Positions 1 to 64,000 of a stretch of 64,000 nt of DNA are shown here, piece by piece. This DNA is from Algoriphagus ratkowskyi (GTDB lineage: Bacteria; Bacteroidota; Bacteroidia; Cytophagales; Cyclobacteriaceae). A program made the translations under genes and the position numbers. The first letter of the stretch is position 1, and each line of letters starts with the position of its first letter. The stretch lies in contig NZ_MSSV01000006.1 of NCBI RefSeq assembly GCF_002150505.1, positions 62,001 to 126,000 on the forward strand. The letters run 5' to 3'. The notes beneath the pieces are model-generated. The model was not told the origin of the DNA. It saw nothing but the letters and a program-made list of their open reading frames with translations, and ran no database searches.

Positions 1-1
1 A

Positions 2-2689
2 AATGTTGGATTTACGGTCGGCGAAAACCTCATTATTAGAACCTCAGATGGAGGAATTACTTGGGAGGAGCTACCGATAAGTATTGAAGGGAAACTACTT
101 GACGCGGCATTTTGGGATGGGAAGACAGGTATTGTCGTGGGTGAAAAAGGACAGATATTAAGAACGCTGGATGGAGGAAATACTTGGACTCAACTACCAT
201 CAGTAACGACCAATGCACTGAACAGCTTAGCGATATTATCTGAAAATAGAATTCTTGCCATTTCAGATGCTGGAGAAATTCTGCTTTCTACAACAAAAGG
301 AGCGACTTGGTCAAAAGTCATCTCTGGAACAAGCCAGAGTTTGAATGACATAACCGCTATAAATGTAGACACTGCCTACGTAGCAGGGAATCAAGGATTG
401 ATTTTGAGAACATATGATGGAGGTGATAAATGGAATTCTTTGAATACTGGGATAGCTACCAATCTAAATGGACTCGCGTTTTCTACCCCACTCATTGGAT
501 ATGCGGTAGGTGATGCAGGTATTATCATAAAGACAGTAGATGCGGGAGAAACTTGGACTAAGCAGCCTTCCTCAGTGAGTACAAATTTGCAAAAAGTAGC
601 AATCAGTCCTTTGGACATAAGGATTGTCACTGTGGTGGGAGATGTTGCAACTTCTTTACGATCTGCTAATTCTGGGCTTACTTTTGCCAAAGCAAATCTA
701 GGTGCTACAAATTCTCGAAATCTAACATCTTTGGCTTTCAAGCCAGCTAGTAATCTTGCTTTCGCAGTTGGTCAAGATGGCTACCTCCTTTCCTCTACTA
801 ATTCTGGCAGTACATACACCCAGCGGTTGGCAGGGATCCGAAATGATTTTTCAGCTACGGATTTCAAAACTGATAGGGCTGGACACATTGTTGGTAAAAA
901 AGGAGCAGATTATATCACTAGCAATGGTGCTACTAGCTTGGTTTATCGACCTGTTCCAGAAGAAGTAGACATTGTGGGGATGGATTACTGGAACACTTCT
1001 TTTGGCTATGTGGGAGCTGCGGCAGGAAAAATTTATAGAACGGGAAATGCCGGAACTACTTGGTTTTCAGTATCAGCCCCTACGAAAGAAACAATTACTG
1101 GTTTTTATCTATTTGCACCTTCAGTACTCTATATAACTGGAACAAAAGGGTATATGGCCAGGTCTTTTGACTCAGGAGTAACTTGGGATGCAGCAGGAAT
1201 CATTACAAATACCAGCGAAAATCTCCGTGACATTTCCTATTTTGATTATCAGGTAGGTTTTGCTATGGGGGATAATGGACAGATCAGCTGGACCAATGGC
1301 GGAAATGTATGGGAGAACCTTCCGAAATTGACTTCGGAAGACTTAAACGCATTATCGAAATTAGATTCCAACACTGCTGTAATTGTAGGCGATGCAGGAG
1401 TAATTTTGAAGTCTGTGGATAAAGCTAAAACATGGAAAAAGATCACTACTCCCCATACTGAAAATCTACATTCTGTGGATTTTTGGGATGAGTATTTAGG
1501 CTTTATCTCTGGTGACAACGGTCTAATTCTTCAGACGAAAGATGGAGGTGAAACGTGGGTCAAGATACCCAGTGGTACTACTCGAAAACTTACTGGTATT
1601 AGTGTCGGTACGCCCACCGTAGCTTTTGCTGTTGGGGATGACGGTACAATTTTGAAGTATGAGTGTATTCCACCTATTGCTCTGAGCGAGATTACAGGTG
1701 AGAATAAAGTATGCCTCAGTACGGCAAACTATTCAATTACGGATTCTAGCGTCCCAGGTGCTCAATTTGTCTGGCGAGCAGATGGAGGTGAAATTATTTC
1801 AGGTCAAGGAACCAACCTGATCGAGGTGTTGTGGAAAACTCCCGGAAGAAATGGGGTGTATGTAAGCATGGAAAATTTCTGTGGAAATGGCAATACTTCC
1901 TCGATGGAAGTCATTATTTCAGCCATTCCTTCTGCTTCAGTTCAAGTAACAGGAAATGGGACTGTTTGTGTGAATGAATTCACCATTTATACACTGCCAA
2001 AAATAGATGGCTTGACCTATACTTGGGAAGCAACTGGAGGAGAAGTCGTAGATGGCCAGGGTTCTTCTGTCGTTCAGGTTAAATGGAATGAATATGGAAA
2101 CCAAGAATTGCGAGTAGTGCAAGAAAACACTTGCGGAAAAGCTACCGCTCTCTTAAAAATGATAACAGTGAGTAAGACTCCCGACCAGCCCGGAGTGATT
2201 GAAGGAGAGAATCAAATAGGTTTGTGGGTAACAGAATACCAAATTCCTACCCAAGGTGAAGTTAATTTCATATGGAAAATATCAAATCTAGGTGGTACAA
2301 TTCTTCAGGGCCAAGGTTCTGACAAAATAAAAGTTCGATGGGAAAAAGAAGGTGATTTCCAACTTAGTGTCACTGCGGAAAATGAATGTAATGAAGGAGT
2401 AGCTAGTGTCCTGGATGTCAATGTCAATATAATTACTGCCATTCCAGAGAAGGAAGATTTAACCCTTAGCATATTTCCTAACCCTTCCTCAGGTACGGTT
2501 AACCTTGATTTGGGTACTGGGAATTACAAAAGTATCTATGTTGTAAATGCTTTTGGGCAAATCATTCAGTCAGTTGATCTTGCTCCTGAACTTAAAAAGA
2601 TTACCATAGATCATTTGCCTAGAGGGATGAATTTAATCCAGCTTTATACTGAATCTAGTGTAGTGGTAAGAAAGGTACTAGTTCACTAA
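2..2689 (+). CDS. Secreted Ycf48/BNR-like beta-propeller protein with PKD-like domains and T9SS signal (5' partial)
   Basis: The reading frame is open from base 2, so the true start lies before the window; a GTG at 137 is only an internal codon. The first ~500 residues repeat a ~45-residue unit of the form VGDxGxILKTxDGGxTW, typical of Ycf48/BNR-like beta-propellers. Then follow about three PKD/Ig-like units, each with a GENKVC- or GNGTVC-like opening and a later conserved Cys (for example ENFCGNG, ENTCGKA, ENECNEG). The last ~80 residues (SIFPNPSSGTVNL onward, ending RKVLVH) match a type IX secretion type A C-terminal signal, so the protein is probably exported and attached to the cell surface. 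Ligand and exact role are unknown. It ends 14 bases from the convergent GNAT gene. Confidence 0.9.
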   Translation, partial: NVGFTVGENLIIRTSDGGITWEELPISIEGKLLDAAFWDGKTGIVVGEKGQILRTLDGGNTWTQLPSVTTNALNSLAILSENRILAISDAGEILLSTTKGATWSKVISGTSQSLNDITAINVDTAYVAGNQGLILRTYDGGDKWNSLNTGIATNLNGLAFSTPLIGYAVGDAGIIIKTVDAGETWTKQPSSVSTNLQKVAISPLDIRIVTVVGDVATSLRSANSGLTFAKANLGATNSRNLTSLAFKPASNLAFAVGQDGYLLSSTNSGSTYTQRLAGIRNDFSATDFKTDRAGHIVGKKGADYITSNGATSLVYRPVPEEVDIVGMDYWNTSFGYVGAAAGKIYRTGNAGTTWFSVSAPTKETITGFYLFAPSVLYITGTKGYMARSFDSGVTWDAAGIITNTSENLRDISYFDYQVGFAMGDNGQISWTNGGNVWENLPKLTSEDLNALSKLDSNTAVIVGDAGVILKSVDKAKTWKKITTPHTENLHSVDFWDEYLGFISGDNGLILQTKDGGETWVKIPSGTTRKLTGISVGTPTVAFAVGDDGTILKYECIPPIALSEITGENKVCLSTANYSITDSSVPGAQFVWRADGGEIISGQGTNLIEVLWKTPGRNGVYVSMENFCGNGNTSSMEVIISAIPSASVQVTGNGTVCVNEFTIYTLPKIDGLTYTWEATGGEVVDGQGSSVVQVKWNEYGNQELRVVQENTCGKATALLKMITVSKTPDQPGVIEGENQIGLWVTEYQIPTQGEVNFIWKISNLGGTILQGQGSDKIKVRWEKEGDFQLSVTAENECNEGVASVLDVNVNIITAIPEKEDLTLSIFPNPSSGTVNLDLGTGNYKSIYVVNAFGQIIQSVDLAPELKKITIDHLPRGMNLIQLYTESSVVVRKVLVH

Positions 2690-2703
2690 AGCTAAATTAC
2701 ATT

Positions 2704-3228
2704 TTACTGCTCTCCCCGAATATTCACATATTGGAAAATATCTCCAACGGTGCTGTTTTTAATGAAAGCTTTTTTCAAAATAGCCTCAGGAAAATAACCA
2801 GCTTTCTCGAGAACATTCATGGATTGTCCATTGAAGTCGTAGACTTGGGCAAAAATGCGTTCGATGTCGAATTTCTCAAATATAAACTTGGTATAGAGTT
2901 TCACTGCTTCGGTCGCTATGCCTTTTCCCCAATATGGCTCACCAATCCAAAAGCCCAGTTCCATGTTTGTGCGCAGCTCATCTTTTCCTCTCTCAGAACC
3001 TATAGATCCTGCTAATTTTCCCTCAAATTCGACAGCAAAATTTTGTGGAGGATTGAATTTCTGGTTGTGCTCAATCCAATGGCGAGCATCATGAATAGTG
3101 TATGGCTGAGGATAACTATCCTTTAAATTCATTGCGATTTTTGGATTATTGGCCATAGGATAGAGTTGATGAAAATGAGTTTCATTCCAACTCACTAGAC
3201 GTATTTCTCTTTCTCCTGTAATAATCAT
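2704..3228 (-). CDS. GNAT family N-acetyltransferase (RimJ/RimL-like)
   Basis: 174 residues. The sequence has the layout of the Acetyltransf_3 (RimJ/RimL-type) branch of GNAT proteins: N-terminal EIRLVSWNETH, the strand ELGFWIGEPYWGKGIATEA with the Q/RxxGxG/A-type acetyl-CoA loop (WGKGIA), and the later NxxSxxVLEKAGY-like helix, here NGQSMNVLEKAGYFPEA. It would transfer an acetyl group from acetyl-CoA to an amine; whether that is a ribosomal protein, antibiotic or small molecule cannot be told. It is convergent with the preceding secreted-protein gene and lies downstream of prfA on the same strand with an 84-base gap, so co-transcription is possible but not shown. Confidence 0.85.
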   Translation of the reverse strand: MIITGEREIRLVSWNETHFHQLYPMANNPKIAMNLKDSYPQPYTIHDARHWIEHNQKFNPPQNFAVEFEGKLAGSIGSERGKDELRTNMELGFWIGEPYWGKGIATEAVKLYTKFIFEKFDIERIFAQVYDFNGQSMNVLEKAGYFPEAILKKAFIKNSTVGDIFQYVNIRGEQ

Positions 3229-3312
3229 AAAAGTATGATGGTTAATTCTTCAAGATAATAGGCAATTAGCAGAATCAATAAAATTCAACTGGATATTATA
3301 CAAATCTCCAGC

Positions 3313-4392
3313 CTAATCTTCTAATCCGCTGTTATTCATCCGGTCTAAATTTTCTGCAAATCTCAAAGCGGATATAAAATCCTCAATATGTCCATCCATA
3401 ACCTCGGGGAGGTTATACACAGTTTTATTGATTCTATGATCGGTAACTCTAGACTGTGGGTAATTGTAGGTTCGGATTTTGTCTGATCTATCGCCTGATC
3501 CGACCATTAACCTTCGCTGTGCACCTACAGCATCGTTATGTTTTGCAAGCTCTATTTCGTACAGTCTAGATCTTAATACTTTGAGTGCTTTCTCAAAGTT
3601 CTTGATTTGCGACTTTTCATCCTGACAGGTCACGATTAGTCCTGAGGGCTCATGCGTTAATCGCACTGCCGAATAAGTCGTGTTGACAGATTGGCCACCT
3701 GGACCAGATGAACAGTAGGTATCCTTGCGTACATCATTCATATCGATGTTCACCTCTACCTCGTCCATCTCTGGCAATACAGCTACTGATGCTGCAGAAG
3801 TATGTACTCTACCTTGAGATTCAGTAGTAGGTACGCGTTGTACGCGGTGTACGCCAGACTCATATTTCATGCGACCATATACATCATCGCCACCAGAAAT
3901 AGTAGAAATGATTTCTTTGTATCCACCTGCTGAGCCAAAAGTTAAATCCAATACAGTTAACTTCAGATTTTCACGTTCGCAGAATCTTTGATACATACGG
4001 AAAAGATCGCCTGCGAATATAGAAGCTTCATCACCTCCGGCACCACCTCTGATTTCAAGAATGCAATCTTTAGCATCATTTGGATCTTTAGGTATCAAAA
4101 GCTGCTTGAGATCATTTTCAAGCTCTTCCTTTCGAGGTCTCAGCTCGTCCAATTCACCTTTTGCCATTTCTCTGAAATCTGGATCCTTTTCCTTATCGAG
4201 GACTTCTTTGGAACTGACAATATTTTGCAAGACTAGGCTATACTCATCATAGACAGCTACAATTTTCTCTAGGTCTTTGTATTCTTTGGTTAGTTTAGCA
4301 TACTTGCTCATGTCTGTCATAGACTCTGGCATAATGATCAACTGACCTACTTCTTCAAAACGTTCTTTGATTGATTGTAATTTGTCTAGCAT
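3313..4392 (-). CDS. prfA: Peptide chain release factor 1
   Basis: 359 residues, the normal length for bacterial RF1. The catalytic GGQ motif is at residues 232-234 ([10 protein letters not shown]), where Gln enters the peptidyl transferase centre. The anticodon-like PxT motif of RF1 (here PTT, residues 188-190, in RVPTTESQG) marks it as RF1, reading UAA and UAG, rather than RF2, which has SPF. The RGGAGGDEA segment near residue 115 is also typical. A TACTTTTG promoter element ends about 19 bases before the ATG, implying a short leader. No programmed frameshift is visible, as expected for RF1. Confidence 0.97.
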
Positions 4393-4410
4393 AGTTTATA
4401 AATCGCTGCG

Positions 4411-4418
4411 CAAAAGTA
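4411..4418 (-). promoter_or_regulatory. Bacteroidota -7 element of prfA (TACTTTTG)
   Basis: Matches the TAnnTTTG element of the Bacteroidota primary sigma factor. It lies 18 bases upstream of the prfA ATG on the minus strand. No clear -33 TTG partner was seen. Confidence 0.5.
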
Positions 4419-4506
4419 GGTAAATTTATCGGGAGGCTGAATATTCATCCTTACTATTAACATGCAAAAGGAGTAGCAACTAGATTAGATTTTACCTCTT
4501 AAAGCC

Positions 4507-4731
4507 ATGAATTTTATCAAAAACACACATATTGGAATTTGTCTCCTTTTCATCTTTGGGTGTGAAGAAGAAAAACCCATCAATAGGTGCATTGACACAG
4601 CCAAAATTAAAAATGGCGCTTGTACTTTTGACTATAATCCTGTCTGTGGCTGTGATGGTATGACTTATTCAAATCAGTGCATCGCAGAAAATTCTGGAGT
4701 TACTTCTTGGTCTGTAGGCAATTGTAAATAA
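4507..4731 (+). CDS. Small Kazal-type protease-inhibitor-like lipoprotein
   Basis: 74 residues. A short hydrophobic signal ends in a lipobox-like LFIFGC, so Cys19 would be lipidated and the rest exposed in the periplasm or on the surface. The mature part has six further cysteines (28, 39, 47, 49, 58, 73) in a Kazal-like pattern, with the hallmark NPVCGCDGMTYSNQC. Kazal domains block serine proteases by inserting a loop near the second cysteine; bacterial members are common in Bacteroidota but their targets are mostly unknown. It stands alone between divergent prfA and convergent glmS. Too small to be part of a larger enzyme; no sign of truncation. Confidence 0.85.
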   Translation: MNFIKNTHIGICLLFIFGCEEEKPINRCIDTAKIKNGACTFDYNPVCGCDGMTYSNQCIAENSGVTSWSVGNCK

Positions 4732-4733
4732 AA

Positions 4734-4757
4734 AAGGCTGCCCTGATGGACAGCCTT
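4734..4757 (-). terminator. Intrinsic terminator shared by glmS and the Kazal gene
   Basis: AAGGCTG pairs with CAGCCTT around a short loop. On the minus strand the stem is followed by a run of T, giving a good glmS terminator; on the plus strand the T tract is weak. Confidence 0.75.
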
Positions 4758-4763
4758 AGTATA

Positions 4764-6605
4764 TTATTCTACTGTTACAGACTTCGCCAGATTCCTTGGC
4801 TGATCTACGTTACAGCCACGCATCACAGCGATATGATAGGAAAGTAATTGAAGGGGTACTACTGCTACGAGTGGAGCAAAAGCCTCGTGAGTTTCGGGGA
4901 TTTCGATCACATGATCTGCAAGTGCTTTTACTTGTGTGTCTCCCTCAGTGACTACTGCGATCACTTTACCTTTTCTAGCTTTTACTTCCTGTATATTACT
5001 TACTACTTTTTCGTAAGAACTATCCTTAGTTGCAATAAAAAAGACAGGCATTTCCTCATCTATCAACGCAATTGGGCCATGCTTCATCTCTGCCGCTGGA
5101 TATCCCTCTGCATGTATGTAGGAAATTTCTTTTAGTTTTAATGCACCTTCTAGAGCAACAGGAAAATTATACCCTCTGCCTAAATAGAGCGCGTTCCTTA
5201 CATCCTTGTATTCTTCAGCAATGTATTTTATTGCATCGTTTGTTTTCAATGCTTGCTCTACTTTCCCTGGAATTGCTTCTAGTTCATGTAGCAACTGGAT
5301 ATATTTATTTTCTGGCAAAGTTCCTCTTTGGTATCCAAGCTTGAGTGCCATCATCGCCAAAACAGAGATCTGAGCGGTAAAAGCTTTTGTTGAAGCTACG
5401 CCGATCTCAGGACCTGCGTGTGTATAAGATCCTGCATGGGTCGTTCTAGGGATAGATGAGCCCACCACATTACAAACTCCAAAAATCGTTGCTCCCTTAG
5501 ATTTAGCTAGCTCAATGGCTGCCAAGGTATCAGCTGTCTCACCAGATTGGGAGATAGCAATGATAAAATCTTTTTCACCTACGACAGGATTTCTATACCT
5601 GAATTCAGAAGCATATTCTACTTCCACCGGCACTCTCGCAAATTCTTCAAAAAGATATTCTGCCACCAATCCAGCGTGCCAAGAAGTACCACATGCTGTG
5701 ATAATAATTCGCTCAGCATTTTGGAATTTATTCATATAATCCCGTAAACCGCCAAGAACTAGGCGTCCAGATTTGGCATCTAACCTACCTCTCAAGCAAT
5801 CTGCAATTGACTTAGGTTGCTCGTAGATTTCTTTAAGCATGAAATGGTCATATCCACCTTTCTCGATGGCTTCTAATTCCATTTCTAGTTTATTGATGTA
5901 TGGGTTGGTCTCAACATTCTCAATCGTTTTAATCTGAAGTCGATTGTTTCGAATTATGGCTATTTCAAAATCGTCTAAATAGACGACCTTATTTGTGTAT
6001 TCAATAATTGGAGTAGCATCGGACGCTAAGAAATATTCGTCTTCACCTACACCAATAACCAATGGAGAGCCTTTTCTAGCGGCAATCAATGTATCTGGTT
6101 CTTCCTTATTAATCAATACAATAGCATAAGCGCCGACTACCTTATGGAGTGCAAGTCTCAGCGCTTCTTCTAAGCTACAATGATTATTCAGCTGAATATC
6201 CTCTATGAATTTTATAAATACTTCGGTATCCGTATCTGATTGAAAAGTGTATCCTTTTTTAAGAAGGTCCTGTTTTAACACTTCGTAATTTTCAATGATA
6301 CCATTGTGAATCATTGCGATTTTCTCTGACGAAGAATAATGAGGATGTGCATTGGCATCTGTGGGCTCTCCGTGTGTAGCCCAGCGAGTATGGCCTATAC
6401 CTATGGTAGATCCTAAATCTGTAGAAGATTCTAGATGCTTCTCAAGTTCGGATACTTTACCCTTCTTCTTGTAGACACTTAGGCCATTCTTATCCAATAG
6501 TGCAACACCAGCACTATCATAACCTCTATATTCTAATCTTCTAAGTCCTTTGATGATAATAGGCAAGGCTTCTTGTTGCCCTACATATGCTACGATTCCA
6601 CACAT
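4764..6605 (-). CDS. glmS: Glutamine--fructose-6-phosphate aminotransferase (isomerizing)
   Basis: 613 residues, full family length. Makes glucosamine-6-phosphate from fructose-6-phosphate and glutamine, the entry to UDP-GlcNAc and so to peptidoglycan and lipid A. The N-terminal Cys2 (MCGIVAYVG) is the glutaminase nucleophile; GHTRWATHG and HNGIIENY are the glutamine-binding segments. Two SIS sugar-phosphate domains follow, with SQSGETADTLAA and STKAFTAQ in the first and LGRGYNFPVALEGALKLKE in the second. The C-terminus LAKSVTVE is the conserved tail. No glmS ribozyme was recognised in the short leader. It stands downstream of the DUF4270 gene but is separated from it by a terminator. Confidence 0.98.
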   Translation of the reverse strand: MCGIVAYVGQQEALPIIIKGLRRLEYRGYDSAGVALLDKNGLSVYKKKGKVSELEKHLESSTDLGSTIGIGHTRWATHGEPTDANAHPHYSSSEKIAMIHNGIIENYEVLKQDLLKKGYTFQSDTDTEVFIKFIEDIQLNNHCSLEEALRLALHKVVGAYAIVLINKEEPDTLIAARKGSPLVIGVGEDEYFLASDATPIIEYTNKVVYLDDFEIAIIRNNRLQIKTIENVETNPYINKLEMELEAIEKGGYDHFMLKEIYEQPKSIADCLRGRLDAKSGRLVLGGLRDYMNKFQNAERIIITACGTSWHAGLVAEYLFEEFARVPVEVEYASEFRYRNPVVGEKDFIIAISQSGETADTLAAIELAKSKGATIFGVCNVVGSSIPRTTHAGSYTHAGPEIGVASTKAFTAQISVLAMMALKLGYQRGTLPENKYIQLLHELEAIPGKVEQALKTNDAIKYIAEEYKDVRNALYLGRGYNFPVALEGALKLKEISYIHAEGYPAAEMKHGPIALIDEEMPVFFIATKDSSYEKVVSNIQEVKARKGKVIAVVTEGDTQVKALADHVIEIPETHEAFAPLVAVVPLQLLSYHIAVMRGCNVDQPRNLAKSVTVE

Positions 6606-6660
6606 ATTGAAAAATTCTTATGTTTTGTTTTAACTTCTGCAAAGAAACAGCTTTCATGCC

Positions 6661-6701
6661 AAAAAAAATAATCCACTTCCTATAAAAAGAAAGTGGATTA
6701 T
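6661..6701 (-). terminator. Terminator of the DUF4270 gene
   Basis: An 11-base perfect stem (ATAATCCACTT at 6668-6678 with AAGTGGATTAT at 6691-6701) has a 12-base loop and, reading on the minus strand, a run of seven T (6661-6667). Confidence 0.8.
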
Positions 6702-6726
6702 CAGGACTTGTTCGAAATGGCTTGTA

Positions 6727-8112
6727 TTACCTCGATTTGGAGTATATTACTTTTACTTTTATTTTATTTTTATCAACTACAAACTGTCGCAAGGACTTTT
6801 TGAAGTCATCTCCGTTCGTTGCAGGTAAATCTCCATAGAGCAACCAGTCTTTTCGTGTAAGTTGACCTCGAAATAATGCATTGACATAAGATGTAATGTA
6901 TTGACTATAAATTTTATCTTCTGAATCGTAAATCAATGCTGTGGGACTGATTGTATTAGGGATCTCTACCCCATCTTCATTAGTGTAAACTTGAACAGAA
7001 CCATCCGTTTGCACTGTTAATGGGGCGCCAGTAGAAGTTTTTAGAATTTGATTTTTATCATCCGTAAAATACATAGTGAGGCCCAATGGTGGCACTTGAG
7101 TACTTGGCTGAGGTTCTAATTCCCCTAGCTCTAAAACTACTTGATTGAATGTGATCCCTGAAAGTGAGTCTAGAAACGTATCAAATGGACTGGTGTCAAG
7201 TTTTATCACCATGCCGAGTCCAGACTTCATACCTACCAATGGACCTACATTGTAAGCCTTTTTTACTTCCGTTACCACTTGAGTAGGGGTTCCACTTCTA
7301 TCACTGTCAATACCACTAAAACCTCTCGCAGCAGCTATGGAGCCATCAGAAAGCCTTATGCTTGCGGTAATACCGTAGCCTTTAGAGGCTGTATCACCTT
7401 CATAATGATAATATGTTAGTATTCCAGTACCAGATCCTAATCCTACACCAATCGATGCATTATCTCCTTCTCTACCTTTAATGACTACTCCTGGAAAATA
7501 ATCCCTGAAGGTAAATACATTGTCAAAATAGAGACCTGCCTTCATCTCTGCAAAAAGCTCCTTTGCAAAATCTGGTGCCACTTTGAAAGAAACTAAAGTG
7601 TCTGTCTTTTCTCCGAATACAATTTCCCCAGATGCTATTGGAGAAGCTTCATAATTCAACTCATCGGTATTGTAATATATAGTATCGAGGATTTGCTCTG
7701 TGAGTTTATGCACAGAGTAATATTTACCTTTATCCAAATTGCTTCCATCAATACTTCTGATATTCAAATAAAAGAATACCGAGTCCAATAATGCATCTTC
7801 TTCTGGAAGAGTTGCTTGAGTGTCAAATGAAAGTCTGGTATAACCTTTTCCAGATGTTTTCCCAAAGAAATCATCCTGTTCCTCTCCCACCACCAATACA
7901 ATTTGGTTGGTGGTATTAAAAGAATCCATTAATACCACTTCAGCAGATAATTCAAATTCTTCGAAAACCACACCGATTTGATTGTTTCCCGGAGCAAGCT
8001 CAATGCCTACAGTAGCAGGATCACTACAAGAACTGATAAGGAAAAGGGATAAAATTGCCCCAAGAGCCAGATTAACGGGCGAGGTTGGTATATATGTCGT
8101 AGAGCTCCTCAT
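6727..8112 (-). CDS. DUF4270 family lipoprotein
   Basis: 461 residues from the ATG at 8112, chosen because the following segment is a proper lipoprotein signal (hydrophobic run ending LISSCSDP). An in-frame start at 8151 would add 13 residues and deepen the overlap with the upstream gene. The sequence fits DUF4270, a Bacteroidota family of exported lipoproteins: start ATVGIELAPGNNQIG, a repeated beta-strand body (LDSVFFYLNIRS), and a C-terminal SLRQFVVDKNKIKVKVIYSK. Function is unknown. Its start lies inside the end of the glycogen-synthase-like gene (about 41 bases of overlap), so the two are almost certainly translated from one message. This pairing is a common arrangement in Bacteroidota as I recall. 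Confidence 0.88.
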   Translation of the reverse strand: MRSSTTYIPTSPVNLALGAILSLFLISSCSDPATVGIELAPGNNQIGVVFEEFELSAEVVLMDSFNTTNQIVLVVGEEQDDFFGKTSGKGYTRLSFDTQATLPEEDALLDSVFFYLNIRSIDGSNLDKGKYYSVHKLTEQILDTIYYNTDELNYEASPIASGEIVFGEKTDTLVSFKVAPDFAKELFAEMKAGLYFDNVFTFRDYFPGVVIKGREGDNASIGVGLGSGTGILTYYHYEGDTASKGYGITASIRLSDGSIAAARGFSGIDSDRSGTPTQVVTEVKKAYNVGPLVGMKSGLGMVIKLDTSPFDTFLDSLSGITFNQVVLELGELEPQPSTQVPPLGLTMYFTDDKNQILKTSTGAPLTVQTDGSVQVYTNEDGVEIPNTISPTALIYDSEDKIYSQYITSYVNALFRGQLTRKDWLLYGDLPATNGDDFKKSLRQFVVDKNKIKVKVIYSKSR

Positions 8113-8890
8113 GAGCTTGTGCTTCTGATTCTGTTTCAATACTGATTTCAAACTTTTTGTCTTTTGAGATACCCTCGATTAGTTCGTTTAATTCTGCGGA
8201 CACTTGACCGCCTTTGACTATTAAATCGGCATATTCCATACCCATTTTAATAAATCCTGTGTAATCTTTGCTCATCAAAGGTGCTAAAATAGCGTCATCT
8301 ATATCCACCATCTTAACCTTGTTTAACAAATCATCGCCAAAGGTATGGGAAAATCCATTGTTATAGACCGCGAAAACGGATTTGGTGTTCTTAAAGAGCG
8401 GCTCACTTTTGTAAGTTGTCTTCAAATACATAGGTATTAAGCTAGTCATCCAATCATTGCAATGCACGATATCTGGAGCCCAACCTAATTTTTTAACTGT
8501 CTCAATAACTCCTTTGCAAAAGAAGATAGCACGTTCGTCGTTATCCTCGTAGAAGTTTTTCTGCTTATCATGGAATACGTGCTTTCTATGGAAATAGTCT
8601 TCGTTATCAATGAAGTAAACTTGCATTTTTGCATTAGGAATGGAAGCGACTTTAATAACTAGCGGCTTCTCTTCATCACCAACTGCGATATTTATACCAG
8701 ATAATCTTACTACTTCATGCAATCTGTTTTTTCGCTCGTTGATCAATCCAAACCTCGGTACTAATATTCTGATCTCCATACCGCGCTCTTGCATAGCTTG
8801 TGGTAGGGCTCTTAAGAAGTTAGCAACTTGAGAAGTTTCTAGAAAAGGATTGATTTCACTTGCAACGTAAAGAATACGTAAATTGGACAT
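8072..8890 (-). CDS. Short glycogen/starch-synthase-like protein (GT5 N-terminal domain only)
   Basis: 272 residues, against about 480 for true GlgA. The start ILYVASEINPFLE and the segments IRILVPRFG, PDIVHCNDW, and FAVYNNGFSHTF follow the N-terminal Rossmann half of GT5 glycogen synthases. The C-terminal half, which carries the rest of the nucleotide-sugar site, is absent. The ADP-glucose-binding KxGG motif expected after SExxPF reads ETSQ (residues 18-21). So it is unlikely to make glycogen; a regulatory or binding role is possible. Short versions of this gene are widespread in Bacteroidota and often labelled glycogen synthase. It shares an operon with the DUF4270 lipoprotein and is divergent from panC. 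Confidence 0.85.
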   Translation of the reverse strand: MSNLRILYVASEINPFLETSQVANFLRALPQAMQERGMEIRILVPRFGLINERKNRLHEVVRLSGINIAVGDEEKPLVIKVASIPNAKMQVYFIDNEDYFHRKHVFHDKQKNFYEDNDERAIFFCKGVIETVKKLGWAPDIVHCNDWMTSLIPMYLKTTYKSEPLFKNTKSVFAVYNNGFSHTFGDDLLNKVKMVDIDDAILAPLMSKDYTGFIKMGMEYADLIVKGGQVSAELNELIEGISKDKKFEISIETESEAQAHEELYDIYTNLAR

Positions 8891-8930
8891 AGTTATCGGA
8901 TTTTAATGTTTAGGGTGAAAAACAGCTTTG

Positions 8931-8938
8931 CAAATGTA
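8931..8938 (-). promoter_or_regulatory. -7 element upstream of the glycogen-synthase-like gene (TACATTTG)
   Basis: TAnnTTTG match on the minus strand, 40 bases before the ATG at 8890, in the intergenic region shared with panC. Confidence 0.45.
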
Positions 8939-8958
8939 CAAAAAAAAGATGAAATGCC

Positions 8959-8987
8959 TTGTTTTTCTAATTATTAATATAATTTTG
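8959..8987 (+). promoter_or_regulatory. panC promoter (TTG - 18 bases - TAATTTTG)
   Basis: TTG at 8959-8961 and TAATTTTG at 8980-8987 with 18 bases between fit the Bacteroidota -33/-7 pattern. The expected start of transcription is about 25 bases before the GTG start codon at 9019. Confidence 0.6.
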
Positions 8988-9018
8988 GCGCTATTTACCC
9001 ATTCTAAACCCTTTACCA

Positions 9019-9867
9019 GTGCAAGTAGTCCAAACTGGAGCCGATTGGAACAAATACTGGCTTGAATTCATCAAAAACGATAAATCTATAGGTTTAGTCC
9101 CAACTATGGGAGCGCTTCATGAGGGTCATCTCGACCTTATTAGAAAGGCTAGACTGGAAACCGATAGGGTAATCGTTTCGATCTTTGTGAACCCCACTCA
9201 GTTCAATAATCAGGAAGACTATGATAACTATCCTTCCACCTTGGAACAGGATTTAGCTAAACTTAAGATTGAAAATGTTGACTTTGTTTTTATTCCTAAT
9301 ATAGATTCAATTTATCCTGAAAAGCCGAAAATGAACATCAGCTTTGGTAAGCTTGAAACTCTTTTGGAAGGAGAATTTCGACCAGGACATTTCAATGGAG
9401 TAGGATTAGTAGTTTCCAAATTGTTTAATATTATTAAACCACATAAAGCTTTTTTTGGACAAAAAGATCTTCAGCAAACTGCAATCATCAAGCAATTAGT
9501 AAAAGAACTATCTATGGAAATTCATCTCGAAATTGTCCCAACAAGACGAGAAGATGATGGTCTTGCTATGTCCTCAAGGAATGTGCGCTTATCACCTGAG
9601 GAAAGGCGGAAAGCACTGATCTTGTATAATAGTCTGACACAGGCAAAGCAGGAACTTTTAGACGGGAAACAATGGTTTGATGTGCAAAACAAAATCATAC
9701 AGAATTTTGAGGAAATGCCACTGGTGAGTTTAGAATATTTTGAACTGATTCATCCTGAAAGCTTTATGTGTTACACAGATTTTGACATAGATCAAAAATC
9801 ATCTATATGTGTGGCTGCTATTTTAGGGAAAATTAGATTAATCGACAACCTGCCAATAATTCCTTAA
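9019..9867 (+). CDS. panC: Pantoate--beta-alanine ligase
   Basis: 282 residues. Joins pantoate and beta-alanine with ATP to make pantothenate. Clear motifs: PTMGALHEGHL with the HxGH-like nucleotide site, VSIFVNPTQFN, FFGQKDLQQT, and MSSRNVRLSPEER. The start is GTG: an in-frame stop lies at 8980 and no ATG intervenes, and MQVVQTGADW is a normal family N-terminus. It is followed after 21 bases by panD, which supplies its beta-alanine substrate, so both last steps of vitamin B5 synthesis are together. panB and panE are not in the window. Confidence 0.97.
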   Translation: MQVVQTGADWNKYWLEFIKNDKSIGLVPTMGALHEGHLDLIRKARLETDRVIVSIFVNPTQFNNQEDYDNYPSTLEQDLAKLKIENVDFVFIPNIDSIYPEKPKMNISFGKLETLLEGEFRPGHFNGVGLVVSKLFNIIKPHKAFFGQKDLQQTAIIKQLVKELSMEIHLEIVPTRREDDGLAMSSRNVRLSPEERRKALILYNSLTQAKQELLDGKQWFDVQNKIIQNFEEMPLVSLEYFELIHPESFMCYTDFDIDQKSSICVAAILGKIRLIDNLPIIP

Positions 9868-9872
9868 TTTTG
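9865..9872 (+). promoter_or_regulatory. Possible internal -7 element before panD (TAATTTTG)
   Basis: A TAnnTTTG match begins at the panC stop codon and ends 16 bases before the panD ATG. It might give panD its own transcript; no convincing -33 element. Confidence 0.3.
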
Positions 9873-9888
9873 CCGCAAAATTAATTCA

Positions 9889-10236
9889 ATGCAAATTCAG
9901 GTACTGAAATCTAAGATTCACCGGGTGAAGATTACCCAGGCGGAATTGCACTATGTTGGCTCTATTACCATCGATGAAGATCTGATGGATGCAGCCAATC
10001 TTATAGAAAATGAAAAAGTCCAAATTGTCAATGTTAACAATGGCGAACGTCTAGAAACCTATGTCATCACAGGCGAAAGAGGTTCAGGACAAATATGTAT
10101 GAATGGACCTGCCGCTAGGAAGGTACAAGTGGGGGATATTATCATTATCATATCTTATGCAGGAATGGAATTAGCAGAAGCTAAAAATTTCAAACCTGTT
10201 TTGATCTTCCCTGACGAGCAAAATAAGCTGATCTGA
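9889..10236 (+). CDS. panD: Aspartate 1-decarboxylase
   Basis: 115 residues, typical for the pyruvoyl-dependent enzyme that turns aspartate into beta-alanine. The proenzyme cleaves itself between Gly24 and Ser25 (YVGSITID); Ser25 becomes the pyruvoyl group. Other family features are [10 protein letters not shown] at the start, [17 protein letters not shown] and the [12 protein letters not shown] segment. It sits between panC and a membrane protein, and its stop overlaps the next ATG by one base (TGATG), so the following gene is probably translationally coupled. Whether a PanZ-type activator is needed cannot be judged; this clade generally lacks one. Confidence 0.97.
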
Positions 10237-11276
10237 TGGGTCAGAAATACATCAAACAATTTTTCCAGATTGCAATTTCACTTGGAATTGCAGTCTGGAT
10301 TTTTTGGTTTTTGTACAAAGACATTGCTTTAGAGTCGTTGCTGGATCAAATCGAATCAAGTAATTGGAGTTGGATAATACTTTCTCTTACGATCTCCATG
10401 GCAGGATATCTCCTGAGAAGTTGGCGTTGGACTCTACTGATCGATACTGAAGAGGGAGAGCAAGTGACACTTGCCAGATCATATCATGCAGTAATGATTG
10501 GTAATTTGGTAAACATGCTGATACCAAGAGCTGGAGAAGTAGCGCGTTGTGGCGTCCTCACAAGAACAAATGGCGTTTCTATGGGCTATTTGTTCGGGAC
10601 GGTCATCGTCGAAAGAAGTATAGATCTCATCTGTCTTCTCGGTACTATATTTTTAGCTTTTATAATAGAGAAAGAGTTGTTCTTAAATCTTGCTAGTCAA
10701 CTAGTCGATTTAGACTCCTTAGGGCAAATGATTCTCTCAAACCTCCCAATAGTATTTGGAGGAATAGCCATTTTCGTACTCTTAATATGGTATATTTTTC
10801 GTCGATTTCGAGATCATGGATTGATCAATAAGCTTCAACATTTTTTTAGAGAGATTCTTTCTGGTCTTAAGCGAATTGGCAAATTGTCAAACCCAATAGG
10901 TTTCTGGATTAGCTCAGTTTTACTTTGGGTCATTTATTTTCTCACCATGTACACCATTGCCTTCGGGATACCGAGTACTGCCAATTTGTCCCCAGGAGAG
11001 GTGCTCTTAGTTATGGTAATGGGCAGTATTGGCATGATAGCTCCGGTTCAGGGGGGTATTGGTACTTTCCATGCGCTAGTGGCCTTTATTTTGATACAGC
11101 TTGGAATCTCAGAAGTTGATGGTAAAATCTTCGCAGCAATTATCCACGGTACTCAAGTTCTATTAGTATTAGTAGTAGGCCTTGTCAGTTGGATAATAAT
11201 GATGAAATTGCCCACTTGGACAAAACCTGAGCAAGCTAAACACGTATTCAATCCTGCAAACACTACTAATTTATGA
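10236..11276 (+). CDS. Lysylphosphatidylglycerol synthase TM region / UPF0104 flippase-like membrane protein
   Basis: 346 residues with about eight membrane segments. The pattern RSWRWTLLI, the segment MLIPRAGEVARCGVLTR, GTVIVERSIDLI, and the late APVQGGIGTFHALVAF are the conserved pieces of the UPF0104/LPG_synthase_TM family (AglD- and MprF-N-terminus-like). Members are thought to move or bind lipid-linked compounds; the substrate here is unknown. The catalytic MprF C-terminal domain is absent, so it is not a lysyl-PG synthase. It overlaps panD by one base and the next gene by four, indicating one operon. The tie to pantothenate synthesis is positional only. Confidence 0.9.
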   Translation: MGQKYIKQFFQIAISLGIAVWIFWFLYKDIALESLLDQIESSNWSWIILSLTISMAGYLLRSWRWTLLIDTEEGEQVTLARSYHAVMIGNLVNMLIPRAGEVARCGVLTRTNGVSMGYLFGTVIVERSIDLICLLGTIFLAFIIEKELFLNLASQLVDLDSLGQMILSNLPIVFGGIAIFVLLIWYIFRRFRDHGLINKLQHFFREILSGLKRIGKLSNPIGFWISSVLLWVIYFLTMYTIAFGIPSTANLSPGEVLLVMVMGSIGMIAPVQGGIGTFHALVAFILIQLGISEVDGKIFAAIIHGTQVLLVLVVGLVSWIIMMKLPTWTKPEQAKHVFNPANTTNL

Positions 11277-11962
11277 TACTTATTTTAATCGTCGTCGTAT
11301 TCGGCATTGCTGGCTTTGTGGTTAGCAGAAAGCTCAAAAGCAAGTTTAAGAAATATTCTCAAGTAGCTCTTAAAGCAAACCTATCAGGTGCAGAAATAGC
11401 CAAACTCATGCTTGCTGACAATAACATTTCAGATGTACAAGTTCTCTCTGTAGAAGGACAGCTGACAGATCATTACAATCCTGGAAATAGAACGGTTAAT
11501 CTTAGCCCTGACGTCTATTATGGCAGAAATGCTGCTGCTGCTGCGGTTGCATCTCACGAGTGTGGTCACGCTGTTCAACATGCTACTTCCTACACTTGGC
11601 TTAATCTTAGATCCACGTTGGTTCCTCTTCAGAACAGTGCCGGGAAGATTTTAAATATTGTTTTGATAGCTTCCCTATTTGGTAATTTTGCATTAGGATT
11701 ACCCTACGAATGGGCTGGATATATTATTGTAGGTGCATATAGTGTATTGACACTCTTTACTATTGTCACTTTACCAGTTGAGTTCGATGCTAGTAACCGT
11801 GCGCTCGCATGGATTGAAACCCGGAACATAGTGACACCAGATGAATATGCAATGTCCAAAGATTCACTGAAGTGGGCGGCCATGACCTATGTAGTAGCAG
11901 CTTTGGCATCAATGGCAACTTTAGCCTATTATATTTTCATGTTTTTTGGAAATAGAGATTGA
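11273..11962 (+). CDS. YugP-like membrane zinc metallopeptidase
   Basis: 229 residues. The HExxH zinc site is HECGHAVQH at about residue 95; the preceding YYGRNAAAAAVASHE and the following TSYTWLNLRSTLVPLQN match the putative neutral zinc metallopeptidase (YugP, DUF2268-unrelated) family. An N-terminal membrane helix and two or three more after the active site place it in the inner membrane. VEFDASNRALAWIE is the conserved later segment with a probable third zinc ligand. Its ATGA overlap with the preceding gene shows co-translation, and a strong terminator lies 22 bases after its stop, closing the operon. Substrate unknown. Confidence 0.93.
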   Translation: MILILIVVVFGIAGFVVSRKLKSKFKKYSQVALKANLSGAEIAKLMLADNNISDVQVLSVEGQLTDHYNPGNRTVNLSPDVYYGRNAAAAAVASHECGHAVQHATSYTWLNLRSTLVPLQNSAGKILNIVLIASLFGNFALGLPYEWAGYIIVGAYSVLTLFTIVTLPVEFDASNRALAWIETRNIVTPDEYAMSKDSLKWAAMTYVVAALASMATLAYYIFMFFGNRD

Positions 11963-11983
11963 TACAGGTCAAATAAAATTTTG

Positions 11984-12017
11984 GAAGAGGGGCAAGCTTT
12001 GCCCCTCTTCTTTTTTT
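11984..12017 (+). terminator. Strong intrinsic terminator of the panC-panD operon
   Basis: A perfect 12-base stem (GAAGAGGGGCAA with TTGCCCCTCTTC), 3-base loop and seven T. It ends transcription before the acyl-CoA dehydrogenase gene. Confidence 0.92.
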
Positions 12018-12059
12018 GCCATATATTCCTTGCAGATATTTAAACCCATATAGAATATT

Positions 12060-13199
12060 ATGCATTTTGAACTTACAGAAGAGCATCTCGCAGTGCAAGA
12101 AGCAGCGAGAGATTTTGCAAGAAACGAGCTACTTCCAGGAGTAATCCAAAGAGATATTGAGTGTAGATTCCCAGCCGAAGAAATCAAAAAAATGGGAGAG
12201 CTCGGCTTCATGGGAATGATGATTGATCCCAAATATAGTGGTGGTGGCATGGATACCGTTTCTTATGTCATAGCAATGGAAGAACTGTCCAAAATTGATG
12301 CGTCCGCTTCTGTGGTCATGTCAGTGAACAATTCTTTGGTATGTTGGGGAGTTGAAAAATATGCTTCGGAAACGCAAAAAGAGAAATATCTAAAACCTCT
12401 GGCATCTGGTCAAAAACTAGGAGCATTTGCTTTATCGGAGCCAGAAGCAGGTTCTGATGCTACCTCCCAAAAGACCGAAGCCTATCTTGAAGGCGATCAC
12501 TACGTCTTAAACGGCACGAAAAATTGGATAACTAATGGGTCCAATGCTGATATATACATAGTTTTTGCGCAAACAGATCAAAGCAAAGGTCATAAGGGAA
12601 TCTCAGTATTTTTTGTAGAGAAAGGCTGGGAGGGATTTACTCCAGGACACAAAGAAGATAAGCTTGGCATCAGAGCTTCTGACACTACTTCACTAATGTT
12701 TACAGACGTAAAAGTACCTGTTGAAAACCGAATTGGAGAAGAGGGTTTTGGATTCAAATATGCAATGGAAACCTTGAACGGAGGTAGAATTGGAATTGCT
12801 GCCCAAGCACTTGGTATCGCTGCTGGAGCCTATGATCTTGCATTGGCCTATTCTAAGGAACGAAAGACATTTGGAAAACCAATCAGTGAACATCAAGCGA
12901 TCCAATTCAAACTTGCCGACATGGCCACAACCATTGAGGCTGCTAGATTATTGGTGTATAAGGCTGCTTGGTTGAAAGATCAAGGAGAAGATTATTCACA
13001 TGCTTCTGCTATGGCAAAACTTTATGCATCTCAAATTGCAATGGATGTAAGTATTGAGGCAGTACAGATACATGGAGGTTACGGGTATGTGAGGGAATAT
13101 CACGTAGAGCGCCTTATGAGAGATGCCAAAATCACTCAGATTTATGAAGGAACTTCAGAAATTCAAAAAATAGTTATATCCAGAGGTATCCTCAGATAA
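12060..13199 (+). CDS. Acyl-CoA dehydrogenase (short-chain/butyryl type)
   Basis: 379 residues, standard length for the soluble FAD enzyme that makes the trans-2 double bond in an acyl-CoA. The two PROSITE-like signatures are present: ALSEPEAGSDA and QIHGGYGYVREYHVERLMRDA. The catalytic base is the Glu in IYEGTSEIQKI near residue 368, the position used by short-chain, butyryl-CoA-type enzymes. NWITNGSNADIYIVFAQT binds FAD. It works with electron-transfer flavoprotein, not seen here. It is a single gene after a terminator. Exact chain length (butyryl or branched) cannot be fixed from sequence alone. Confidence 0.95.
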   Translation: MHFELTEEHLAVQEAARDFARNELLPGVIQRDIECRFPAEEIKKMGELGFMGMMIDPKYSGGGMDTVSYVIAMEELSKIDASASVVMSVNNSLVCWGVEKYASETQKEKYLKPLASGQKLGAFALSEPEAGSDATSQKTEAYLEGDHYVLNGTKNWITNGSNADIYIVFAQTDQSKGHKGISVFFVEKGWEGFTPGHKEDKLGIRASDTTSLMFTDVKVPVENRIGEEGFGFKYAMETLNGGRIGIAAQALGIAAGAYDLALAYSKERKTFGKPISEHQAIQFKLADMATTIEAARLLVYKAAWLKDQGEDYSHASAMAKLYASQIAMDVSIEAVQIHGGYGYVREYHVERLMRDAKITQIYEGTSEIQKIVISRGILR

Positions 13200-13272
13200 C
13201 GTCATTCTGTTAAGAAAATGGTAAAGTGACATATATTTATATCCATTCTTATTTTTTTTAACACCATTGGTA

Positions 13273-13311
13273 GAATATATATGAATATTCGTTAGAAAAA
13301 TTATATTTTTG
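13273..13311 (+). promoter_or_regulatory. AraC-gene promoter region with inverted repeat
   Basis: GAATAT (13273-13278) and ATATTC (13285-13290) form a 6-6-6 inverted repeat. It sits just before a TATTTTTG element (13304-13311), which is 26 bases from the ATG. A possible operator for self-control; AT-rich DNA makes chance matches likely. Confidence 0.3.
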
Positions 13312-13337
13312 ATGTTACGTTTTTTTAATAGTTATTC

Positions 13338-14264
13338 ATGGAATATTACAACAAGGTTATTGAATCAGTCAATGTTAGGTTTATACGGGGAAATAATTTC
13401 CGAGTAGAAAAGCCTATTACAGTGAATGACTATGCTGAACCTGATAATACACTGATTTTGCTTCACCATGGCACGCTTAAATTTGGTGATGACCAAGAGC
13501 TTCTAAACGAAGGAGAAGTGCTGTTTCTTCCTGCTGACCAGAAGACGAAACTCACGATTGGAAATAGTGCCAAGAAAGGAGAAATATCGAAAGATCAGTT
13601 TCAGGAAAGTAAGAAAAAGTATCTGCAGAGTATCAGCTTCAGAGATATTAAAAGCTCAGAAGATGATTGCGTTTCTATTCTTGGATTTGAATCCAAAGTA
13701 TTCGACGTAGTTAATTTTTTTAATTCGTTAGATATTCCGCCATTTATCATTCGATTCAATGATCGATTGGCGACGATTATAGAAGATCTGATGAAGGAGG
13801 TAGAAGTGAGTAATGTGGGGAAAGAAAGAGCATTAAAGTCTCATACAGAATTACTGGTAATCGAGTTACTTCGTCATATTCTAAAGAATAGATTATTCTT
13901 GGAAGAGCTATCTACGAATGCTACCTACTTCAAAGATCCACGTTTGATAGATTTATTCAATTTTATCAAAACAAATCTTGGTGGCGACTTATCCAATAAA
14001 ATCCTGGCTAAAGTTGCGAATGTATCAGAAGATTATGTGGGACAGTATTTCAAAATGCTGACTGGCATCAATCCCCAGGACTATATCGAATATCAAAGAA
14101 TGGAGGCTGCTGTAGAACTTTTGCGAACTACCAAAAAGTCAATACGAGATATAGGTAAAGAAGTAGGGTATAAAGACACTGCTTATTTCTGCCGAAGATT
14201 TAAGATGATGTATGGTGTTCCAGCCGGTAAAATGAGGAGAAGAGAATCTCTAATTAACGTTTAA
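13338..14264 (+). CDS. AraC family transcriptional regulator
   Basis: 308 residues. The C-terminal ~100 residues hold the double helix-turn-helix of AraC proteins: LIDLFNFIKTNLGGDLSNKILAKVANVSEDYVGQYFKMLTG, then RMEAAVELLRTTKKSIRDIGKEVGYKDTAYFCRRFK with the conserved GYKDTAYFCRRFKxMYGVPAGKxR ending. The N-terminal part (LILLHHGTLKFGDDQELLNEGEVLFLP) resembles a small cupin-like sensing domain, followed by a charged linker. Ligand and targets are unknown; neighbouring genes give no strong hint. Its 3' end overlaps the convergent GGGP synthase gene by 15 bases, tail to tail. Confidence 0.93.
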   Translation: MEYYNKVIESVNVRFIRGNNFRVEKPITVNDYAEPDNTLILLHHGTLKFGDDQELLNEGEVLFLPADQKTKLTIGNSAKKGEISKDQFQESKKKYLQSISFRDIKSSEDDCVSILGFESKVFDVVNFFNSLDIPPFIIRFNDRLATIIEDLMKEVEVSNVGKERALKSHTELLVIELLRHILKNRLFLEELSTNATYFKDPRLIDLFNFIKTNLGGDLSNKILAKVANVSEDYVGQYFKMLTGINPQDYIEYQRMEAAVELLRTTKKSIRDIGKEVGYKDTAYFCRRFKMMYGVPAGKMRRRESLINV

Positions 14265-15032
14265 AGGAAGATTTAAAAGTTCCTTAAAGTTTAAGACCTC
14301 GGCCAAAAAGCTGGGGTCTTTTTCTATAGCATTGCCGATGACTAGCAGGTCTGCACCACTTTCAAAGGCAATCTTGACTTTCTCCAAAGAATCTAATCCT
14401 CCCCCAACTATTATTGGGTTATTAATATCCTCCTTCACTGATCGAATGACTTCGGCACAGACAGGCGATTTCGCGCCGCTTCCAGCGTCCAAGAAAAAGT
14501 ATTTCATTCCCAGATAAAGCCCTGCCAATGCAGTTGCTTTGGCTAAGTTGGGTTTGGAATTGGGTAATGGTGTAGTTTGACTTATGTATTGTACACTCGT
14601 GATTTCTCCTCCATTCACAAGCATATATGCTGTGGGAAGAACTTCCAATTTCATCTTTTTTACGATTGGTGCAGCAAGAACTTGATGACCAATCAGGTAT
14701 TCTGGATTTCTGCCTGAAATCAAACTAATGAATAAAATAGCATCGGCCTCTTCAGCCAGTTGCATCTGAGATCCTGGGAATATAACGACAGGTATTTCTC
14801 CTGCAATTTTCTTAAGTGAGATAACGACTTCCCTAAAATTATCCCGATTAAGTTGACTTCCGCCCACAAATATCAGATCTAATTGAGAATCCTTAATCCA
14901 AGTAAATTCATCTTCAAAAAATACTGAATTTTTTAATTTGTCTGGATCAACCAACCAAGCTAAACCTTTTCTGCCTGACCTATGAAAATCATTTAGAATC
15001 TTACCGACTCTCTTGTTCGACTTTGGTGTCAT
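14250..15032 (-). CDS. Geranylgeranylglyceryl phosphate synthase family protein (GGGPS/PcrB-like)
   Basis: 260 residues from the ATG at 15032; an earlier in-frame start at 15083 would extend further into the upstream gene. The TIM-barrel motifs of the family are clear: LAWLVDPDK at the start, FVGGSQL, VVIFPGSQMQL, FISLISGRNPEYLIGHQV, a late YFFLDAGSGAK and the phosphate-binding NPIIVGGGLDS and LLVIGNAIEKDP. The enzyme links a polyprenyl diphosphate to glycerol-1-phosphate, giving an ether lipid; it is the archaeal lipid step, but Bacteroidota have their own group of homologues whose in vivo product is unclear. It lies last in a three-gene operon with two small membrane proteins. Confidence 0.92.
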   Translation of the reverse strand: MTPKSNKRVGKILNDFHRSGRKGLAWLVDPDKLKNSVFFEDEFTWIKDSQLDLIFVGGSQLNRDNFREVVISLKKIAGEIPVVIFPGSQMQLAEEADAILFISLISGRNPEYLIGHQVLAAPIVKKMKLEVLPTAYMLVNGGEITSVQYISQTTPLPNSKPNLAKATALAGLYLGMKYFFLDAGSGAKSPVCAEVIRSVKEDINNPIIVGGGLDSLEKVKIAFESGADLLVIGNAIEKDPSFLAEVLNFKELLNLPLNVN

Positions 15033-15384
15033 CTGTATGAGTAGCGAATAGATTTGGAAGAAACTTTTCTTTAGCAAAAGCAAGTCCTAATACCAGAAGT
15101 CGCTGACCCATACTTGGCCAAAAACCAGAGTTTGAACTGTCCATTAGCTTTTTCTCTAATTCCTTGGTCAGCAATCCTTCTCTTTCTAGCACGTAAAGAG
15201 CTTCTTGAGTTTTCTTATTTTTTCGCTTGCTTCGCCTATTGATTAGGACGAATGTAATTAATCCGCCTACCAAGACGACTCCCCCAATTTTTATCCAATC
15301 TTCAGATTCAGCTTTGAATAGCTCAATTTGTCTGGCCAAACTCTTTTCCAGTTCTTTTTCTTTCTTCTCTAGTTCCTTACTCAT
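15001..15384 (-). CDS. Small single-span membrane protein of unknown function
   Basis: 127 residues. Begins with a charged, probably coiled-coil stretch (about residues 1-27, rich in Lys and Glu), then one membrane helix (IGGVVLVGGLITFVLI), a very basic stop-transfer (RRSKRKNKK) and a cytoplasmic tail. I do not recognise the family. It overlaps the upstream holin-like gene by 8 bases and the downstream GGGP synthase by about 32, so the three are translated together. This suggests a role tied to membrane lipid or envelope, by position only. Confidence 0.8.
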   Translation of the reverse strand: MSKELEKKEKELEKSLARQIELFKAESEDWIKIGGVVLVGGLITFVLINRRSKRKNKKTQEALYVLEREGLLTKELEKKLMDSSNSGFWPSMGQRLLVLGLAFAKEKFLPNLFATHTDDTKVEQESR

Positions 15385-15742
15385 TCTCTTGACGTTTTCT
15401 GAAAATTCTAGCTCTGAATATAAATCCTTTTAAACCTTTCTGCATTTTATCCTGAGTGGAATCATTATCTCTAATGAGATAAAGAATGATCAGAATTAAT
15501 AGATATAGCAAGCCTACAAGCAAAAATCCCATGTAAGGAGATTCGAAGTATTGACTTAAGAAAACGGCAAGAGACAAACTCAAGAAAAACAAAAATAACA
15601 AGAGGCTTCCTCCCATTAAAATTAAAATCACTAGACGAGATATAATCCCAGATACTTGCTCCTGAATTTCCAGCTTGACCAAATCTATTTTGGTCTCTAC
15701 AATACCTCTAACAGTTTGAACTATTTCCCCTAATCTTAGCAT
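15377..15742 (-). CDS. Phage-holin-superfamily-III-like membrane protein
   Basis: 121 residues from the ATG at 15742; the open frame continues upstream but the ATG fits the family start (LRLGEIVQTVRGIVETKIDLVKLEI). An N-terminal amphipathic helix is followed by two strongly hydrophobic segments and a basic tail. This is the layout of the Actinobacterial Holin-X / superfamily III holin domain (Phage_holin_3_6), a household membrane protein in Bacteroidota despite the name. No phage genes are nearby, so lysis is not implied. First gene of the operon with the single-span protein and GGGP synthase. Confidence 0.8.
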   Translation of the reverse strand: MLRLGEIVQTVRGIVETKIDLVKLEIQEQVSGIISRLVILILMGGSLLLFLFFLSLSLAVFLSQYFESPYMGFLLVGLLYLLILIILYLIRDNDSTQDKMQKGLKGFIFRARIFRKRQENE

Positions 15743-15811
15743 AATTAAAAACTTGTGAGTTTCTACAATAAAATATGACACAATATACTTCAATTGCGAG
15801 AAGCAAAAAAA

Positions 15812-16411
15812 TCATGCAATCACATCAATTTCTTGCTCTTCATAGAACTTATATCTCAAAACTAGTTCCAATGCGAAAGCAATCGCCTCATTGATTGTGA
15901 ATTGTTGACAAAGTGATTGGTCAATTTCTTCCAAACGGCTGTAGAAGGATGTAGCAAGGGGTATTTCCATGTCATTATTTATTCTCTCGCTCGTATTTCT
16001 GTATTCATAGGCTTTCTCTTCCTTCAAAACTTTGCAGATAATGAGGTCTTTCTTGCCATATTTGGTTCTACGAGCAGAGGTAGCAAACAGCCTACAAATC
16101 ATACCTCTTTTGCTGTGGTTTCCACAAAAGCCTTTAGTACCATCAGCTGACTGCGGTTTATAAATCACACAACTGGAATCATCCTCCATATTTTCAACCA
16201 TAATCAAGGTAGATTCGGCTAAACCTTTATCATATAGATCAAAAGCTAATGGGAGAAATTCTAATGGTGAAGCAGGTACTTTTGGATTTGCACAACAAAA
16301 GCCACATCCTGACAGGCATCCTAATCCACTTTCTGCTACAAATTGCTTAGTTTCTGACTCCAGCTCAGTGAAGACCTTTAGCGTTGCAATGGATTTTTCG
16401 GCAAGATTCAT
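15812..16411 (-). CDS. YkgJ-family cysteine cluster protein
   Basis: 199 residues from the ATG at 16411. A start at 16444 is open in frame but would lie upstream of the TACTTTTG promoter element at 16434-16441, so the later ATG is preferred. Cysteines are grouped as GCLSGCGFCCANP near the N-terminus and again in CVIYKPQ, FCGNHSKRGMICRLF, the pattern of the YkgJ/UPF0153 family thought to hold a zinc or iron ion. Biochemical role unknown. Single gene, convergent with nothing, divergent from the LOG gene. Confidence 0.88.
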   Translation of the reverse strand: MNLAEKSIATLKVFTELESETKQFVAESGLGCLSGCGFCCANPKVPASPLEFLPLAFDLYDKGLAESTLIMVENMEDDSSCVIYKPQSADGTKGFCGNHSKRGMICRLFATSARRTKYGKKDLIICKVLKEEKAYEYRNTSERINNDMEIPLATSFYSRLEEIDQSLCQQFTINEAIAFALELVLRYKFYEEQEIDVIA

Positions 16412-16433
16412 CTCCTTATTTTCAGATACTGCG

Positions 16434-16441
16434 CAAAAGTA
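16434..16441 (-). promoter_or_regulatory. -7 element of the YkgJ-family gene (TACTTTTG)
   Basis: TAnnTTTG match on the minus strand, 22 bases before the ATG at 16411. It decides between the two possible start codons. Confidence 0.5.
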
Positions 16442-16585
16442 CATCAGACTGTACTTATTGATTCTGAGGAGTAACTATTTTTTTTTACATTGAAAGTCAG
16501 TGTATTACCAATACAAAAGTCTAATAGTGGGATATTCACTGTCCATTTCACTTAATAGATCGTTTTCTTTAATAAAAAGATTAAT

Positions 16586-17308
16586 ATGAGTAACGAAGAA
16601 AATCAAAACGCAGAAGATAAAATCCGCCTTGCTTTCAAAGAAAAGGACTGGAATGAAATCAAAAGCGCAGATTCTTGGGTGATTTTTAAAGTCATGTCTG
16701 AGTTTGTGGAAGGCTTTGAGAAGCTGGCCAAAATCGGACCTTGTGTTTCAATTTTTGGGTCAGCAAGAACTGCTAGGGATCACCAGCATTATAAAATGGC
16801 TGAAGATATTGCTGCCAAGCTCGTACGTCATGGCTACGGTGTGATCACGGGCGGTGGGCCGGGAATCATGGAGGCAGGTAACAAAGGGGCTCATTCTGAA
16901 GGAGGAAAATCTGTCGGACTCAATATCGTTTTGCCCTTCGAGCAATTCGATAACATTTACATCGACCGTGATAAGCTGATGACCTTTGACTATTTCTTTG
17001 TCCGTAAAGTGATGTTCATTAAATATTCTCAGGGTTTCGTAGTTCTTCCTGGAGGTTTTGGCACTATGGATGAGTTATTCGAAGCGCTTACATTGATTCA
17101 AACTAATAAAATAGGAAAGTTTCCAATTGTATTAGTGGGCAAAGAATATTGGTCCGGACTGGTAGATTGGATCAAAAAATCGCTGCTTAGTCATCATTAT
17201 ATTAATGAAGTTGATCTAGAGCTTTTCTCAGTAGTTGAAGATGCTACTGAGGCGGTACAAGTGATCGATGACTTCTATAACAAGTATTTGCTAAGCCCAA
17301 ATTTCTAA
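16586..17308 (+). CDS. LOG family (TIGR00730) nucleoside-monophosphate phosphoribohydrolase-like protein
   Basis: 240 residues. The LOG signature PGGFGTMDE (about residue 155) and the nucleotide loop GGGPGIMEAGNKGA (about residue 90) are both intact. Plant and bacterial LOG proteins release free cytokinin-type bases from N6-modified AMP; older annotations call them lysine decarboxylases, which is wrong. The longer N-terminal part (residues 1-50, charged) matches the version usual in Bacteroidota. Followed after 52 bases by a lytic transglycosylase; functional link not evident. Physiological substrate in this organism unknown. Confidence 0.93.
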   Translation: MSNEENQNAEDKIRLAFKEKDWNEIKSADSWVIFKVMSEFVEGFEKLAKIGPCVSIFGSARTARDHQHYKMAEDIAAKLVRHGYGVITGGGPGIMEAGNKGAHSEGGKSVGLNIVLPFEQFDNIYIDRDKLMTFDYFFVRKVMFIKYSQGFVVLPGGFGTMDELFEALTLIQTNKIGKFPIVLVGKEYWSGLVDWIKKSLLSHHYINEVDLELFSVVEDATEAVQVIDDFYNKYLLSPNF

Positions 17309-17360
17309 TTTCCACCTATTACGCTTCTATCTTAGCTGCTAAGAAACATAATTTTAATTA

Positions 17361-18299
17361 ATGAACAAATCACATTTACTTCCACTTTACCTGCTAATTC
17401 TTCTCTGCCTTGGAATGGCAGGATATGCCATCTGGAAGACACCTTCAGAAATAGTTTTAGAGCCTAGTGTGGCAAATGTGCATATGCTACAAGATATGCC
17501 TTTGGCATCAAGAGATACTATTAAGCTTTTTGATCTTCCCAGAGTGCTAACATTTGCGGGAGAAAAAGTGCCGTTGGAGATAGAAGATGTTAAGGAGAGA
17601 TTGGAGCGAGAAGTTTACGTGAATGCTTACTGGCAATCTAATATGATTTTGTTGATGAAGCGTTCTAGCAAATTCCTTCCTGAAATCGAGCAAATATTAA
17701 AAGATAGTGGCATTCCAGACGACTTCAAATACCTAGCTATGGCCGAATCCGCACTTATGAATGTTGCTTCTCCTGCTGGCGCAAAGGGGTTTTGGCAGAT
17801 TATGGAGGATACAGGAAAGGAATATGGTCTTGAAATATCCAGAGATGTGGACGAGCGGTATAACCTAGAAGAGGCGACGCTTGCAGCTTCTAAATACCTT
17901 AAAAAGGCACATGCAAAATTCGGAGATTGGACTGCTGTGGCTGCTAGCTATAATATGGGACAGGCTGGATTTTCGCGTAGACAAGATGACCAATTTGCAA
18001 AAAACTATTACGACTTATACCTCAATGATGAAACAAGTAGGTATTTATTCAGAATTTTGGCGTTTAAGGTAATTTTCGAAAATCCTGGTGAGTTCGGATT
18101 TCATATGCGCAAGTCAGACTTTTATACCAACCCTTCTATGAAAAAGATAACTGTAAACTCTGATATTAAGAATCTTGCTAGTTGGGCACATGCTCAAGGA
18201 AGTACCTACAAAGATTTGAAGCTTTATAACCCATGGCTTCGGGACAAAGATTTGAATATTAAGCGCGGAAAAAGTTATAATATACTTTTGCCAGAGTGA
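17361..18299 (+). CDS. Membrane-anchored lytic transglycosylase (GH23) with LysM-like C-terminus
   Basis: 312 residues. One N-terminal membrane anchor or uncleaved signal (LLPLYLLILLCLGMAGYAIW). The SLT domain shows the catalytic Glu in MAESALMNVASPAGAKGFWQ, the GFWQIMEDTGKEYGLEI strand, and AAASYNMGQAGFSRR. The last ~50 residues (NLASWAHAQGSTYKDLKLYNPWL...YNILLP) look like one LysM or LysM-like repeat for glycan binding. It would cleave peptidoglycan with formation of 1,6-anhydroMurNAc, as MltD-like enzymes do. Transcribed with or after the LOG gene. Confidence 0.92.
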   Translation: MNKSHLLPLYLLILLCLGMAGYAIWKTPSEIVLEPSVANVHMLQDMPLASRDTIKLFDLPRVLTFAGEKVPLEIEDVKERLEREVYVNAYWQSNMILLMKRSSKFLPEIEQILKDSGIPDDFKYLAMAESALMNVASPAGAKGFWQIMEDTGKEYGLEISRDVDERYNLEEATLAASKYLKKAHAKFGDWTAVAASYNMGQAGFSRRQDDQFAKNYYDLYLNDETSRYLFRILAFKVIFENPGEFGFHMRKSDFYTNPSMKKITVNSDIKNLASWAHAQGSTYKDLKLYNPWLRDKDLNIKRGKSYNILLPE

Positions 18300-18491
18300 A
18301 TCAAAAAATGAAAGGCTTCTCTTATTGGTTAATAGGAGATATTAGTTACAGAATCCTGCTTGCGTAATTTTACGCTAGTAGAAGAAATAGAATTAGATAA
18401 GTTTAGAAATTACAGAGTACATCCTTGAACCAATCCTGATTACTTGAGTTATTGAGGTTGAAGTTTACTATCGTGTGCAGATGAAAATCTG

Positions 18492-18499
18492 TACCTTTG
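18492..18499 (+). promoter_or_regulatory. -7 element of uvrA (TACCTTTG)
   Basis: TAnnTTTG match 25 bases before the ATG at 18525. No obvious SOS box was recognised between 18300 and 18524. Confidence 0.5.
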
Positions 18500-18524
18500 C
18501 CGTCTAAAATTGCCATCCTACAAT

Positions 18525-21356
18525 ATGAGTCAAGTCACTCCTGCAAAGGAAGAGTACATCGAGATTTTTGGTGCCAGAGAGCACAATCTGCAAAACCTAG
18601 ATCTAAAGATTCCAAGAAATAAACTAGTGGTAATCACTGGTCTTAGCGGAAGTGGTAAAAGTTCATTGGCATTTGATACCATCTATGCTGAAGGACAGCG
18701 GAGGTATATGGAGTCTTTTTCAGCTTATGCCAGATCCTTCCTTGGCGGGATGGAGCGACCAGATGTAGATAAAATCAACGGTCTTTCACCTGTAATAGCC
18801 ATTGAGCAAAAGACCACCTCCAAAAATCCACGTTCCACTGTGGGTACGGTGACAGAGATTTATGATTTCATGCGTTTACTTTTCGCTAGAGCAGGCGAAG
18901 CGTATTCTTATTTGACTGGATCCAAGATGGTGAGGCAGACCGAGGATCAAATTATTGAATTGCTTTTCACAAATTTTTTAGATCAAAAACTCTATATCCT
19001 AGCACCAGTGGTCAAGGGACGAAAAGGCCATTATAGAGAACTCTTTGAGCAGGTTAGAAAAATGGGCTTTTCAAAAGTGCGAGTAGATGGTGTAGTTATG
19101 GAAGTGGAGCCAAAAATGCAAGTGGATCGATACAAAATCCACGATATTGAAATTGTCATTGACCGAATTATTGCGGAAGAATCAGATCGTTTTCGAATCA
19201 CACAATCCTTGAAATCCGGCTTACAGCATGGTAAAGGAGTAATTATGATTCGTGATGAAAAAGGAGAAATTCATCACTTTTCAAAATATTTGATGGATCC
19301 AGAGACAGGGCTTTCTTACGAAGAACCTGCCCCAAATACTTTTTCTTTTAATAGCCCATATGGAGCTTGTCCTACTTGCAATGGTTTGGGTATAACAGAG
19401 GAAATCACGCGTGAAAGCATAATTCCAGATTCCAAACTCAGTATCACTCGAGGTGGAATCGCACCGCTTGGTGAATATCGAGATATTTGGATCTTCAAGA
19501 AAATAGAAGCTATCCTGAAGCATTACAAATGCAGTATGAGTACGCCGATAGAGAAGTTGCCACCCGAAGTGGTGGATATACTTCTCAATGGAGATAAGGT
19601 GGAGGTGGCTGTAGATTCCGTGAAATATCCAGGTACAAAGTGGCACACGACATTCGAGGGGATTATTAACTTTTTGAAAAAATATCAAGAAGGCAGTTCA
19701 GATAAAATTCAAGATTGGGTGAGTGAATTCACCATTACGCAGACCTGTCCAGACTGTCATGGCTATAGACTTAAACAAGAAGCGCTTCACATCAAAATAG
19801 ACGATACCCACATCGGGCAGCTAGCCGTGATGGACATTCGTTCACTAGGGACTTGGTTTGAAGGATTGGAAACAAGACTTTCAGAGAAGCAAAACGTGAT
19901 CGCTTCTGAAGTTTTGAAAGAAATTCGTAAAAGAATCGGTTTCCTACTAGACATAGGTCTAGATTATTTGTCTCTTAATAGACCGCTTCGTACACTTTCA
20001 GGTGGCGAAGCTCAGCGAATTAGATTGGCTACGCAAATAGGAACCCAATTGGTAGGTGTACTTTATATATTGGATGAACCTAGTATCGGTCTACACCAAC
20101 GCGACAACGAAAAATTAATTCAAGCACTTCAAAGTTTGAGGGATCTGGGTAACTCAGTTCTGGTGGTGGAGCATGACAAAGACATGATGCTAGCCTCAGA
20201 TTACCTGTTAGACATGGGGCCAGGAGCGGGGAGGCATGGAGGACATATCGTAGCAGAAGGTACGCCAGCCGAAATTCTAAGAACAGATGGCCTTACGGCA
20301 AAATATTTAGCAGGAAAGATTGGCTTACCAGTTCCAAAAGAAAGGAGAGAAGGCAAAGACAGGTCACTTGTGATAAAAGGTGCATCAGGTAATAATCTTA
20401 AAAACATAAACCTCACTCTTCCACTTGGCACTTTAATCTGCATTACTGGAGTCTCAGGAAGTGGGAAAAGCACCCTGATTCACGAGACACTTTATCCTAT
20501 CCTGAATCAGCATATTTATCACTCCAAAAAGAACCCTATGCCCTACAAAAGTGTAGAAGGGTTAGAGCATTTAGATAAGGTAATTGAGGTGGATCAGTCG
20601 CCTATTGGCAGAACGCCAAGATCAAATCCAGCTACATACACTGGGGTTTTCTCTGATATTCGCACGCTTTTCACCGAATTGCCAGAGGCCAAAATAAGAG
20701 GATACAAGCCTGGAAGATTTTCCTTCAATGTAAAAGGAGGAAGATGTGAAGATTGCGAAGGCGCAGGGATGAAACTCATTGAGATGGATTTTCTCCCAGA
20801 TGTGCATGTACCTTGCGAAACTTGCAAAGGCAAGCGCTATAATAGAGAAACTTTGGAGATTCGCTACAAAGGAAAATCAATTTCGGATGTGCTAGACATG
20901 ACTGTAGAACAAGGGGTAGAATTTTTTGATAAACTTCCAAAAATCCTTAGAAAGATTAAAACATTGAATGATGTGGGACTAGGTTATATTACCCTTGGAC
21001 AGCATGCCACTACATTGTCAGGAGGCGAGGCTCAGCGTGTCAAATTAGCGACAGAACTTTCCAAAAAAGATACCGGAAAGACCTTTTATATACTTGATGA
21101 ACCTACAACTGGACTTCATTTCAAAGATATAGAGTTACTGATGCTTGTAGTAAATGGACTAGTAACTAAAGGCAATACTGTACTGATCATAGAACATAAT
21201 ATGGACGTGATAAAAATGGCAGATTATATTGTGGATTTAGGGCAAGAAGGAGGAAATAAAGGTGGGACAATTGTAGTGCAGGGTACTCCTGAGAAAGTAG
21301 CAGCTGCAGCGAGTAGCTACACAGGTAAATTCCTCAAAATGGAATTAAATAGCTAA
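18525..21356 (+). CDS. uvrA: Excinuclease ABC subunit A
   Basis: 943 residues from the ATG at 18525; a TTG at 18510 is in frame but the ATG is preferred because of the promoter spacing. Damage-recognition ATPase of nucleotide excision repair, acting as a dimer with UvrB. First Walker A GLSGSGKSSLAFDTIYAEG and second GVSGSGKSTLIHETLY; two ABC signatures LSGGEAQRIRLA and LSGGEAQRVKLA; zinc modules CPTCNGLG with CPDCHGYRL, and CEDCEGAG with CETCKGKRYN. All expected parts of a class I UvrA are present. Monocistronic as far as seen; 80 bases from the next gene. Confidence 0.98.
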   Translation: MSQVTPAKEEYIEIFGAREHNLQNLDLKIPRNKLVVITGLSGSGKSSLAFDTIYAEGQRRYMESFSAYARSFLGGMERPDVDKINGLSPVIAIEQKTTSKNPRSTVGTVTEIYDFMRLLFARAGEAYSYLTGSKMVRQTEDQIIELLFTNFLDQKLYILAPVVKGRKGHYRELFEQVRKMGFSKVRVDGVVMEVEPKMQVDRYKIHDIEIVIDRIIAEESDRFRITQSLKSGLQHGKGVIMIRDEKGEIHHFSKYLMDPETGLSYEEPAPNTFSFNSPYGACPTCNGLGITEEITRESIIPDSKLSITRGGIAPLGEYRDIWIFKKIEAILKHYKCSMSTPIEKLPPEVVDILLNGDKVEVAVDSVKYPGTKWHTTFEGIINFLKKYQEGSSDKIQDWVSEFTITQTCPDCHGYRLKQEALHIKIDDTHIGQLAVMDIRSLGTWFEGLETRLSEKQNVIASEVLKEIRKRIGFLLDIGLDYLSLNRPLRTLSGGEAQRIRLATQIGTQLVGVLYILDEPSIGLHQRDNEKLIQALQSLRDLGNSVLVVEHDKDMMLASDYLLDMGPGAGRHGGHIVAEGTPAEILRTDGLTAKYLAGKIGLPVPKERREGKDRSLVIKGASGNNLKNINLTLPLGTLICITGVSGSGKSTLIHETLYPILNQHIYHSKKNPMPYKSVEGLEHLDKVIEVDQSPIGRTPRSNPATYTGVFSDIRTLFTELPEAKIRGYKPGRFSFNVKGGRCEDCEGAGMKLIEMDFLPDVHVPCETCKGKRYNRETLEIRYKGKSISDVLDMTVEQGVEFFDKLPKILRKIKTLNDVGLGYITLGQHATTLSGGEAQRVKLATELSKKDTGKTFYILDEPTTGLHFKDIELLMLVVNGLVTKGNTVLIIEHNMDVIKMADYIVDLGQEGGNKGGTIVVQGTPEKVAAAASSYTGKFLKMELNS

Positions 21357-21421
21357 CAAGGGTTGTAATCAAGGGTATCCTCCTTTTATCAAATTAAGAA
21401 GCAGTAGCCAAATTGGATATT

Positions 21422-21429
21422 TATCTTTG
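21422..21429 (+). promoter_or_regulatory. -7 element of the LytS-type kinase gene (TATCTTTG)
   Basis: TAnnTTTG match ending 7 bases before the ATG at 21437. It rules out the in-frame TTG at 21413 as a start and implies a very short leader. Confidence 0.45.
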
Positions 21430-21436
21430 GGTGATT

Positions 21437-22489
21437 ATGAACAGAACAAAGCTGTATTGGTTGCTTCAAATAGTTGGATGGGGCGGTTTTGCCTTAGTGA
21501 GTATTTTTTTAGCGAATTTGTCTCAAGGAGTTTCGGCGGTTCAAATCTGGGCATTTATTGTACTTGCAGCGACCAACCTTATATCTACTCATTTTTTACG
21601 CTACATAATCAAAAATTACAATTGGTTTAAGTTAGGAATTAGTCAGCTCTTTTTCCAATCCTTCCTTTCTATTATTGCGCTTTCATTAGCCAATTTCGTT
21701 GCTCAAATCTTAATAAATATTGCTTTTGGTACGCTAAACCCGGTAGAAGATTTTAAGATTCTTGTGATATTGGCTAACATTTTTCAAGCGATTCTTTTGT
21801 ATGCGCTATGGTTTGTAATGTATTTTCTGGTGCATTTTTTGGATAATTATAATACCACCTTGAAGTATGAAGCAAAGATTAATGAGATTAGATTGAATCA
21901 CCTGAAAAGCCAACTCAATCCACATTTTATATTCAATGCGCTAAATAGCGTCAGAGCTCTGGTGGATGAAGATCCAATCAAAGCAAAAACTGCCATCACT
22001 AGAATCTCGAACATGTTACGCTTTTCTCTGATGATGGACAAAAAACAAACCATAGAATTTGGTGATGAACTAAATACCGTAAAAGATTACTTGGAACTTG
22101 AAACTATCAGGTTTGAAGAAAGGCTTAGGGTTGTTTATCAAATTGAAGATGAGTCATATAGCTACAAAATCCCGCCTATGATGCTCCAGACTATTGTAGA
22201 AAATGGAGTTAAACACGGGGTGTCAAATCTAGTGAAAGGTGGTACGATAGAAATCAAATGCAGAGAAGGATTGCACGATGATTTGTATATTCAGGTCAAA
22301 AATAGTGGTCAACTTACGCATCAGCCTTCTTTGAATTCTAACGATGAGCAAGGACATGGGCTGAGTAATACAGTACAAAGGCTAAAGTTAATATATGGTG
22401 GTAAAGCAAGCTTCCGTATCTTCAACTCAGGGAATCAATTCGTAATCACAGAAATAAAAATCCCGAAACAAAAAGTTACATTCGAATAA
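21437..22489 (+). CDS. LytS-type sensor histidine kinase
   Basis: 350 residues from the ATG at 21437. Four membrane helices fill residues ~10-140 with no large external domain. Then comes the His_kinase domain: LKSQLNPHFIFNALNSVRAL, whose His is the phosphorylation site, and a HATPase lobe with IVENGVKHGVSN and GHGLSNTVQRLKLIYG. This is the kinase family that pairs with LytTR regulators, one of which follows after 14 bases. The signal is unknown; family members in Bacteroidota often lack a recognisable input domain. Confidence 0.93.
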   Translation: MNRTKLYWLLQIVGWGGFALVSIFLANLSQGVSAVQIWAFIVLAATNLISTHFLRYIIKNYNWFKLGISQLFFQSFLSIIALSLANFVAQILINIAFGTLNPVEDFKILVILANIFQAILLYALWFVMYFLVHFLDNYNTTLKYEAKINEIRLNHLKSQLNPHFIFNALNSVRALVDEDPIKAKTAITRISNMLRFSLMMDKKQTIEFGDELNTVKDYLELETIRFEERLRVVYQIEDESYSYKIPPMMLQTIVENGVKHGVSNLVKGGTIEIKCREGLHDDLYIQVKNSGQLTHQPSLNSNDEQGHGLSNTVQRLKLIYGGKASFRIFNSGNQFVITEIKIPKQKVTFE

Positions 22490-22503
22490 CAAACTCAACA
22501 AAA

Positions 22504-23238
22504 ATGCGAGCCATTGTAATTGATGATGAAAGATTAGCACGCAAAGAGCTAATCACCCTTTTAAATCAACTTGAAAGTGTAGAAGTAGTAGGTGAAGCGG
22601 TAAACGTGGATGATGCTAAAGAGAAAATTGAACAGCTCAACCCTGATGTCATTTTTCTAGACATCCAAATGCCTGAAAAAACAGGTTTTGAGCTTCTAGA
22701 AGAACTAGACAATGTTCCTCATGTGATTTTCACCACAGCTTACGATGAATATGCGCTGAAAGCTTTTCAGGTAAATGCTTTAGACTATCTTTTAAAACCA
22801 ATCGAGCCAAAGCGCCTAGAAGAAGCGATCACTAAGCTCCAAGGAAAAATTGATGGTTTTAACAAAAGCGAAGAAACACCTTCATCTCATAGTCAAAAGA
22901 AACTGACTCTCGAAGACCAAGTATTCGTCAAAGACGGTGATAGATGCTGGTTTGTGAAACTTTCAAATGTGCGTTTGTTTGAGTCTGATGGCAACTATAT
23001 TAAAGTCTATTTTGACAATTTCAAGCCAATGATTCATAAATCGTTAAATGCTTTAGACGAGCGCTTAGACGAAAAATCATTTTTTCGTGCAAGTAGAAAG
23101 CATATCATCAATCTTGGTTGGGTTGAAGGAATAGAACCATGGTTCAACGGTGGCTTAGTAGTCACACTTAAAGGTGGTGATAGAATTGAAGTAAGTAGAA
23201 GACAGGCAGCTAGATTTAAGGAAATGATGAGTCTTTAA
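22504..23238 (+). CDS. LytTR family response regulator
   Basis: 244 residues. Receiver domain residues 1-120 with acidic pocket IDDER, phospho-acceptor Asp53 (FLDIQMPEKTG), Thr in FTTAYDEYA and the switch Lys in YLLKPIEP. A linker rich in Ser and Glu leads to a LytTR DNA-binding domain (VFVKDGDRCWFVKLSNVRLFESDGNY... RASRKHIINL). Cognate of the kinase just upstream. Such pairs control envelope, exopolysaccharide or carbohydrate genes in various bacteria; targets here are unknown. Confidence 0.95.
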   Translation: MRAIVIDDERLARKELITLLNQLESVEVVGEAVNVDDAKEKIEQLNPDVIFLDIQMPEKTGFELLEELDNVPHVIFTTAYDEYALKAFQVNALDYLLKPIEPKRLEEAITKLQGKIDGFNKSEETPSSHSQKKLTLEDQVFVKDGDRCWFVKLSNVRLFESDGNYIKVYFDNFKPMIHKSLNALDERLDEKSFFRASRKHIINLGWVEGIEPWFNGGLVVTLKGGDRIEVSRRQAARFKEMMSL

Positions 23239-23360
23239 TGTTTCATGTCCATAAAAAAGCATTTGATTTCAAAGAAAAATTATGTAACTAGTAAGTAAAT
23301 AGACTAATCATTCAGAATTAATAGGTTCACATCCAAAAACGCAATATCTGCCAGCTACTT

Positions 23361-24116
23361 ATGAAAGAAGAGAGGATTTTAATCGTCGAAGATGATATCA
23401 GTATTGCAGAAAATATTCAGGAAATATTAGAACTATTAGGGTATGTAAATACTGACATAGCAAACTCTGCAAACCAATGCATTAAAATTATCAAGAAATA
23501 TCGTCCTGATTTAATATTCATGGATATTAAACTTAAAGGTGATAAGGATGGTATAGAACTTGGAGAAATCGTTAAGCAAATGGTAGACGCGCCGTTGGTT
23601 TACGTTACTTCATATTCAGATCCCACAATCATTGAACGTGCAAAAAGAATAAATCCTGCTGGATTTATAGTAAAGCCATTCAATACAAATGACATTCATG
23701 CTATAGTTGAGATCGTTCTTTACAATAAGAGAACGAAGCCAGTTGCTGAAACAGCCGCAGTAAGTATTAATGGAGATAGTCCTTTTTTAGTAAGTGATGC
23801 TGTTTTTATTAAAGCAGATAATGCTTTTGAGCGGGTTTCTTATGATGATATCTATTATATAGAAGCCAATGGAAATATGGTGACAATTTTCACCAAAAAG
23901 AGAGATTATAATATTAGAAAATCTATGAAGGAAATAGAAGAAATTCTCCCTTCTCAGTTATTTCTTCGAGTACAGAAATCTTTTATCGTTCACTTGGGAC
24001 AAATAGAAAGCTTCAATACTAAAGAAATCACCCTTCAGTCTGGAGCTGTTATACAGGTAGGAAGACAGTATTACAATAGCTTCTTAGCCAAACTAAGTAC
24101 GATTACAGAAAGTTAA
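23361..24116 (+). CDS. Second LytTR-type response regulator
   Basis: 251 residues. Receiver with DD pair at 11-12 (VEDDIS), Asp55 in FMDIKLKGDKDGIEL, a conserved VTSYSDP and VKPFNTNDI. The C-terminal LytTR domain covers VFIKADNAFERVSYDDIYYIEANGN to VGRQYYNSF. The receiver with MDIKLxGxxDGIE is typical of regulators fed by hybrid or PAS-type kinases, so it may not share the upstream kinase. It is 122 bases beyond the first regulator and seems separately expressed; two hairpins follow it. Confidence 0.93.
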   Translation: MKEERILIVEDDISIAENIQEILELLGYVNTDIANSANQCIKIIKKYRPDLIFMDIKLKGDKDGIELGEIVKQMVDAPLVYVTSYSDPTIIERAKRINPAGFIVKPFNTNDIHAIVEIVLYNKRTKPVAETAAVSINGDSPFLVSDAVFIKADNAFERVSYDDIYYIEANGNMVTIFTKKRDYNIRKSMKEIEEILPSQLFLRVQKSFIVHLGQIESFNTKEITLQSGAVIQVGRQYYNSFLAKLSTITES

Positions 24117-24121
24117 AAAAA

Positions 24122-24141
24122 AGGTGGGTGATTACCCACCT
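24122..24141 (+). terminator. Hairpin terminator after the second LytTR regulator
   Basis: AGGTGGGT and ACCCACCT form an 8-base stem with a GATT loop, followed by CTTTC. Only 5 bases beyond the stop codon at 24116. The T tract is poor on the plus strand; on the minus strand it is followed by a run of T. Confidence 0.6.
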
Positions 24142-24212
24142 CTTTCGATTAACAAATCAACCAAATCTACTCTTACGAGTAATCGTGATGGGAATTTCCC
24201 CCATTAATGTTA

Positions 24213-24434
24213 TCAAAGGACCGAATTTTCGGTCCTTATTTTTTTGAACATATAAGCATTTATGGCTTCTGAATCTGATGTCATATCCCTAGTGTAAGTT
24301 GAATCAGAAAATTCAATACGAGCAGTATGCTGTATAAGATTTGTCTCTACTTTGGCTTTCCAAACAATGGTAATTGCCATCATAAGGCCTAATGCAGCAC
24401 AAACGTTTTTTTGGGAAAATAGTGAAGTAATCAT
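24213..24434 (-). CDS. Doubtful small membrane-protein ORF
   Basis: 73 residues from an ATG at 24434, or up to 94 from a TTG at 24497. It has one or two hydrophobic stretches and a polar tail. Codon use looks fairly coding-like (many T or A third bases), but I recognise no family, and the last codons run into the hairpin at 24216-24245. The opposite strand also has an open frame here (24352-24597), which looks no better. This may be a real small gene, a decayed one, or noise. Confidence 0.25.
   Translation of the reverse strand: MITSLFSQKNVCAALGLMMAITIVWKAKVETNLIQHTARIEFSDSTYTRDMTSDSEAINAYMFKKIRTENSVL
24216..24245 (+). terminator. Second strong hairpin terminator
   Basis: AAGGACCGAA (24216-24225) pairs perfectly with TTCGGTCCTT (24228-24237), and a run of seven T follows after one A. 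It stands about 100 bases past the regulator gene, with no recognised gene between. Confidence 0.75.
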
Positions 24435-24642
24435 GGCAGTAATAGTTGGTTCAATTTCTATAATAACTATAAGCCAAAAAACGACCCAAAAATACAATTG
24501 GTTTAAAATCAGCGCTTTATGTAAGAACGGGCTTAATTGTCTGTTCGATTATGAACATCAAAAAGTCAGAGATGGACAATTGTTTGTAAAAGAGTAGGTT
24601 ACAACTTAGGGTGTTCTTTTTTATATGGAAAAACTGATAAGG
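24246..24642. other. Intergenic stretch without a confident gene
   Basis: Apart from the doubtful minus ORF up to 24434, I see no gene here. AATTGTC near 24535 and GACAATT near 24578 form a loose inverted repeat that may be chance. Confidence 0.4.
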
Positions 24643-25065
24643 CTATTGGTACCTCCTCTTCAAGTATCTCAAGTGAAACTCTTCTTCAAAACTTTCCCAG
24701 TCTAAGCTGTCTTGGTAAGACTCAAAATATGAATTAGGAATATTTATTCTGTACAATTTGTACTCTTCCTCTTGATTACTTAAAACTAAAACTGAGTCAG
24801 AACTATCAACTATTCGCCACTTTCCTAACTTCTCATTTTCAAAATTATATAAGTAAATTGTGTCAAAGTGATATTCATATTTTCGAGGAATCGGACCATA
24901 AGACGCATGATTTAAAACGAATTCAATCTCATTAATGTAAAGTTCAAAATAGCTGGAGTCTTCTTGTGTTGACCACCAATGCCCCAAAATGTCTTTGTTC
25001 GTTTTTTCCTGTTTACATCCTAAAGTAAAGGATAGGATTAACACCAAAACGCATATTGGTTTCAT
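24643..25065 (-). CDS. Hypothetical lipoprotein
   Basis: 140 residues. Signal with lipobox SFTLGC puts a lipidated Cys at residue 17. The mature part begins NKDILGHWWSTQED and runs through alternating strands (YFELYINEIEF, YHFDTIYLYN, GKWRIVDSSDSVLVLSN), a pattern like small lipocalin-type or DUF-type barrels, though no family is recognised. Acidic C-terminal tail with WESFEEEFHLRYLKRR. Single gene; the gap to the PhoH gene holds that gene's terminator. Confidence 0.75.
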   Translation of the reverse strand: MKPICVLVLILSFTLGCKQEKTNKDILGHWWSTQEDSSYFELYINEIEFVLNHASYGPIPRKYEYHFDTIYLYNFENEKLGKWRIVDSSDSVLVLSNQEEEYKLYRINIPNSYFESYQDSLDWESFEEEFHLRYLKRRYQ

Positions 25066-25121
25066 AGCTTTAGAAAAAAAACTCCATTAATCAATCAATA
25101 TTTCAAATAGGATGCAAAGAA

Positions 25122-25142
25122 GCCGCTTCTAATGGAAGCGGC
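25122..25142 (-). terminator. Terminator of the PhoH-family gene
   Basis: GCCGCTTC and GAAGCGGC form an 8-base GC-rich stem with a 5-base loop. On the minus strand it is followed by TTCTTTG. It lies 20 bases beyond the PhoH stop. Confidence 0.7.
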
Positions 25143-25162
25143 CTTTTAATTCTATGTTTCAT

Positions 25163-26509
25163 CTACAACAAGTCATTCGCCAAATTCGCCAGTTCAGAAC
25201 GCTCTCCTTTCTCCAGTTTGATATGTGCATACAGCGGATGATCTTTGACTCGATCTATAAGATAAGATAAGCCGTTGGATTGTGAATCCAAATATGGTGT
25301 ATCAATCTGGAACACATCGCCTGTGAAGATAATCTTAGTGTTTTCCCCAGCTCTGGAGATAATAGTCTTGATCTCGTGCGGAGTCAGATTTTGCGCTTCA
25401 TCCACGATAAAGAAGATATTAGACAGGGAACGACCTCGGATATATGCCAATGGTTGAATCACCAATTTCTCCTGATTCACTAACTCCGTTATCTTCTGAA
25501 ATTCCTTATCGGTTTCCTTATATTGATTTTGAATAAATTTCAAGTTGTCCCAAAGAGGCTCCATGTAGGGATTCAACTTAGACTTCACATCCCCTGGCAG
25601 AAACCCTATATCCTTGTTACTCAACGGAACAATAGGCCTAGCCAAAAATATCTGCTTATAATCTCGTCTTTGTTCCAAAGCTCCCGCTAAAGCCAGTAAA
25701 GTCTTACCTGTTCCTGCAACTCCTTGGATTGAAACTAAGCGGATATTGGGATTCAATATCGCATGCATGGCGAAGGTCTGCTCAGCATTTTTTGGCTTGA
25801 TATTGTACGCTAATTTCTTATCTACACGCTCAAGAATATCCTGATCTGAATTGTAATAGGCCAAAACAGAATTCTTATCGCTTTTTATGATGTAGTAAGC
25901 ATTTGATTGTCTTTTTTTATTACCTAATATAATTTTTGCATCTATACTTCCTCGATCATAAAGTATGTTGATGTGTGCTGGATCGATATTATCGAGGATA
26001 TATTTCCCAGTATTTTCCAGCTCATTGATATTCTTGATCTTACCTGTTTCATAGTCTTCCGCAAATAGATCAAGCGATTTAGCTTTCAGGCGTAGATTGA
26101 TATCCTTGCTTACCAAAATTACTTTTCTTCCCTTCTCGTTCTGCTTGAGATAAAGTGCGCAATTCAGAATTTTATGGTCATTTTTCTCCTCACCAAAAAT
26201 CTCATTGGCATTCATCGTATTTTCGGGATTCATCAGGACTCTAAAGTTCCCCTTTGACTTTCCGTTTAGGGGAGTCCAATTGTGAATCATGTGATCCTGC
26301 GAAAGTTTATCCAACAATCGGATGAATTCCCGGGCTTCAAAATTCTTGGTGTCATTGCCTTTCTTGAATTGATCAAGTTCCTCCAGCACCGTGATCGGTA
26401 TGACCACATCGTGCTCAGCAAAATTCATAATGGAGTTATGTGCATAGAGGATCACCGAAGTATCCAGCACAAATATTTTCCGGTCGTTATCGGATTTGGC
26501 TCTAGGCAT
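25163..26509 (-). CDS. PIN-domain PhoH-family ATPase
   Basis: 448 residues. An N-terminal PIN nuclease domain (IFVLDTSVILYAHN with the first acidic residue, then VIPITVLEELDQFKKG and the late LVSKDINLRLKA) is fused to a PhoH helicase-like ATPase: Walker A GVAGTGKTLLALA, Walker B FFIVDEAQNLT and IIFTGDVFQID. This is the PhoH2/YlaK architecture, proposed to be an RNA helicase-RNase that unwinds and cuts RNA. Single transcription unit: terminators lie on both sides. Precise substrate unknown. Confidence 0.95.
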   Translation of the reverse strand: MPRAKSDNDRKIFVLDTSVILYAHNSIMNFAEHDVVIPITVLEELDQFKKGNDTKNFEAREFIRLLDKLSQDHMIHNWTPLNGKSKGNFRVLMNPENTMNANEIFGEEKNDHKILNCALYLKQNEKGRKVILVSKDINLRLKAKSLDLFAEDYETGKIKNINELENTGKYILDNIDPAHINILYDRGSIDAKIILGNKKRQSNAYYIIKSDKNSVLAYYNSDQDILERVDKKLAYNIKPKNAEQTFAMHAILNPNIRLVSIQGVAGTGKTLLALAGALEQRRDYKQIFLARPIVPLSNKDIGFLPGDVKSKLNPYMEPLWDNLKFIQNQYKETDKEFQKITELVNQEKLVIQPLAYIRGRSLSNIFFIVDEAQNLTPHEIKTIISRAGENTKIIFTGDVFQIDTPYLDSQSNGLSYLIDRVKDHPLYAHIKLEKGERSELANLANDLL

Positions 26510-26640
26510 GCGCAGGTAGTATTGTGGTACGTGGTGATTTAATTTAGAAAAATAATCGGGCTATTGGCAACGATTCAAGAAGAATTTGTAGTTAAATAAA
26601 TGTTAACATTCTTTATACGGTTGACTGTCAATTCAATAAA

Positions 26641-26671
26641 AAAAGGGCAGAATTTGTCATTCTGCCCTTTT
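26641..26671 (-). terminator. Bidirectional terminator after the SNF2 helicase gene
   Basis: A perfect 13-base stem (AAAAGGGCAGAAT with ATTCTGCCCTTTT) and a 5-base loop, with A/T runs on both sides. It separates the SNF2 gene from the PhoH gene. Confidence 0.9.
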
Positions 26672-26689
26672 TCATAAAATAGCTCTTTT

Positions 26690-29629
26690 TTAATCTAGCA
26701 ATGCAGCAATATCTTCTTGGCCTAAGCTCTTCATAAAGCTTTCTTCCGTATTGATCAGTTCGCCAGCAAGTGCTAGCTTCCTATTCTGCAAGGCCATAAT
26801 TTTCTCTTCCACAGTTCCTCGCGTGATGAATTTATAGATGATTACCTTATTTTCTTGACCGATTCTATGTGCTCTATCTATTGCCTGAGCCTCCACAGCA
26901 GGATTCCACCATGGATCTAGTAAAAATACATATTCTGCTTTGGTCAAGTTCAAACCAACTCCACCAGCTTTTAGAGAGATCAAGAAGACTTTAATCTCTT
27001 CCTGCTCTTGGAATTTTTCAACCTGAGCCTGACGATCTTTAGTAGACCCATCAAGGTATGCATAAGGAATCCCTTGCTCTTCCAAGTACTCCTTCACAAT
27101 AGCTAGATGCCTTACAAATTGACTAAACACAAGTACTTTGTGCCCTTCGGAGATCGTGGATTGAAGCATGTAAGTCACGTCCTCCAGCTTGCCAGATTCC
27201 CCTTCATAATCATCCCGAACTAACTTGGGATGGTTCGCAATTTGACGAAGCTGAGTTAAACCTCGTAGCAAAGTGAACTGTTGATTATTTCTACCTGTGC
27301 TCTGAATATCCGAGATGATTTTCTCTCGATAGTAGTTTTTTACTTCCTCATAAACCTCTTCTTGCTCCGTAGTCATATCAGAGTACTTCACATTGGTGAT
27401 TTTCTCTGGCAAGTCCGTCGCCACCTGAGATTTCAGCCTTCTTAAAATAAAAGGCTTAATCATCGCGTGGAGTTTTGCAGACTTCCCTACATCGCCTTGT
27501 TTTTCGATTGGCAACAAGAACTGCTTTTTAAAGCTATTTTGATTGCCAAGTAAGCCAGGATTGATGAAGTTCATCTGTGACCATAGATCCATCGTGCTAT
27601 TTTCTACAGGCGTACCTGTCAGAATCAATTTTTGCTTGCTTTTCAGCTGATTCACCGCTGCTGCAATATTACTTCCAGGGTTTTTTATCGCTTGAGACTC
27701 ATCTAAAATAATATAGTTGAAATAAAAGCCTTTCAACACTTCTATATCCAATCGAGTGATTCCATAGGAAGTCAGTACCAAATCATAATCTCCAAATCTC
27801 CATGGATCTTTGATCCGCTGAGAACCTGAATAGACTAGTATTTTCAATTCTGGAGTGAACTTTTTAGCCTCGAGTTCCCAGTTATAAACCAAGGATGTGG
27901 GCATAACGAGCAGCGAAGTCAATCCAGGATTTTCTTCCATCTCATGAGCTAGTAGAGCTAGGGTTTGGACTGTTTTACCTAAACCCATATCATCGGCGAG
28001 GCAACCACCAAACTTAAATTCATTCAGGAATCTCAGCCAATTATATCCAGCATGCTGGTAGGGACGTAATGTGCCATCAAACTTCGTTGGCAATTCGTAT
28101 TCTTCAATTGAGCTAAAATCCCTAAGTCTTTCCAGCTTTCTACTTAAGGTTACTTGTACCAAATTCCCGATTTCCATCTCTCTGGCTAGCGCCAAATGAT
28201 GTTTGCGTAAAACCATGACATTTTCATCGCCACGATCTTCCATGAAATTGAAAAGCTCAGAGTAGTTTACAAACCAAGAGGCTGGAATAACAGCGATTTC
28301 GCCATTTGGTAATTCAAACTCTGTTTTACCTTGCATCAAAAGCTTCCTCAGCTTCGCAAAAGGCACCAGGTAAATACCGAACTTTATCAGTGCTTTGACA
28401 TCAAACCAATCAATATTCTCATTGACCTCGATCGATATATGTGCTTTGCCAATGTTGTATACCTTGCCCTTGGAATTAGGTTTCTGGACAATTTTGATTT
28501 TCTCAGTTTCCAGAAAGTCTTCATTTTCACCAATCCATTCAAAAGCTTCAGTCTTTGGTAAAGAGTCTTTACCTATTTTAAATTCGAGACCTTGATCTCG
28601 AAGTAATTTTAAGTATGCCTTTTCTTTTTGCGTACTGCGAATTGTCTTGTAAAATGTATAACTATCGTCTCCTTCTTCCAGTCTTACAGATGCTCCATGC
28701 TTTTCAGAGCTTGGTGTCTGCACAGGGAAATCAATATTTCCGTACTTGAATCGAAGCTCGAATACGATTTTATCCTCCTCTAGCTTTTCCCCATCTTCAC
28801 CGAAAAGTGTTTTTCCAGCTCCTCCAGGCAGATCGCTAATGTTTATAAAAACTTCTGGAGTACCACGCTCTATGTTGATATCAAAGCCGACTGATTCTAC
28901 GTCAAATTGAGAAATCAAATTGGCCATAAATCCGCGGTAATAGCTAGGCTCAATTCTTTTGTCAATAACGATGAATTTTTTATTTAAAAATGCCCTGAGT
29001 TTTTTCCCGTCAATTCCTTTTTCAAAATGAAACAGATTTCCATCAACCACCAACCATCCAGGATCATTACTGATGAAATACCCATTCTTGTATTGCCAGT
29101 CAAGTTTTTCACTCTTGAATTTTATGGTAGGCCAGTAGTGTGTGTTTTCCTCATTTTTATGGAAATGAAATAGAACACTAGCCCGCTCTGCATGTACTTT
29201 TAATTCTTTCCAAACTGGGTATCCATCAGATCCCATCTCAAAAAGTCTTTTTCCAATTAATAGAGGCATAATTTTGGAACGCTTCTTTTCGATAACCTCT
29301 TCGATGGCATCTTGCGTTTTTTTATCCTCTGTTTTAGGATCAAAAATCTTAGCCAGATATTGCTTTGGGCGAATATTCCCTCGCTTAATAAATGGCTTTA
29401 CCACCACTTCTGGATTCATCGAGTCCATGATTTTTATCAAATCATAGTCTGTCTTATTCATGCCTGAATCAAATTCACTAGCATTAGCAGAACTTATGTT
29501 TTGGAAAGCTAAAGAGAGTCTGCCCTGAGGATCTAATTGAACGACAAAAGATTCTATAAGCAGCCCCAAGAACTCATGGCTGTAAATGGAATAAACTAAC
29601 TGAAAAGGCTTATCAGCATCAACTATCAT
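26690..29629 (-). CDS. SNF2-family DEAD/DEAH-box helicase-like ATPase
   Basis: 979 residues from the ATG at 29629; a TTG at 29650 is also in frame. The C-terminal ~470 residues are a SNF2 motor: motif I DDMGLGKTVQTLAL, motif II LDESQAIKNP (DExQ-like), GTPVENSTMDLWSQMNF, and in the second lobe VFSQFVRHL, YLDGSTKDRQAQVEKF and the motif VI QAIDRAHRIGQ. The N-terminal ~500 residues hold the SNF2-associated/helicase-bact region with no zinc SWIM Cys pair seen. Bacterial SNF2 proteins remodel protein-DNA complexes or RNA polymerase (RapA-like); the exact partner is unknown. Not next to restriction or defence genes. Confidence 0.93.
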   Translation of the reverse strand: MIVDADKPFQLVYSIYSHEFLGLLIESFVVQLDPQGRLSLAFQNISSANASEFDSGMNKTDYDLIKIMDSMNPEVVVKPFIKRGNIRPKQYLAKIFDPKTEDKKTQDAIEEVIEKKRSKIMPLLIGKRLFEMGSDGYPVWKELKVHAERASVLFHFHKNEENTHYWPTIKFKSEKLDWQYKNGYFISNDPGWLVVDGNLFHFEKGIDGKKLRAFLNKKFIVIDKRIEPSYYRGFMANLISQFDVESVGFDINIERGTPEVFINISDLPGGAGKTLFGEDGEKLEEDKIVFELRFKYGNIDFPVQTPSSEKHGASVRLEEGDDSYTFYKTIRSTQKEKAYLKLLRDQGLEFKIGKDSLPKTEAFEWIGENEDFLETEKIKIVQKPNSKGKVYNIGKAHISIEVNENIDWFDVKALIKFGIYLVPFAKLRKLLMQGKTEFELPNGEIAVIPASWFVNYSELFNFMEDRGDENVMVLRKHHLALAREMEIGNLVQVTLSRKLERLRDFSSIEEYELPTKFDGTLRPYQHAGYNWLRFLNEFKFGGCLADDMGLGKTVQTLALLAHEMEENPGLTSLLVMPTSLVYNWELEAKKFTPELKILVYSGSQRIKDPWRFGDYDLVLTSYGITRLDIEVLKGFYFNYIILDESQAIKNPGSNIAAAVNQLKSKQKLILTGTPVENSTMDLWSQMNFINPGLLGNQNSFKKQFLLPIEKQGDVGKSAKLHAMIKPFILRRLKSQVATDLPEKITNVKYSDMTTEQEEVYEEVKNYYREKIISDIQSTGRNNQQFTLLRGLTQLRQIANHPKLVRDDYEGESGKLEDVTYMLQSTISEGHKVLVFSQFVRHLAIVKEYLEEQGIPYAYLDGSTKDRQAQVEKFQEQEEIKVFLISLKAGGVGLNLTKAEYVFLLDPWWNPAVEAQAIDRAHRIGQENKVIIYKFITRGTVEEKIMALQNRKLALAGELINTEESFMKSLGQEDIAALLD

Positions 29630-29846
29630 ATAATTTTCGGAAAGACACAACTTCCTATATTGTTGGGGTTAAGCAAAGGAAGCTAAGTCGGGGTTAAGTA
29701 TCCCAAAAAAGGGAAAAGCAAGTTGAAAATTACAAAAAATACTGCTCAAATTCATGATTTGAGGCAATTTTCTCTCATAAAACATTAAGCCCCTAAAATC
29801 GCTGATTCAGATCTTAAGGGACTTTTCATATGCAAACTGAAGATTT

Positions 29847-30479
29847 TTACTCAGTGAATTGATCTATTTCTTCTTCTTTTACTGGCTTTGTTATTCTATC
29901 ATTTTCAGGGAAAAAACTGCTCTGAAACATTAAAATCATCGCTACTCCCACAAAAATCGCAGCGTCTGCTATATTGAAAATAGGCCAAAGGGCAGTATAA
30001 CTGCCTCCCCAAACAGGCAGCCATTCAGGTAGATAGCCCTCCCAAATATCGAAATAAAACATATCTACTACCTGTCCATGAAACCACGGGGTAGATGCAT
30101 TATAAGGTGCGTTATTTAGCCAGACTCCATAGAAAATGGAATCAATTAAGTTGCCTATTGCTCCACCTAGAATCATAGCTATGCAAACTATATATAAAGT
30201 AGGCTGTGTCTTTTCAATAATATGATAGAGGTAATAACCAATGCCAAACATGGCTACCAACCGGAAAGAGGTGAGGAGTAATTTACCATATTCAGAACCC
30301 AGTTCCATTCCAAATGCCATCCCAGGATTTGTGGTGTAATGTAATTTAAACCAGTCTCCAAAAATTGGAATCTGCCCAGGTGATCCAAAGTCCATCTGGA
30401 AATGAACCAGCATTTTAACCGCTTGATCAACGATGATCACTATCAGTGCTATGCCAAAGTATTTCAGGTATTTGTTCAT
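29847..30479 (-). CDS. lspA: Lipoprotein signal peptidase (signal peptidase II)
   Basis: 210 residues, longer than the ~165 of E. coli but normal for this phylum, with an insert before the second Asp. Four membrane helices. The catalytic aspartates are in GGAIGNLIDSIFYG and FNIADAAIFVG; the TTNPGMAFG strand is also conserved. It cuts the signal peptide from prolipoproteins at the lipidated Cys, and thus processes the many lipoproteins seen in this window. It follows ileS by 16 bases; ileS-lspA is a classic pairing, so one operon is likely. Confidence 0.96.
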   Translation of the reverse strand: MNKYLKYFGIALIVIIVDQAVKMLVHFQMDFGSPGQIPIFGDWFKLHYTTNPGMAFGMELGSEYGKLLLTSFRLVAMFGIGYYLYHIIEKTQPTLYIVCIAMILGGAIGNLIDSIFYGVWLNNAPYNASTPWFHGQVVDMFYFDIWEGYLPEWLPVWGGSYTALWPIFNIADAAIFVGVAMILMFQSSFFPENDRITKPVKEEEIDQFTE

Positions 30480-30495
30480 TATATAGGTTTTGCTA

Positions 30496-33400
30496 TTAGG
30501 CTTTTTCTACCAAAACAGCTAGTTCAAAATCATCCATATCAAGCACTGATGCGCCTTCCAACTCTGTCGAAAGCTCCAGTTTCAATGCTTGTACCTCAGT
30601 TTGGATGTATTCTCCAAAAGAATTAATTGCGTTATTTACCAACTCATTATCATTAGCAAGCTTGATGTTGATCTTATCCTGAACTTCCAATCCCATGTCT
30701 TTACGTAGATTCTGTATGCGATTGACAAGATCTCTTGCGATTCCTTCTTGCTGCAGCTCATCAGATAGTGTCACATCTAGTGCTACTGTCACTCCCTGAT
30801 CAGATGCTACAGACCATCCTGGAATATCCTGTGAAGTGATCAGTACTTCCTCTAATAAAAGTTCAAGACTTTCACCATCCACATCTACGGAGATTTTACC
30901 TTCACGTTCGATTTCAGCGATTTCAGCTTGTTGCCAGTTATTAATAGCCGCCACTACGAAGCGCATTTTCGGTCCGAGTTTCTTGCCCAGTAGAGGAAGA
31001 TTAGGCTTCACATTTTTCACTAAGATCCCTGAAGCATCATCTATAAACTCAATGTCTTTGATATTCACTTCAGATTTGATCAGATCTTCCAAATGTTGGA
31101 TTTGAGCTTTTGTTTTCTCTTTTAATATTGGAATCAAAATCCTTTGCAAAGGCTGACGCACTTTCATCTTCTCTTTTTTTCTGAGGGAGTGTACCAAAGA
31201 TGAAATCGTTTGAGACAGTTCCATGCTTTCTTCCAGATCAGTATTGATCAAAGAAGAATCGGCAGCCACCCAATCCGTCAAATGCACAGAAGCTTTCGCA
31301 TCTGATCCTGATTCTGTCAAATTCTGATACAACCAATCCGAATAGAATGGTGCAAAAGAAGACATCAACTTGGTAAGGGAAAGCAAAGACTCATAAAGCG
31401 TTTCGTATGCTGCCTGCTTATCTGCATTCATCTCACCTCTCCAGAATCTCTTTCTCGCAAGACGTACGTACCAGTTGGAAAGCTGATCTACCGTGAAACT
31501 CATGATCGCACGAGTCGCTTTAGTAGCATCGTAATTATCCATAGCTTCTTCTACCTCAGCGATTAAAGACTGAAGTTTAGAAAGAATCCACTGATCTAGT
31601 TCTGCTCGCTCTGTGGCTGGTATAGCTTTAGACTTGTCATAGACAAAAGCATCCAAATTTGCATAAAGTGCAAAGAAATTATAAGTATTTTGAAGGGTGC
31701 CGAAAAAGCGACGTTGCACCTCAGTCACACCATCCAGATTGAATTTCAAGTTATCCCAAGGATTGGCATTGCTCAATAAATACCAACGCACCGCATCGGG
31801 ACCATATTCCTTAAGTGTTTTGAAAGGATCGACAGCATTTCCCAATCGCTTGGACATCTTGTTGCCGTTCTTATCCAGCACAAGTCCATTTGCAATTACG
31901 TTTTTGAATGCTACGCTATCAAAAAGCATCACTGAAATCGCGTGAAGCGTAAAGAACCAACCACGGGTTTGATCAACACCTTCAGCGATGTAATCTGCTG
32001 GATAGTTTGCCTTGAAAATATCCTCATTTTCAAAAGGATAATGCCACTGAGCATAAGGCATCGCTCCAGAATCAAACCAAACGTCTATCAAATCAGCCTC
32101 GCGGATCATTTTCTCACCCTTGGCAGAAACCAAAATCACATCATCTACAAATGGACGGTGAAGATCCAGTTCCCTGCCTTCGTATGGGGACTTTTTCATA
32201 AAGCCTTTCGCAATTGATTCATCTATCGCAGTTTCCAATTCAGCAATAGATCCTATGCAACGCTCTTCTGTACCATCTTCTGTTCTCCAGATCGGAAGCG
32301 GCGTGCCCCAGAATCTGGATCTGCTCAAGTTCCAATCAACCAAGTTTTCCAGCCAGTTGCCAAAACGACCCGTTCCAGTAGCCTCAGGCTTCCAGTTGAT
32401 CGTCTTATTTAGCTCTACTAATCTGTCTTTGTAAGCTGTGGTTTTGATAAACCAGCTGTCCATAGGATAGTAAAGCACAGGCTTGTCAGTTCTCCAACAA
32501 TGTGGATAACTGTGCTCATATTTCTCTACCTTAAAGGCCTTATTTTCATTTTTCAGGATGATAGAAATGATCACGTCGGTGCTTTTGAAGTCCGTAGCAT
32601 TCTCATCATCCTCAGTATAGTTTTTCACATAGAAATCATCTACGCCATATTCTTTATGGGCAGTAATTCCATGTTCAGCTACTTTTTCTACAAGGAATTC
32701 ACCTACCATCGTGATGAATTTCCCGCGCTTATCCACAATCGGAATATCTTTTCCTTGCTCATCCTTTACGAATACGCCAGGGATATTATTCTGCGCGAGC
32801 GTTCTAAAGTCATCCGCACCAAAAGCTTTGGCAAGGTGAACGATTCCAGTACCATCTTCTGTAGTAACATAATCCCCAGAAACTACTGTGAATGCTGGAT
32901 TTGGCAGTGCCAACCCTGAGATTGGAAATAATTGCTCGTATTCCCAGCCAAGCATATCTTTTCCTTTGAACTCTTCAATAACTTCGAAAGGAATCAGCTT
33001 GTCGCCAGCTTTATAATCCTCCAATTTCAGTTCAGCAGCCTTAGGATTTAGGTAAGAGTTAATTCTGGCTTTCGCCAAAATCACCGTGCAAGCGTCGAAA
33101 GTATAGGGATTGAAAGTTTTCACTTTCACATAGTCCAAGTTCTCTCCAATCGCCAAAGCCGAGTTAGCTGGCAAAGTCCATGGAGTCGTCGTCCAAGCTA
33201 TGATATAGGTGTTTTCTTCACCTTTTAGCTTGAACTGAGCGGTGATGGAAGTGTCTTTTACATCCTTGTAAGTGCCTGGCTGATTAAGTTCGTGCGAACT
33301 CAAACCTGTACCAGCAGCTGGCGAATAGGGCTGAATTGTATAGCCTTTGTAGATTAGATCTTTGTCGTAAAGCTTCTTTAGCAGGCTCCACACTGACTCG

Positions 33401-33870
33401 ATATAGTTAGGCTCAAAAGTGACATAAGGATCATCCAAATCCACCCAATAGCCGATTTTCTCTGTCAGATCATCCCATTCACTTTTGAATCGCATGACTG
33501 TCTCACGACATTTTTTATTGTATTCTTCTACGGATATCTTTTTGCCAATATCTTCTTTGGTGATCCCCAATTCCTTCTCCACCTGCAATTCTACAGGCAA
33601 ACCATGCGTATCCCAACCGCCTTTGCGCTTCACTTGAAAACCTTGAAGCGTTTTGTAGCGGCAGAAAATATCTTTCAGCGTACGTGCCATCACGTGGTGA
33701 ATACCCGGAGTACCATTCGCCGAAGGCGGACCCTCGAAAAAAGTAAAGGTCTCCGCGCCATCACGGTTGGTTACTGATTGTTCGAAAATCTGGTTTTCTT
33801 TCCAGTACTTCAATACGGATTCCCCGATGCCGGGATAATCCACTTGTTTAAATTCCTGATATGTCTTCAC
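30496..33870 (-). CDS. ileS: Isoleucyl-tRNA synthetase, type 2 (IleRS2-like) with swapped signature motif
   Basis: 1124 residues from a GTG at 33870, preferred because AAGGA lies 5 bases before it; a TTG at 33891 would add 7 residues. Class I synthetase: catalytic core, large CP1 editing insertion (GWEYEQLFP..GTGIVHLAKAFGADD), KMSKR loop NGNKMSKRLGNAVDP and anticodon-binding C-terminus, with the long C-terminal extension of eukaryote-like type 2 enzymes (no C-terminal zinc cysteines of type 1). The HxGH signature is replaced by GIHH (encoded at 33694-33705, in NGTPGIHHVMART). This swap is known in some type 2 enzymes with very strong mupirocin resistance. Followed by lspA. Confidence 0.96.
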   Translation of the reverse strand: MKTYQEFKQVDYPGIGESVLKYWKENQIFEQSVTNRDGAETFTFFEGPPSANGTPGIHHVMARTLKDIFCRYKTLQGFQVKRKGGWDTHGLPVELQVEKELGITKEDIGKKISVEEYNKKCRETVMRFKSEWDDLTEKIGYWVDLDDPYVTFEPNYIESVWSLLKKLYDKDLIYKGYTIQPYSPAAGTGLSSHELNQPGTYKDVKDTSITAQFKLKGEENTYIIAWTTTPWTLPANSALAIGENLDYVKVKTFNPYTFDACTVILAKARINSYLNPKAAELKLEDYKAGDKLIPFEVIEEFKGKDMLGWEYEQLFPISGLALPNPAFTVVSGDYVTTEDGTGIVHLAKAFGADDFRTLAQNNIPGVFVKDEQGKDIPIVDKRGKFITMVGEFLVEKVAEHGITAHKEYGVDDFYVKNYTEDDENATDFKSTDVIISIILKNENKAFKVEKYEHSYPHCWRTDKPVLYYPMDSWFIKTTAYKDRLVELNKTINWKPEATGTGRFGNWLENLVDWNLSRSRFWGTPLPIWRTEDGTEERCIGSIAELETAIDESIAKGFMKKSPYEGRELDLHRPFVDDVILVSAKGEKMIREADLIDVWFDSGAMPYAQWHYPFENEDIFKANYPADYIAEGVDQTRGWFFTLHAISVMLFDSVAFKNVIANGLVLDKNGNKMSKRLGNAVDPFKTLKEYGPDAVRWYLLSNANPWDNLKFNLDGVTEVQRRFFGTLQNTYNFFALYANLDAFVYDKSKAIPATERAELDQWILSKLQSLIAEVEEAMDNYDATKATRAIMSFTVDQLSNWYVRLARKRFWRGEMNADKQAAYETLYESLLSLTKLMSSFAPFYSDWLYQNLTESGSDAKASVHLTDWVAADSSLINTDLEESMELSQTISSLVHSLRKKEKMKVRQPLQRILIPILKEKTKAQIQHLEDLIKSEVNIKDIEFIDDASGILVKNVKPNLPLLGKKLGPKMRFVVAAINNWQQAEIAEIEREGKISVDVDGESLELLLEEVLITSQDIPGWSVASDQGVTVALDVTLSDELQQEGIARDLVNRIQNLRKDMGLEVQDKINIKLANDNELVNNAINSFGEYIQTEVQALKLELSTELEGASVLDMDDFELAVLVEKA

Positions 33871-33911
33871 TGAATCCTTTCTTAAGGGCAAGTAGGTGAT
33901 AATAAATTTTT

Positions 33912-34012
33912 GGGCGTGTCCCCGTCTAAAAAAGCCGGGGTCGGGCTATCCGCTGTATCCACTCCCCCCGATAACAATCGGGGTGCATGGATGTCGCTAC
34001 TATCCCTCACGC
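33912..34012. repeat. GC-rich structured intergenic element with complementary ends
   Basis: About 100 bases far richer in G+C than the surroundings. GCGTG (33914-33918) and CACGC (34008-34012) are complementary ends. Inside are two hairpins: CCCCG/CGGGG (33920-33924 with 33936-33940) and CCCCGAT/ATCGGGG (33966-33972 with 33977-33983), the second flanked by ATCCA/TGGAT. It contains GGGCTATCCGCT and ATCCCTCACGC, which I recall from scattered intergenic repeats in other Bacteroidota, not verified. It lies upstream of ileS. Possible mobile or REP-like repeat, or part of a leader. Confidence 0.6.
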
Positions 34013-34141
34013 TTTGAGAGAACATCCCCCTCAAAAGCAGGCACAAAGATAGGAGAATTCCCCCTTTCTGGGACTTTCAATTGGAAAAAATGACAGCTTT
34101 CAATAGACGAAGTCACAGTTTCAATTTTTCAATCTTACTAT

Positions 34142-34218
34142 TTTTTGATTTGCTATCTCTTTGGCTCTAATTTATTGGCTTTAAACTCTTAATACTTATG
34201 TCTTGCTACTAGGTACTT
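34142..34218 (-). repeat. Degenerate 7-base tandem repeat at the 3' end of the Fic gene
   Basis: Read on the minus strand, about ten consecutive heptads stay in phase from 34218 down to 34149, with types such as AAGTACC, TAGTAGC, AAGTATT and TAGAGCC. The consensus is roughly (A/T)AGnnn(C/T). The last Fic codons and its TAG stop lie within the first two units. Confidence 0.75.
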
Positions 34219-35321
34219 ATCACCAACTCATAACTCACACTTCTTCCTCCACCCTGCGGTAAAAAGACCCCTAACTCAGTTAAGGCCTGCAAATCACGAG
34301 TTGCAGTTGCTTTGGAAGCTTTCGTGATCGCAATGAATTTCTTAGCGGTCATTCCTCCTTCAAAACCCGCTGGTCCTTCGACAAGCATTCGATTGATGAC
34401 TTTCACTTGGCGTTCATTGAGTTCACTTTTATAGCGATCAAAGAATTTGACTTTTTGGAGCGTGAAGTTGATTAATCGCTCTGCGCTCAGCTGAGAATGA
34501 TAAACTGTGTCCGAAAAGTAATCGAGCCAATCCGAAATTTCGTTAGCGCTTTGTCCACTTTTCAGCGCATCGTAATACTGCTTTTTCTTAGCCTCTATCG
34601 TAGTGGAAAGACTAATCAATGTGGCCTGCCCCAATCCTTGATGCAATGCCTTTTCTGCCAAAGCCCGACCAATTCGGCCATTTCCATCTTTGAAAGGGTG
34701 AACCGATTCAAAATATAAATGAGTGATTGCAGACCGGATCAGCGGATTGTTTATCGTAGCTGTTTTCCCTGGAGCTGTTTCGTTAAACCAAGAGATAAAG
34801 GCGTCCATTTCAGCTGGAATCTGGGTAGAAGGAGGTGCTTCGAAATGCACGGTTTCCTTCCCAATTGTTCCTGAAACTACTTGCATTGGAGCAGAATCTG
34901 AACGCCACCGTCCTGCTCGAACGTATCGATTTCCTTCCATTAGCAATTCATGCCACTCGAAAAGTGCTTCTTCTGTCAATTCCTGCGCATAATCTGCTCG
35001 CACTTTGATCATCAATTTTGCGATGCCATTAGCACGCTGATCTTTGACAAGCAAAGGTTGCTCCTCATGAATACCAAGGTTCTTTTTGATAGAAGACATC
35101 ACGTCTGGGCGACTGAGAAATTCACCTTCGATCTCGGAAGTTTTGATTGCTTCCACTACCATCATTTCCAGTAGCAGTTCGGTCTGATTCCCCTCCGACA
35201 AACCAGTAAGCACGCCAGACATTTGTCCGGATTTCATGAGAAAATCAAGCAGTATTTTCCCAGACTTACCTTCCTTATAGGTGAATTTTGGCCAATCCGA
35301 CTGTTCCCAATTATAGCTCAT
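34209..35321 (-). CDS. Fic family protein with N-terminal inhibitory helix and C-terminal winged helix
   Basis: 370 residues from the ATG at 35321. An upstream TTG at 35336 would put the start inside the operator palindrome and is rejected. The Fic motif HPFKDGNGRIGR (His near residue 208) is complete, so it should transfer AMP (or another NMP) to a target. The N-terminal DUF4172-like part (YNWEQSDWPKFTY) contains the inhibitory signature (S/T)xxxE(G/N) as TSEIEG, placing it in the class II self-inhibited group. The C-terminal ~90 residues (LNERQVKVINRMLVEGP..TRDLQALTELGVF) form a winged helix that could bind DNA. Expected to act as a regulated AMPylator; targets unknown. The stop lies in a heptad repeat. 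Confidence 0.93.
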   Translation of the reverse strand: MSYNWEQSDWPKFTYKEGKSGKILLDFLMKSGQMSGVLTGLSEGNQTELLLEMMVVEAIKTSEIEGEFLSRPDVMSSIKKNLGIHEEQPLLVKDQRANGIAKLMIKVRADYAQELTEEALFEWHELLMEGNRYVRAGRWRSDSAPMQVVSGTIGKETVHFEAPPSTQIPAEMDAFISWFNETAPGKTATINNPLIRSAITHLYFESVHPFKDGNGRIGRALAEKALHQGLGQATLISLSTTIEAKKKQYYDALKSGQSANEISDWLDYFSDTVYHSQLSAERLINFTLQKVKFFDRYKSELNERQVKVINRMLVEGPAGFEGGMTAKKFIAITKASKATATRDLQALTELGVFLPQGGGRSVSYELVIST

Positions 35322-35393
35322 GAGCCGAATATACAACTTATTCGGCTCATAATATCAAGTATTTTGAGCCGAATAAGAGAACTATTCGGCTCA
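35321..35393 (-). promoter_or_regulatory. Double palindromic operator upstream of fic
   Basis: Two identical perfect palindromes, each TGAGCCGAATA - 7 bases - TATTCGGCTCA, occupy 35321-35349 and 35365-35393, with centres 44 bases apart. They sit on the fic start codon and just upstream, also between fic and the divergent GH43 gene (whose ATG is at 35544). They are probably bound by the Fic winged helix or another repressor. Confidence 0.75.
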
Positions 35394-35543
35394 CGATTTA
35401 AAAAACTTCGAATTTCAGCACTTTTACTCCAGATGCACCAACATTTGAATCCCACTGCTTAAATTTCTAATTCATCCGATTTCTCTATGTATGAAATCGA
35501 GCCTGTCTTAGGCAGAAACATCATGACTTTTGAAAACAAATCT

Positions 35544-36578
35544 ATGAAAAATAGGTACTCACTATTAGCGGGAAGTTTGGCTCTAGCTTTTGCCTGCTCC
35601 TCTCCAAAAACTACAGAAAAAACAGAAGTCCCTAAACTTTCTGGCAATCCTATTTTCGAAGGCTGGTATGCTGATCCAGAAGGAATTGTGTTTGGAGACG
35701 AGTACTGGGTTTACCCTACCTTCTCCGCTGCCTACACTGACCAATTACACTTTGATGCTTTTTCATCAAAGGATTTAGTCACTTGGGAAAAGCATGCGAA
35801 TATTTTAGATACTGCAGCCATCAAGTGGGCTAGACAAGCGATGTGGGCACCAGCGGCAATCGAGAAAGACGGGAAATATTACCTCTTCTTTTCGGCAAAT
35901 GACATACAGCGCCCAAGTCGTGATGGTTGGGATCCAAACAATGACATCAATCATTTTGGTGGACTAGGAGTCGCAGTTGCGGACTCACCTGCCGGTCCAT
36001 TCAAAGACCATATTGGCAAGCCCCTTCTTTCTGAATTCTACAATGATGCCCAACCTATCGACCAGTTTGTTTTCAAAGACATGGATGGCAGCTATTACAT
36101 GCTGTATGGAGGTTGGAGTCACTGCAACATCGGCAAGCTCAATGCTGATTTTACTGGCTTCGAGCCTTGGGATGATGGTGAGCTTTTCCATGAAATAACT
36201 CCTGAAGGCTACGTAGAAGGTCCTTTTATATTTATCAGAGAAGGAAAATATTATTTCCTCTGGTCGGAAGGCGGCTGGACAAATGACAGTTACAAAGTGG
36301 CCTATGCTATGTCCGACAATATCAATGGACCATGGGATAGAATCGGAACTATCCTAGAAAACGATACCACAGTGGCTACCGGAGCTGGTCACAATTCAGT
36401 CATCCAAAAACCCGGCAGCGACGACTGGTACATGATCTATCACCGCCGACCAATCCCTAATGAAGGTCGTGACCATCGAGTGACAGCAATTGATATAATG
36501 AAATTTAATGAAGACGGTACAATCAAGCCTATAAAGATGACTTTTGAAGGAGTCGCAGCAAATCCGATCTTGGAATAA
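35544..36578 (+). CDS. Glycoside hydrolase family 43-like lipoprotein
   Basis: 344 residues from the ATG at 35544, chosen because it gives a clean lipoprotein signal (SLALAFAC, lipidated Cys18); in-frame starts further up (for example 35487) add no signal. Five-bladed propeller features of GH43: YADPEGIV with the base Asp, WAPAAIEKDGKYYLFFSAN, PIDQFVFKDMDGSYYMLYGG with the pKa-modulating Asp, and YVEGPFIF with the acid Glu, then NSVIQKPGSDDWYMIYHRRP. It probably trims arabinose, xylose or galactose from plant or algal polysaccharide at the cell surface. Stands alone, with no SusC/SusD pair beside it. A strong terminator follows. Confidence 0.93.
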   Translation: MKNRYSLLAGSLALAFACSSPKTTEKTEVPKLSGNPIFEGWYADPEGIVFGDEYWVYPTFSAAYTDQLHFDAFSSKDLVTWEKHANILDTAAIKWARQAMWAPAAIEKDGKYYLFFSANDIQRPSRDGWDPNNDINHFGGLGVAVADSPAGPFKDHIGKPLLSEFYNDAQPIDQFVFKDMDGSYYMLYGGWSHCNIGKLNADFTGFEPWDDGELFHEITPEGYVEGPFIFIREGKYYFLWSEGGWTNDSYKVAYAMSDNINGPWDRIGTILENDTTVATGAGHNSVIQKPGSDDWYMIYHRRPIPNEGRDHRVTAIDIMKFNEDGTIKPIKMTFEGVAANPILE

Positions 36579-36602
36579 AAACTTGTAATAAATCAATTAT
36601 CT

Positions 36603-36638
36603 AAGTCCAGTTGTGAATTTCACAGCTGGACTTTTTTT
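36603..36638 (+). terminator. Strong terminator of the GH43 gene
   Basis: AAGTCCAGTTGTG pairs with CACAGCTGGACTT (one G-T pair), 5-base loop, then a run of seven T. Begins 24 bases after the GH43 stop. Confidence 0.9.
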
Positions 36639-36761
36639 ATTCCTTTTAATTCATAAAAATTATATATTTAAACTACTGAACGCCAACGCATAACTACACT
36701 TTTGCATCGAGAGCCATTAGTATTATGATTTTGGCTCATTGTTCAATTAAGATTGGGTTTT

Positions 36762-37472
36762 ATGAAGCTTTTCCCAAAACTCCATTTGTGGTTAATACTA
36801 CCATTTGTTATTACGTTAATAGGGTTTCAAGGCTACTGGTTTGGCTTTAAAAATGCCCCATTGCATTGGCATTTGCATGGACTCTCAGCCACTATTTGGT
36901 ATGTATGTTTGATTATTCAGCCTTGGATTTACCACAATCGAACTATTCAAATTCATAGAAAAGTAGGTATGCTTTCACTACTTATAGCTGGATTTCTCAT
37001 CGCTTCTGCACTGAATATGATCCTGATAAGCTTACCTAACATGAGCGAATTCTCTCCCCTTTATCCTGTTAGGTACAGTCTTGCATTTGTAGATTTGATT
37101 TCAATTTCTGGCTTTACCTTGTCGATAGCACTTGCCATAGTCTACGCTCGAAATACACAAGTACATGCCCGATGGATGATTTCGACAGTATTTTGGGTTT
37201 TGGCTCCCGGTACTGTACGGTTCTCATTCATTCCATTGGATGCCATATTTCAGCCCAAGAAATTTTCTGACTTCCCATTTGAATGGACTGATGTTTTCAT
37301 CTGGAATGAAGTACTAATTATTCTGCTCATACTATTTCTGGTGATTAGAGACTACATCAAAGATCACAAAATCTATTTTTCCTATGTTTTGATTTTAACA
37401 GCAAATGTTCTTTTCATTCCCATCATCACTGGTTTAAAAGATGCAGCTTGGTTGAGGTCGTTCTTTGACTGA
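36762..37472 (+). CDS. Multi-span membrane protein with conserved histidines (unknown family)
   Basis: 236 residues from the ATG at 36762; a TTG at 36753 is in frame but unlikely. Six to seven membrane helices. Histidines stand in HWHLHGLSATIWY, in the loop YHNRTIQIHRKVG and in VHARWM, a layout seen in small integral heme-binding or DUF2306-like proteins. No family can be named firmly. Single gene; a hairpin follows its stop. Confidence 0.75.
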   Translation: MKLFPKLHLWLILPFVITLIGFQGYWFGFKNAPLHWHLHGLSATIWYVCLIIQPWIYHNRTIQIHRKVGMLSLLIAGFLIASALNMILISLPNMSEFSPLYPVRYSLAFVDLISISGFTLSIALAIVYARNTQVHARWMISTVFWVLAPGTVRFSFIPLDAIFQPKKFSDFPFEWTDVFIWNEVLIILLILFLVIRDYIKDHKIYFSYVLILTANVLFIPIITGLKDAAWLRSFFD

Positions 37473-37494
37473 ATTAATAACTTGTTAAATTAAA

Positions 37495-37529
37495 AAGACA
37501 CCTAAAAACAATGAATTTTAAGGTGTCTT
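37495..37529 (+). terminator. Hairpin after the multi-span membrane protein gene
   Basis: AAGACACCT and AGGTGTCTT form a 9-base stem around an A/T-rich loop, followed by AATTTT. Moderate quality. Confidence 0.55.
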
Positions 37530-37568
37530 AATTTTAACTCAAAAATTTATCACACCTACAGTAAGCTA

Positions 37569-37737
37569 CTATAAAGTAACCTTCACTTCTTTTTTCTCCC
37601 TTCCTCTTATAAAACCAAGAAGTACTTCGTCCTTTTTCTGGAAAGCACTCAATGCACGCAAGTAATTCGTCATATCCACACTAGTGGAATCGCCCATTTT
37701 TATATATAAATCTCCATCTAACAAAGAGCTTGTGGGC
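37569..37737 (-). pseudogene. C-terminal remnant of a PDZ-domain protein (minus strand)
   Basis: Reading the minus strand from about 37737 to a TAG at 37571-37569 gives about 55 residues: RPTSSLLDGDLYIKMGDS, then NYLRALSAFQKKDEV and ending VKVTL. This matches the end of a PDZ domain as found at the C-terminus of some Bacteroidota peptidases. There is no start codon or N-terminal part, and the frame meets the oppositely oriented PD40 fragment at once. So it is a cut-off piece, not a gene. Confidence 0.6.
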
Positions 37738-37738
37738 C

Positions 37739-38127
37739 TACTTTTGATGAAGAGGCAAAGGAATACAAGGATTTGCTTTCTGAAGGATTGGTGATGCCGA
37801 CAAGTATGGAGCTATACGTAACAAATGCTGATGGAAGCGAAGCTAGAAAATTAACAGATCTGGGTAAAGCCCATTGGGTACCTTTATTTCATCCATCTGG
37901 AGAAAAAATCATTTTCGCTTCAAATTATCAAACGGAACGTGGTTATCCATTTATTCTCTTCATTATTAAACTTGATGGATATGATTTAACCCTATCACAC
38001 ATGATGGGGCTTTTGATGCTTTCCCAGTTTACTCAAATGATAGAAAATACCTAGTTTTCTCCTCAGATAGAAACAATGGCGGACTAGAGACACCATCCTC
38101 TTTGTGGCTGAATGGGTAGGAGGATAA
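37739..38127 (+). pseudogene. C-terminal remnant of a TolB/PD40 beta-propeller protein with two frameshifts
   Basis: Frame one gives GPTFDEEAKEYKDLLSEG, MELYVTNADGSEARKLTDLG and FHPSGEKIIFASNYQ, clear TolB-type PD40 repeats. After KLDGYDLT the frame breaks near 37990 and another frame continues ITHDGAFDAFPVYSND and YLVFSSDRNNGG. It shifts again near 38085 to TRDTILFVAEWVGG and a TAA at 38125-38127. All pieces line up with one intact family C-terminus, so this is a decayed gene end rather than three ORFs. An ORF at 37773-38054 is only its first part. Confidence 0.7.
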
Positions 38128-38208
38128 TTAATAAAAAATTGCCTTTTAGATCAACTTGAAAATTATTCTTAACTTAAAATTTCAAATAAAACCGAAACTT
38201 CCTGAACT

Positions 38209-38409
38209 ATGAAAAAATTAAGATCATTATTCTCAATGGTAATTTTGATTACGCTTTTCTCAGGTATGGCAATCTCATCCTGTGGTGGAAAGAAAGATGC
38301 CAATGATGAAAAAACAGAAGTATCTGAACATCCAGCTGATTCAGAGCATCCTGCTGATAGTACAGAGCATCCGGCTGATGGAGATAGTACAGAACATCCA
38401 AAAGATTAA
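38209..38409 (+). CDS. Tiny lipoprotein with EHPAD repeats
   Basis: 66 residues. A clear lipoprotein signal (SMVILITLFSGMAISSC) predicts lipidation at Cys25. The mature part, about 41 residues, is almost entirely a His/Asp/Glu-rich low-complexity region with four copies of EHPAD or EHPKD. Such repeats could bind metal ions or merely be a spacer; no family is recognised. The bidirectional terminator after it is strong, suggesting a genuine transcript. It follows the decayed gene remnants but shows no decay itself. Confidence 0.7.
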   Translation: MKKLRSLFSMVILITLFSGMAISSCGGKKDANDEKTEVSEHPADSEHPADSTEHPADGDSTEHPKD

Positions 38410-38430
38410 TTTTGAACATTTACTAATCAA

Positions 38431-38459
38431 AAAGAGGCTGTCGATTGACAGCCTCTTTT
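38431..38459. terminator. Bidirectional terminator between the EHPAD lipoprotein and the transglutaminase gene
   Basis: AAAGAGGCTGTC and GACAGCCTCTTT form a perfect 12-base stem with a GATT loop and A/T on either side; serves both convergent genes. Confidence 0.88.
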
Positions 38460-38461
38460 AG

Positions 38462-39811
38462 TTATAACTCATTTTTTCTACTGAAAGTAAATTTGGAATT
38501 AACCTTTACCTGTTTTCCATCAATCTCTAGATATGGATATGCCAGGAAGTTTATAGGACCGGCTTCAGGGCTAGGAGTCATCTTCAGATCTCTACCTCTA
38601 CTCAGTTCTATTCTATTGGCGGGATGACGTCCAAAATAGTAGGTTGCCAAAGCGGTGTATTTATTGGCCTCGGAGATGTCCACTGGCCACCATTTGCCAT
38701 CCGCATAAAACTCCGCCCAACAGTGGTAACCGTCTATTCCTCCTTCATCACGATCCGATGGGATAGATGCCCCTATAGCAAAGCGAGAAGGAATCCCCAC
38801 AGATCTAGCCAGAGAAATAAACAGAGAGTGAAATTCAGTACAGTTTCCAGTTTTACTATCACAGGCATAATAAGAATCTCCATTTCCATAATCTCCGACC
38901 TTAGCATATTTCATATTATCGATGACGTAATCATAGAGTGCTCGGGCTTGTATTAAATGAGTATCATTAATTTTAACACCTAGTGTTTCCTTAGCTATTT
39001 GCTCAAACTGCCCACCCGTAGGCATGAGTTTAGTCGAACCTAAATACAAGGAAACATCAGGTTCATGAGCATTATATGGCCCTTTTTCTTTCCTTTTTAC
39101 GTGGTAGGCAAGAGTGATTTCCTCACCAGAATTTTCTGGCCCAAGCTCCATGAAAAGAAGTTTGTTGCCGTAGTTTTCCTCACGTATTTCTCTAGTACCT
39201 GCTGGTACTTTCTTAGAAACTAATTCTACCTGCTGGAAATCATCAGTTTCACTAATAGGAATCCACATTTTAGCAGGTCCTTCTAGCGTAGGCACCTGGG
39301 CAGAATAGTAAAAAGTAAATTCATCACCACCTTCTATCACTCCGAGAAGCCTATTGTTAGATTCTGCCATGGCTACTTTAAACCAAGTTTTATCCTCCTT
39401 GTTTTGTTTCCATGAATAGTAGGGTTTGCCATTAAACTTATGCACAGAAGTAGCGGTCACACCCATAGACCCAGGATCGCCTTCCATAAAAAAATCTACA
39501 TCATAGACATCTCCACTTTCATCTACCAAGTCAACACAGGCAAAATGACTTTTTGGACCTAGTCTGGACAAGTACTCAGTATGTACCCTTACTAGCTTCA
39601 TTTTCAAATCATGATTCTCATCTTTTATTGGGAAAACTCCACCATTTTTTTCTGTCTGATCAGCTATAAACTTTTTTATACCCTCTTCGATTTCATCTAT
39701 ACTTACTCTCTCAATTTTTTCAGATAGTTCTTCCTGCACTTCCTCTTTGCAGGAAAAAAGCATTAGGACTCCAAATAGAATAAATATGCTAGAGATGGTT
39801 TTACTTTTCAT
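38462..39811 (-). CDS. Transglutaminase-like domain lipoprotein
   Basis: 449 residues. Lipobox LMLFSC gives a lipidated Cys21. The C-terminal half has a transglutaminase-like core with the thiol-protease-type triad: Cys in TGNCTEFHSLF, His in GYHCWAEF and Asp in PVDISEA; it follows the family layout RARALYDYVIDNMKY, SVGIPSRFAIG. The N-terminal ~240 residues are exported and of unknown fold. Might be a cell-surface protease or amide-crosslinking enzyme; the exact reaction is not known for this subfamily. Stop and terminator overlap the terminator shared with the EHPAD gene. Confidence 0.9.
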   Translation of the reverse strand: MKSKTISSIFILFGVLMLFSCKEEVQEELSEKIERVSIDEIEEGIKKFIADQTEKNGGVFPIKDENHDLKMKLVRVHTEYLSRLGPKSHFACVDLVDESGDVYDVDFFMEGDPGSMGVTATSVHKFNGKPYYSWKQNKEDKTWFKVAMAESNNRLLGVIEGGDEFTFYYSAQVPTLEGPAKMWIPISETDDFQQVELVSKKVPAGTREIREENYGNKLLFMELGPENSGEEITLAYHVKRKEKGPYNAHEPDVSLYLGSTKLMPTGGQFEQIAKETLGVKINDTHLIQARALYDYVIDNMKYAKVGDYGNGDSYYACDSKTGNCTEFHSLFISLARSVGIPSRFAIGASIPSDRDEGGIDGYHCWAEFYADGKWWPVDISEANKYTALATYYFGRHPANRIELSRGRDLKMTPSPEAGPINFLAYPYLEIDGKQVKVNSKFTFSRKNEL

Positions 39812-39990
39812 AGAAATTCGGGATTTGGGCTAAAGATAGTAATCATTGCTTATGCCTGAAAACAAGTGTAAAAGTGCTAGGTATGTTTTAATTTTGGTTA
39901 TTCACAGTTGAACTAATAGTTATAACTACGGCAAGGATTGGTTGGCTGAATTTTTGTTTTTAAAAGTTTATAACTAACTCACGAACAGCC

Positions 39991-40455
39991 ATGAGATCTA
40001 TATATATCGTATTTTTGACTCTATTAGCATTGTCCTCTTGTAGTGGACCCAAAAAGGATTCCCCGATTGACGCAGCCTTTTCCCCGGAAACTGAGCTTAT
40101 AGAAGCCATTAATACAGAGTGTTTTCAATACATAGGAGAAAAAGATACCGTACGACTCACCACACACATAAATGGAACTAAGCTTACGGGAACACTCGAT
40201 TACTTTATTTTTGAAAAAGATAAAAATAGTGGTACCATAGAAGGTGAAATCCGAGATGGGTTGATCATTGCGGAATATACTTTTATGTCCGAAGGCGTTA
40301 CTTCTAAGCGCCAGGTCGTGTTTAAAAATACAGAAGATGGATGGAAAGAAGGCTACGGCGAAATGAAAACTGTGGATGAAATACCTGTGCAGGTCAATTT
40401 AGATTCGCTGGATTACAGTCACAATATGGCATTATCTCCTTTTCCATGTGATTAA
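39991..40455 (+). CDS. Hypothetical lipoprotein
   Basis: 154 residues. A short signal ends in LALSSC (lipidated Cys17). The mature part has beta-strand-like segments (VRLTTHINGTKLTGTLDYFIFEKDK, GTIEGEIRDGLIIAEYTFMSEG, SKRQVVFKN), like other small Bacteroidota outer-membrane-linked lipoproteins with a lipocalin-type barrel. One Cys near the front (NTECFQYIG) and one at the end (PFPCD) could form a disulfide. No known family recognised. 80 bases before the MscS gene on the same strand. Confidence 0.8.
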   Translation: MRSIYIVFLTLLALSSCSGPKKDSPIDAAFSPETELIEAINTECFQYIGEKDTVRLTTHINGTKLTGTLDYFIFEKDKNSGTIEGEIRDGLIIAEYTFMSEGVTSKRQVVFKNTEDGWKEGYGEMKTVDEIPVQVNLDSLDYSHNMALSPFPCD

Positions 40456-40585
40456 TGCAAGTAACTTCTATTTTGGCTTTCTCGGAGCAAATCCTTAATT
40501 TCTAAGCTCAAATCACCCAAGATCTCCTTTTTCAGTGGCTGAAATTGTCAGTCCAAATTCGTTGTACCCTTTTTATACTGAGTTT

Positions 40586-41509
40586 ATGAAATACTATACC
40601 CGTTTGGTTTTGCCCTTATTGGTGACTCTAATCCTTGGATTTTCAAAGATTTTCTATGGCGACGTATCTAAAGAATGGGTCGGAATATGGTCATATCTGC
40701 CTCACTTTAACACAATTTTGATTATATGCGGATTAAGTTGGTGTCTTTTTGTGTTGTTGAAAGTCATGAAAAAAATCTTCATCAAGCAATATGATATTTC
40801 GAAAGAAGACAACCTCAAAGCCAGAAAAGTCCTGACTCAAATCAATATGCTAGTTAAAATTGGCAATTTTCTTATTGTACTTTTAGCAATAGGCTTGATC
40901 CTCATTTCTTTCGAATCGGTTAGGAAAGTTGGTGTTGGTTTTTTTGCATCAGCCGGAATAGCAGGTATTATTATAGGTTTTTCTGCACAGAAAGCCATTG
41001 GAACCTTGATAGCAGGGATTCAGATTGCTTTTACCCAACCGTTCCGTTTAGAAGATGCGGTGGTAGTGGAGGGCGAATGGGGATGGATCGAAGAGATAAA
41101 CTTGAATTATATCGTCGTACGTATCTGGGATCTGAGGAGACTGGTGCTTCCTACTACTTACTTTTTGGAAACTCCATTCCAAAACTGGACTCGGACTTCA
41201 GCAGACTTGTTAGGATCAGTTTTCCTATATACAGATTATACTATTCCGTTTGAGGAGCTGCGCAAAGAATTGGATCGAATTCTAGAGACCACTCCTCTTT
41301 GGGACAAAAAAGTGAAAGTCCTTCAGGTGTCAGATGCTAAAGAACATACGGTGGAGACGAGGATTTTAGTAAGTGCTAAAAACTCTCCTACTGCTTGGGA
41401 CTTACGAGTTTTTGTAAGAGAAAAAATGATAGAATTCATACAGAAGAATTACCCAGAAAGCCTACCGAAGACAAGAGTTGAGATGATTCAAAAAGACATG
41501 AGAAATTAA
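40586..41509 (+). CDS. MscS-family mechanosensitive ion channel
   Basis: 307 residues from the ATG at 40586; a GTG at 40535 would add 17 residues. Three or more membrane helices; the last is the pore helix with GFFASAGIAGIIIGFSAQKAIGTL, then the beta domain QPFRLEDAVVVEGEWGWIEEINL and TYFLETPFQNWTR, matching MscS. It releases solutes when membrane tension rises after osmotic downshift. C-terminal domain ends in a short basic tail. Follows a hypothetical lipoprotein; the next 400 bases carry no gene. Confidence 0.93.
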   Translation: MKYYTRLVLPLLVTLILGFSKIFYGDVSKEWVGIWSYLPHFNTILIICGLSWCLFVLLKVMKKIFIKQYDISKEDNLKARKVLTQINMLVKIGNFLIVLLAIGLILISFESVRKVGVGFFASAGIAGIIIGFSAQKAIGTLIAGIQIAFTQPFRLEDAVVVEGEWGWIEEINLNYIVVRIWDLRRLVLPTTYFLETPFQNWTRTSADLLGSVFLYTDYTIPFEELRKELDRILETTPLWDKKVKVLQVSDAKEHTVETRILVSAKNSPTAWDLRVFVREKMIEFIQKNYPESLPKTRVEMIQKDMRN

Positions 41510-41917
41510 TTTATGAACTAGTAATGTCTAACTTGTTGGCTATGATTGTACTCTGTAATTTTTAATGAGCTTTTAAGATTTTTCTTAAGCAGGTGGCTTG
41601 ACTCATAGAATACTACATGTTCCAATAATATTCAAATTGAGTGCTGGATCTACCAATAGATAAGTATTGCATTCACTTAGATAATACTTCTCAGAGATGT
41701 GATTCAGATTAATAAAAATTTAGAATCGAATATTTTGCTGCTCGAAGGACGCTTAGAAAATTTTATCATACTCAAAAAATGTTTTCTTAAATAAGGCTTT
41801 ATGGTTGAAGCTTTTTTTTATGATTTCTATTAAAAAATAAATTTATTAGTACCTAATACTATTAGAAACTGAGTGAAAACACATCGCTAAAATATTTTTA
41901 CTTTCAGGCAATTTTCC
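41510..41917. other. Intergenic stretch without a recognised gene
   Basis: About 408 bases of AT-rich DNA between the MscS and PorP/SprF genes. A weak hairpin with a T run lies near 41793-41820. I see no convincing ORF or RNA. Confidence 0.5.
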
Positions 41918-42967
41918 TCAATATTTGAAGCAAGGGATAACCCTCCCTCTCTGATTTCTACTATTGGCATTTCCCCATAAAAATGAATAAGTGAGAGAAA
42001 TCTCATGTGCGCCACCACTATTTTTCAGACCAAGTTTAGAAATAGTCACATCATAGGAATAACCTATGTCAAGACCATTTTCCAGGGATATGCCCACCAA
42101 GCCTATAATAGCCTCATTATTAGGCAAGTTGTTTTTGGTTGGAAGTCCACGATACCAAACTCCCAGAACTAAAGGTTCAAGATAGAACTGAGCGCCCACA
42201 TCCAGTTGATTAAATGGGTCTTGTTGTTTGTAATTGAATGCAAATGATACAGATCGCTCTGAAAGAGCATGCGTGAAGTAATTTCTGGACCCACCACCAA
42301 GATCAAATTTTATTCCTCCCTGAGCCGAAAGTTTCATGGGGAGCTTGGAGATTTGTCCCTCTACGAATGAAGTATTTGGTTCAGAAAGATGATGTGCTGA
42401 TGCGCCTAACCATATTCTTTTGGAGTAAAACATTCCACCCACACTGTAGTCTAAAAAACTGTAGCGGCTATCAATAGGGATGCCATTGAGCTCATCAGTA
42501 ATCCCGCCGATTGAGCCGTTGATGATATCTATTTGGGTGCCAAATACGAGATCAGAAAAAAGCGCATCGCGCTGCATGTAGCTTACCATACCTCCAATCC
42601 TGAAGAACTTATCTTCACCCAATCTCAGCCGGTAAGCATAAGATAGACCTATTTCGTTGGTAGAAAGATTTGCCAAACTTTCCTGGCTGCCGTTGAATAA
42701 CAATCCTATACCACTATTATAATCAAAAATATAATGATCAATGTAAGCGGAATAAGAATTGAAATTTTGATCTAAGCCAGGCCATTGGTTTCGATAATTT
42801 ACTCCTATGCGAGTAACCTCACTAGCTCCCGTTAGTGCGGGATTCAAATATAAAGGAGCGGCATAAAATTGAGAGTACTGGGTATCCTGAGCTATTGCAT
42901 TTGGAAAAATGCAACAAATAGCCCCAATAGTAATGAATACACCAATTATTTTCCTAAACATAGACAA
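41918..42967 (-). CDS. PorP/SprF family outer membrane protein
   Basis: 349 residues. Signal peptide ends near IAQ, then DTQYSQFYAAPLYLNPALTG, the hallmark of PorP/SprF. The rest is a beta-barrel with many Tyr and Gly (for example YRNQWPG, YLEPLVLGVWYRG) and ends FLWGNANSRNQRGRVIPCFKY. PorP/SprF proteins assist the type IX secretion system, often pairing with a large adhesin such as SprB. Here no adhesin or other T9SS gene is adjacent, so its partner protein is elsewhere. Its 3' region has no clear terminator. Confidence 0.93.
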   Translation of the reverse strand: MSMFRKIIGVFITIGAICCIFPNAIAQDTQYSQFYAAPLYLNPALTGASEVTRIGVNYRNQWPGLDQNFNSYSAYIDHYIFDYNSGIGLLFNGSQESLANLSTNEIGLSYAYRLRLGEDKFFRIGGMVSYMQRDALFSDLVFGTQIDIINGSIGGITDELNGIPIDSRYSFLDYSVGGMFYSKRIWLGASAHHLSEPNTSFVEGQISKLPMKLSAQGGIKFDLGGGSRNYFTHALSERSVSFAFNYKQQDPFNQLDVGAQFYLEPLVLGVWYRGLPTKNNLPNNEAIIGLVGISLENGLDIGYSYDVTISKLGLKNSGGAHEISLTYSFLWGNANSRNQRGRVIPCFKY

Positions 42968-43188
42968 CTACGCCATTCCTCTACAAACTTATGCAATAGT
43001 AAAATGGCAAAGGTTAAATAATTATGAATTAACGATTTGAAACTTCTAGGGCTTATGATTGGGGCTAACAATCAAATGAATTTCAAACCTATTCTAATTG
43101 ATAAATAATGCCAAATGCAAATTATTCAATTTCTCGTGTATCTGTTCAATAATTATACCAAAGGAAATGATACCATCTCTTTATTAAA

Positions 43189-44421
43189 TTAAATGTCTAA
43201 AACAACCTGATTTTTAATTAAATCCTCAAATTGCTCACGTTTTCTAATCAAATGGGCTTTGCCTTCCCATACCAAAACCTCTGCTGGTCGCAGCCTGGAA
43301 TTATAATTGGAGGACATACTGATGCCATATGCCCCAGCATTTTTGAATACCAATAAATTTCCCTTTGATACAGAGGAAAGCATACGATCCTTAGCCAAAG
43401 TATCTGTCTCACAGATATATCCTACGACATTGTATGGATGTGGCTGTCCTTCAGGATTGCTTAGATTATAGACATCATGATATGCGTCATACATCATCGG
43501 TCTTATCAGGTGATTAAGTCCCGAATCCACTCCCACAAATGTGATTTGAGGCGTCTTTTTGACCATATTAGTTTCTACGATAAGATACCCGGATTCACTT
43601 ACCAGAAACTTACCCGGTTCAATCCAAAGCTCTAACTTTCTGCCATATTTCTCGCAGAACTCATTGAATGCTGCCGACACTTTGGCGCCCACCTCTGCTA
43701 TATCAGTAGAAGGATCACCAGATTTATAAGCAACTTTAAATCCTCCTCCAAAGTCCAAGAAGGTAAGATCAGGAAAGTTTATCGCGGCTTCAAAAAGCAC
43801 ATTACCACCTCTCAGGAATATCTCAGCATCAAGAATATCAGATCCCGTATGGATATGAAGACCTACGATTTTTATCTTGTATTTCTCTACTACTTCAAGA
43901 ATCTCATGAAGCTGCTGGATGGAAATCCCAAATTTGCTCTGAATGTGACCAACAGAAATCTTAGCATTTCCACCAGCCATTATGTGAGGATTTATTCGGA
44001 TGCAGGCTGGCTTGGTATTGCCATAAACTTCACCAAATTCCTCCATCAGCGAAATGCTGTCTAGATTAACCATGACGCCTAATTCTACGGCTTCTTGTAC
44101 CTCACGGAAGTTCACTCCGCTTGGTGTGTACATAATCTCCGAAGCGGCAAATCCCGCCAACATACAAATCCTCACTTCTTCTATAGAAACCGCATCCACG
44201 CCCTCTCCGGCTTTTTTTACCAATTTCAAAATACTGATATTGGATAGCGCTTTGGTAGCATATTTGATCTTCAGTGGAACAGTAGCGAAGGCAGTCTGCA
44301 GCGCTTTGATTTGGCTCACTATCTTTTCACCGTCGTAAACATATATTGGTGTGCCGAATTCTTGAGCAATAGATTCTAGACTTACGCCTTGGAGGTGAAT
44401 AGGGTGTTGAGGTGCGGACAT
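43189..44421 (-). CDS. lysA: Diaminopimelate decarboxylase
   Basis: 410 residues from the ATG at 44421; an in-frame start at 44451 would lie at the expected start of transcription. Last step to lysine: meso-DAP loses CO2. PLP-dependent fold III enzyme: the Schiff-base Lys is in IKYATKALSN; HIHTGSDI, FGGGFKV and EPGKFLVSESG bind phosphate; CETDTLAKDR carries the Cys and Glu contributed to the neighbouring active site; GAYGISMSSNYNSR is the late motif. Divergent from the kinase/regulator pair; a perfect palindrome overlaps its promoter region. Confidence 0.97.
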   Translation of the reverse strand: MSAPQHPIHLQGVSLESIAQEFGTPIYVYDGEKIVSQIKALQTAFATVPLKIKYATKALSNISILKLVKKAGEGVDAVSIEEVRICMLAGFAASEIMYTPSGVNFREVQEAVELGVMVNLDSISLMEEFGEVYGNTKPACIRINPHIMAGGNAKISVGHIQSKFGISIQQLHEILEVVEKYKIKIVGLHIHTGSDILDAEIFLRGGNVLFEAAINFPDLTFLDFGGGFKVAYKSGDPSTDIAEVGAKVSAAFNEFCEKYGRKLELWIEPGKFLVSESGYLIVETNMVKKTPQITFVGVDSGLNHLIRPMMYDAYHDVYNLSNPEGQPHPYNVVGYICETDTLAKDRMLSSVSKGNLLVFKNAGAYGISMSSNYNSRLRPAEVLVWEGKAHLIRKREQFEDLIKNQVVLDI

Positions 44422-44455
44422 TATCTGTAATTTGTGGGCGAAGATAGCCAAATAA

Positions 44456-44485
44456 CAAAAATAGGAGGCAGTTGCCTCCTATTTT
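44456..44485 (-). promoter_or_regulatory. lysA promoter element overlapped by a perfect 13-base palindrome
   Basis: AAAATAGGAGGCA (44458-44470) and TGCCTCCTATTTT (44473-44485) are perfect inverted copies 2 bases apart. On the minus strand the stem end also makes a -7-like TATTTTTG (44463-44456), 35 bases before the lysA ATG. It reads equally as an operator or as a terminator with a T tail. Confidence 0.5.
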
Positions 44486-44621
44486 CATACGTTATAGTGT
44501 AATTAAGAAAACGCTGTTCTTGAGCATAAATATAGAAGAATGAGATCGAATAGGTCAACACTTCGCCCACTTTACTGCGGTTAAATATTGTTAAGCTCTC
44601 ATTACAGCCTGATTATAGGAT

Positions 44622-44629
44622 TAAATTTG
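44622..44629 (+). promoter_or_regulatory. -7 element of the histidine kinase gene (TAAATTTG)
   Basis: TAnnTTTG match ending only 4 bases before the ATG at 44634, so the transcript would be nearly leaderless. Confidence 0.45.
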
Positions 44630-44633
44630 CACC

Positions 44634-46355
44634 ATGTCGAAGAGTAATATCATCCTTATCGTCGTCTTAATGTCCCTTGCCAGCTTTGGTTTGATGGGCT
44701 TCCAATTCTATTGGGTGAAGAATGCTATTCGAATCAATAGTGAGCGATTTGATCAGAATGTTCTTCAGGCGCTCAATGGTACAATTGAGCAGTTAGAGAA
44801 GGGAGAGAACTCTGATATGATCTACAGTTTTATATTTCAGGACTCATCGGTACAGAAGTCTCTGTTTGAGAAAATTGATCCCTTGGAAATTCAATATAGA
44901 TCCAGGCCAAACGCAAGAAATAGACCATCTTTAGTCGACACATTTTTCCAAGAATCAGCACCTAAAGTAAGCCCGACATTCAAGAGAATTTTAGAATCTC
45001 GAGGGATGGATAGTAAGGTATTGGATGATTTGGAAACCTTTTTTACTTATTTGACACCAGAAGTTGCTTCAGAGCTCTTCACCCCAGACGAAATGCAAGT
45101 ATTGCTATCGGAAAAAGAACGCCAATATGACTATTTAAATAGAGTAGAGAACTCTACCAAGCAACGGAGGCCATCCGTTTCTCAACAAAATTTCCAATAT
45201 GGATTCCTTGAAATGAATCTTACGCCAGATGCAATAGAAAAAATTGCCAAGGCTAATAGGAAGATAGAATTCTTCAATAAAATGTGGGATGAGATGGCAG
45301 CTGGACAGCAAGCTATTCTGGATAGATTAGATACTGCACAAGTCCGGAAGTTGTTGAAAGGCTATTTGCTGGAACAGAATATATTGGAGGATTTTGAGTT
45401 GGGGCTTATGAAAGATGATGGTTTGATCATGCCTATTGGGAATGTAAAGGAACAGTTCACCTTGGTGCAAAAAGGTATTCAAGCCAAGCTTTTTCCGAAT
45501 GACATTTTAGGCAAGAATAATTACCTGTATTTATATTTTCCAGAGAAAAGCAACCACGTCATCCGTGAAGTCTGGTTGCCAATTTCCAGTTCTATAGTGT
45601 TCATCTTAGTTATTATTTTATGCTTTGTTTATGCAATCAAAGTGATTATTCGACAAAAGGCTCTTTCGGATACTAAGAATGATTTCATCAATAATATGAC
45701 ACATGAATTCAAGACGCCACTGGCTACGGTTAGTTTGGCAGTTGAGGCACTTCAAGATCCCGAGCTGTCCAGTCAGGACAAGTTTCGAGCTAGATATTTG
45801 GGTATTATTAAAGATGAAAATAAACGCTTGGTCTCACAGGTAGAAAATGTCCTCCAGGCGGCTGCGTTGGATAAGAAGGATTTCCAACTGAAAATTGAAG
45901 AATTAAATTTAGCAGAGATTTTAGAAACTACGGTTGATCATTTTGACCTTCAGGTAGAGAAAAAAGGTGGGCATATCACATTTATCAATGAGCTGAATCA
46001 ACCTATTATCGAGGGTGATCTTTTTCACATCACCCATATTTTCAACAATTTGCTGGACAACGCAAATAAATATTCTCCTGATATTCCTACGATCATCATA
46101 AAAGCTAAAGACGATACCAATCAAGTCTATATTTCCATTACAGATGAAGGAATCGGGATGAATAAAGATGCACAACGGAAAATTTTCGATAAATTCTACC
46201 GAGTTCCAACGGGTAATGTACATGACGTCAAAGGTTTTGGCCTTGGATTGTCCTATGTAAAAACTATGCTGGAAGCTCACAAAGGAGTAATACAAGTAAG
46301 TAGCGAACTTGGAAAAGGGAGCTCATTCACCATAAACTTACCAAAGAAACAATGA
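44634..46355 (+). CDS. Two-component sensor histidine kinase
   Basis: 573 residues. Two membrane helices (about 5-28 and 311-335) bracket a ~280-residue periplasmic sensor of unknown fold rich in Gln, Lys and Glu. Cytoplasmic part: HisKA with phospho-His357 in MTHEFKTPLA, then HATPase with NNLLDNANKYSPD (N box), DEGIGMNKD (G1), FDKFYRVPTGNVHDVKGFGLGLS (F and G2 boxes). The stop and the next start overlap (ATGA), so kinase and regulator are made together. Signal unknown. Confidence 0.95.
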   Translation: MSKSNIILIVVLMSLASFGLMGFQFYWVKNAIRINSERFDQNVLQALNGTIEQLEKGENSDMIYSFIFQDSSVQKSLFEKIDPLEIQYRSRPNARNRPSLVDTFFQESAPKVSPTFKRILESRGMDSKVLDDLETFFTYLTPEVASELFTPDEMQVLLSEKERQYDYLNRVENSTKQRRPSVSQQNFQYGFLEMNLTPDAIEKIAKANRKIEFFNKMWDEMAAGQQAILDRLDTAQVRKLLKGYLLEQNILEDFELGLMKDDGLIMPIGNVKEQFTLVQKGIQAKLFPNDILGKNNYLYLYFPEKSNHVIREVWLPISSSIVFILVIILCFVYAIKVIIRQKALSDTKNDFINNMTHEFKTPLATVSLAVEALQDPELSSQDKFRARYLGIIKDENKRLVSQVENVLQAAALDKKDFQLKIEELNLAEILETTVDHFDLQVEKKGGHITFINELNQPIIEGDLFHITHIFNNLLDNANKYSPDIPTIIIKAKDDTNQVYISITDEGIGMNKDAQRKIFDKFYRVPTGNVHDVKGFGLGLSYVKTMLEAHKGVIQVSSELGKGSSFTINLPKKQ

Positions 46356-47047
46356 GTAAAGCGAAATTATTAGTGGTCGAAGATGATCCAAATTTGGGAG
46401 ATATCCTGAAGGAATATTTGGAAATGAAAGGGTATGAACCTACGCTTTGCCGTGATGGTGAAGAAGGTTGGAACAAATACAAAAAAGGGAAATTTGATCT
46501 TTGCCTTCTCGACATTATGATGCCGAAAAAAGATGGATTTACTCTTGCGAAAGAAATTAAGAAAGTAGAAGAAAACCTTCCTATTCTCTTCCTGACCGCA
46601 AAAAATCAAAAAGATGACATCATCGAAGGATTGAAAATAGGTGCGGATGATTACATCACCAAGCCGTTTAGCATGGAAGAATTACTCCTTCGGGTCAATG
46701 CAATTTTAAAAAGAACGCATAAGAGTGAAGATATCAATCCACTGAAAGTATACTCCTTTGGAGGTTTTGTACTTCATTATGATGAGCAATTTTTGGATGG
46801 CCCAAATGGACGCCATAAGTTGACTTCCAAAGAAAATGAGCTTATTCGTTTGTTAGCATCCGAGATCAATAACTTGGTGAATAGAAGTCATGCGCTCAAG
46901 CAAATCTGGGGTGATGATAGCTACTTCAATGCCCGAAGTATGGATGTGTACCTGAGTAAAATCCGAAAGATTCTGAAAGATGATCCTAAAGTGCAGATCA
47001 TCACGGTACACGGTGAAGGATTTAAGCTGATCGTGAGTGAAGGGTAA
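46352..47047 (+). CDS. OmpR/PhoB-family response regulator
   Basis: 231 residues. Receiver domain with phospho-acceptor Asp54 (LLDIMMPKKDG), acidic pair in VEDDPN, Thr in LFLTAKNQKDD and Lys in YITKPFSMEEL. The C-terminal winged helix runs from LTSKENELIRLLA through RSMDVYLSKIRKIL to the end. Overlaps the kinase start by 4 bases. A terminator lies 48 bases beyond the stop; faint AAGTATT-like heptads occupy that gap. Confidence 0.95.
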   Translation: MSKAKLLVVEDDPNLGDILKEYLEMKGYEPTLCRDGEEGWNKYKKGKFDLCLLDIMMPKKDGFTLAKEIKKVEENLPILFLTAKNQKDDIIEGLKIGADDYITKPFSMEELLLRVNAILKRTHKSEDINPLKVYSFGGFVLHYDEQFLDGPNGRHKLTSKENELIRLLASEINNLVNRSHALKQIWGDDSYFNARSMDVYLSKIRKILKDDPKVQIITVHGEGFKLIVSEG

Positions 47048-47095
47048 ACTCTGTAAAAAGTGAGAAGTATTTATTGTAAGTAGTATAAAACTCAA

Positions 47096-47135
47096 AAGCC
47101 AGAGTGATGTAAAATCGCTCTGGCTTAATTTTTTT
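47096..47135 (+). terminator. Terminator of the kinase/regulator operon
   Basis: AAGCCAGAGTGA and TCGCTCTGGCTT make a 12-base stem (one G-T), 7-base loop, then AATTTTTTT. Confidence 0.88.
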
Positions 47136-47138
47136 CTA

Positions 47139-47215
47139 AGATCTTGACTCTCAATTCTTGACTCTTATATCTCAATATTTACTTTTTGCTACTTAAATCT
47201 AGCTACTTGCTACTC
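47139..47215 (-). repeat. Degenerate 7-base tandem repeat after the dipeptide epimerase stop
   Basis: On the minus strand eleven heptads run in one phase from 47215 down to 47139. They include AAGTAGC twice, GAGTAGC, AAGAGTC, GAGAGTC and AAGAATT. The TGA stop of the gene is at the very edge of the first unit. Confidence 0.8.
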
Positions 47216-48227
47216 AAACAATCATTTCCGCCCCAATTCCATTTCCTTCAGGGAAAGTCACTTTTTCAGGTGTGATGACCACACCCTTTGCGGGATCTTT
47301 GGAAAGCAGCATCGCTCCATCCATGTCCACATAGTCAAGAAGAGGTGCAATATGAGCTATTGCTGTGATACCAACAGACGATTCAGTCATGCATCCTACC
47401 ATCGTTTTCATGCCCAGTTCTTTTGCCTCACGAATCATTCTAAGACCTGGTGTAATCCCACCAGCCTTCACCAGCTTCACGTTGATTCCATGAAAAAGCC
47501 CATGGCATTTCTGCACGTCAGTTTCCACAATGCAGCTTTCATCCGCGATCACAGGAAGTTTGCTATGCTTGAATACTTCCTTCATTCCTTCCAGATCATC
47601 TTTTCCCAGAGGTTGTTCCATAAATTCCACTCCTAGCTTTTCCAGCTCCACTGAGTTAGTAATTGCTTGCTCAGCAGTCCATGCGCAGTTCGCATCTATT
47701 CTAAAAACTCCATCTGTATGTTTTCTTAGTTCACGGATGATTGCTAGATCATCTGAAGTGCCCAGTTTGATTTTATATATAGGCCAGTGAACTTCCTTCA
47801 TTTTAGACACCATCTTCTCCATAGTATCAATTCCTATTGTAAAATTTGTAGTCGGAATAGTCTCTGGGTTCAAACCCAAAAGCTCGTATAATTTTTTCCC
47901 CTGCTTTTTTGAATATATGTCCCAGGCAGCCATGTCTAGTGCACATTGCGCAAAAGGATTATCTTTGAATACCTCTTTGCCTAGATCCCAAAGCTCCGCA
48001 GGTGTTTTCCACTCACCTTTTTCGACTATAGGCCTGAATTTTTCCAAACATTCCGACATATTAGTAATAGTCATACCGTAGAAAGGATTGGTGGTAGATT
48101 CACCTAAGCCGTAAAATGCACCATCTTGCAGTTTTACGATGAGAGTATCTTGCACATCTCTACTTTGATGAGCAATGGTGAATGTATGCTTGAGGGGTAG
48201 ATCAACGACTTGGTAGGATAACTTCAT
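47214..48227 (-). CDS. L-Ala-D/L-Glu dipeptide epimerase (enolase superfamily)
   Basis: 337 residues from the ATG at 48227. A longer frame from 48293 is rejected because a TAATTTTG promoter element (48251-48258) lies between. Muconate-lactonizing-enzyme-like enolase fold: the KxK motif IYKIKLGTSDD, first metal Asp in FRIDANCAW, Glu in EQPLGKDD, Asp in VIADESC, then KLVKAGGITPG and GCMTESSVG. These fit epimerases that convert L-Ala-D-Glu to L-Ala-L-Glu, used in peptidoglycan recycling. The 3' end is followed directly by a heptad repeat. Confidence 0.93.
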   Translation of the reverse strand: MKLSYQVVDLPLKHTFTIAHQSRDVQDTLIVKLQDGAFYGLGESTTNPFYGMTITNMSECLEKFRPIVEKGEWKTPAELWDLGKEVFKDNPFAQCALDMAAWDIYSKKQGKKLYELLGLNPETIPTTNFTIGIDTMEKMVSKMKEVHWPIYKIKLGTSDDLAIIRELRKHTDGVFRIDANCAWTAEQAITNSVELEKLGVEFMEQPLGKDDLEGMKEVFKHSKLPVIADESCIVETDVQKCHGLFHGINVKLVKAGGITPGLRMIREAKELGMKTMVGCMTESSVGITAIAHIAPLLDYVDMDGAMLLSKDPAKGVVITPEKVTFPEGNGIGAEMIV

Positions 48228-48250
48228 TTGCGGAAAAATTCGATTTGAAG

Positions 48251-48258
48251 CAAAATTA
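48251..48258 (-). promoter_or_regulatory. -7 element of the dipeptide epimerase gene (TAATTTTG)
   Basis: TAnnTTTG match on the minus strand, 23 bases before the ATG at 48227. Confidence 0.5.
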
Positions 48259-48319
48259 ACGTGTTTTTGCTTGAATGATAAGTAGTATAACATTTTATTG
48301 AAGGTAAATAGAAATTATT

Positions 48320-49801
48320 ATGAAAGCCAATTCCAAACTCTCATTCAGCTTGTTTTTGCTGTTTTTGATTTCAATACTTAGTTGTAAAACAGCAAGAATT
48401 CCAAGTGCTAATACTACTAGTGTTGAAACTCTTGAATCTGCCTATTCCAAATTTAATGAAGCAGCAATTACTCACAGGAGATTTAAGCATGCAGATCTTC
48501 AGCCTCTGATCCAAAGCCATACAGGTGCTTTTCGGGTGTCAAAACTAGGCGAGTCTGTAGAAGGAAGAAGCATTTCTAGCTTGGATTGGGGTAATGGTAA
48601 GACAAAAGTGATGCTTTGGTCACAGATGCACGGAAATGAGAGCACGGCTACCATGTCACTTTTTGACTTGTTCAATTTCTTGGAGGCTAGTGGTGACGAA
48701 TATGATGAACTCCGTGTGCTTTTGAAATCGAGTCTCGATCTTAAGTTCATTCCCATGATCAACCCTGATGGAGCTGAGGAATTCAAGCGAAGAAATGCCC
48801 TAGATATAGATTTGAACAGGGATGCTATTTCTCAGATCTCACCAGAGGCGGTGATACTAAAAAGTGCCAGAGATGATTTTGAGCCTGAGTTTGGCTTTAA
48901 TCTTCATGATCAACAAGTTTACTACAATGCCTTTGGTACACCAAAACAAGCTACAATATCTGTTTTGGCGCCAGCCTATAATTATGAAACAGATGTGAAT
49001 TATGTACGGACACGAGCAATGCAAACGATAGTGGGCATGAATGAAGTTCTTCAGCAAGTAGTGCCAGGACAAGTAGGCAAATATGATGATGCCTTTGAGC
49101 CGAGAGCTTTTGGAGACAACATTACCAAGTGGGGGACAAGTACGATTTTAATCGAATCTGGCGGCTATCCCAATGACCCTGATAAGCAATACATTCGTCA
49201 GCTGAATTTTATGATTATCTTGAATGCTTTGGAGCAAATCGCAACCAGAAGCTACGAGCAATACACTACAGCCGAGTACTTCGCTATTCCAGACAACGAT
49301 TTACAACTTGTTGACCTGCTGCTCAAGGAAGTGCAGGTGCCCGTAAATGGCAAGCACTATCCAGTTGATCTGGCGATCAGAAGGCGAGATAGCACTGCAG
49401 GAGATAGCTTTTATGTCACTGGAAATGTAGATGACTTAGGCGACATGCAGGTTTATTTTGGAATGGAGGAGTTTGATGCTACAGGTCTAAAATACGTTGC
49501 CGGGAAAGTTTACGAGTCTTCATTTGAGTCGGTGGAAAGCATAGACCATGCGAGGGCAATGGAGCTGCTAAACAAAGGTTATTTAGCAGTGAAGGTGAAG
49601 AAAGGCTCTCGCGATGATTTACATAATCTTCCTATTCTTGTTTTAAAAAGTAACGAGACATTTACGGCAGGCTGGAAAACAGGGGAATCAACCAATTTCT
49701 TCTTGGAGAAAGATGGTGTCAGAAAGTATGCAGTAGTAAACGGCTACCTGATCAATCTTGAAAACCCGAAAACGCAGGAATTTAAGCAGCGCGTTTATTG
49801 A
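48320..49801 (+). CDS. M14-family zinc carboxypeptidase-like lipoprotein
   Basis: 493 residues. Signal with SILSC lipobox (Cys22). Catalytic domain of M14 type: zinc ligands in QMHGNES (HxxE) and a later His in FGFNLHDQQVYYN; IDLNRDAIS holds the substrate-binding Asn-Arg; STILIESGGYPND has the general-base Glu. After about residue 320 comes a C-terminal region without recognised motifs. Likely cuts a C-terminal residue or an amide in the envelope, perhaps peptidoglycan peptides, and is divergent from an epimerase acting on those same dipeptides. Confidence 0.92.
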   Translation: MKANSKLSFSLFLLFLISILSCKTARIPSANTTSVETLESAYSKFNEAAITHRRFKHADLQPLIQSHTGAFRVSKLGESVEGRSISSLDWGNGKTKVMLWSQMHGNESTATMSLFDLFNFLEASGDEYDELRVLLKSSLDLKFIPMINPDGAEEFKRRNALDIDLNRDAISQISPEAVILKSARDDFEPEFGFNLHDQQVYYNAFGTPKQATISVLAPAYNYETDVNYVRTRAMQTIVGMNEVLQQVVPGQVGKYDDAFEPRAFGDNITKWGTSTILIESGGYPNDPDKQYIRQLNFMIILNALEQIATRSYEQYTTAEYFAIPDNDLQLVDLLLKEVQVPVNGKHYPVDLAIRRRDSTAGDSFYVTGNVDDLGDMQVYFGMEEFDATGLKYVAGKVYESSFESVESIDHARAMELLNKGYLAVKVKKGSRDDLHNLPILVLKSNETFTAGWKTGESTNFFLEKDGVRKYAVVNGYLINLENPKTQEFKQRVY

Positions 49802-49899
49802 GCGTTAAAAATGTTAAATTGACTTACATATTAGGCTACTTGGCGGGCTATTTGAAACCTGTTTAGATATTTTAATTTCTATTTTAATTTTTAGAATTC

Positions 49900-50631
49900 A
49901 TGAAAAATACCATCTCCTCCATTCTTTTTGCAGTTGCCATAGTAATAGCTTCTATTGTATTGGGTAATGCTATTATGAACAGAAATCGTCCTCAAGGAAC
50001 AATCAATGTTACAGGTTTAGGTGAAAGTAATTTCACCTCTGACTTAGTCGTTTGGGAAGGAAATTTCAGTAGGGAAAGTATCGATTTGAAATCTGCTTAT
50101 GCGGATTTGGAAAAAGACAAAAAAGCCGTTACAGATTATTTGATCACAAAGGGTATTCCTGTCGAGAAGTTGATTTTCAATGCGGTTAACACTAGTTCAA
50201 ACTATGATCAGAATTACGCAAATGATGGGAGGTATTTAGGACAAACTTTCAAAGGATATACGCTCAGCCAATCTTTGAAAATAGAATCCAAAGAAGTGGA
50301 GAAATTGGAAAAAATCTCCCGTGAGATCACCGAATTGCTGAACCAAGGAATTGCTTTTTATTCCCAATCCCCTCGCTATTATTATACTGAACTGGAATCG
50401 CTCAAACTGGAGATGATTGCAAAAGCTACCGAAGATGCTCGTATTCGGGCCGAGAGAATTGCAGAAAATTCCAAAGGAGATCTAGGTGATCTAATCTCTG
50501 CTAATATGGGGATCTTCCAGATCACTGGTCAAAACTCAGGAGAAGACTATTCCTGGGGTGGCACGTTCAACACGGCCGACAAAAATAAAACCGCATCGAT
50601 TACGATGAAGTTGATTTTTGAGGTGGATTAA
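49900..50631 (+). CDS. SIMPL (DUF541) domain protein
   Basis: 243 residues. One N-terminal membrane anchor or signal (SILFAVAIVIASIVLGNAIM), then the SIMPL domain: GTINVTGLGESNFTSDLVVWEGNF, a middle KVEKLEK-like helix (KEVEKLEKISREITELLNQGI) and ATEDARIRAERIAENSKGDLG. SIMPL proteins are exported, ring-forming factors of unclear function. Follows the M14 gene by ~100 bases in the same direction. Confident by family pattern. Confidence 0.9.
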   Translation: MKNTISSILFAVAIVIASIVLGNAIMNRNRPQGTINVTGLGESNFTSDLVVWEGNFSRESIDLKSAYADLEKDKKAVTDYLITKGIPVEKLIFNAVNTSSNYDQNYANDGRYLGQTFKGYTLSQSLKIESKEVEKLEKISREITELLNQGIAFYSQSPRYYYTELESLKLEMIAKATEDARIRAERIAENSKGDLGDLISANMGIFQITGQNSGEDYSWGGTFNTADKNKTASITMKLIFEVD

Positions 50632-50678
50632 AAACTTCCGATTTCAAACAATTTTATCTCGAATAGCTTTTACATGAT

Positions 50679-51197
50679 GTGAAAACATTTATCCTTATGT
50701 CTCTATTGTCGTCATCTATTATGCTTTATCAGTTTGATAAAAACATCACAACTTCAGATTGGAAGATAGTTGATGATGTGGTCATGGGAGGCATGTCCGA
50801 AGGCTCATTTAAAATTAATGAAGCAGGAAATGGTGTATTTGAAGGTTCAGTATCCTTGGAAAACAATGGCGGTTTTTCTTCCCTTAGACATAGAGAAACT
50901 TTTCACATTCAGTCTCGGAAGAATGTCAGAATCCATTTAATAGGAGATGGTAGCACTTACCAATTCCGCTTAAAGGCCAACTCTTCTGATCGTCATTCCT
51001 ACATCGCGGAATTTTCAACAAGCGGTGATTGGGAAACGATAAGTATTACGCTTTCAGCTATGTATCCAGCATTTAGAGGTAGGAAACTCTCTATCGGCAA
51101 CTTTGATCAAGATCAGATAATGGAAATGGCATTTTTGATTGGCAATAAAAAAGAACAGCAATTCAAGTTGGAAATAAAGTCAATTCAAGTATTCTGA
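50679..51197 (+). CDS. CIA30 family protein
   Basis: 172 residues from a GTG at 50679; an ATG at 50697 (MSLLSSS) is an alternative. The core (WKIVDDVVMGGMSEGSFKI, GVFEGSVSLENNGGFSS, then VRIHLIGDGSTYQFRL) is the CIA30 fold, a galactose-binding-like beta-sandwich named for a mitochondrial complex I assembly factor. In bacteria such proteins stand apart from complex I; function unknown. The N-terminus may be a weak signal (FILMSLLSSSIML). Confidence 0.88.
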   Translation: MKTFILMSLLSSSIMLYQFDKNITTSDWKIVDDVVMGGMSEGSFKINEAGNGVFEGSVSLENNGGFSSLRHRETFHIQSRKNVRIHLIGDGSTYQFRLKANSSDRHSYIAEFSTSGDWETISITLSAMYPAFRGRKLSIGNFDQDQIMEMAFLIGNKKEQQFKLEIKSIQVF

Positions 51198-51288
51198 ACT
51201 TAAGATTGATGCATTGAAAACAGTCATCCTATGATGAGTTTCAAGCTAGCAAAAGGGAAAAAAAAGATGCTTTCATCATGAGGAGGTT

Positions 51289-51296
51289 TATCTTTG
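51289..51296 (+). promoter_or_regulatory. -7 element of rlmF (TATCTTTG)
   Basis: TAnnTTTG match 17 bases before the TTG start codon. Confidence 0.45.
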
Positions 51297-51313
51297 TGTT
51301 AGATTGAAAAGAT

Positions 51314-52267
51314 TTGAAAGAGAATAAACATATTAAAACCGCCGTCCATCCAAGAAATTCGCATCGCGATCGATACGATTTCCCGAGTTTAATCAGTTCT
51401 CGACCAGAGTTAGCTGAATTTGTTGCAGAAAATAAATATGGAGATCTCAGCATTGATTTCGCAGATCCAAAAGCCGTTAGGGAGCTCAATAGAGCTTTAT
51501 TGAAGAATTTTTATAAAATAGCTGAGTGGGATATTCCTGATGGCTACCTCTGCCCACCTATTCCAGGACGAGCAGATTACCTTCATTACGTGGCAGATTT
51601 GCTTGCGAATAGTAATGATGGCAAAAGACAAAGTGGAGAACAAATTAAAGTTTTAGATATTGGTGTTGGTGCAAATTGTATTTATCCGATGTTGGGAAAC
51701 TCTATCTACAATTGGAGTTTCATAGGCTCGGAGATAGACGAAGTAGCTCTGGATGCTGCGCAAAATAACCTGTATGCAAATCCGCAATTCCGTGGAAAAA
51801 TCACGTTAAGACTTCAAGAAAATCCCAGAGAAATATTAGCTGGAATTATCAAATCAGACGATATTTTCGACGTAGTGATTTGTAATCCTCCTTTTCACGA
51901 ATCTCAAGCGGCTGCCGAGGAGGCGAGCACTAGGAAAGTAAAAAATCTCAAAGGGAAAGTCATTAAGAAAGTGACTTTAAATTTTGGTGGACAGAGTAAC
52001 GAACTGTGGTGTGAAGGTGGTGAATCAGCATTTATCCAAAAGATGATCCGTGAAAGCATGACTTTCAAATACAACTGCTTTTGGTTTACTACAATTGTTT
52101 CCAAAGAGGAACACGTGAAGGAGCTTATTTTGGCACTAAAAAAAGCGAGAGTCTCAGATCGAAAAATCTATGATATGACGCTAGGCAACAAGAAAAGCAG
52201 ATTTATAGCTTGGACTTTCCAGAATCCTGAACAGCAGGAGAATTGGCGGAATAGAAGGTGGAAATAA
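51314..52267 (+). CDS. rlmF: 23S rRNA (adenine-1618-N6)-methyltransferase
   Basis: 317 residues with a TTG start. The N-terminus HPRNSHRDRYDFPSLI is the conserved entry of this family, which shows that the TTG is the right start. The SAM site is LDIGVGANCIYP, and NPPFHES is the catalytic motif for N6-adenine methylation. WCEGGESAFI and KSRFIAW are further conserved segments. Methylates A1618 of 23S rRNA in E. coli. Short leader after the -7 element. Its end is convergent with OsmC, with a repeat and a terminator between. Confidence 0.95.
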   Translation: MKENKHIKTAVHPRNSHRDRYDFPSLISSRPELAEFVAENKYGDLSIDFADPKAVRELNRALLKNFYKIAEWDIPDGYLCPPIPGRADYLHYVADLLANSNDGKRQSGEQIKVLDIGVGANCIYPMLGNSIYNWSFIGSEIDEVALDAAQNNLYANPQFRGKITLRLQENPREILAGIIKSDDIFDVVICNPPFHESQAAAEEASTRKVKNLKGKVIKKVTLNFGGQSNELWCEGGESAFIQKMIRESMTFKYNCFWFTTIVSKEEHVKELILALKKARVSDRKIYDMTLGNKKSRFIAWTFQNPEQQENWRNRRWK

Positions 52268-52323
52268 ATCTGAAATGAAGGATTTAAAAATTTATAATTC
52301 TTGCACATTTTAAAACAAAAAAC

Positions 52324-52349
52324 GGCGCTGTGATTTCATTCACAGCGCC
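52324..52349 (-). terminator. Bidirectional terminator between rlmF and OsmC genes
   Basis: GGCGCTGTGA and TCACAGCGCC form a perfect 10-base stem with a 6-base loop. The T tail on the minus strand is better, so it mainly serves the OsmC gene. Confidence 0.85.
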
Positions 52350-52397
52350 ATTCTTTTGTCTAGCTACTTGATACTAAAATCTACATTCTAGAAATCA
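52349..52397 (-). repeat. Degenerate 7-base tandem repeat after the OsmC stop
   Basis: Seven in-phase heptads on the minus strand, including TAGAATG, TAGATTT, TAGTATC and AAGTAGC. The first overlaps the TGA stop codon and the last reaches the terminator stem. Confidence 0.75.
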
Positions 52398-52808
52398 AGC
52401 ATTCAAAGTACTTTCCACGCTGATTTCCAGATTCAGTACTCGTGAGATAGGACAATTTTCTTCTGCGTCTTTCACCAACTCATCGAATTTTTCTTGAGTA
52501 ACCCCATCTACTTTTGCCTTTAGCACCAAGTGAGATTTTGTAAGTGTTCCTTCTTCAAATGTAATATTTGCAGTGACATCCAGTTCTGTTGCGGTGAAGC
52601 CTGCCTCTTGCAAATTGAAACTCAATTTCATTGCGAAACATCCTGAATGGGCCGCAGCGATTAATTCCTCTGGATTAGTACCTACACCACTTTCAAATCT
52701 GGATCCAAACGAATATGGTGTTTTATCTAAGACGTTACTTGCAGTAGTCAAATGGCCTTTGCCATCTTTACCTGTTCCTTGCCATACGGCGGTAGCTTTT
52801 CTGATCAT
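52395..52808 (-). CDS. OsmC family peroxiredoxin-like protein
   Basis: 137 residues, standard for OsmC/Ohr-like proteins. The two redox cysteines are in AAHSGCFAMKLSFNL and ENCPISRVLN; the N-terminal strand part (KATAVWQGTGKDGKGHLTTASNVL) and YSFGSRFESGVGTNPEELIAAAH match OsmC. It reduces organic hydroperoxides with thiols. No peroxide regulator is nearby. The stop is followed directly by a heptad repeat. Confidence 0.94.
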   Translation of the reverse strand: MIRKATAVWQGTGKDGKGHLTTASNVLDKTPYSFGSRFESGVGTNPEELIAAAHSGCFAMKLSFNLQEAGFTATELDVTANITFEEGTLTKSHLVLKAKVDGVTQEKFDELVKDAEENCPISRVLNLEISVESTLNA

Positions 52809-52876
52809 GAGTAAAATATTTTGAAGATAAAAGTTATAGTTATGAAAGTAATATTGAGACGCGAAAGTTCAATTGA

Positions 52877-54052
52877 TTAGGTTGGCACCTTTTCAAATTT
52901 GACTTTTTCAGGAACATTTTTTATCTGCTTTTTACCTGACAGAGTCTCAAAAACTTCCAAATACTGATCCGTTACAAAATCCCAATTGTAGCGCTGGATA
53001 AGCCCTTCTCTAGCAATCGATCTGAAATACGCCATTCTTTCAGTACTACTTTCAGAAGCTTCCACTATATCTTGAACTGACTCGGTTGTCTTTTTAAAAT
53101 ACCATCCATGCTTACCATCTTGTAGCATTTCCTGATTAAATGGCGTGTCCAAGGCTAATATAGCGCATCCAAAGCCTAGTGCTTTTAACATAGCTGGATT
53201 AGTTCCCCCATATTCGTGGCCATGGAAGTATGCAAAGCAATGTGAATACCAAGCTGCTAATTCTTCCTGATCAGTAACATATCCTAAAAAAAGTAGTCTA
53301 TCATCTTCTTTATTTTTCAAGATAGTCGCGTAGTCGTCTTCGAAAGGAACATCACCCACTATTACAAGCTTTCGTTTAGTATCTGATTTTAAGAAGCCTT
53401 CTATAATAAGATCAGCGTTATTGTCAGGGATAAGTCTGCCTACAATAAGGAAATAATCATGTGATTTTAGCCCCCATCTCTCAATAGGTTCAGGATCTGA
53501 ATCAATTCGTGGATTAGCTCCGTAAGCGATTACCTTCGAATCAGCATCAAATAACTCCTTGTAGACGCGTTGCATCTCATCAGAATCATTAATAATTTGA
53601 TCATATAACTTTGTCGCCATTTTAGACGCCCAGAAAAAATACTTCGATCCAAAACCTTTCCATTTAGGTCTCAACCACTCTAATCCATCAACATTGATTA
53701 CAGTCTTTTTCCTAAAAAATCTAGAAATCACGCCAAAAGGTCCATTTGCGCTATTAACCACAAAAATGACGTCTACATCAGAGAAGCACGCGTGAACCAT
53801 AGAAAAGAAACTATGTGACAATTGAGTCAATTGTTTAGATTCAATAGCCGGAGTATATATACATTCAATACCGTTCACAAATCTTGGCTTCAGAGGAAAT
53901 AGAGCTCTATGATTATATACTCTCACATGTACTCCTCTCTTTACTAAACGCTCTCCTAATTCTCTAATCAATGTATCGTATCCACCGTAAACATAAGGAT
54001 ACCCTTTAGCACCCATTATGGCTACTTTTAATTTTTTCTTAGCTGTTGCCAT
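52877..54052 (-). CDS. Glycosyltransferase with DUF1972 domain (GT4 type)
   Basis: 391 residues. N-terminal DUF1972 with VAIMGAKGYPYVYGGYDTLIREL, VYNHRALFP and VDGLEWLRPKW; C-terminal GT4 half with DYFLIVGRLIPDNNADLIIEGF and the acidic loop HGHEYGGTNPAMLKALGFGCAILA. Resembles rhamnosyl- or galactosyltransferases of capsule loci. It overlaps the upstream GT4 gene by 25 bases. Last gene of the exopolysaccharide operon; no terminator was found in the 68 bases before OsmC. Confidence 0.93.
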   Translation of the reverse strand: MATAKKKLKVAIMGAKGYPYVYGGYDTLIRELGERLVKRGVHVRVYNHRALFPLKPRFVNGIECIYTPAIESKQLTQLSHSFFSMVHACFSDVDVIFVVNSANGPFGVISRFFRKKTVINVDGLEWLRPKWKGFGSKYFFWASKMATKLYDQIINDSDEMQRVYKELFDADSKVIAYGANPRIDSDPEPIERWGLKSHDYFLIVGRLIPDNNADLIIEGFLKSDTKRKLVIVGDVPFEDDYATILKNKEDDRLLFLGYVTDQEELAAWYSHCFAYFHGHEYGGTNPAMLKALGFGCAILALDTPFNQEMLQDGKHGWYFKKTTESVQDIVEASESSTERMAYFRSIAREGLIQRYNWDFVTDQYLEVFETLSGKKQIKNVPEKVKFEKVPT

Positions 54053-55176
54053 AAATGGTTTTCAATGTTCTCACTAAAACTATCTAAACTGAATTCGTTC
54101 ATTACACGAATTCTTCCCGAATTTCCAAAAGTCTCTCTAAGCTCAGGATCCAAAATTAACTTAATTAATGCATTTACTCCTTCGTCAAGATCATTAATTG
54201 AAATTAAATATCCAGTTTTTCCATCTATAACCATTTCAGAAGATCCTCCCGAGCGTGTAGCTACAACTGGACAGCCAGCTGCCATTGCTTCCAAAATAAC
54301 TGTTGGTAATGAATCAGGTAAAGAAGAAGGCAAAACGAAAATATCAGAACCTTTTAAAATTGAAGCAACATCCTTTCTAAATCCAAGATTCGAAACACAA
54401 TTTTCAAGCCCATTTTCAAGAATAAACTTGTTCATCTCTATCTCTATGCTTTCATAACCTGGATATGGATCGCCAACTAAAACAAAATGGCAGTGTGGAT
54501 AAGTAGAGCTAATTTCTCTAGCCAAATTTAGGAAAAATAACTGCCCTTTTCCTGGATTTATTCTTCCTACCATAGTTATAACCAAGCTATTTTCGGGAAT
54601 AGATAGTTCCTGCAGACTTTTTTCTGATTGATTCAAAAATACCTCATAAGGTAATCCATTGTGGATAACTTCAGGAATTGCTTTCTTTAATCGCTTATCC
54701 CAAAGGTTCTTCACAGCTTCAGACACCACTATTGGTGATGGAGTTGTGTTGTCCAGCATTTTTGTCAAAAGTCTAATTAATGGAGAAGAGCCAAGAAGCA
54801 TCTCATGAATATGCCAAATATGTGGCAACTTGTTCCATTTTGCCCACTGAGCCCCTACCACCACTGCAAGCGTATTGGAATAAACCAAGTCAAAATTAAA
54901 TTCAGTATGTAGCTGATCCAAAAATCTATAGGCTGTGATATTCTTACCAATTCTGTTTATTACACCGGATGGGTTTACATATTTTCGCCGTAGGATGCCG
55001 AGATTCTGGATACGAACAGCAATTCCTAAGTCATCTAGATAGGACTGTAGCGGACCGGGTTCCGACAAAACAACCACTGGAGTTAATCCAGCATTTTTAT
55101 AAATTTTCACTACTTCAATCAGAATTCTGGATGAACCATAAAGGTCTGATGAACTATTAAGGAAGAGTACTGTCAA
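54028..55176 (-). CDS. GT4-family glycosyltransferase
   Basis: 382 residues. GT-B fold: N-terminal LFLNSSSDLYGSSRILIE with the acceptor side, C-terminal nucleotide-sugar side with VITMVGRINPGKGQLFFLNL and the EX7E-like PDSLPTVILEAMAAGCPVVATRSGGSSE. Sugar and linkage unknown. AT-rich relative to housekeeping genes. 14 bases from the upstream GT4 gene. Confidence 0.93.
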   Translation of the reverse strand: MTVLFLNSSSDLYGSSRILIEVVKIYKNAGLTPVVVLSEPGPLQSYLDDLGIAVRIQNLGILRRKYVNPSGVINRIGKNITAYRFLDQLHTEFNFDLVYSNTLAVVVGAQWAKWNKLPHIWHIHEMLLGSSPLIRLLTKMLDNTTPSPIVVSEAVKNLWDKRLKKAIPEVIHNGLPYEVFLNQSEKSLQELSIPENSLVITMVGRINPGKGQLFFLNLAREISSTYPHCHFVLVGDPYPGYESIEIEMNKFILENGLENCVSNLGFRKDVASILKGSDIFVLPSSLPDSLPTVILEAMAAGCPVVATRSGGSSEMVIDGKTGYLISINDLDEGVNALIKLILDPELRETFGNSGRIRVMNEFSLDSFSENIENHLWQQLRKN

Positions 55177-55190
55177 CGGTGATTCGATTG

Positions 55191-56309
55191 TTATTTCTTA
55201 AGGATTACATTTTGAAATCCCTCAATAAACTTCTGCGCAGTGAATTTTTTTGTTTGCTCAAGGCCCTCAAGGATCATAGTATTCTTCTGCGAATTATCTG
55301 ACGACAAAATTATCATTTTTTCAATCAAATCTTGCTGATTGCCAGTTTGGAATGCTAGACCTGCTCCACCGGCAACTTCCATCAAAGCGGACTGATCTGA
55401 GTGAATTACAGGTATCCCCATGCCCATTGCTTCTATGATTGGAATTCCAAATCCTTCGTTTTCAGATGGGAATACGTAGGCAAAAGCATTTTTGTACAAG
55501 GCTTTCACCCGGTTGTCAGTTACATATCCAGTCTGAACAACTTTACCTTGAAGTCCCAGTTCCTCAATCAGTTTTTCTACAACTGGGTAATCATTCATTT
55601 GGACACTTTGGCCAGCTCCACCAGCCAAGACAAGCTTATAATCTGTTTTTGTTTTATGGAGAAATTGATGAAAAGCGTGAACTAAGAGAGGTATGTTTTT
55701 GCGCTTATCGAATGTCCCAATGTGCAGAAAGTAGGGATGACTTACCACACCTATTTCATCTAAAAAACTTGCATCTAACCCATTATCCATTGTTTTCGGC
55801 GCTTGATAAATAACAGAAATTGGATGTTTCTTACCTAGGTGTTTTTCAAGGGCAGTTTTGGAATATTCAGTCGTGGTGATTAACGTCGTATTTTCCTTAA
55901 GCCCTTTCTTGATCAAATTTAAAAAGTAAGTTCTCCACCACTTTGGGTAATTCTGTGGCATCTGCCAAAAAAATGCATCATGAATTACCGTCAGTCTTCG
56001 ACAGGACAAGCTTGCCACTGGAGAAACAAAATCAGGACAAATCAGCACATCAGGCTGATATTTTTTCACCATATCCGGCAGTTGAAACTCCTTCCATCGA
56101 AAGTAGTCCAAATGATAATTAAGTCGCTGAATTTTGGATTGAGGACCTTTGAAAGTCTGATCTGCACTTTGAGATTTAGGGTCGTGGGAGAAAATCCATT
56201 CTATCTCTGGATGTGGATAAGCGATTGCTGCATGCGCCAGTTCCATCATATAGGTCTTGATACCAGTGGTGGCGACGTTGAGATATTGTAGATCCAGGAG
56301 GACTTTCAT
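55191..56309 (-). CDS. GT4-family glycosyltransferase
   Basis: 372 residues from the ATG at 56309, a normal family start (MKVLLDLQYLN); an in-frame start at 56333 is less likely. Motifs: VLICPDFVSPVASL, YFLHIGTFDKRKNIPLLVHAF and the EX7E segment FGIPIIEAMGMGIPVIHS. Sugar unknown. 155 bases of AT-rich intergenic DNA separate it from the upstream methyltransferase. Confidence 0.93.
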   Translation of the reverse strand: MKVLLDLQYLNVATTGIKTYMMELAHAAIAYPHPEIEWIFSHDPKSQSADQTFKGPQSKIQRLNYHLDYFRWKEFQLPDMVKKYQPDVLICPDFVSPVASLSCRRLTVIHDAFFWQMPQNYPKWWRTYFLNLIKKGLKENTTLITTTEYSKTALEKHLGKKHPISVIYQAPKTMDNGLDASFLDEIGVVSHPYFLHIGTFDKRKNIPLLVHAFHQFLHKTKTDYKLVLAGGAGQSVQMNDYPVVEKLIEELGLQGKVVQTGYVTDNRVKALYKNAFAYVFPSENEGFGIPIIEAMGMGIPVIHSDQSALMEVAGGAGLAFQTGNQQDLIEKMIILSSDNSQKNTMILEGLEQTKKFTAQKFIEGFQNVILKK

Positions 56310-56464
56310 TCTAAGCATTCGAGCATTATACAAAAATTATTAATTACTATTCCAGAGCTAAGGAATTTGATCATGGAAAAGCGTGTATTTTGACGCCTCA
56401 ATTCTCCACACATTTTTACCTATTAATTTTACAATTACTTCTAGATCATCAGAAGCCATACTAT

Positions 56465-57370
56465 TTATTTAAGTTTGAAGTAAAAGCAAGCTTGATCACC
56501 TATCTTCATTTTATTATATTCAATTGACTTTCTTTTAAAGTTATTTAATTCTTGCTGCGAAAATTCCTCAGTAATATTAAGTCCATTAAGTATTTTTCCT
56601 CTTTTATATAATTCTGTTCCCCAAAATTGACATTCGAAACTGTCAAACTTTATACTATACAGGTCTAGATCAAATTTAGTTGCAAGGATTTGTAATGATT
56701 TCGTGTTTGGTATAAATAGATGTCTAGGTGCGTCTAACTGAAACCAAAACTCTCGAGATTCCTTCCAAACTTGGCCATCTGTAACTGGAACTCTAATTAG
56801 TGCCTTGCCTCCTGGATTTAGTATTGTAACCAATTTCTCAAAAACCCGAACAGGATTTGAAATATGTTCAAATGCATGATGGAACATTACAATATCATAT
56901 TTTTCATTTATGTCATAATAGTCCATTTTCTTTAATTGGATTCTTTCAGAGTATTTATCTTCCAATAAAAATGGATCATAACCATGAAGATTTTTAAAAC
57001 CATTATATGAAAGCTCTTCAAGTAGCTGTCCGTTCCCACACCCTATATCTGCAATTTTACTATTCTCATTTCCTTGTAGTGTTTGAAGCCACTCAAAGTA
57101 TACAGGTGGACTTAGGCTAATTCCTAGTTTAAAAAGTAAATATCTAATTCGCTTAGACCATTTACGCAGCCCTTTGCTTGTATTGAAATTCACTAGTGAG
57201 TAGTAATTAGAAGGGTAGTATTCGCCCATATCCAGAGGTATATCCAATAAAAATAGACCTTTACAATTTTCACATTCTAAATATTCGAATGACCCGCCCA
57301 TCCCAAACATTCGTTCTTTCGCTGTAGTTTTTCTGAATGACGTTGACCCACAGATTTCACATGAATTCAT
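56465..57370 (-). CDS. SAM-dependent methyltransferase with N-terminal Zn-ribbon-like motif
   Basis: 301 residues. CxxC pairs at the N-terminus (CEICGS and ECENCKG) resemble a zinc ribbon. Then a class I methyltransferase core with KIADIGCGNGQLLEEL as motif I and HHAFEHISNPVRVFEKL. Probably methylates a sugar or glycolipid intermediate. Strikingly AT-rich with an unusual start to the protein, as in transferred sugar genes. Paired with the next methyltransferase of the same design. Confidence 0.88.
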   Translation of the reverse strand: MNSCEICGSTSFRKTTAKERMFGMGGSFEYLECENCKGLFLLDIPLDMGEYYPSNYYSLVNFNTSKGLRKWSKRIRYLLFKLGISLSPPVYFEWLQTLQGNENSKIADIGCGNGQLLEELSYNGFKNLHGYDPFLLEDKYSERIQLKKMDYYDINEKYDIVMFHHAFEHISNPVRVFEKLVTILNPGGKALIRVPVTDGQVWKESREFWFQLDAPRHLFIPNTKSLQILATKFDLDLYSIKFDSFECQFWGTELYKRGKILNGLNITEEFSQQELNNFKRKSIEYNKMKIGDQACFYFKLK

Positions 57371-57396
57371 AAAGTAAATTGTTGAATTTTATCATT

Positions 57397-58272
57397 TTAT
57401 TTTATACACACAATCCACTGATTTACCTGAAATGCATTCTGCACTAATCGGTTTAATTTTTTCTTCAAGGGCATTTTATACCTGATCAGATTGCTAAATT
57501 TCTCTCCGAAGTTATGGGTGTAGTGGTCAATTGCTTTTAATCCTTGCTCTTCGCAAATTTCTTTAAGTAATTTTTTAGGGAAAATAAAGGTGTGCTCCAA
57601 TCCATCAATCACATCTGGTATGTCCATGCTTAGCAATCTCGACCAGCGATGAAAGCGGTACAAATTACTGGACATATTTGGGGTTCCAATTGCGAGATGT
57701 CCCCCTGGCTTCAAGATTCTCTTCATTTCTGAAATGTAAGCTTTCGGGTCTAATACATGCTCGATCACATGTGAAATGTGGATAAAGTCAAAGTAGTTTT
57801 CAGGGTATTTCGCTTCCCAAATATCTCCCTGGAATGTCTCTACTGGAAAATGTTGCTTCACAAAGTTTAAGGCCCCAGTATCAAATTCTGTAGCGAAAAG
57901 TTCACAATTATGTTGATTTGCGTAAGCCAATCCCAAACCCAGTCCACAGCCTACGTCTAAGAATTTGGATCCAGTTTCTAGCTTTTTTAGAAATCTAGCT
58001 TCCTTTTTTATTTCAGCTTCCTTTAGCACTGATATTCTACTAAAATGATTCAGTATAAGATTTTTATAATCAACTGATTCATAATGCTCCTTTTCGTAAT
58101 AATTCGTGTAGTAATCTGTCAACTCCTGACTGTCTGCCATGGGATTGGCAAATACCAATTGGCATTTCAAACATTGGACTCTGGATATATGCGGTCCCTT
58201 TCTTCGTGTATCTATCGCAAATCCCTTTAAAATTTCAGATCCACAAATCGGACAGTTTCTATATAAAATCAT
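57397..58272 (-). CDS. SAM-dependent methyltransferase with N-terminal Zn-ribbon-like motif
   Basis: 291 residues. N-terminal CPICGS and QCLKCQLVFANP, then methyltransferase motifs KFLDVGCGLGLGLAY and ISHVIEHVLDPKAYISEM and the post-motif GGHLAIGTPN. Same overall design as the following methyltransferase gene, so a tandem duplication or paired enzymes for one polymer. Its ATG overlaps the polymerase stop (ATGA). Confidence 0.9.
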   Translation of the reverse strand: MILYRNCPICGSEILKGFAIDTRRKGPHISRVQCLKCQLVFANPMADSQELTDYYTNYYEKEHYESVDYKNLILNHFSRISVLKEAEIKKEARFLKKLETGSKFLDVGCGLGLGLAYANQHNCELFATEFDTGALNFVKQHFPVETFQGDIWEAKYPENYFDFIHISHVIEHVLDPKAYISEMKRILKPGGHLAIGTPNMSSNLYRFHRWSRLLSMDIPDVIDGLEHTFIFPKKLLKEICEEQGLKAIDHYTHNFGEKFSNLIRYKMPLKKKLNRLVQNAFQVNQWIVCIK

Positions 58273-59681
58273 AAAACAAAATTATCGTTTCTTCTACTTT
58301 CCAATTTGATTCTAGAATATTCATTGACACTAAGACCAACCATCCACCAGGAAATCCAAGATACGTAGGTGTAGATTTCTACATTGGCAGTAAATAAAGG
58401 GAGTAATAAGCCAGCTTTGACTGTTCCCGCTACAAATGCCATTCTAGCCAGATTAAGGTTATCAGAATTTTTGAAGACATTGATGGAAGTCCAAATTCCT
58501 GTAAAAAGGGTAGCGATATATAGCAGCATTCCTATCCAGCCTAACTGTACTCCGTAAATCAAAAACTGGTTTTCTCCACCTACACGTAATTCATCCGATA
58601 CGCTACCAAAATTCCCGCTCATGGCAAGTCCGATTCCAAATGGGTTGGCTAGCATTGAATCCAACGCCAACACCCATTCTACCACATGACCTATGCTGGA
58701 AGTGTCTGCAAGGGTTAGTGTGTCCACCACAAAGAAGTAAAAATCTTCGGAAGCAAAGATTACTACGTAAGCCACAAACAGTAACAAACTCAAGAAACCA
58801 AAACCTATCAATCTATAGAGTTTGAAAACTAAGGCAACAAAAAATATCATGAGGAAAAAAGCAGCGAACGATGCTCTGGAGGATGCAAAAACTAAGCTTC
58901 CAATACAGCAAAGCATAATGAGCAGATATTTCCATTGATGCGCTCTCTCCGTAGTCAAAAACCAGATTAAACCTGCTGCAAAACCCATTAAGACCGAGCT
59001 AGCAAGTTCTAAAGGATCTGAGAAAAAGCTCCCCAGTCGCTTCATGGCATTAGTAGTCTCAAAAGTCCATGTCAGGTTGTAATTTCCTTCTGGATCGATA
59101 TCATTAAATTCTTGGTTGAAAAGGGCATAACCAGTGAATTGCTGTATATGGGTCCCAAGTAGGAAACTTTCTATCAAATTCATCAAAAAAGCCCCTACAG
59201 CAATCATAAATATGATCTGAAATAGTCGCTTCAGCTCAAAATCCCCAAGGAGAGTATTCCTACCCAATAAATAAATCAAACTTGGCAGCAACATGCTCTT
59301 AAAGTATAAAGCCTTATTGATAAAACTTGCCTGACCTATAGGAAGAAAAAGAAAGATCAAAGCTAGTCCTATAAAAGCCAACATAAACCAGTCGGTGGAT
59401 TGCAGGCGAAATGGATAATTAGCAAGTTTCCGCTGGTAAGTAACAAAAACTAACCCTGAGATCAGGACAATCACTTCCTTGCTGATCTGAAACAAACTCA
59501 CCAGAAGCGTAGATCGAGTTGCCAAGAAAGCAACACTTAGCGAAGTGATGTAAAAGGGTAAAAATGCTGCTAGGAAGAAGATGAAATAGGTCCATTTTCC
59601 TTTGAAAACCATCTGCTGAACTGTCCAGAGAAATCCGGCAGCCACGGCAGATGCGATGAAAAAGAAAAATATTAATGCCAT
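58269..59681 (-). CDS. Wzy-like O-antigen/exopolysaccharide polymerase or ligase
   Basis: 470 residues from the ATG at 59681; a TTG at 59711 is also open but less likely. About eleven membrane helices and a long loop carrying SFFSDPLELASSVLMGFAAG and VFASSRASFAAFF, as in Wzy/WaaL-type (O-antigen ligase) proteins. Its place between glycosyltransferase and flippase genes suggests it joins repeat units. Start overlaps the GT2 stop by 10 bases. Confidence 0.85.
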   Translation of the reverse strand: MALIFFFFIASAVAAGFLWTVQQMVFKGKWTYFIFFLAAFLPFYITSLSVAFLATRSTLLVSLFQISKEVIVLISGLVFVTYQRKLANYPFRLQSTDWFMLAFIGLALIFLFLPIGQASFINKALYFKSMLLPSLIYLLGRNTLLGDFELKRLFQIIFMIAVGAFLMNLIESFLLGTHIQQFTGYALFNQEFNDIDPEGNYNLTWTFETTNAMKRLGSFFSDPLELASSVLMGFAAGLIWFLTTERAHQWKYLLIMLCCIGSLVFASSRASFAAFFLMIFFVALVFKLYRLIGFGFLSLLLFVAYVVIFASEDFYFFVVDTLTLADTSSIGHVVEWVLALDSMLANPFGIGLAMSGNFGSVSDELRVGGENQFLIYGVQLGWIGMLLYIATLFTGIWTSINVFKNSDNLNLARMAFVAGTVKAGLLLPLFTANVEIYTYVSWISWWMVGLSVNEYSRIKLESRRNDNFVL

Positions 59682-60607
59682 ACTTCTGCTTTTTGGAGTG
59701 GTAATGTCCAACCATGCTTGATACCTCTGGCTACTGATTTTAGCTTCTGAAATCTACCTCTCACACAAAAATAGCCCATCCATAGTACAAATCGAGATAG
59801 ATGATAGGTGCTTGCCAAAACTAGTTGTGGACCTCTAGATACACTACGTAGCAGATAAAATTGGTTACGGACATGGTAGTAAAACACGGTTGCACTCAGC
59901 GTTCCTTCAGAATGCTTCTTCTTCGAGGAGGCCCCAGCCTCGTGATAAATTACTGAATCTGCGGCCAACTCAATTGAGTACCCTTTCTCCCGAAAACGTA
60001 AAGACCATTCTACATCCTCGAAATAGGCGAAGTAACTTTCATTTAGAAGACCTACTTCCAAAAGCGCATTTCTTGTGATCAACATGCAGCAACCTGTAGC
60101 CCAGTCTAATTCCCTATTTTTTGCTTGATATTCTTCGGAGGATTTTCGATCGCCCAGTGTTATAGATCTGCAAAGCAATTGATTCCATTTTCCTCCGGCA
60201 CTCCAGATTTTTTTCCGATCATGAAGAAAATAGATTAATGGCTGAACAACCCCAAGATTAGGGCTATTTTGAAATCTCCGGATCATCTGACCCAGAAAAT
60301 CCGGTTCCACCGCCGTATCATTATTCAGGATCATCACATGGGTATAGCCATCATTTAGCGCTTTCTTGATACCTACATTGTTTCCACCGGCAAAACCGAG
60401 ATTAGCAACGTTCTCTATTAAATCAATTTCTGGATAATTAAGCTTTAGCTTTTTTCCTTCATCATTTTGCGAATCATTGTCCACCAGTATCACTTTAAAA
60501 TCGGGAAACTCGACTTTTCTAAGTGATTTTAGACAATCAACGGTAAAAGCATAGCCATTCCAATTCACCAGTATAACCGCTACAGAAGGATCAGGAGTAA
60601 AAGCCAT
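59672..60607 (-). CDS. GT2-family glycosyltransferase
   Basis: 311 residues from the ATG at 60607; upstream in-frame starts would overlap the flippase gene by over 100 bases. GT-A features: SVAVILVNWNGYAFTVDCLKSL, VILVDNDSQND, YTHVMILNNDTAVEPDFL (DxD-like NDT), GCCMLITRNALLEVGLLNESYFAYFEDVEWSLR. The last has the ED-E pattern typical of rhamnosyltransferase-type GT2. C-terminal half has membrane-associated basic helices. Overlaps both neighbours, so translated in a chain. Confidence 0.92.
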   Translation of the reverse strand: MAFTPDPSVAVILVNWNGYAFTVDCLKSLRKVEFPDFKVILVDNDSQNDEGKKLKLNYPEIDLIENVANLGFAGGNNVGIKKALNDGYTHVMILNNDTAVEPDFLGQMIRRFQNSPNLGVVQPLIYFLHDRKKIWSAGGKWNQLLCRSITLGDRKSSEEYQAKNRELDWATGCCMLITRNALLEVGLLNESYFAYFEDVEWSLRFREKGYSIELAADSVIYHEAGASSKKKHSEGTLSATVFYYHVRNQFYLLRSVSRGPQLVLASTYHLSRFVLWMGYFCVRGRFQKLKSVARGIKHGWTLPLQKAEVWH

Positions 60608-61880
60608 GGAAAAGTTTTGGGGTTCTTTTGAATAAAAGTGCCATACATATGATGTATGCGACAATCTCTGTAGATAATATACCGTAGCATAAACCAACTC
60701 CACCAAAATAATAGGTAAGAATAGAAGTTACGATGATCATATACAGGCCCATCATCCAACTTGCCTTGAATAACAGTTGCTTAAGATCTGCCACCAGCAT
60801 CATGGTGATATTGGGGATGTTCAGACAAGAAATGAATATAAGAGGAGACAGGAGTTGCAAATAAGTAACTGATTCGCTGAGCTCAGATCTCGACAATATT
60901 CGAATGATCCAAGGTGCTGCCAAATACGCTGCCGTTGCGATCATTGCTCCTCCGATAAGAACTCTTATATACACTAGTCGCAAGAATCTATGAAAAGAGT
61001 GCTCATCCTTCTTATACAATTTGGAAGCATTCGGAAATATTGCCTGAACGATCATAGATGGAAATAGACGCAATACCATCACCACACGCTCTGCCAGACT
61101 ATACATACCCAAGGTCTCAGCATTTGCAAAAAAGCTCAATATGATCAGGCCACCATTAATGGAAATATGGCTGGCGAGATTACTGAAAAAGAATAAGATA
61201 TTCTCTTTCAAACTAGCCCAAATCGCAGAAAACTGAGGTCGATAAAATCGAATTTGCAAGAAGGTGTGGATGTAAGCTAGTAAAAATAGGTTGATCAGCA
61301 GGCCTGTGAATCCCATCATAAAATTCACCCATTTGCTGAGCTCAGGGCTATGGATAAATAGTACAATCCCCATCAGAAAAAGCAATTTGCTAAAGACATT
61401 AGCAATGCTGATCAGCTTCATTTTTTCCATTCCCTGAAAAAACCAAAGTGGTAAAGTGGCTTCTGAAAAAAGCAGAAATACAGAATACACCAAAATCACC
61501 TGATATTCTTTGAAAAGATTTAGGCCAAATACGCCTACTAGAATAAGGAATGTGGCAAAACCAGCCAGTAGAATTTTGGCAGAGAAGACATTGGAAACCA
61601 GATGGGATAGCGCTTTCTTATCGTTTTGACTGATTGCAACTTCACGTGGAGCGCTCAGATTGTAACCGAATCCCACCATGATATTTAGCAGGATGATGAT
61701 AGAGAGTGCGAGATTCACCAGTCCAAATTGATCCACTCCAATTCCCTGAATCAGCAGGGGCATGGAAATAATGGAAATCAGCACATTGGAGGATTGAATA
61801 ATCGCCAGAAACAAGAAATTCTGAATCGATTTATTCTTGATAATACTGCTGATAGGAATAAGACCGAGTTTTTCTAGCAT
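60591..61880 (-). CDS. Wzx-type polysaccharide flippase
   Basis: 429 residues with about twelve membrane helices and the start NKSIQNFLFLAIIQSSNVLISIISMPLL, fitting the MATE/PST flippase fold. Moves the lipid-linked repeat unit across the inner membrane. A conserved FGYNLSAPREVAISQND loop supports it. The gene is 13 bases after the Wzz gene and overlaps GT2 by 17. Confidence 0.92.
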   Translation of the reverse strand: MLEKLGLIPISSIIKNKSIQNFLFLAIIQSSNVLISIISMPLLIQGIGVDQFGLVNLALSIIILLNIMVGFGYNLSAPREVAISQNDKKALSHLVSNVFSAKILLAGFATFLILVGVFGLNLFKEYQVILVYSVFLLFSEATLPLWFFQGMEKMKLISIANVFSKLLFLMGIVLFIHSPELSKWVNFMMGFTGLLINLFLLAYIHTFLQIRFYRPQFSAIWASLKENILFFFSNLASHISINGGLIILSFFANAETLGMYSLAERVVMVLRLFPSMIVQAIFPNASKLYKKDEHSFHRFLRLVYIRVLIGGAMIATAAYLAAPWIIRILSRSELSESVTYLQLLSPLIFISCLNIPNITMMLVADLKQLLFKASWMMGLYMIIVTSILTYYFGGVGLCYGILSTEIVAYIICMALLFKRTPKLFHGFYS

Positions 61881-61893
61881 GCCAACTTATAGT

Positions 61894-62961
61894 TTAGCTT
61901 TCCTGCACATGCTTATGATACAGTCTTCGGAAATAAACAGCAACTATAGCGAGCATTCCTAGAATCACAGCTCCATAAACCATCCCTTTCACTAAGCGGA
62001 TTTCAGATCGCTCCAATGGAAATCTCGGGGCGTCAATTATTTGGATCAAGGGCGAATTATTTCTGTGATTGACTTTAGCGATTTCAAGATTTTTGACAAC
62101 CTCTTCATACACTGCTCCAGTTGCTCTCACATCTATTTGCTTCTTCTGGGTTTCAACTGTCGCCGATGAGAGTAAGGGATTTGCATTGGGCACACGATCA
62201 GTTGCCGAAGCAAAAGCACCGATGCTTTCATTCAATAGCATGCGTACACTATCAGCCTGTGATTGAAGAATCATCAGATTCTCACTGGTTTTTTTAGTCT
62301 TAGTCTCTCGGTAGAATTCATTCACATTTTCTACCAAATGTTCATTGAACGCTTTTGCGTACGCTTCATCCTTGGACGAAACAGTAACCTGGATTATTGT
62401 TAATTTACGATCAGGCTTAATGACAGAAAGCTGATTTTCTCGAACGAGCTTGGCTATTTCTCTAACTACTGAATCTTGAGAAACGCTGAAGTTTTCTCTA
62501 GAAACAGAAAAGTCCATAGGCGAAATATCCACTTTGGAAGCCCACTTCCTATCGATCTCTTCAAATTCAATAAAGCGATCGATTAGTAGGTGATTTTCAT
62601 CAAAAGGACTTAGCAGTGCCTGATCGAGCATACGGTCGGAGCGATAGAGTTCCATGATATTATCTCCTTGAAATAACCCACTTGTACCACCCATCGATCC
62701 CATATTTACCCCCATCAAAGAAGCTAATCCAGACATTTGCCCTATTCCTCCAGAATCTCCGTCTTCGAGAACAAAAGAAGTGGTAGCTGAGAAAACAGGT
62801 TTTTTATAAATAGAAACTAACGCTCCAAGCCCAAGTCCGATCAGGCCAGCAAGAAGCAGGATTTTCCATTGAGAAATGAAAAAGGCAATCCAGCTGGTGA
62901 AGTTTTGCACGACTTCCTTGATCGTAAATTGATTATCTGTAAAATGTTTCGATCCTGACAT
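61894..62961 (-). CDS. Wzz-type polysaccharide chain-length determinant
   Basis: 355 residues. Two membrane helices (WKILLLAGLIGLGLGALVSIY near residue 40 and YGAVILGMLAIVAVYF near 330) bracket a periplasmic coiled-coil region. Conserved Pro-rich end before the second helix (IIDAPRFPLERSEIRLVKGM). A Gly/Met-rich stretch (MGVNMGSMGGTSGLFQG) is a feature of Bacteroidota members. No kinase domain. Its ATG overlaps the SLBB stop by one base (TAATG). Confidence 0.92.
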   Translation of the reverse strand: MSGSKHFTDNQFTIKEVVQNFTSWIAFFISQWKILLLAGLIGLGLGALVSIYKKPVFSATTSFVLEDGDSGGIGQMSGLASLMGVNMGSMGGTSGLFQGDNIMELYRSDRMLDQALLSPFDENHLLIDRFIEFEEIDRKWASKVDISPMDFSVSRENFSVSQDSVVREIAKLVRENQLSVIKPDRKLTIIQVTVSSKDEAYAKAFNEHLVENVNEFYRETKTKKTSENLMILQSQADSVRMLLNESIGAFASATDRVPNANPLLSSATVETQKKQIDVRATGAVYEEVVKNLEIAKVNHRNNSPLIQIIDAPRFPLERSEIRLVKGMVYGAVILGMLAIVAVYFRRLYHKHVQES

Positions 62962-64000
62962 TACCAGTTGATTTGAGACATAACCAAGCCTAAAGTAGCC
63001 AGGCCAGTAGTGATTCCAACTAATTCACCTAAGCGAAGTGGTGCTTTTGGCCCTTTGGTAGGAACGATTACTTCCGCTCCCGGTTCTATTGGAGGATAGT
63101 TTCTGATGCCCATAAAACCTTTCGTTCGCTTTACAGCTCCATTTGCATAGACTACATAAGTCTGCTTCTTATTAGCACGACGCTCAAAACCTCCTGCACC
63201 ATTAATGTAGTGTTTCAGGCTTCTACCGGATTCATGACGGATGGTAGTCGGATAGACTACGTCTCCGCGCATTCTCACCGTTTGAAATAATTTTGGAACA
63301 GATAGTATATCTCCTTCCTCTAGCAAGAGATCATCTTCAGATCCAGGATTTTTGAGAATTTCTTCCAGATTAATCGCAACAGCTTCGGTTTCTTTTAGCT
63401 TCACTGCAAAGCCTGGAGTTTCAGAAGCGATTTGATCCAAAGTTTCTTTTTTGGTCTGGGCCAATTGATTATCTACTTGTGAAGCGGCCACAGGAGATTC
63501 CGACAATAGCCTTCTTAGCAATTCAGCCTGTGCTTCAGAGTTACTTGGGTCTTCAGCTAGTTTTATACGTAATCCTTCCAGATTTCTTTGACGACGAAGT
63601 TGCTCAGATTCAGTATTGAAAAATTCTGTTCGACGGATGAGTGTCGCTCCTTTAGAATATGCAAATTGATTTAGACCTCCAGCACGCTTGACCAAATCAG
63701 AGATGCGCTCTCCACTACTTTGGATGGCAAAAATGCCTGGAGAATTAACCTGGCCTTCTACAGCAGTCAATTTTTGCATGGTGAAGCTTGCTCTTTTTCT
63801 GACGATAATCTGATCAAAAGGAACAAGTGAAGGCGAATTTGGATTGTAGCCCAAGTCTTGATTTACCTGAGTTGGGATGATATCTGCTAGTGTTCCCATA
63901 TCAGAATCTTCCAGCCTTCTTGCGATTTCTATGTCTTGTGAATTGGCAGATTCCTGAAATCCCCCAGCCATCACTATCAAATCTTCCACCTTCATCTCTG
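62961..64000 (-). CDS. SLBB-domain polysaccharide export protein (5' end outside window)
   Basis: At least 345 residues; the frame is open to the window edge and the ATG at 63995 is probably internal. The visible part has a VEDLIVMAGGFQE-type SLBB repeat, a second SLBB unit with VEGQVNSPGIFAI and LVKRAGGLNQFAY, a third with MRGDVVYPTTIRHE, and a C-terminal membrane segment (RLGELVGITTGLATLGLVM). Wza-type export proteins form the outer-membrane channel. First visible gene of the exopolysaccharide operon. Confidence 0.92.
   Translation of the reverse strand, partial: EMKVEDLIVMAGGFQESANSQDIEIARRLEDSDMGTLADIIPTQVNQDLGYNPNSPSLVPFDQIIVRKRASFTMQKLTAVEGQVNSPGIFAIQSSGERISDLVKRAGGLNQFAYSKGATLIRRTEFFNTESEQLRRQRNLEGLRIKLAEDPSNSEAQAELLRRLLSESPVAASQVDNQLAQTKKETLDQIASETPGFAVKLKETEAVAINLEEILKNPGSEDDLLLEEGDILSVPKLFQTVRMRGDVVYPTTIRHESGRSLKHYINGAGGFERRANKKQTYVVYANGAVKRTKGFMGIRNYPPIEPGAEVIVPTKGPKAPLRLGELVGITTGLATLGLVMSQINW

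Follow-up and report, generated by a model that had tools for sequence, protein, structure and literature searches.

The seven-base repeats that follow the stop codons of several genes in the window (the whole stretch of 64,000 nucleotides of Algoriphagus ratkowskyi DNA analyzed here) are real and anchored to stop codons, and their class has a specific and broad link to genes for the 23S rRNA intervening-sequence protein (IVP, or S23; PF05635). In the reading that we consider probable, the heptad runs of the window stand alone and without an ORF but belong to a class of seven-nucleotide arrays which elsewhere make up the two inverted arms of IVP elements. The link of heptad arrays to IVP genes appears to be new: no earlier report was found, and no paper in the literature searched, whose coverage excluded subscription papers, ties IVP to heptads. 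Heptanucleotide repeats have been known from several bacterial phyla, so far without a partner, and are now tied to a candidate protein. The link makes both testable, since every IVP comes with its own predicted binding sequence.

Heptad arrays at stop codons

A run of 12 units (47132..47215, minus strand) starts within the stop codon (TGA) of a dipeptide epimerase-like gene (47214..48293, minus strand; Pfam MR_MLE) and reaches near a terminator-like hairpin (47096..47126, no strand assigned; identified by sequence and fold), which lies between this gene and the convergent response regulator gene (46352..47047, plus strand; Pfam Response_reg/Trans_reg_C). The first-pass annotation had described heptads in perfect phase for 11 units from this stop; the sense heptads and their phase stand, but "perfect" is slightly generous, as AAAAAGT and AAATATT break the AG. 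Eight units (34163..34218, minus strand) span the stop codon (TAG) of the Fic/DOC gene (34209..35336, minus strand; Pfam DUF4172 and Fic), where about ten had been claimed (34149-34218), and six units (52349..52390, minus strand), against seven claimed (52349-52397), begin 4 nt past the stop of the OsmC gene (52395..52808, minus strand; Pfam OsmC), the final unit entering a terminator hairpin. Both repeats are present in phase and in the sense orientation, and the gene names given earlier agree with Pfam at all four genes. A weaker set that had been placed past the response regulator stop (about 47060-47090) gave no match in the PWM scan, and Rfam gave no match within positions 33000-53500 of the window.

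Over 105 units, the array unit is N-A-G-W-N-N-Y, with AG at 96 and 93% (the PWM that picked the units itself favors AG) and the last three positions variable. This composition bears on whether the arrays could be G-quadruplex or i-motif elements, as proposed for the GGGAATC repeats of Xanthomonas and Nostoc, a reading to which we give almost no weight. Formation of a G-tetrad needs G-tracts; the window units carry NAG and therefore have none, which excludes the G-quadruplex by sequence.

Within 431,741 bp of the window's own genome, 15 segments reached a PWM score of ≥18, with a matrix trained on these same data, whereas the reversed and the complement-only control had 8 each; a partly circular comparison, with a PWM retrained on two genomes, gave 10 segments against 2 in the control at a score of 26. 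Identity at a lag of 7 in the non-coding DNA of these 431,741 bp was 0.290, next to 0.287 at lag 6 and 0.272 to 0.282 at the other lags from 2 to 30, and the own whole genome had 21 + 24 pattern matches against 8 + 5 for the reversed pattern.

The analysis of placement covered three genomes and 1.05 Mb in all (431,741 bp of the own genome, 300,000 bp of G065, and 320,000 bp of G021), lag-7 intergenic arrays without clear orientation (16 of 36) having been excluded before distances to stops were counted. Among 32 oriented intergenic arrays, 23 began ≤20 nt from a same-sense stop codon (random mean, 4.0; maximum, 11 in 300 repeats), and the number directed away from a start codon was 3, against a random mean of 4.1. 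Additional loci from the own genome behaved likewise: of 16 rows, 10 lay at same-sense stops, which after manual merging corresponds to 9 of 14 distinct arrays. The shared position and sense orientation that had been remarked upon in the window are borne out by these counts, and neither random placement relative to stops, nor equal orientations, nor equal numbers in the controls were found. The idea that the stop codon serves as the first NAG unit was rejected: 15 of 25 arrays fell in two of the seven phases (p = 0.001), but these phases had been picked post hoc. One convergent gene pair of G000 (L396, contig C10, ca. 71428-71628) carries two inverted arrays with the common words TAGTAG(C/T) and AAGACGT.

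Among the 117 relatives scanned, 84 had matches to a three-unit pattern, with equal control and real counts in some genomes; G065 had the highest count (99 + 70, against 0 + 0 for the reversed pattern), and the pattern was missing from G015, G022, G041, and G053 within the genus. A 10-kb contig (L100; G016:C52), which contains a long run of N, held 14 detected arrays, some of them 115 to 136 bp apart; visual inspection showed different heptads (GTGGACN, CCNACTG, and CCTCGTA) interspersed with them, and the arrays sit among AlbA_2, AAA_14/DUF4143, and ABC transporter genes.

At the epimerase stop, for which 30 of 69 genomes were examined, close relatives carry different words in the in-phase heptads of their orthologous loci, and many of the more distant relatives have either no heptads or repeats of another kind. 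Comparison of window positions 47048-47215 with the corresponding locus of G066 (L075) revealed a mosaic border within the array. Between G000 and G066, units 1 to 5 differ at 11 of 36 sites and are diverged like the gene, while units 6 to 12 and the terminator are nearly identical (2 of 134 sites); the epimerase coding sequence differs at 197 of 1,000 sites and that of the response regulator at 103 of 625, and four-fold sites are identical at 0.77 in thiolase and 0.42 in the epimerase gene. A hot block of five units was considered and dropped because the neighboring coding sequence is equally diverged, and the mosaic border therefore explains the pattern. Such a border would suit the idea that arrays at gene borders are kept since they allow in-phase gene exchange between species. 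The case concerns one locus in one species pair, where the border could be a consequence rather than a cause, and we regard recombination seams as a very unlikely explanation of the arrays.

Inverted heptad arms around IVP genes

In the genome G058, heptad arrays adjoin two PF05635 genes. An IVP element consists of one such gene in an intergenic gap (within operons in the contexts identified), typically with heptads pointing inward on both sides, that is, a sense array past the stop of the upstream gene and an inverted array ahead of the start of the next gene. The words of the arms vary between loci and agree between both arms of one locus. Arms of AAGTACN, for instance, enclose an IVP gene between the genes for a 2-oxoacid dehydrogenase E2 and a lipoamide dehydrogenase-like protein (called sucB-lpd), and arms of AAGTATC/AAGACAT enclose one between ECH and thiolase; other arm words are CGGAAGAC, TCGGATG, GAGATTT, GAGTATT, CGGTTTC, and more. 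The neighbors identified (E2, lipoamide dehydrogenase-like, ECH, and thiolase) are protein genes and not a 23S rRNA gene, and PADLOC gave no match for the four IVPs examined.

IVP loci were drawn from 30 PF05635 loci of the genus, 20 more stretches, and the best 80 of at least 555 confirmed named loci from species genomes, the last not being a random sample. In total, 57 + 94 IVP ORFs were found (start codons placed by script), of which 3 were removed as repeats (L250 to L252) and 4 for short flanks (L138, L192, L224, and L244), leaving 144 loci (58 genus loci and 86 named loci), with many orthologues among them. As controls, we used 159 genes of 80 to 170 amino acids from three genomes of one genus. 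At the 144 IVP loci (86 of them from the best 80 of at least 555 named loci), both arms (≥16 of 28 lag-7 matches) were present in 99, against 0 of the 159 control genes; at ≥15 the counts were 108 against 2, and over thresholds from 14 to 18 they ran from 113 to 61 against 6 to 0; an inverted match of ≥13 was found in 121 loci against 5 controls, and a direct match, instead of or alongside the inverted one, in 33 against 7; 45 loci fell below the two-arm threshold, 13 of them without any arm of ≥16. Only lags 7 and 14 were raised at IVP loci, lag 7 reaching 18.8 upstream and 17.7 downstream while the others stayed at about 11 to 13, and the inverted score was 17.8 within a locus against 9.8 across loci. 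With one locus per 55% cluster, part of them from the best 80 of at least 555, both arms were present in 31 of 51 and the inverted match in 42 of 51. By origin, both arms were found in 45 of 58 genus loci and in 54 of 86 named loci, the latter from the best 80 of at least 555.

Other small gene families behaved differently. Both arms at a threshold of 15 occurred in 1 of 29 GxxExxY (PF13366) genes and in 3 of 31 DUF559 (PF04480) rows, in which some ORFs are counted twice; set against 108 of 144 IVP loci, these numbers tie the heptads to IVP rather than to either of the two families. Inverted flanks of another kind, with repeats such as GCGCAAAGACGCCAAGG, were seen at 18 of 29 GxxExxY genes (L255 to L284), and some DUF559 genes (L285 to L314) adjoin CTCCCCTTTAGGGG-like repeats. 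It may be that every small gene family has a flank code of its own.

The two-arm arrangement also extends beyond the genus. In ten genomes reached through named loci, both arms at 15 were present in 18 of 29 full-flank rows (30 rows with one excluded for a short flank; 3 of the 29 from A. ornithinivorans), some of which are the same genes as in the named-locus set (e.g., L366 and L212). Nine of these genomes are MAGs labeled Alphaproteobacteria, Desulfosarcina, Fibrobacter, Clostridia, Verrucomicrobia, Gemmatimonadetes, Neomarinimicrobiota, Kuenenia, and Ignavibacteriae, labels that can be wrong; they had both arms in 15 of 26 full-flank rows and the inverted match in 18 of 26, with at least one passing row in eight of the nine and none in the Kuenenia-labeled MAG. 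In several rows from other phyla, the upstream arm alone is clear.

Solo arrays and IVP arms

The words of the solo arrays resemble those of the IVP arms. IVP arms have 112 distinct NAG heptads, and 81.9% of the 204 NAG heptads in solo arrays are among them; column shuffling, which allows for composition only, gave 64.5% (maximum of 1,000, 72.5%), one PWM having found both sets. Five IVP genes were found in the window's genome; their words are mostly different, one (AAGTAGT) being close to those of the window. No IVP remnant was found ≤600 bp from any of 32 solo arrays, no IVP was present at the 30 orthologous epimerase loci, and no clear second arm was seen by 23 solo arrays (own downstream score, 9.5; cross, 8.6; p = 0.07). 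Moreover, solo arrays stand 23:3 at stops versus starts, a ratio not expected if two-arm elements had simply decayed. Given the word match, yet no IVP remnant or clear second arm, we speak of ORF-less members of the class and not of proven remnants. The view that all solo arrays arose by simple decay of a two-arm element was rejected, since the stop bias and the missing second arm do not support it. The single sense arrays between stop and terminator might be left-over or non-autonomous arms tolerated there or, alternatively, might still act as IVP-type binding sites on the 3′ UTR.

Predicted RNA folds of six stretches left the sense arrays largely unpaired (the L021 array was partly paired), with terminator hairpins after the epimerase, OsmC, and L010 arrays. 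Because the arrays fold in this way, with a terminator hairpin after those of the epimerase and OsmC genes, some credit is left to the suggestion of the first-pass annotation that the repeats form a platform for an RNA-binding protein. Solo arrays would then bind another protein on the 3′ UTR, setting the stability of the mRNA 3′ end, and IVP genes would merely occupy such gaps. The sense placement at the stop, the unpaired state of much of each array, and the lack of a clear second arm all suit such a platform, but the words of the solo arrays match IVP arms beyond composition, and IVP arms match in the inverted orientation, which a platform on sense-strand RNA does not need. We consider it unlikely and prefer membership in the class that forms the IVP arms.

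The thiolase locus with and without IVP

The thiolase locus was examined in 50 of 69 genomes overall. In 30 genomes, an IVP element lay in the gap before thiolase in 15 cases and in the gap after it in 8. At two loci, L359 (gap of 203 nt) and L360 (160 nt), both arms persist around IVP remnants that are shortened and broken, and five (L315, L317, L318, L327, and L328) have a right arm without IVP after thiolase. Before thiolase, gaps of 53 to 67 nt hold about three to five GTACNAA-like heptads, with the window's genome (L328) among them, and gaps of 37 to 43 nt are free of heptads in L334, L336, and L339. Across relatives, one operon thus has an intact IVP in some, a decayed IVP still flanked by arms in others, and elsewhere arms alone or gaps free of heptads, so that filled and empty sites, as considered for DNA transposons and MITEs, are both present. 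Arms are kept in genomes where the IVP is broken or missing and therefore outlive the gene at this locus. A median of 37 WAG pattern matches was found in 28 genomes with an IVP ORF at thiolase, against 12 in 22 genomes without (p = 0.013), in a comparison that ignores kinship, counts overlapping matches of one array repeatedly, and has one broken IVP (L352) among the 28; that an IVP ORF at thiolase goes with more such matches genome-wide is suggestive only.

The gap after thiolase in L315, L327, and L328 holds an ORF-less inverted pair of heptads, ATTCNNN and GAATNNN. This pair is 90 to 93% identical between G017 and G000/G066, while the four-fold sites of thiolase there are only 42 to 45% identical; against G067 and G063, the gap is 72 to 78% identical. 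In G000 and G066, the gap is exactly one heptad longer than in G017.

An exact gain of a 7-nt unit is what a mutational product would leave behind: replication slippage would build and renew heptads in any non-coding gap, with the best survival just past stops. Heptads are indeed overrepresented in other bacteria, for which slippage has been proposed (PMC4692102). However, AG is kept at 96 and 93% in the window's class of units (picked by a PWM that favors it) while the last positions vary, the arrays have a strand bias at stops, and matched words occur in two inverted arms around a gene, with 0 of 159 among the controls and 1 of 29 among GxxExxY genes. A plain slippage product, as had been suggested for the window, fails to explain matched inverted arms with locus-specific words, and we find this account decidedly improbable.

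A proposed mechanism

We know of no established function for IVP/S23 proteins. Two solved relatives, 2gsc (XCC0516), which we take to be a Xanthomonas protein, and 2rld, were each entered with five chains. An X. campestris S23p is mentioned in PMC4990558, consistent with the Xanthomonas origin of 2gsc. The mode of arm length is five units in both arms, in 22 and 35 of 83 loci and, among 43 non-redundant loci preselected for clear arms and an inverted score of ≥12, in 10 and 13. We propose that the IVP protein would recognize heptads with one subunit per heptad and five subunits per ring, which five-unit arms would fit, five being the mode and not a rule. Protein identity tracks the arm words in 98 loci preselected in the same way (Mantel, 0.33; 0 of 500 permutations), although below 55% identity the association is weak (Mantel, 0.13, a value reached by 102 of 2,000 permutations).

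When two elements were folded as RNA, their arms paired into a closing stem around the ORF (z, -5.1 and -3.5), and the IVP ORF might be excised from RNA at the arms. Complementarity of the arms is mostly a matter of vocabulary, with 16.5 observed against 14.2 when units were permuted (higher in 65 of 83 loci), so that exact pairing is only a partial reason for the arms. The G strand lies nearly always in the upstream arm (RG in 53 and CY in 1 of 83), and a universal RG core of the heptads was set aside as weak, because the reversed control also had it in 36 of 83 cases, compared with 53 of 83 upstream arms.

A broader picture, which we advance tentatively and regard as possible but doubtful, is that PF05635 proteins form five-subunit rings that read sequence, with one heptad bound by each subunit. 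Every lineage of IVP would have its own seven-base code, written in two inverted arms, and would spread as an intervening sequence carried on mRNA, entering operons in many phyla. The solitary arrays at stop codons would then be a 3′-UTR network read by, or left by, IVPs, and the GGGAATC and TAACTGA heptads would belong to the same phenomenon.

Comparison with known systems

TRAP (mtrB) is a ring protein that binds one NAG repeat per subunit; it is an 11-mer, and its repeats are about 5 nt apart. One repeat per ring subunit is also the model proposed here for IVP, without any claim of homology, but five subunits and seven-nucleotide units are proposed for the latter.

TAACTGA heptamer repeats occur in some Bacteroidetes alongside "other heptamer direct repeats" and lie mostly immediately upstream of start codons in the main genome studied (PMC4679880), whereas the window units have another word and sit at stops. 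The main text of that paper does not mention IVP/S23, 23S rRNA, or intervening sequences. The GGGAATC heptads of Xanthomonas are closer in position: on the coding strand they lie ≤50 nt from stop codons, which some of them span, and they form inverted pairs (PMC4692102). The first-pass annotation had known of no described function for the repeats, which agrees with the literature found, but the stop-codon position had already been described in Xanthomonas with GGGAATC (PMC4692102). The Xanthomonas and Nostoc heptads (GGGAATC and GGGGA(C/T)T) share with the present arrays the proximity to stops on the coding strand (here, 23 of 32 oriented arrays at ≤20 nt); they differ in that the window units have AG instead of GGG, with no G-quadruplex possible. 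IVP/S23, intervening sequences, and XCC0516 do not appear in the main text of PMC4692102.

Intervening sequences (IVS) of 23S rRNA consist of one S23 ORF within a stem of complementary ends, a transposition remnant being among the origins proposed, and that of Coxiella has a 28-bp terminal stem that is cut by RNase III in vitro (PMC4990558). The IVP elements described here likewise encode a PF05635 protein (by construction), which the solo arrays of the window do not, and have complementary ends around the ORF, with an inverted match of ≥13 in 121 of 144 loci (86 of them from the best 80 of at least 555) and two RNA folds with z of -5.1 and -3.5. In contrast to IVS, they lie between protein genes in the contexts identified and not in a 23S rRNA gene, their ends are tandem arrays of seven-base units whose words are specific to the locus, and an arm can also occur alone, without the ORF. 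Through the heptad link, the intervening sequences of rRNA are connected with a larger group of elements that lie in protein operons.
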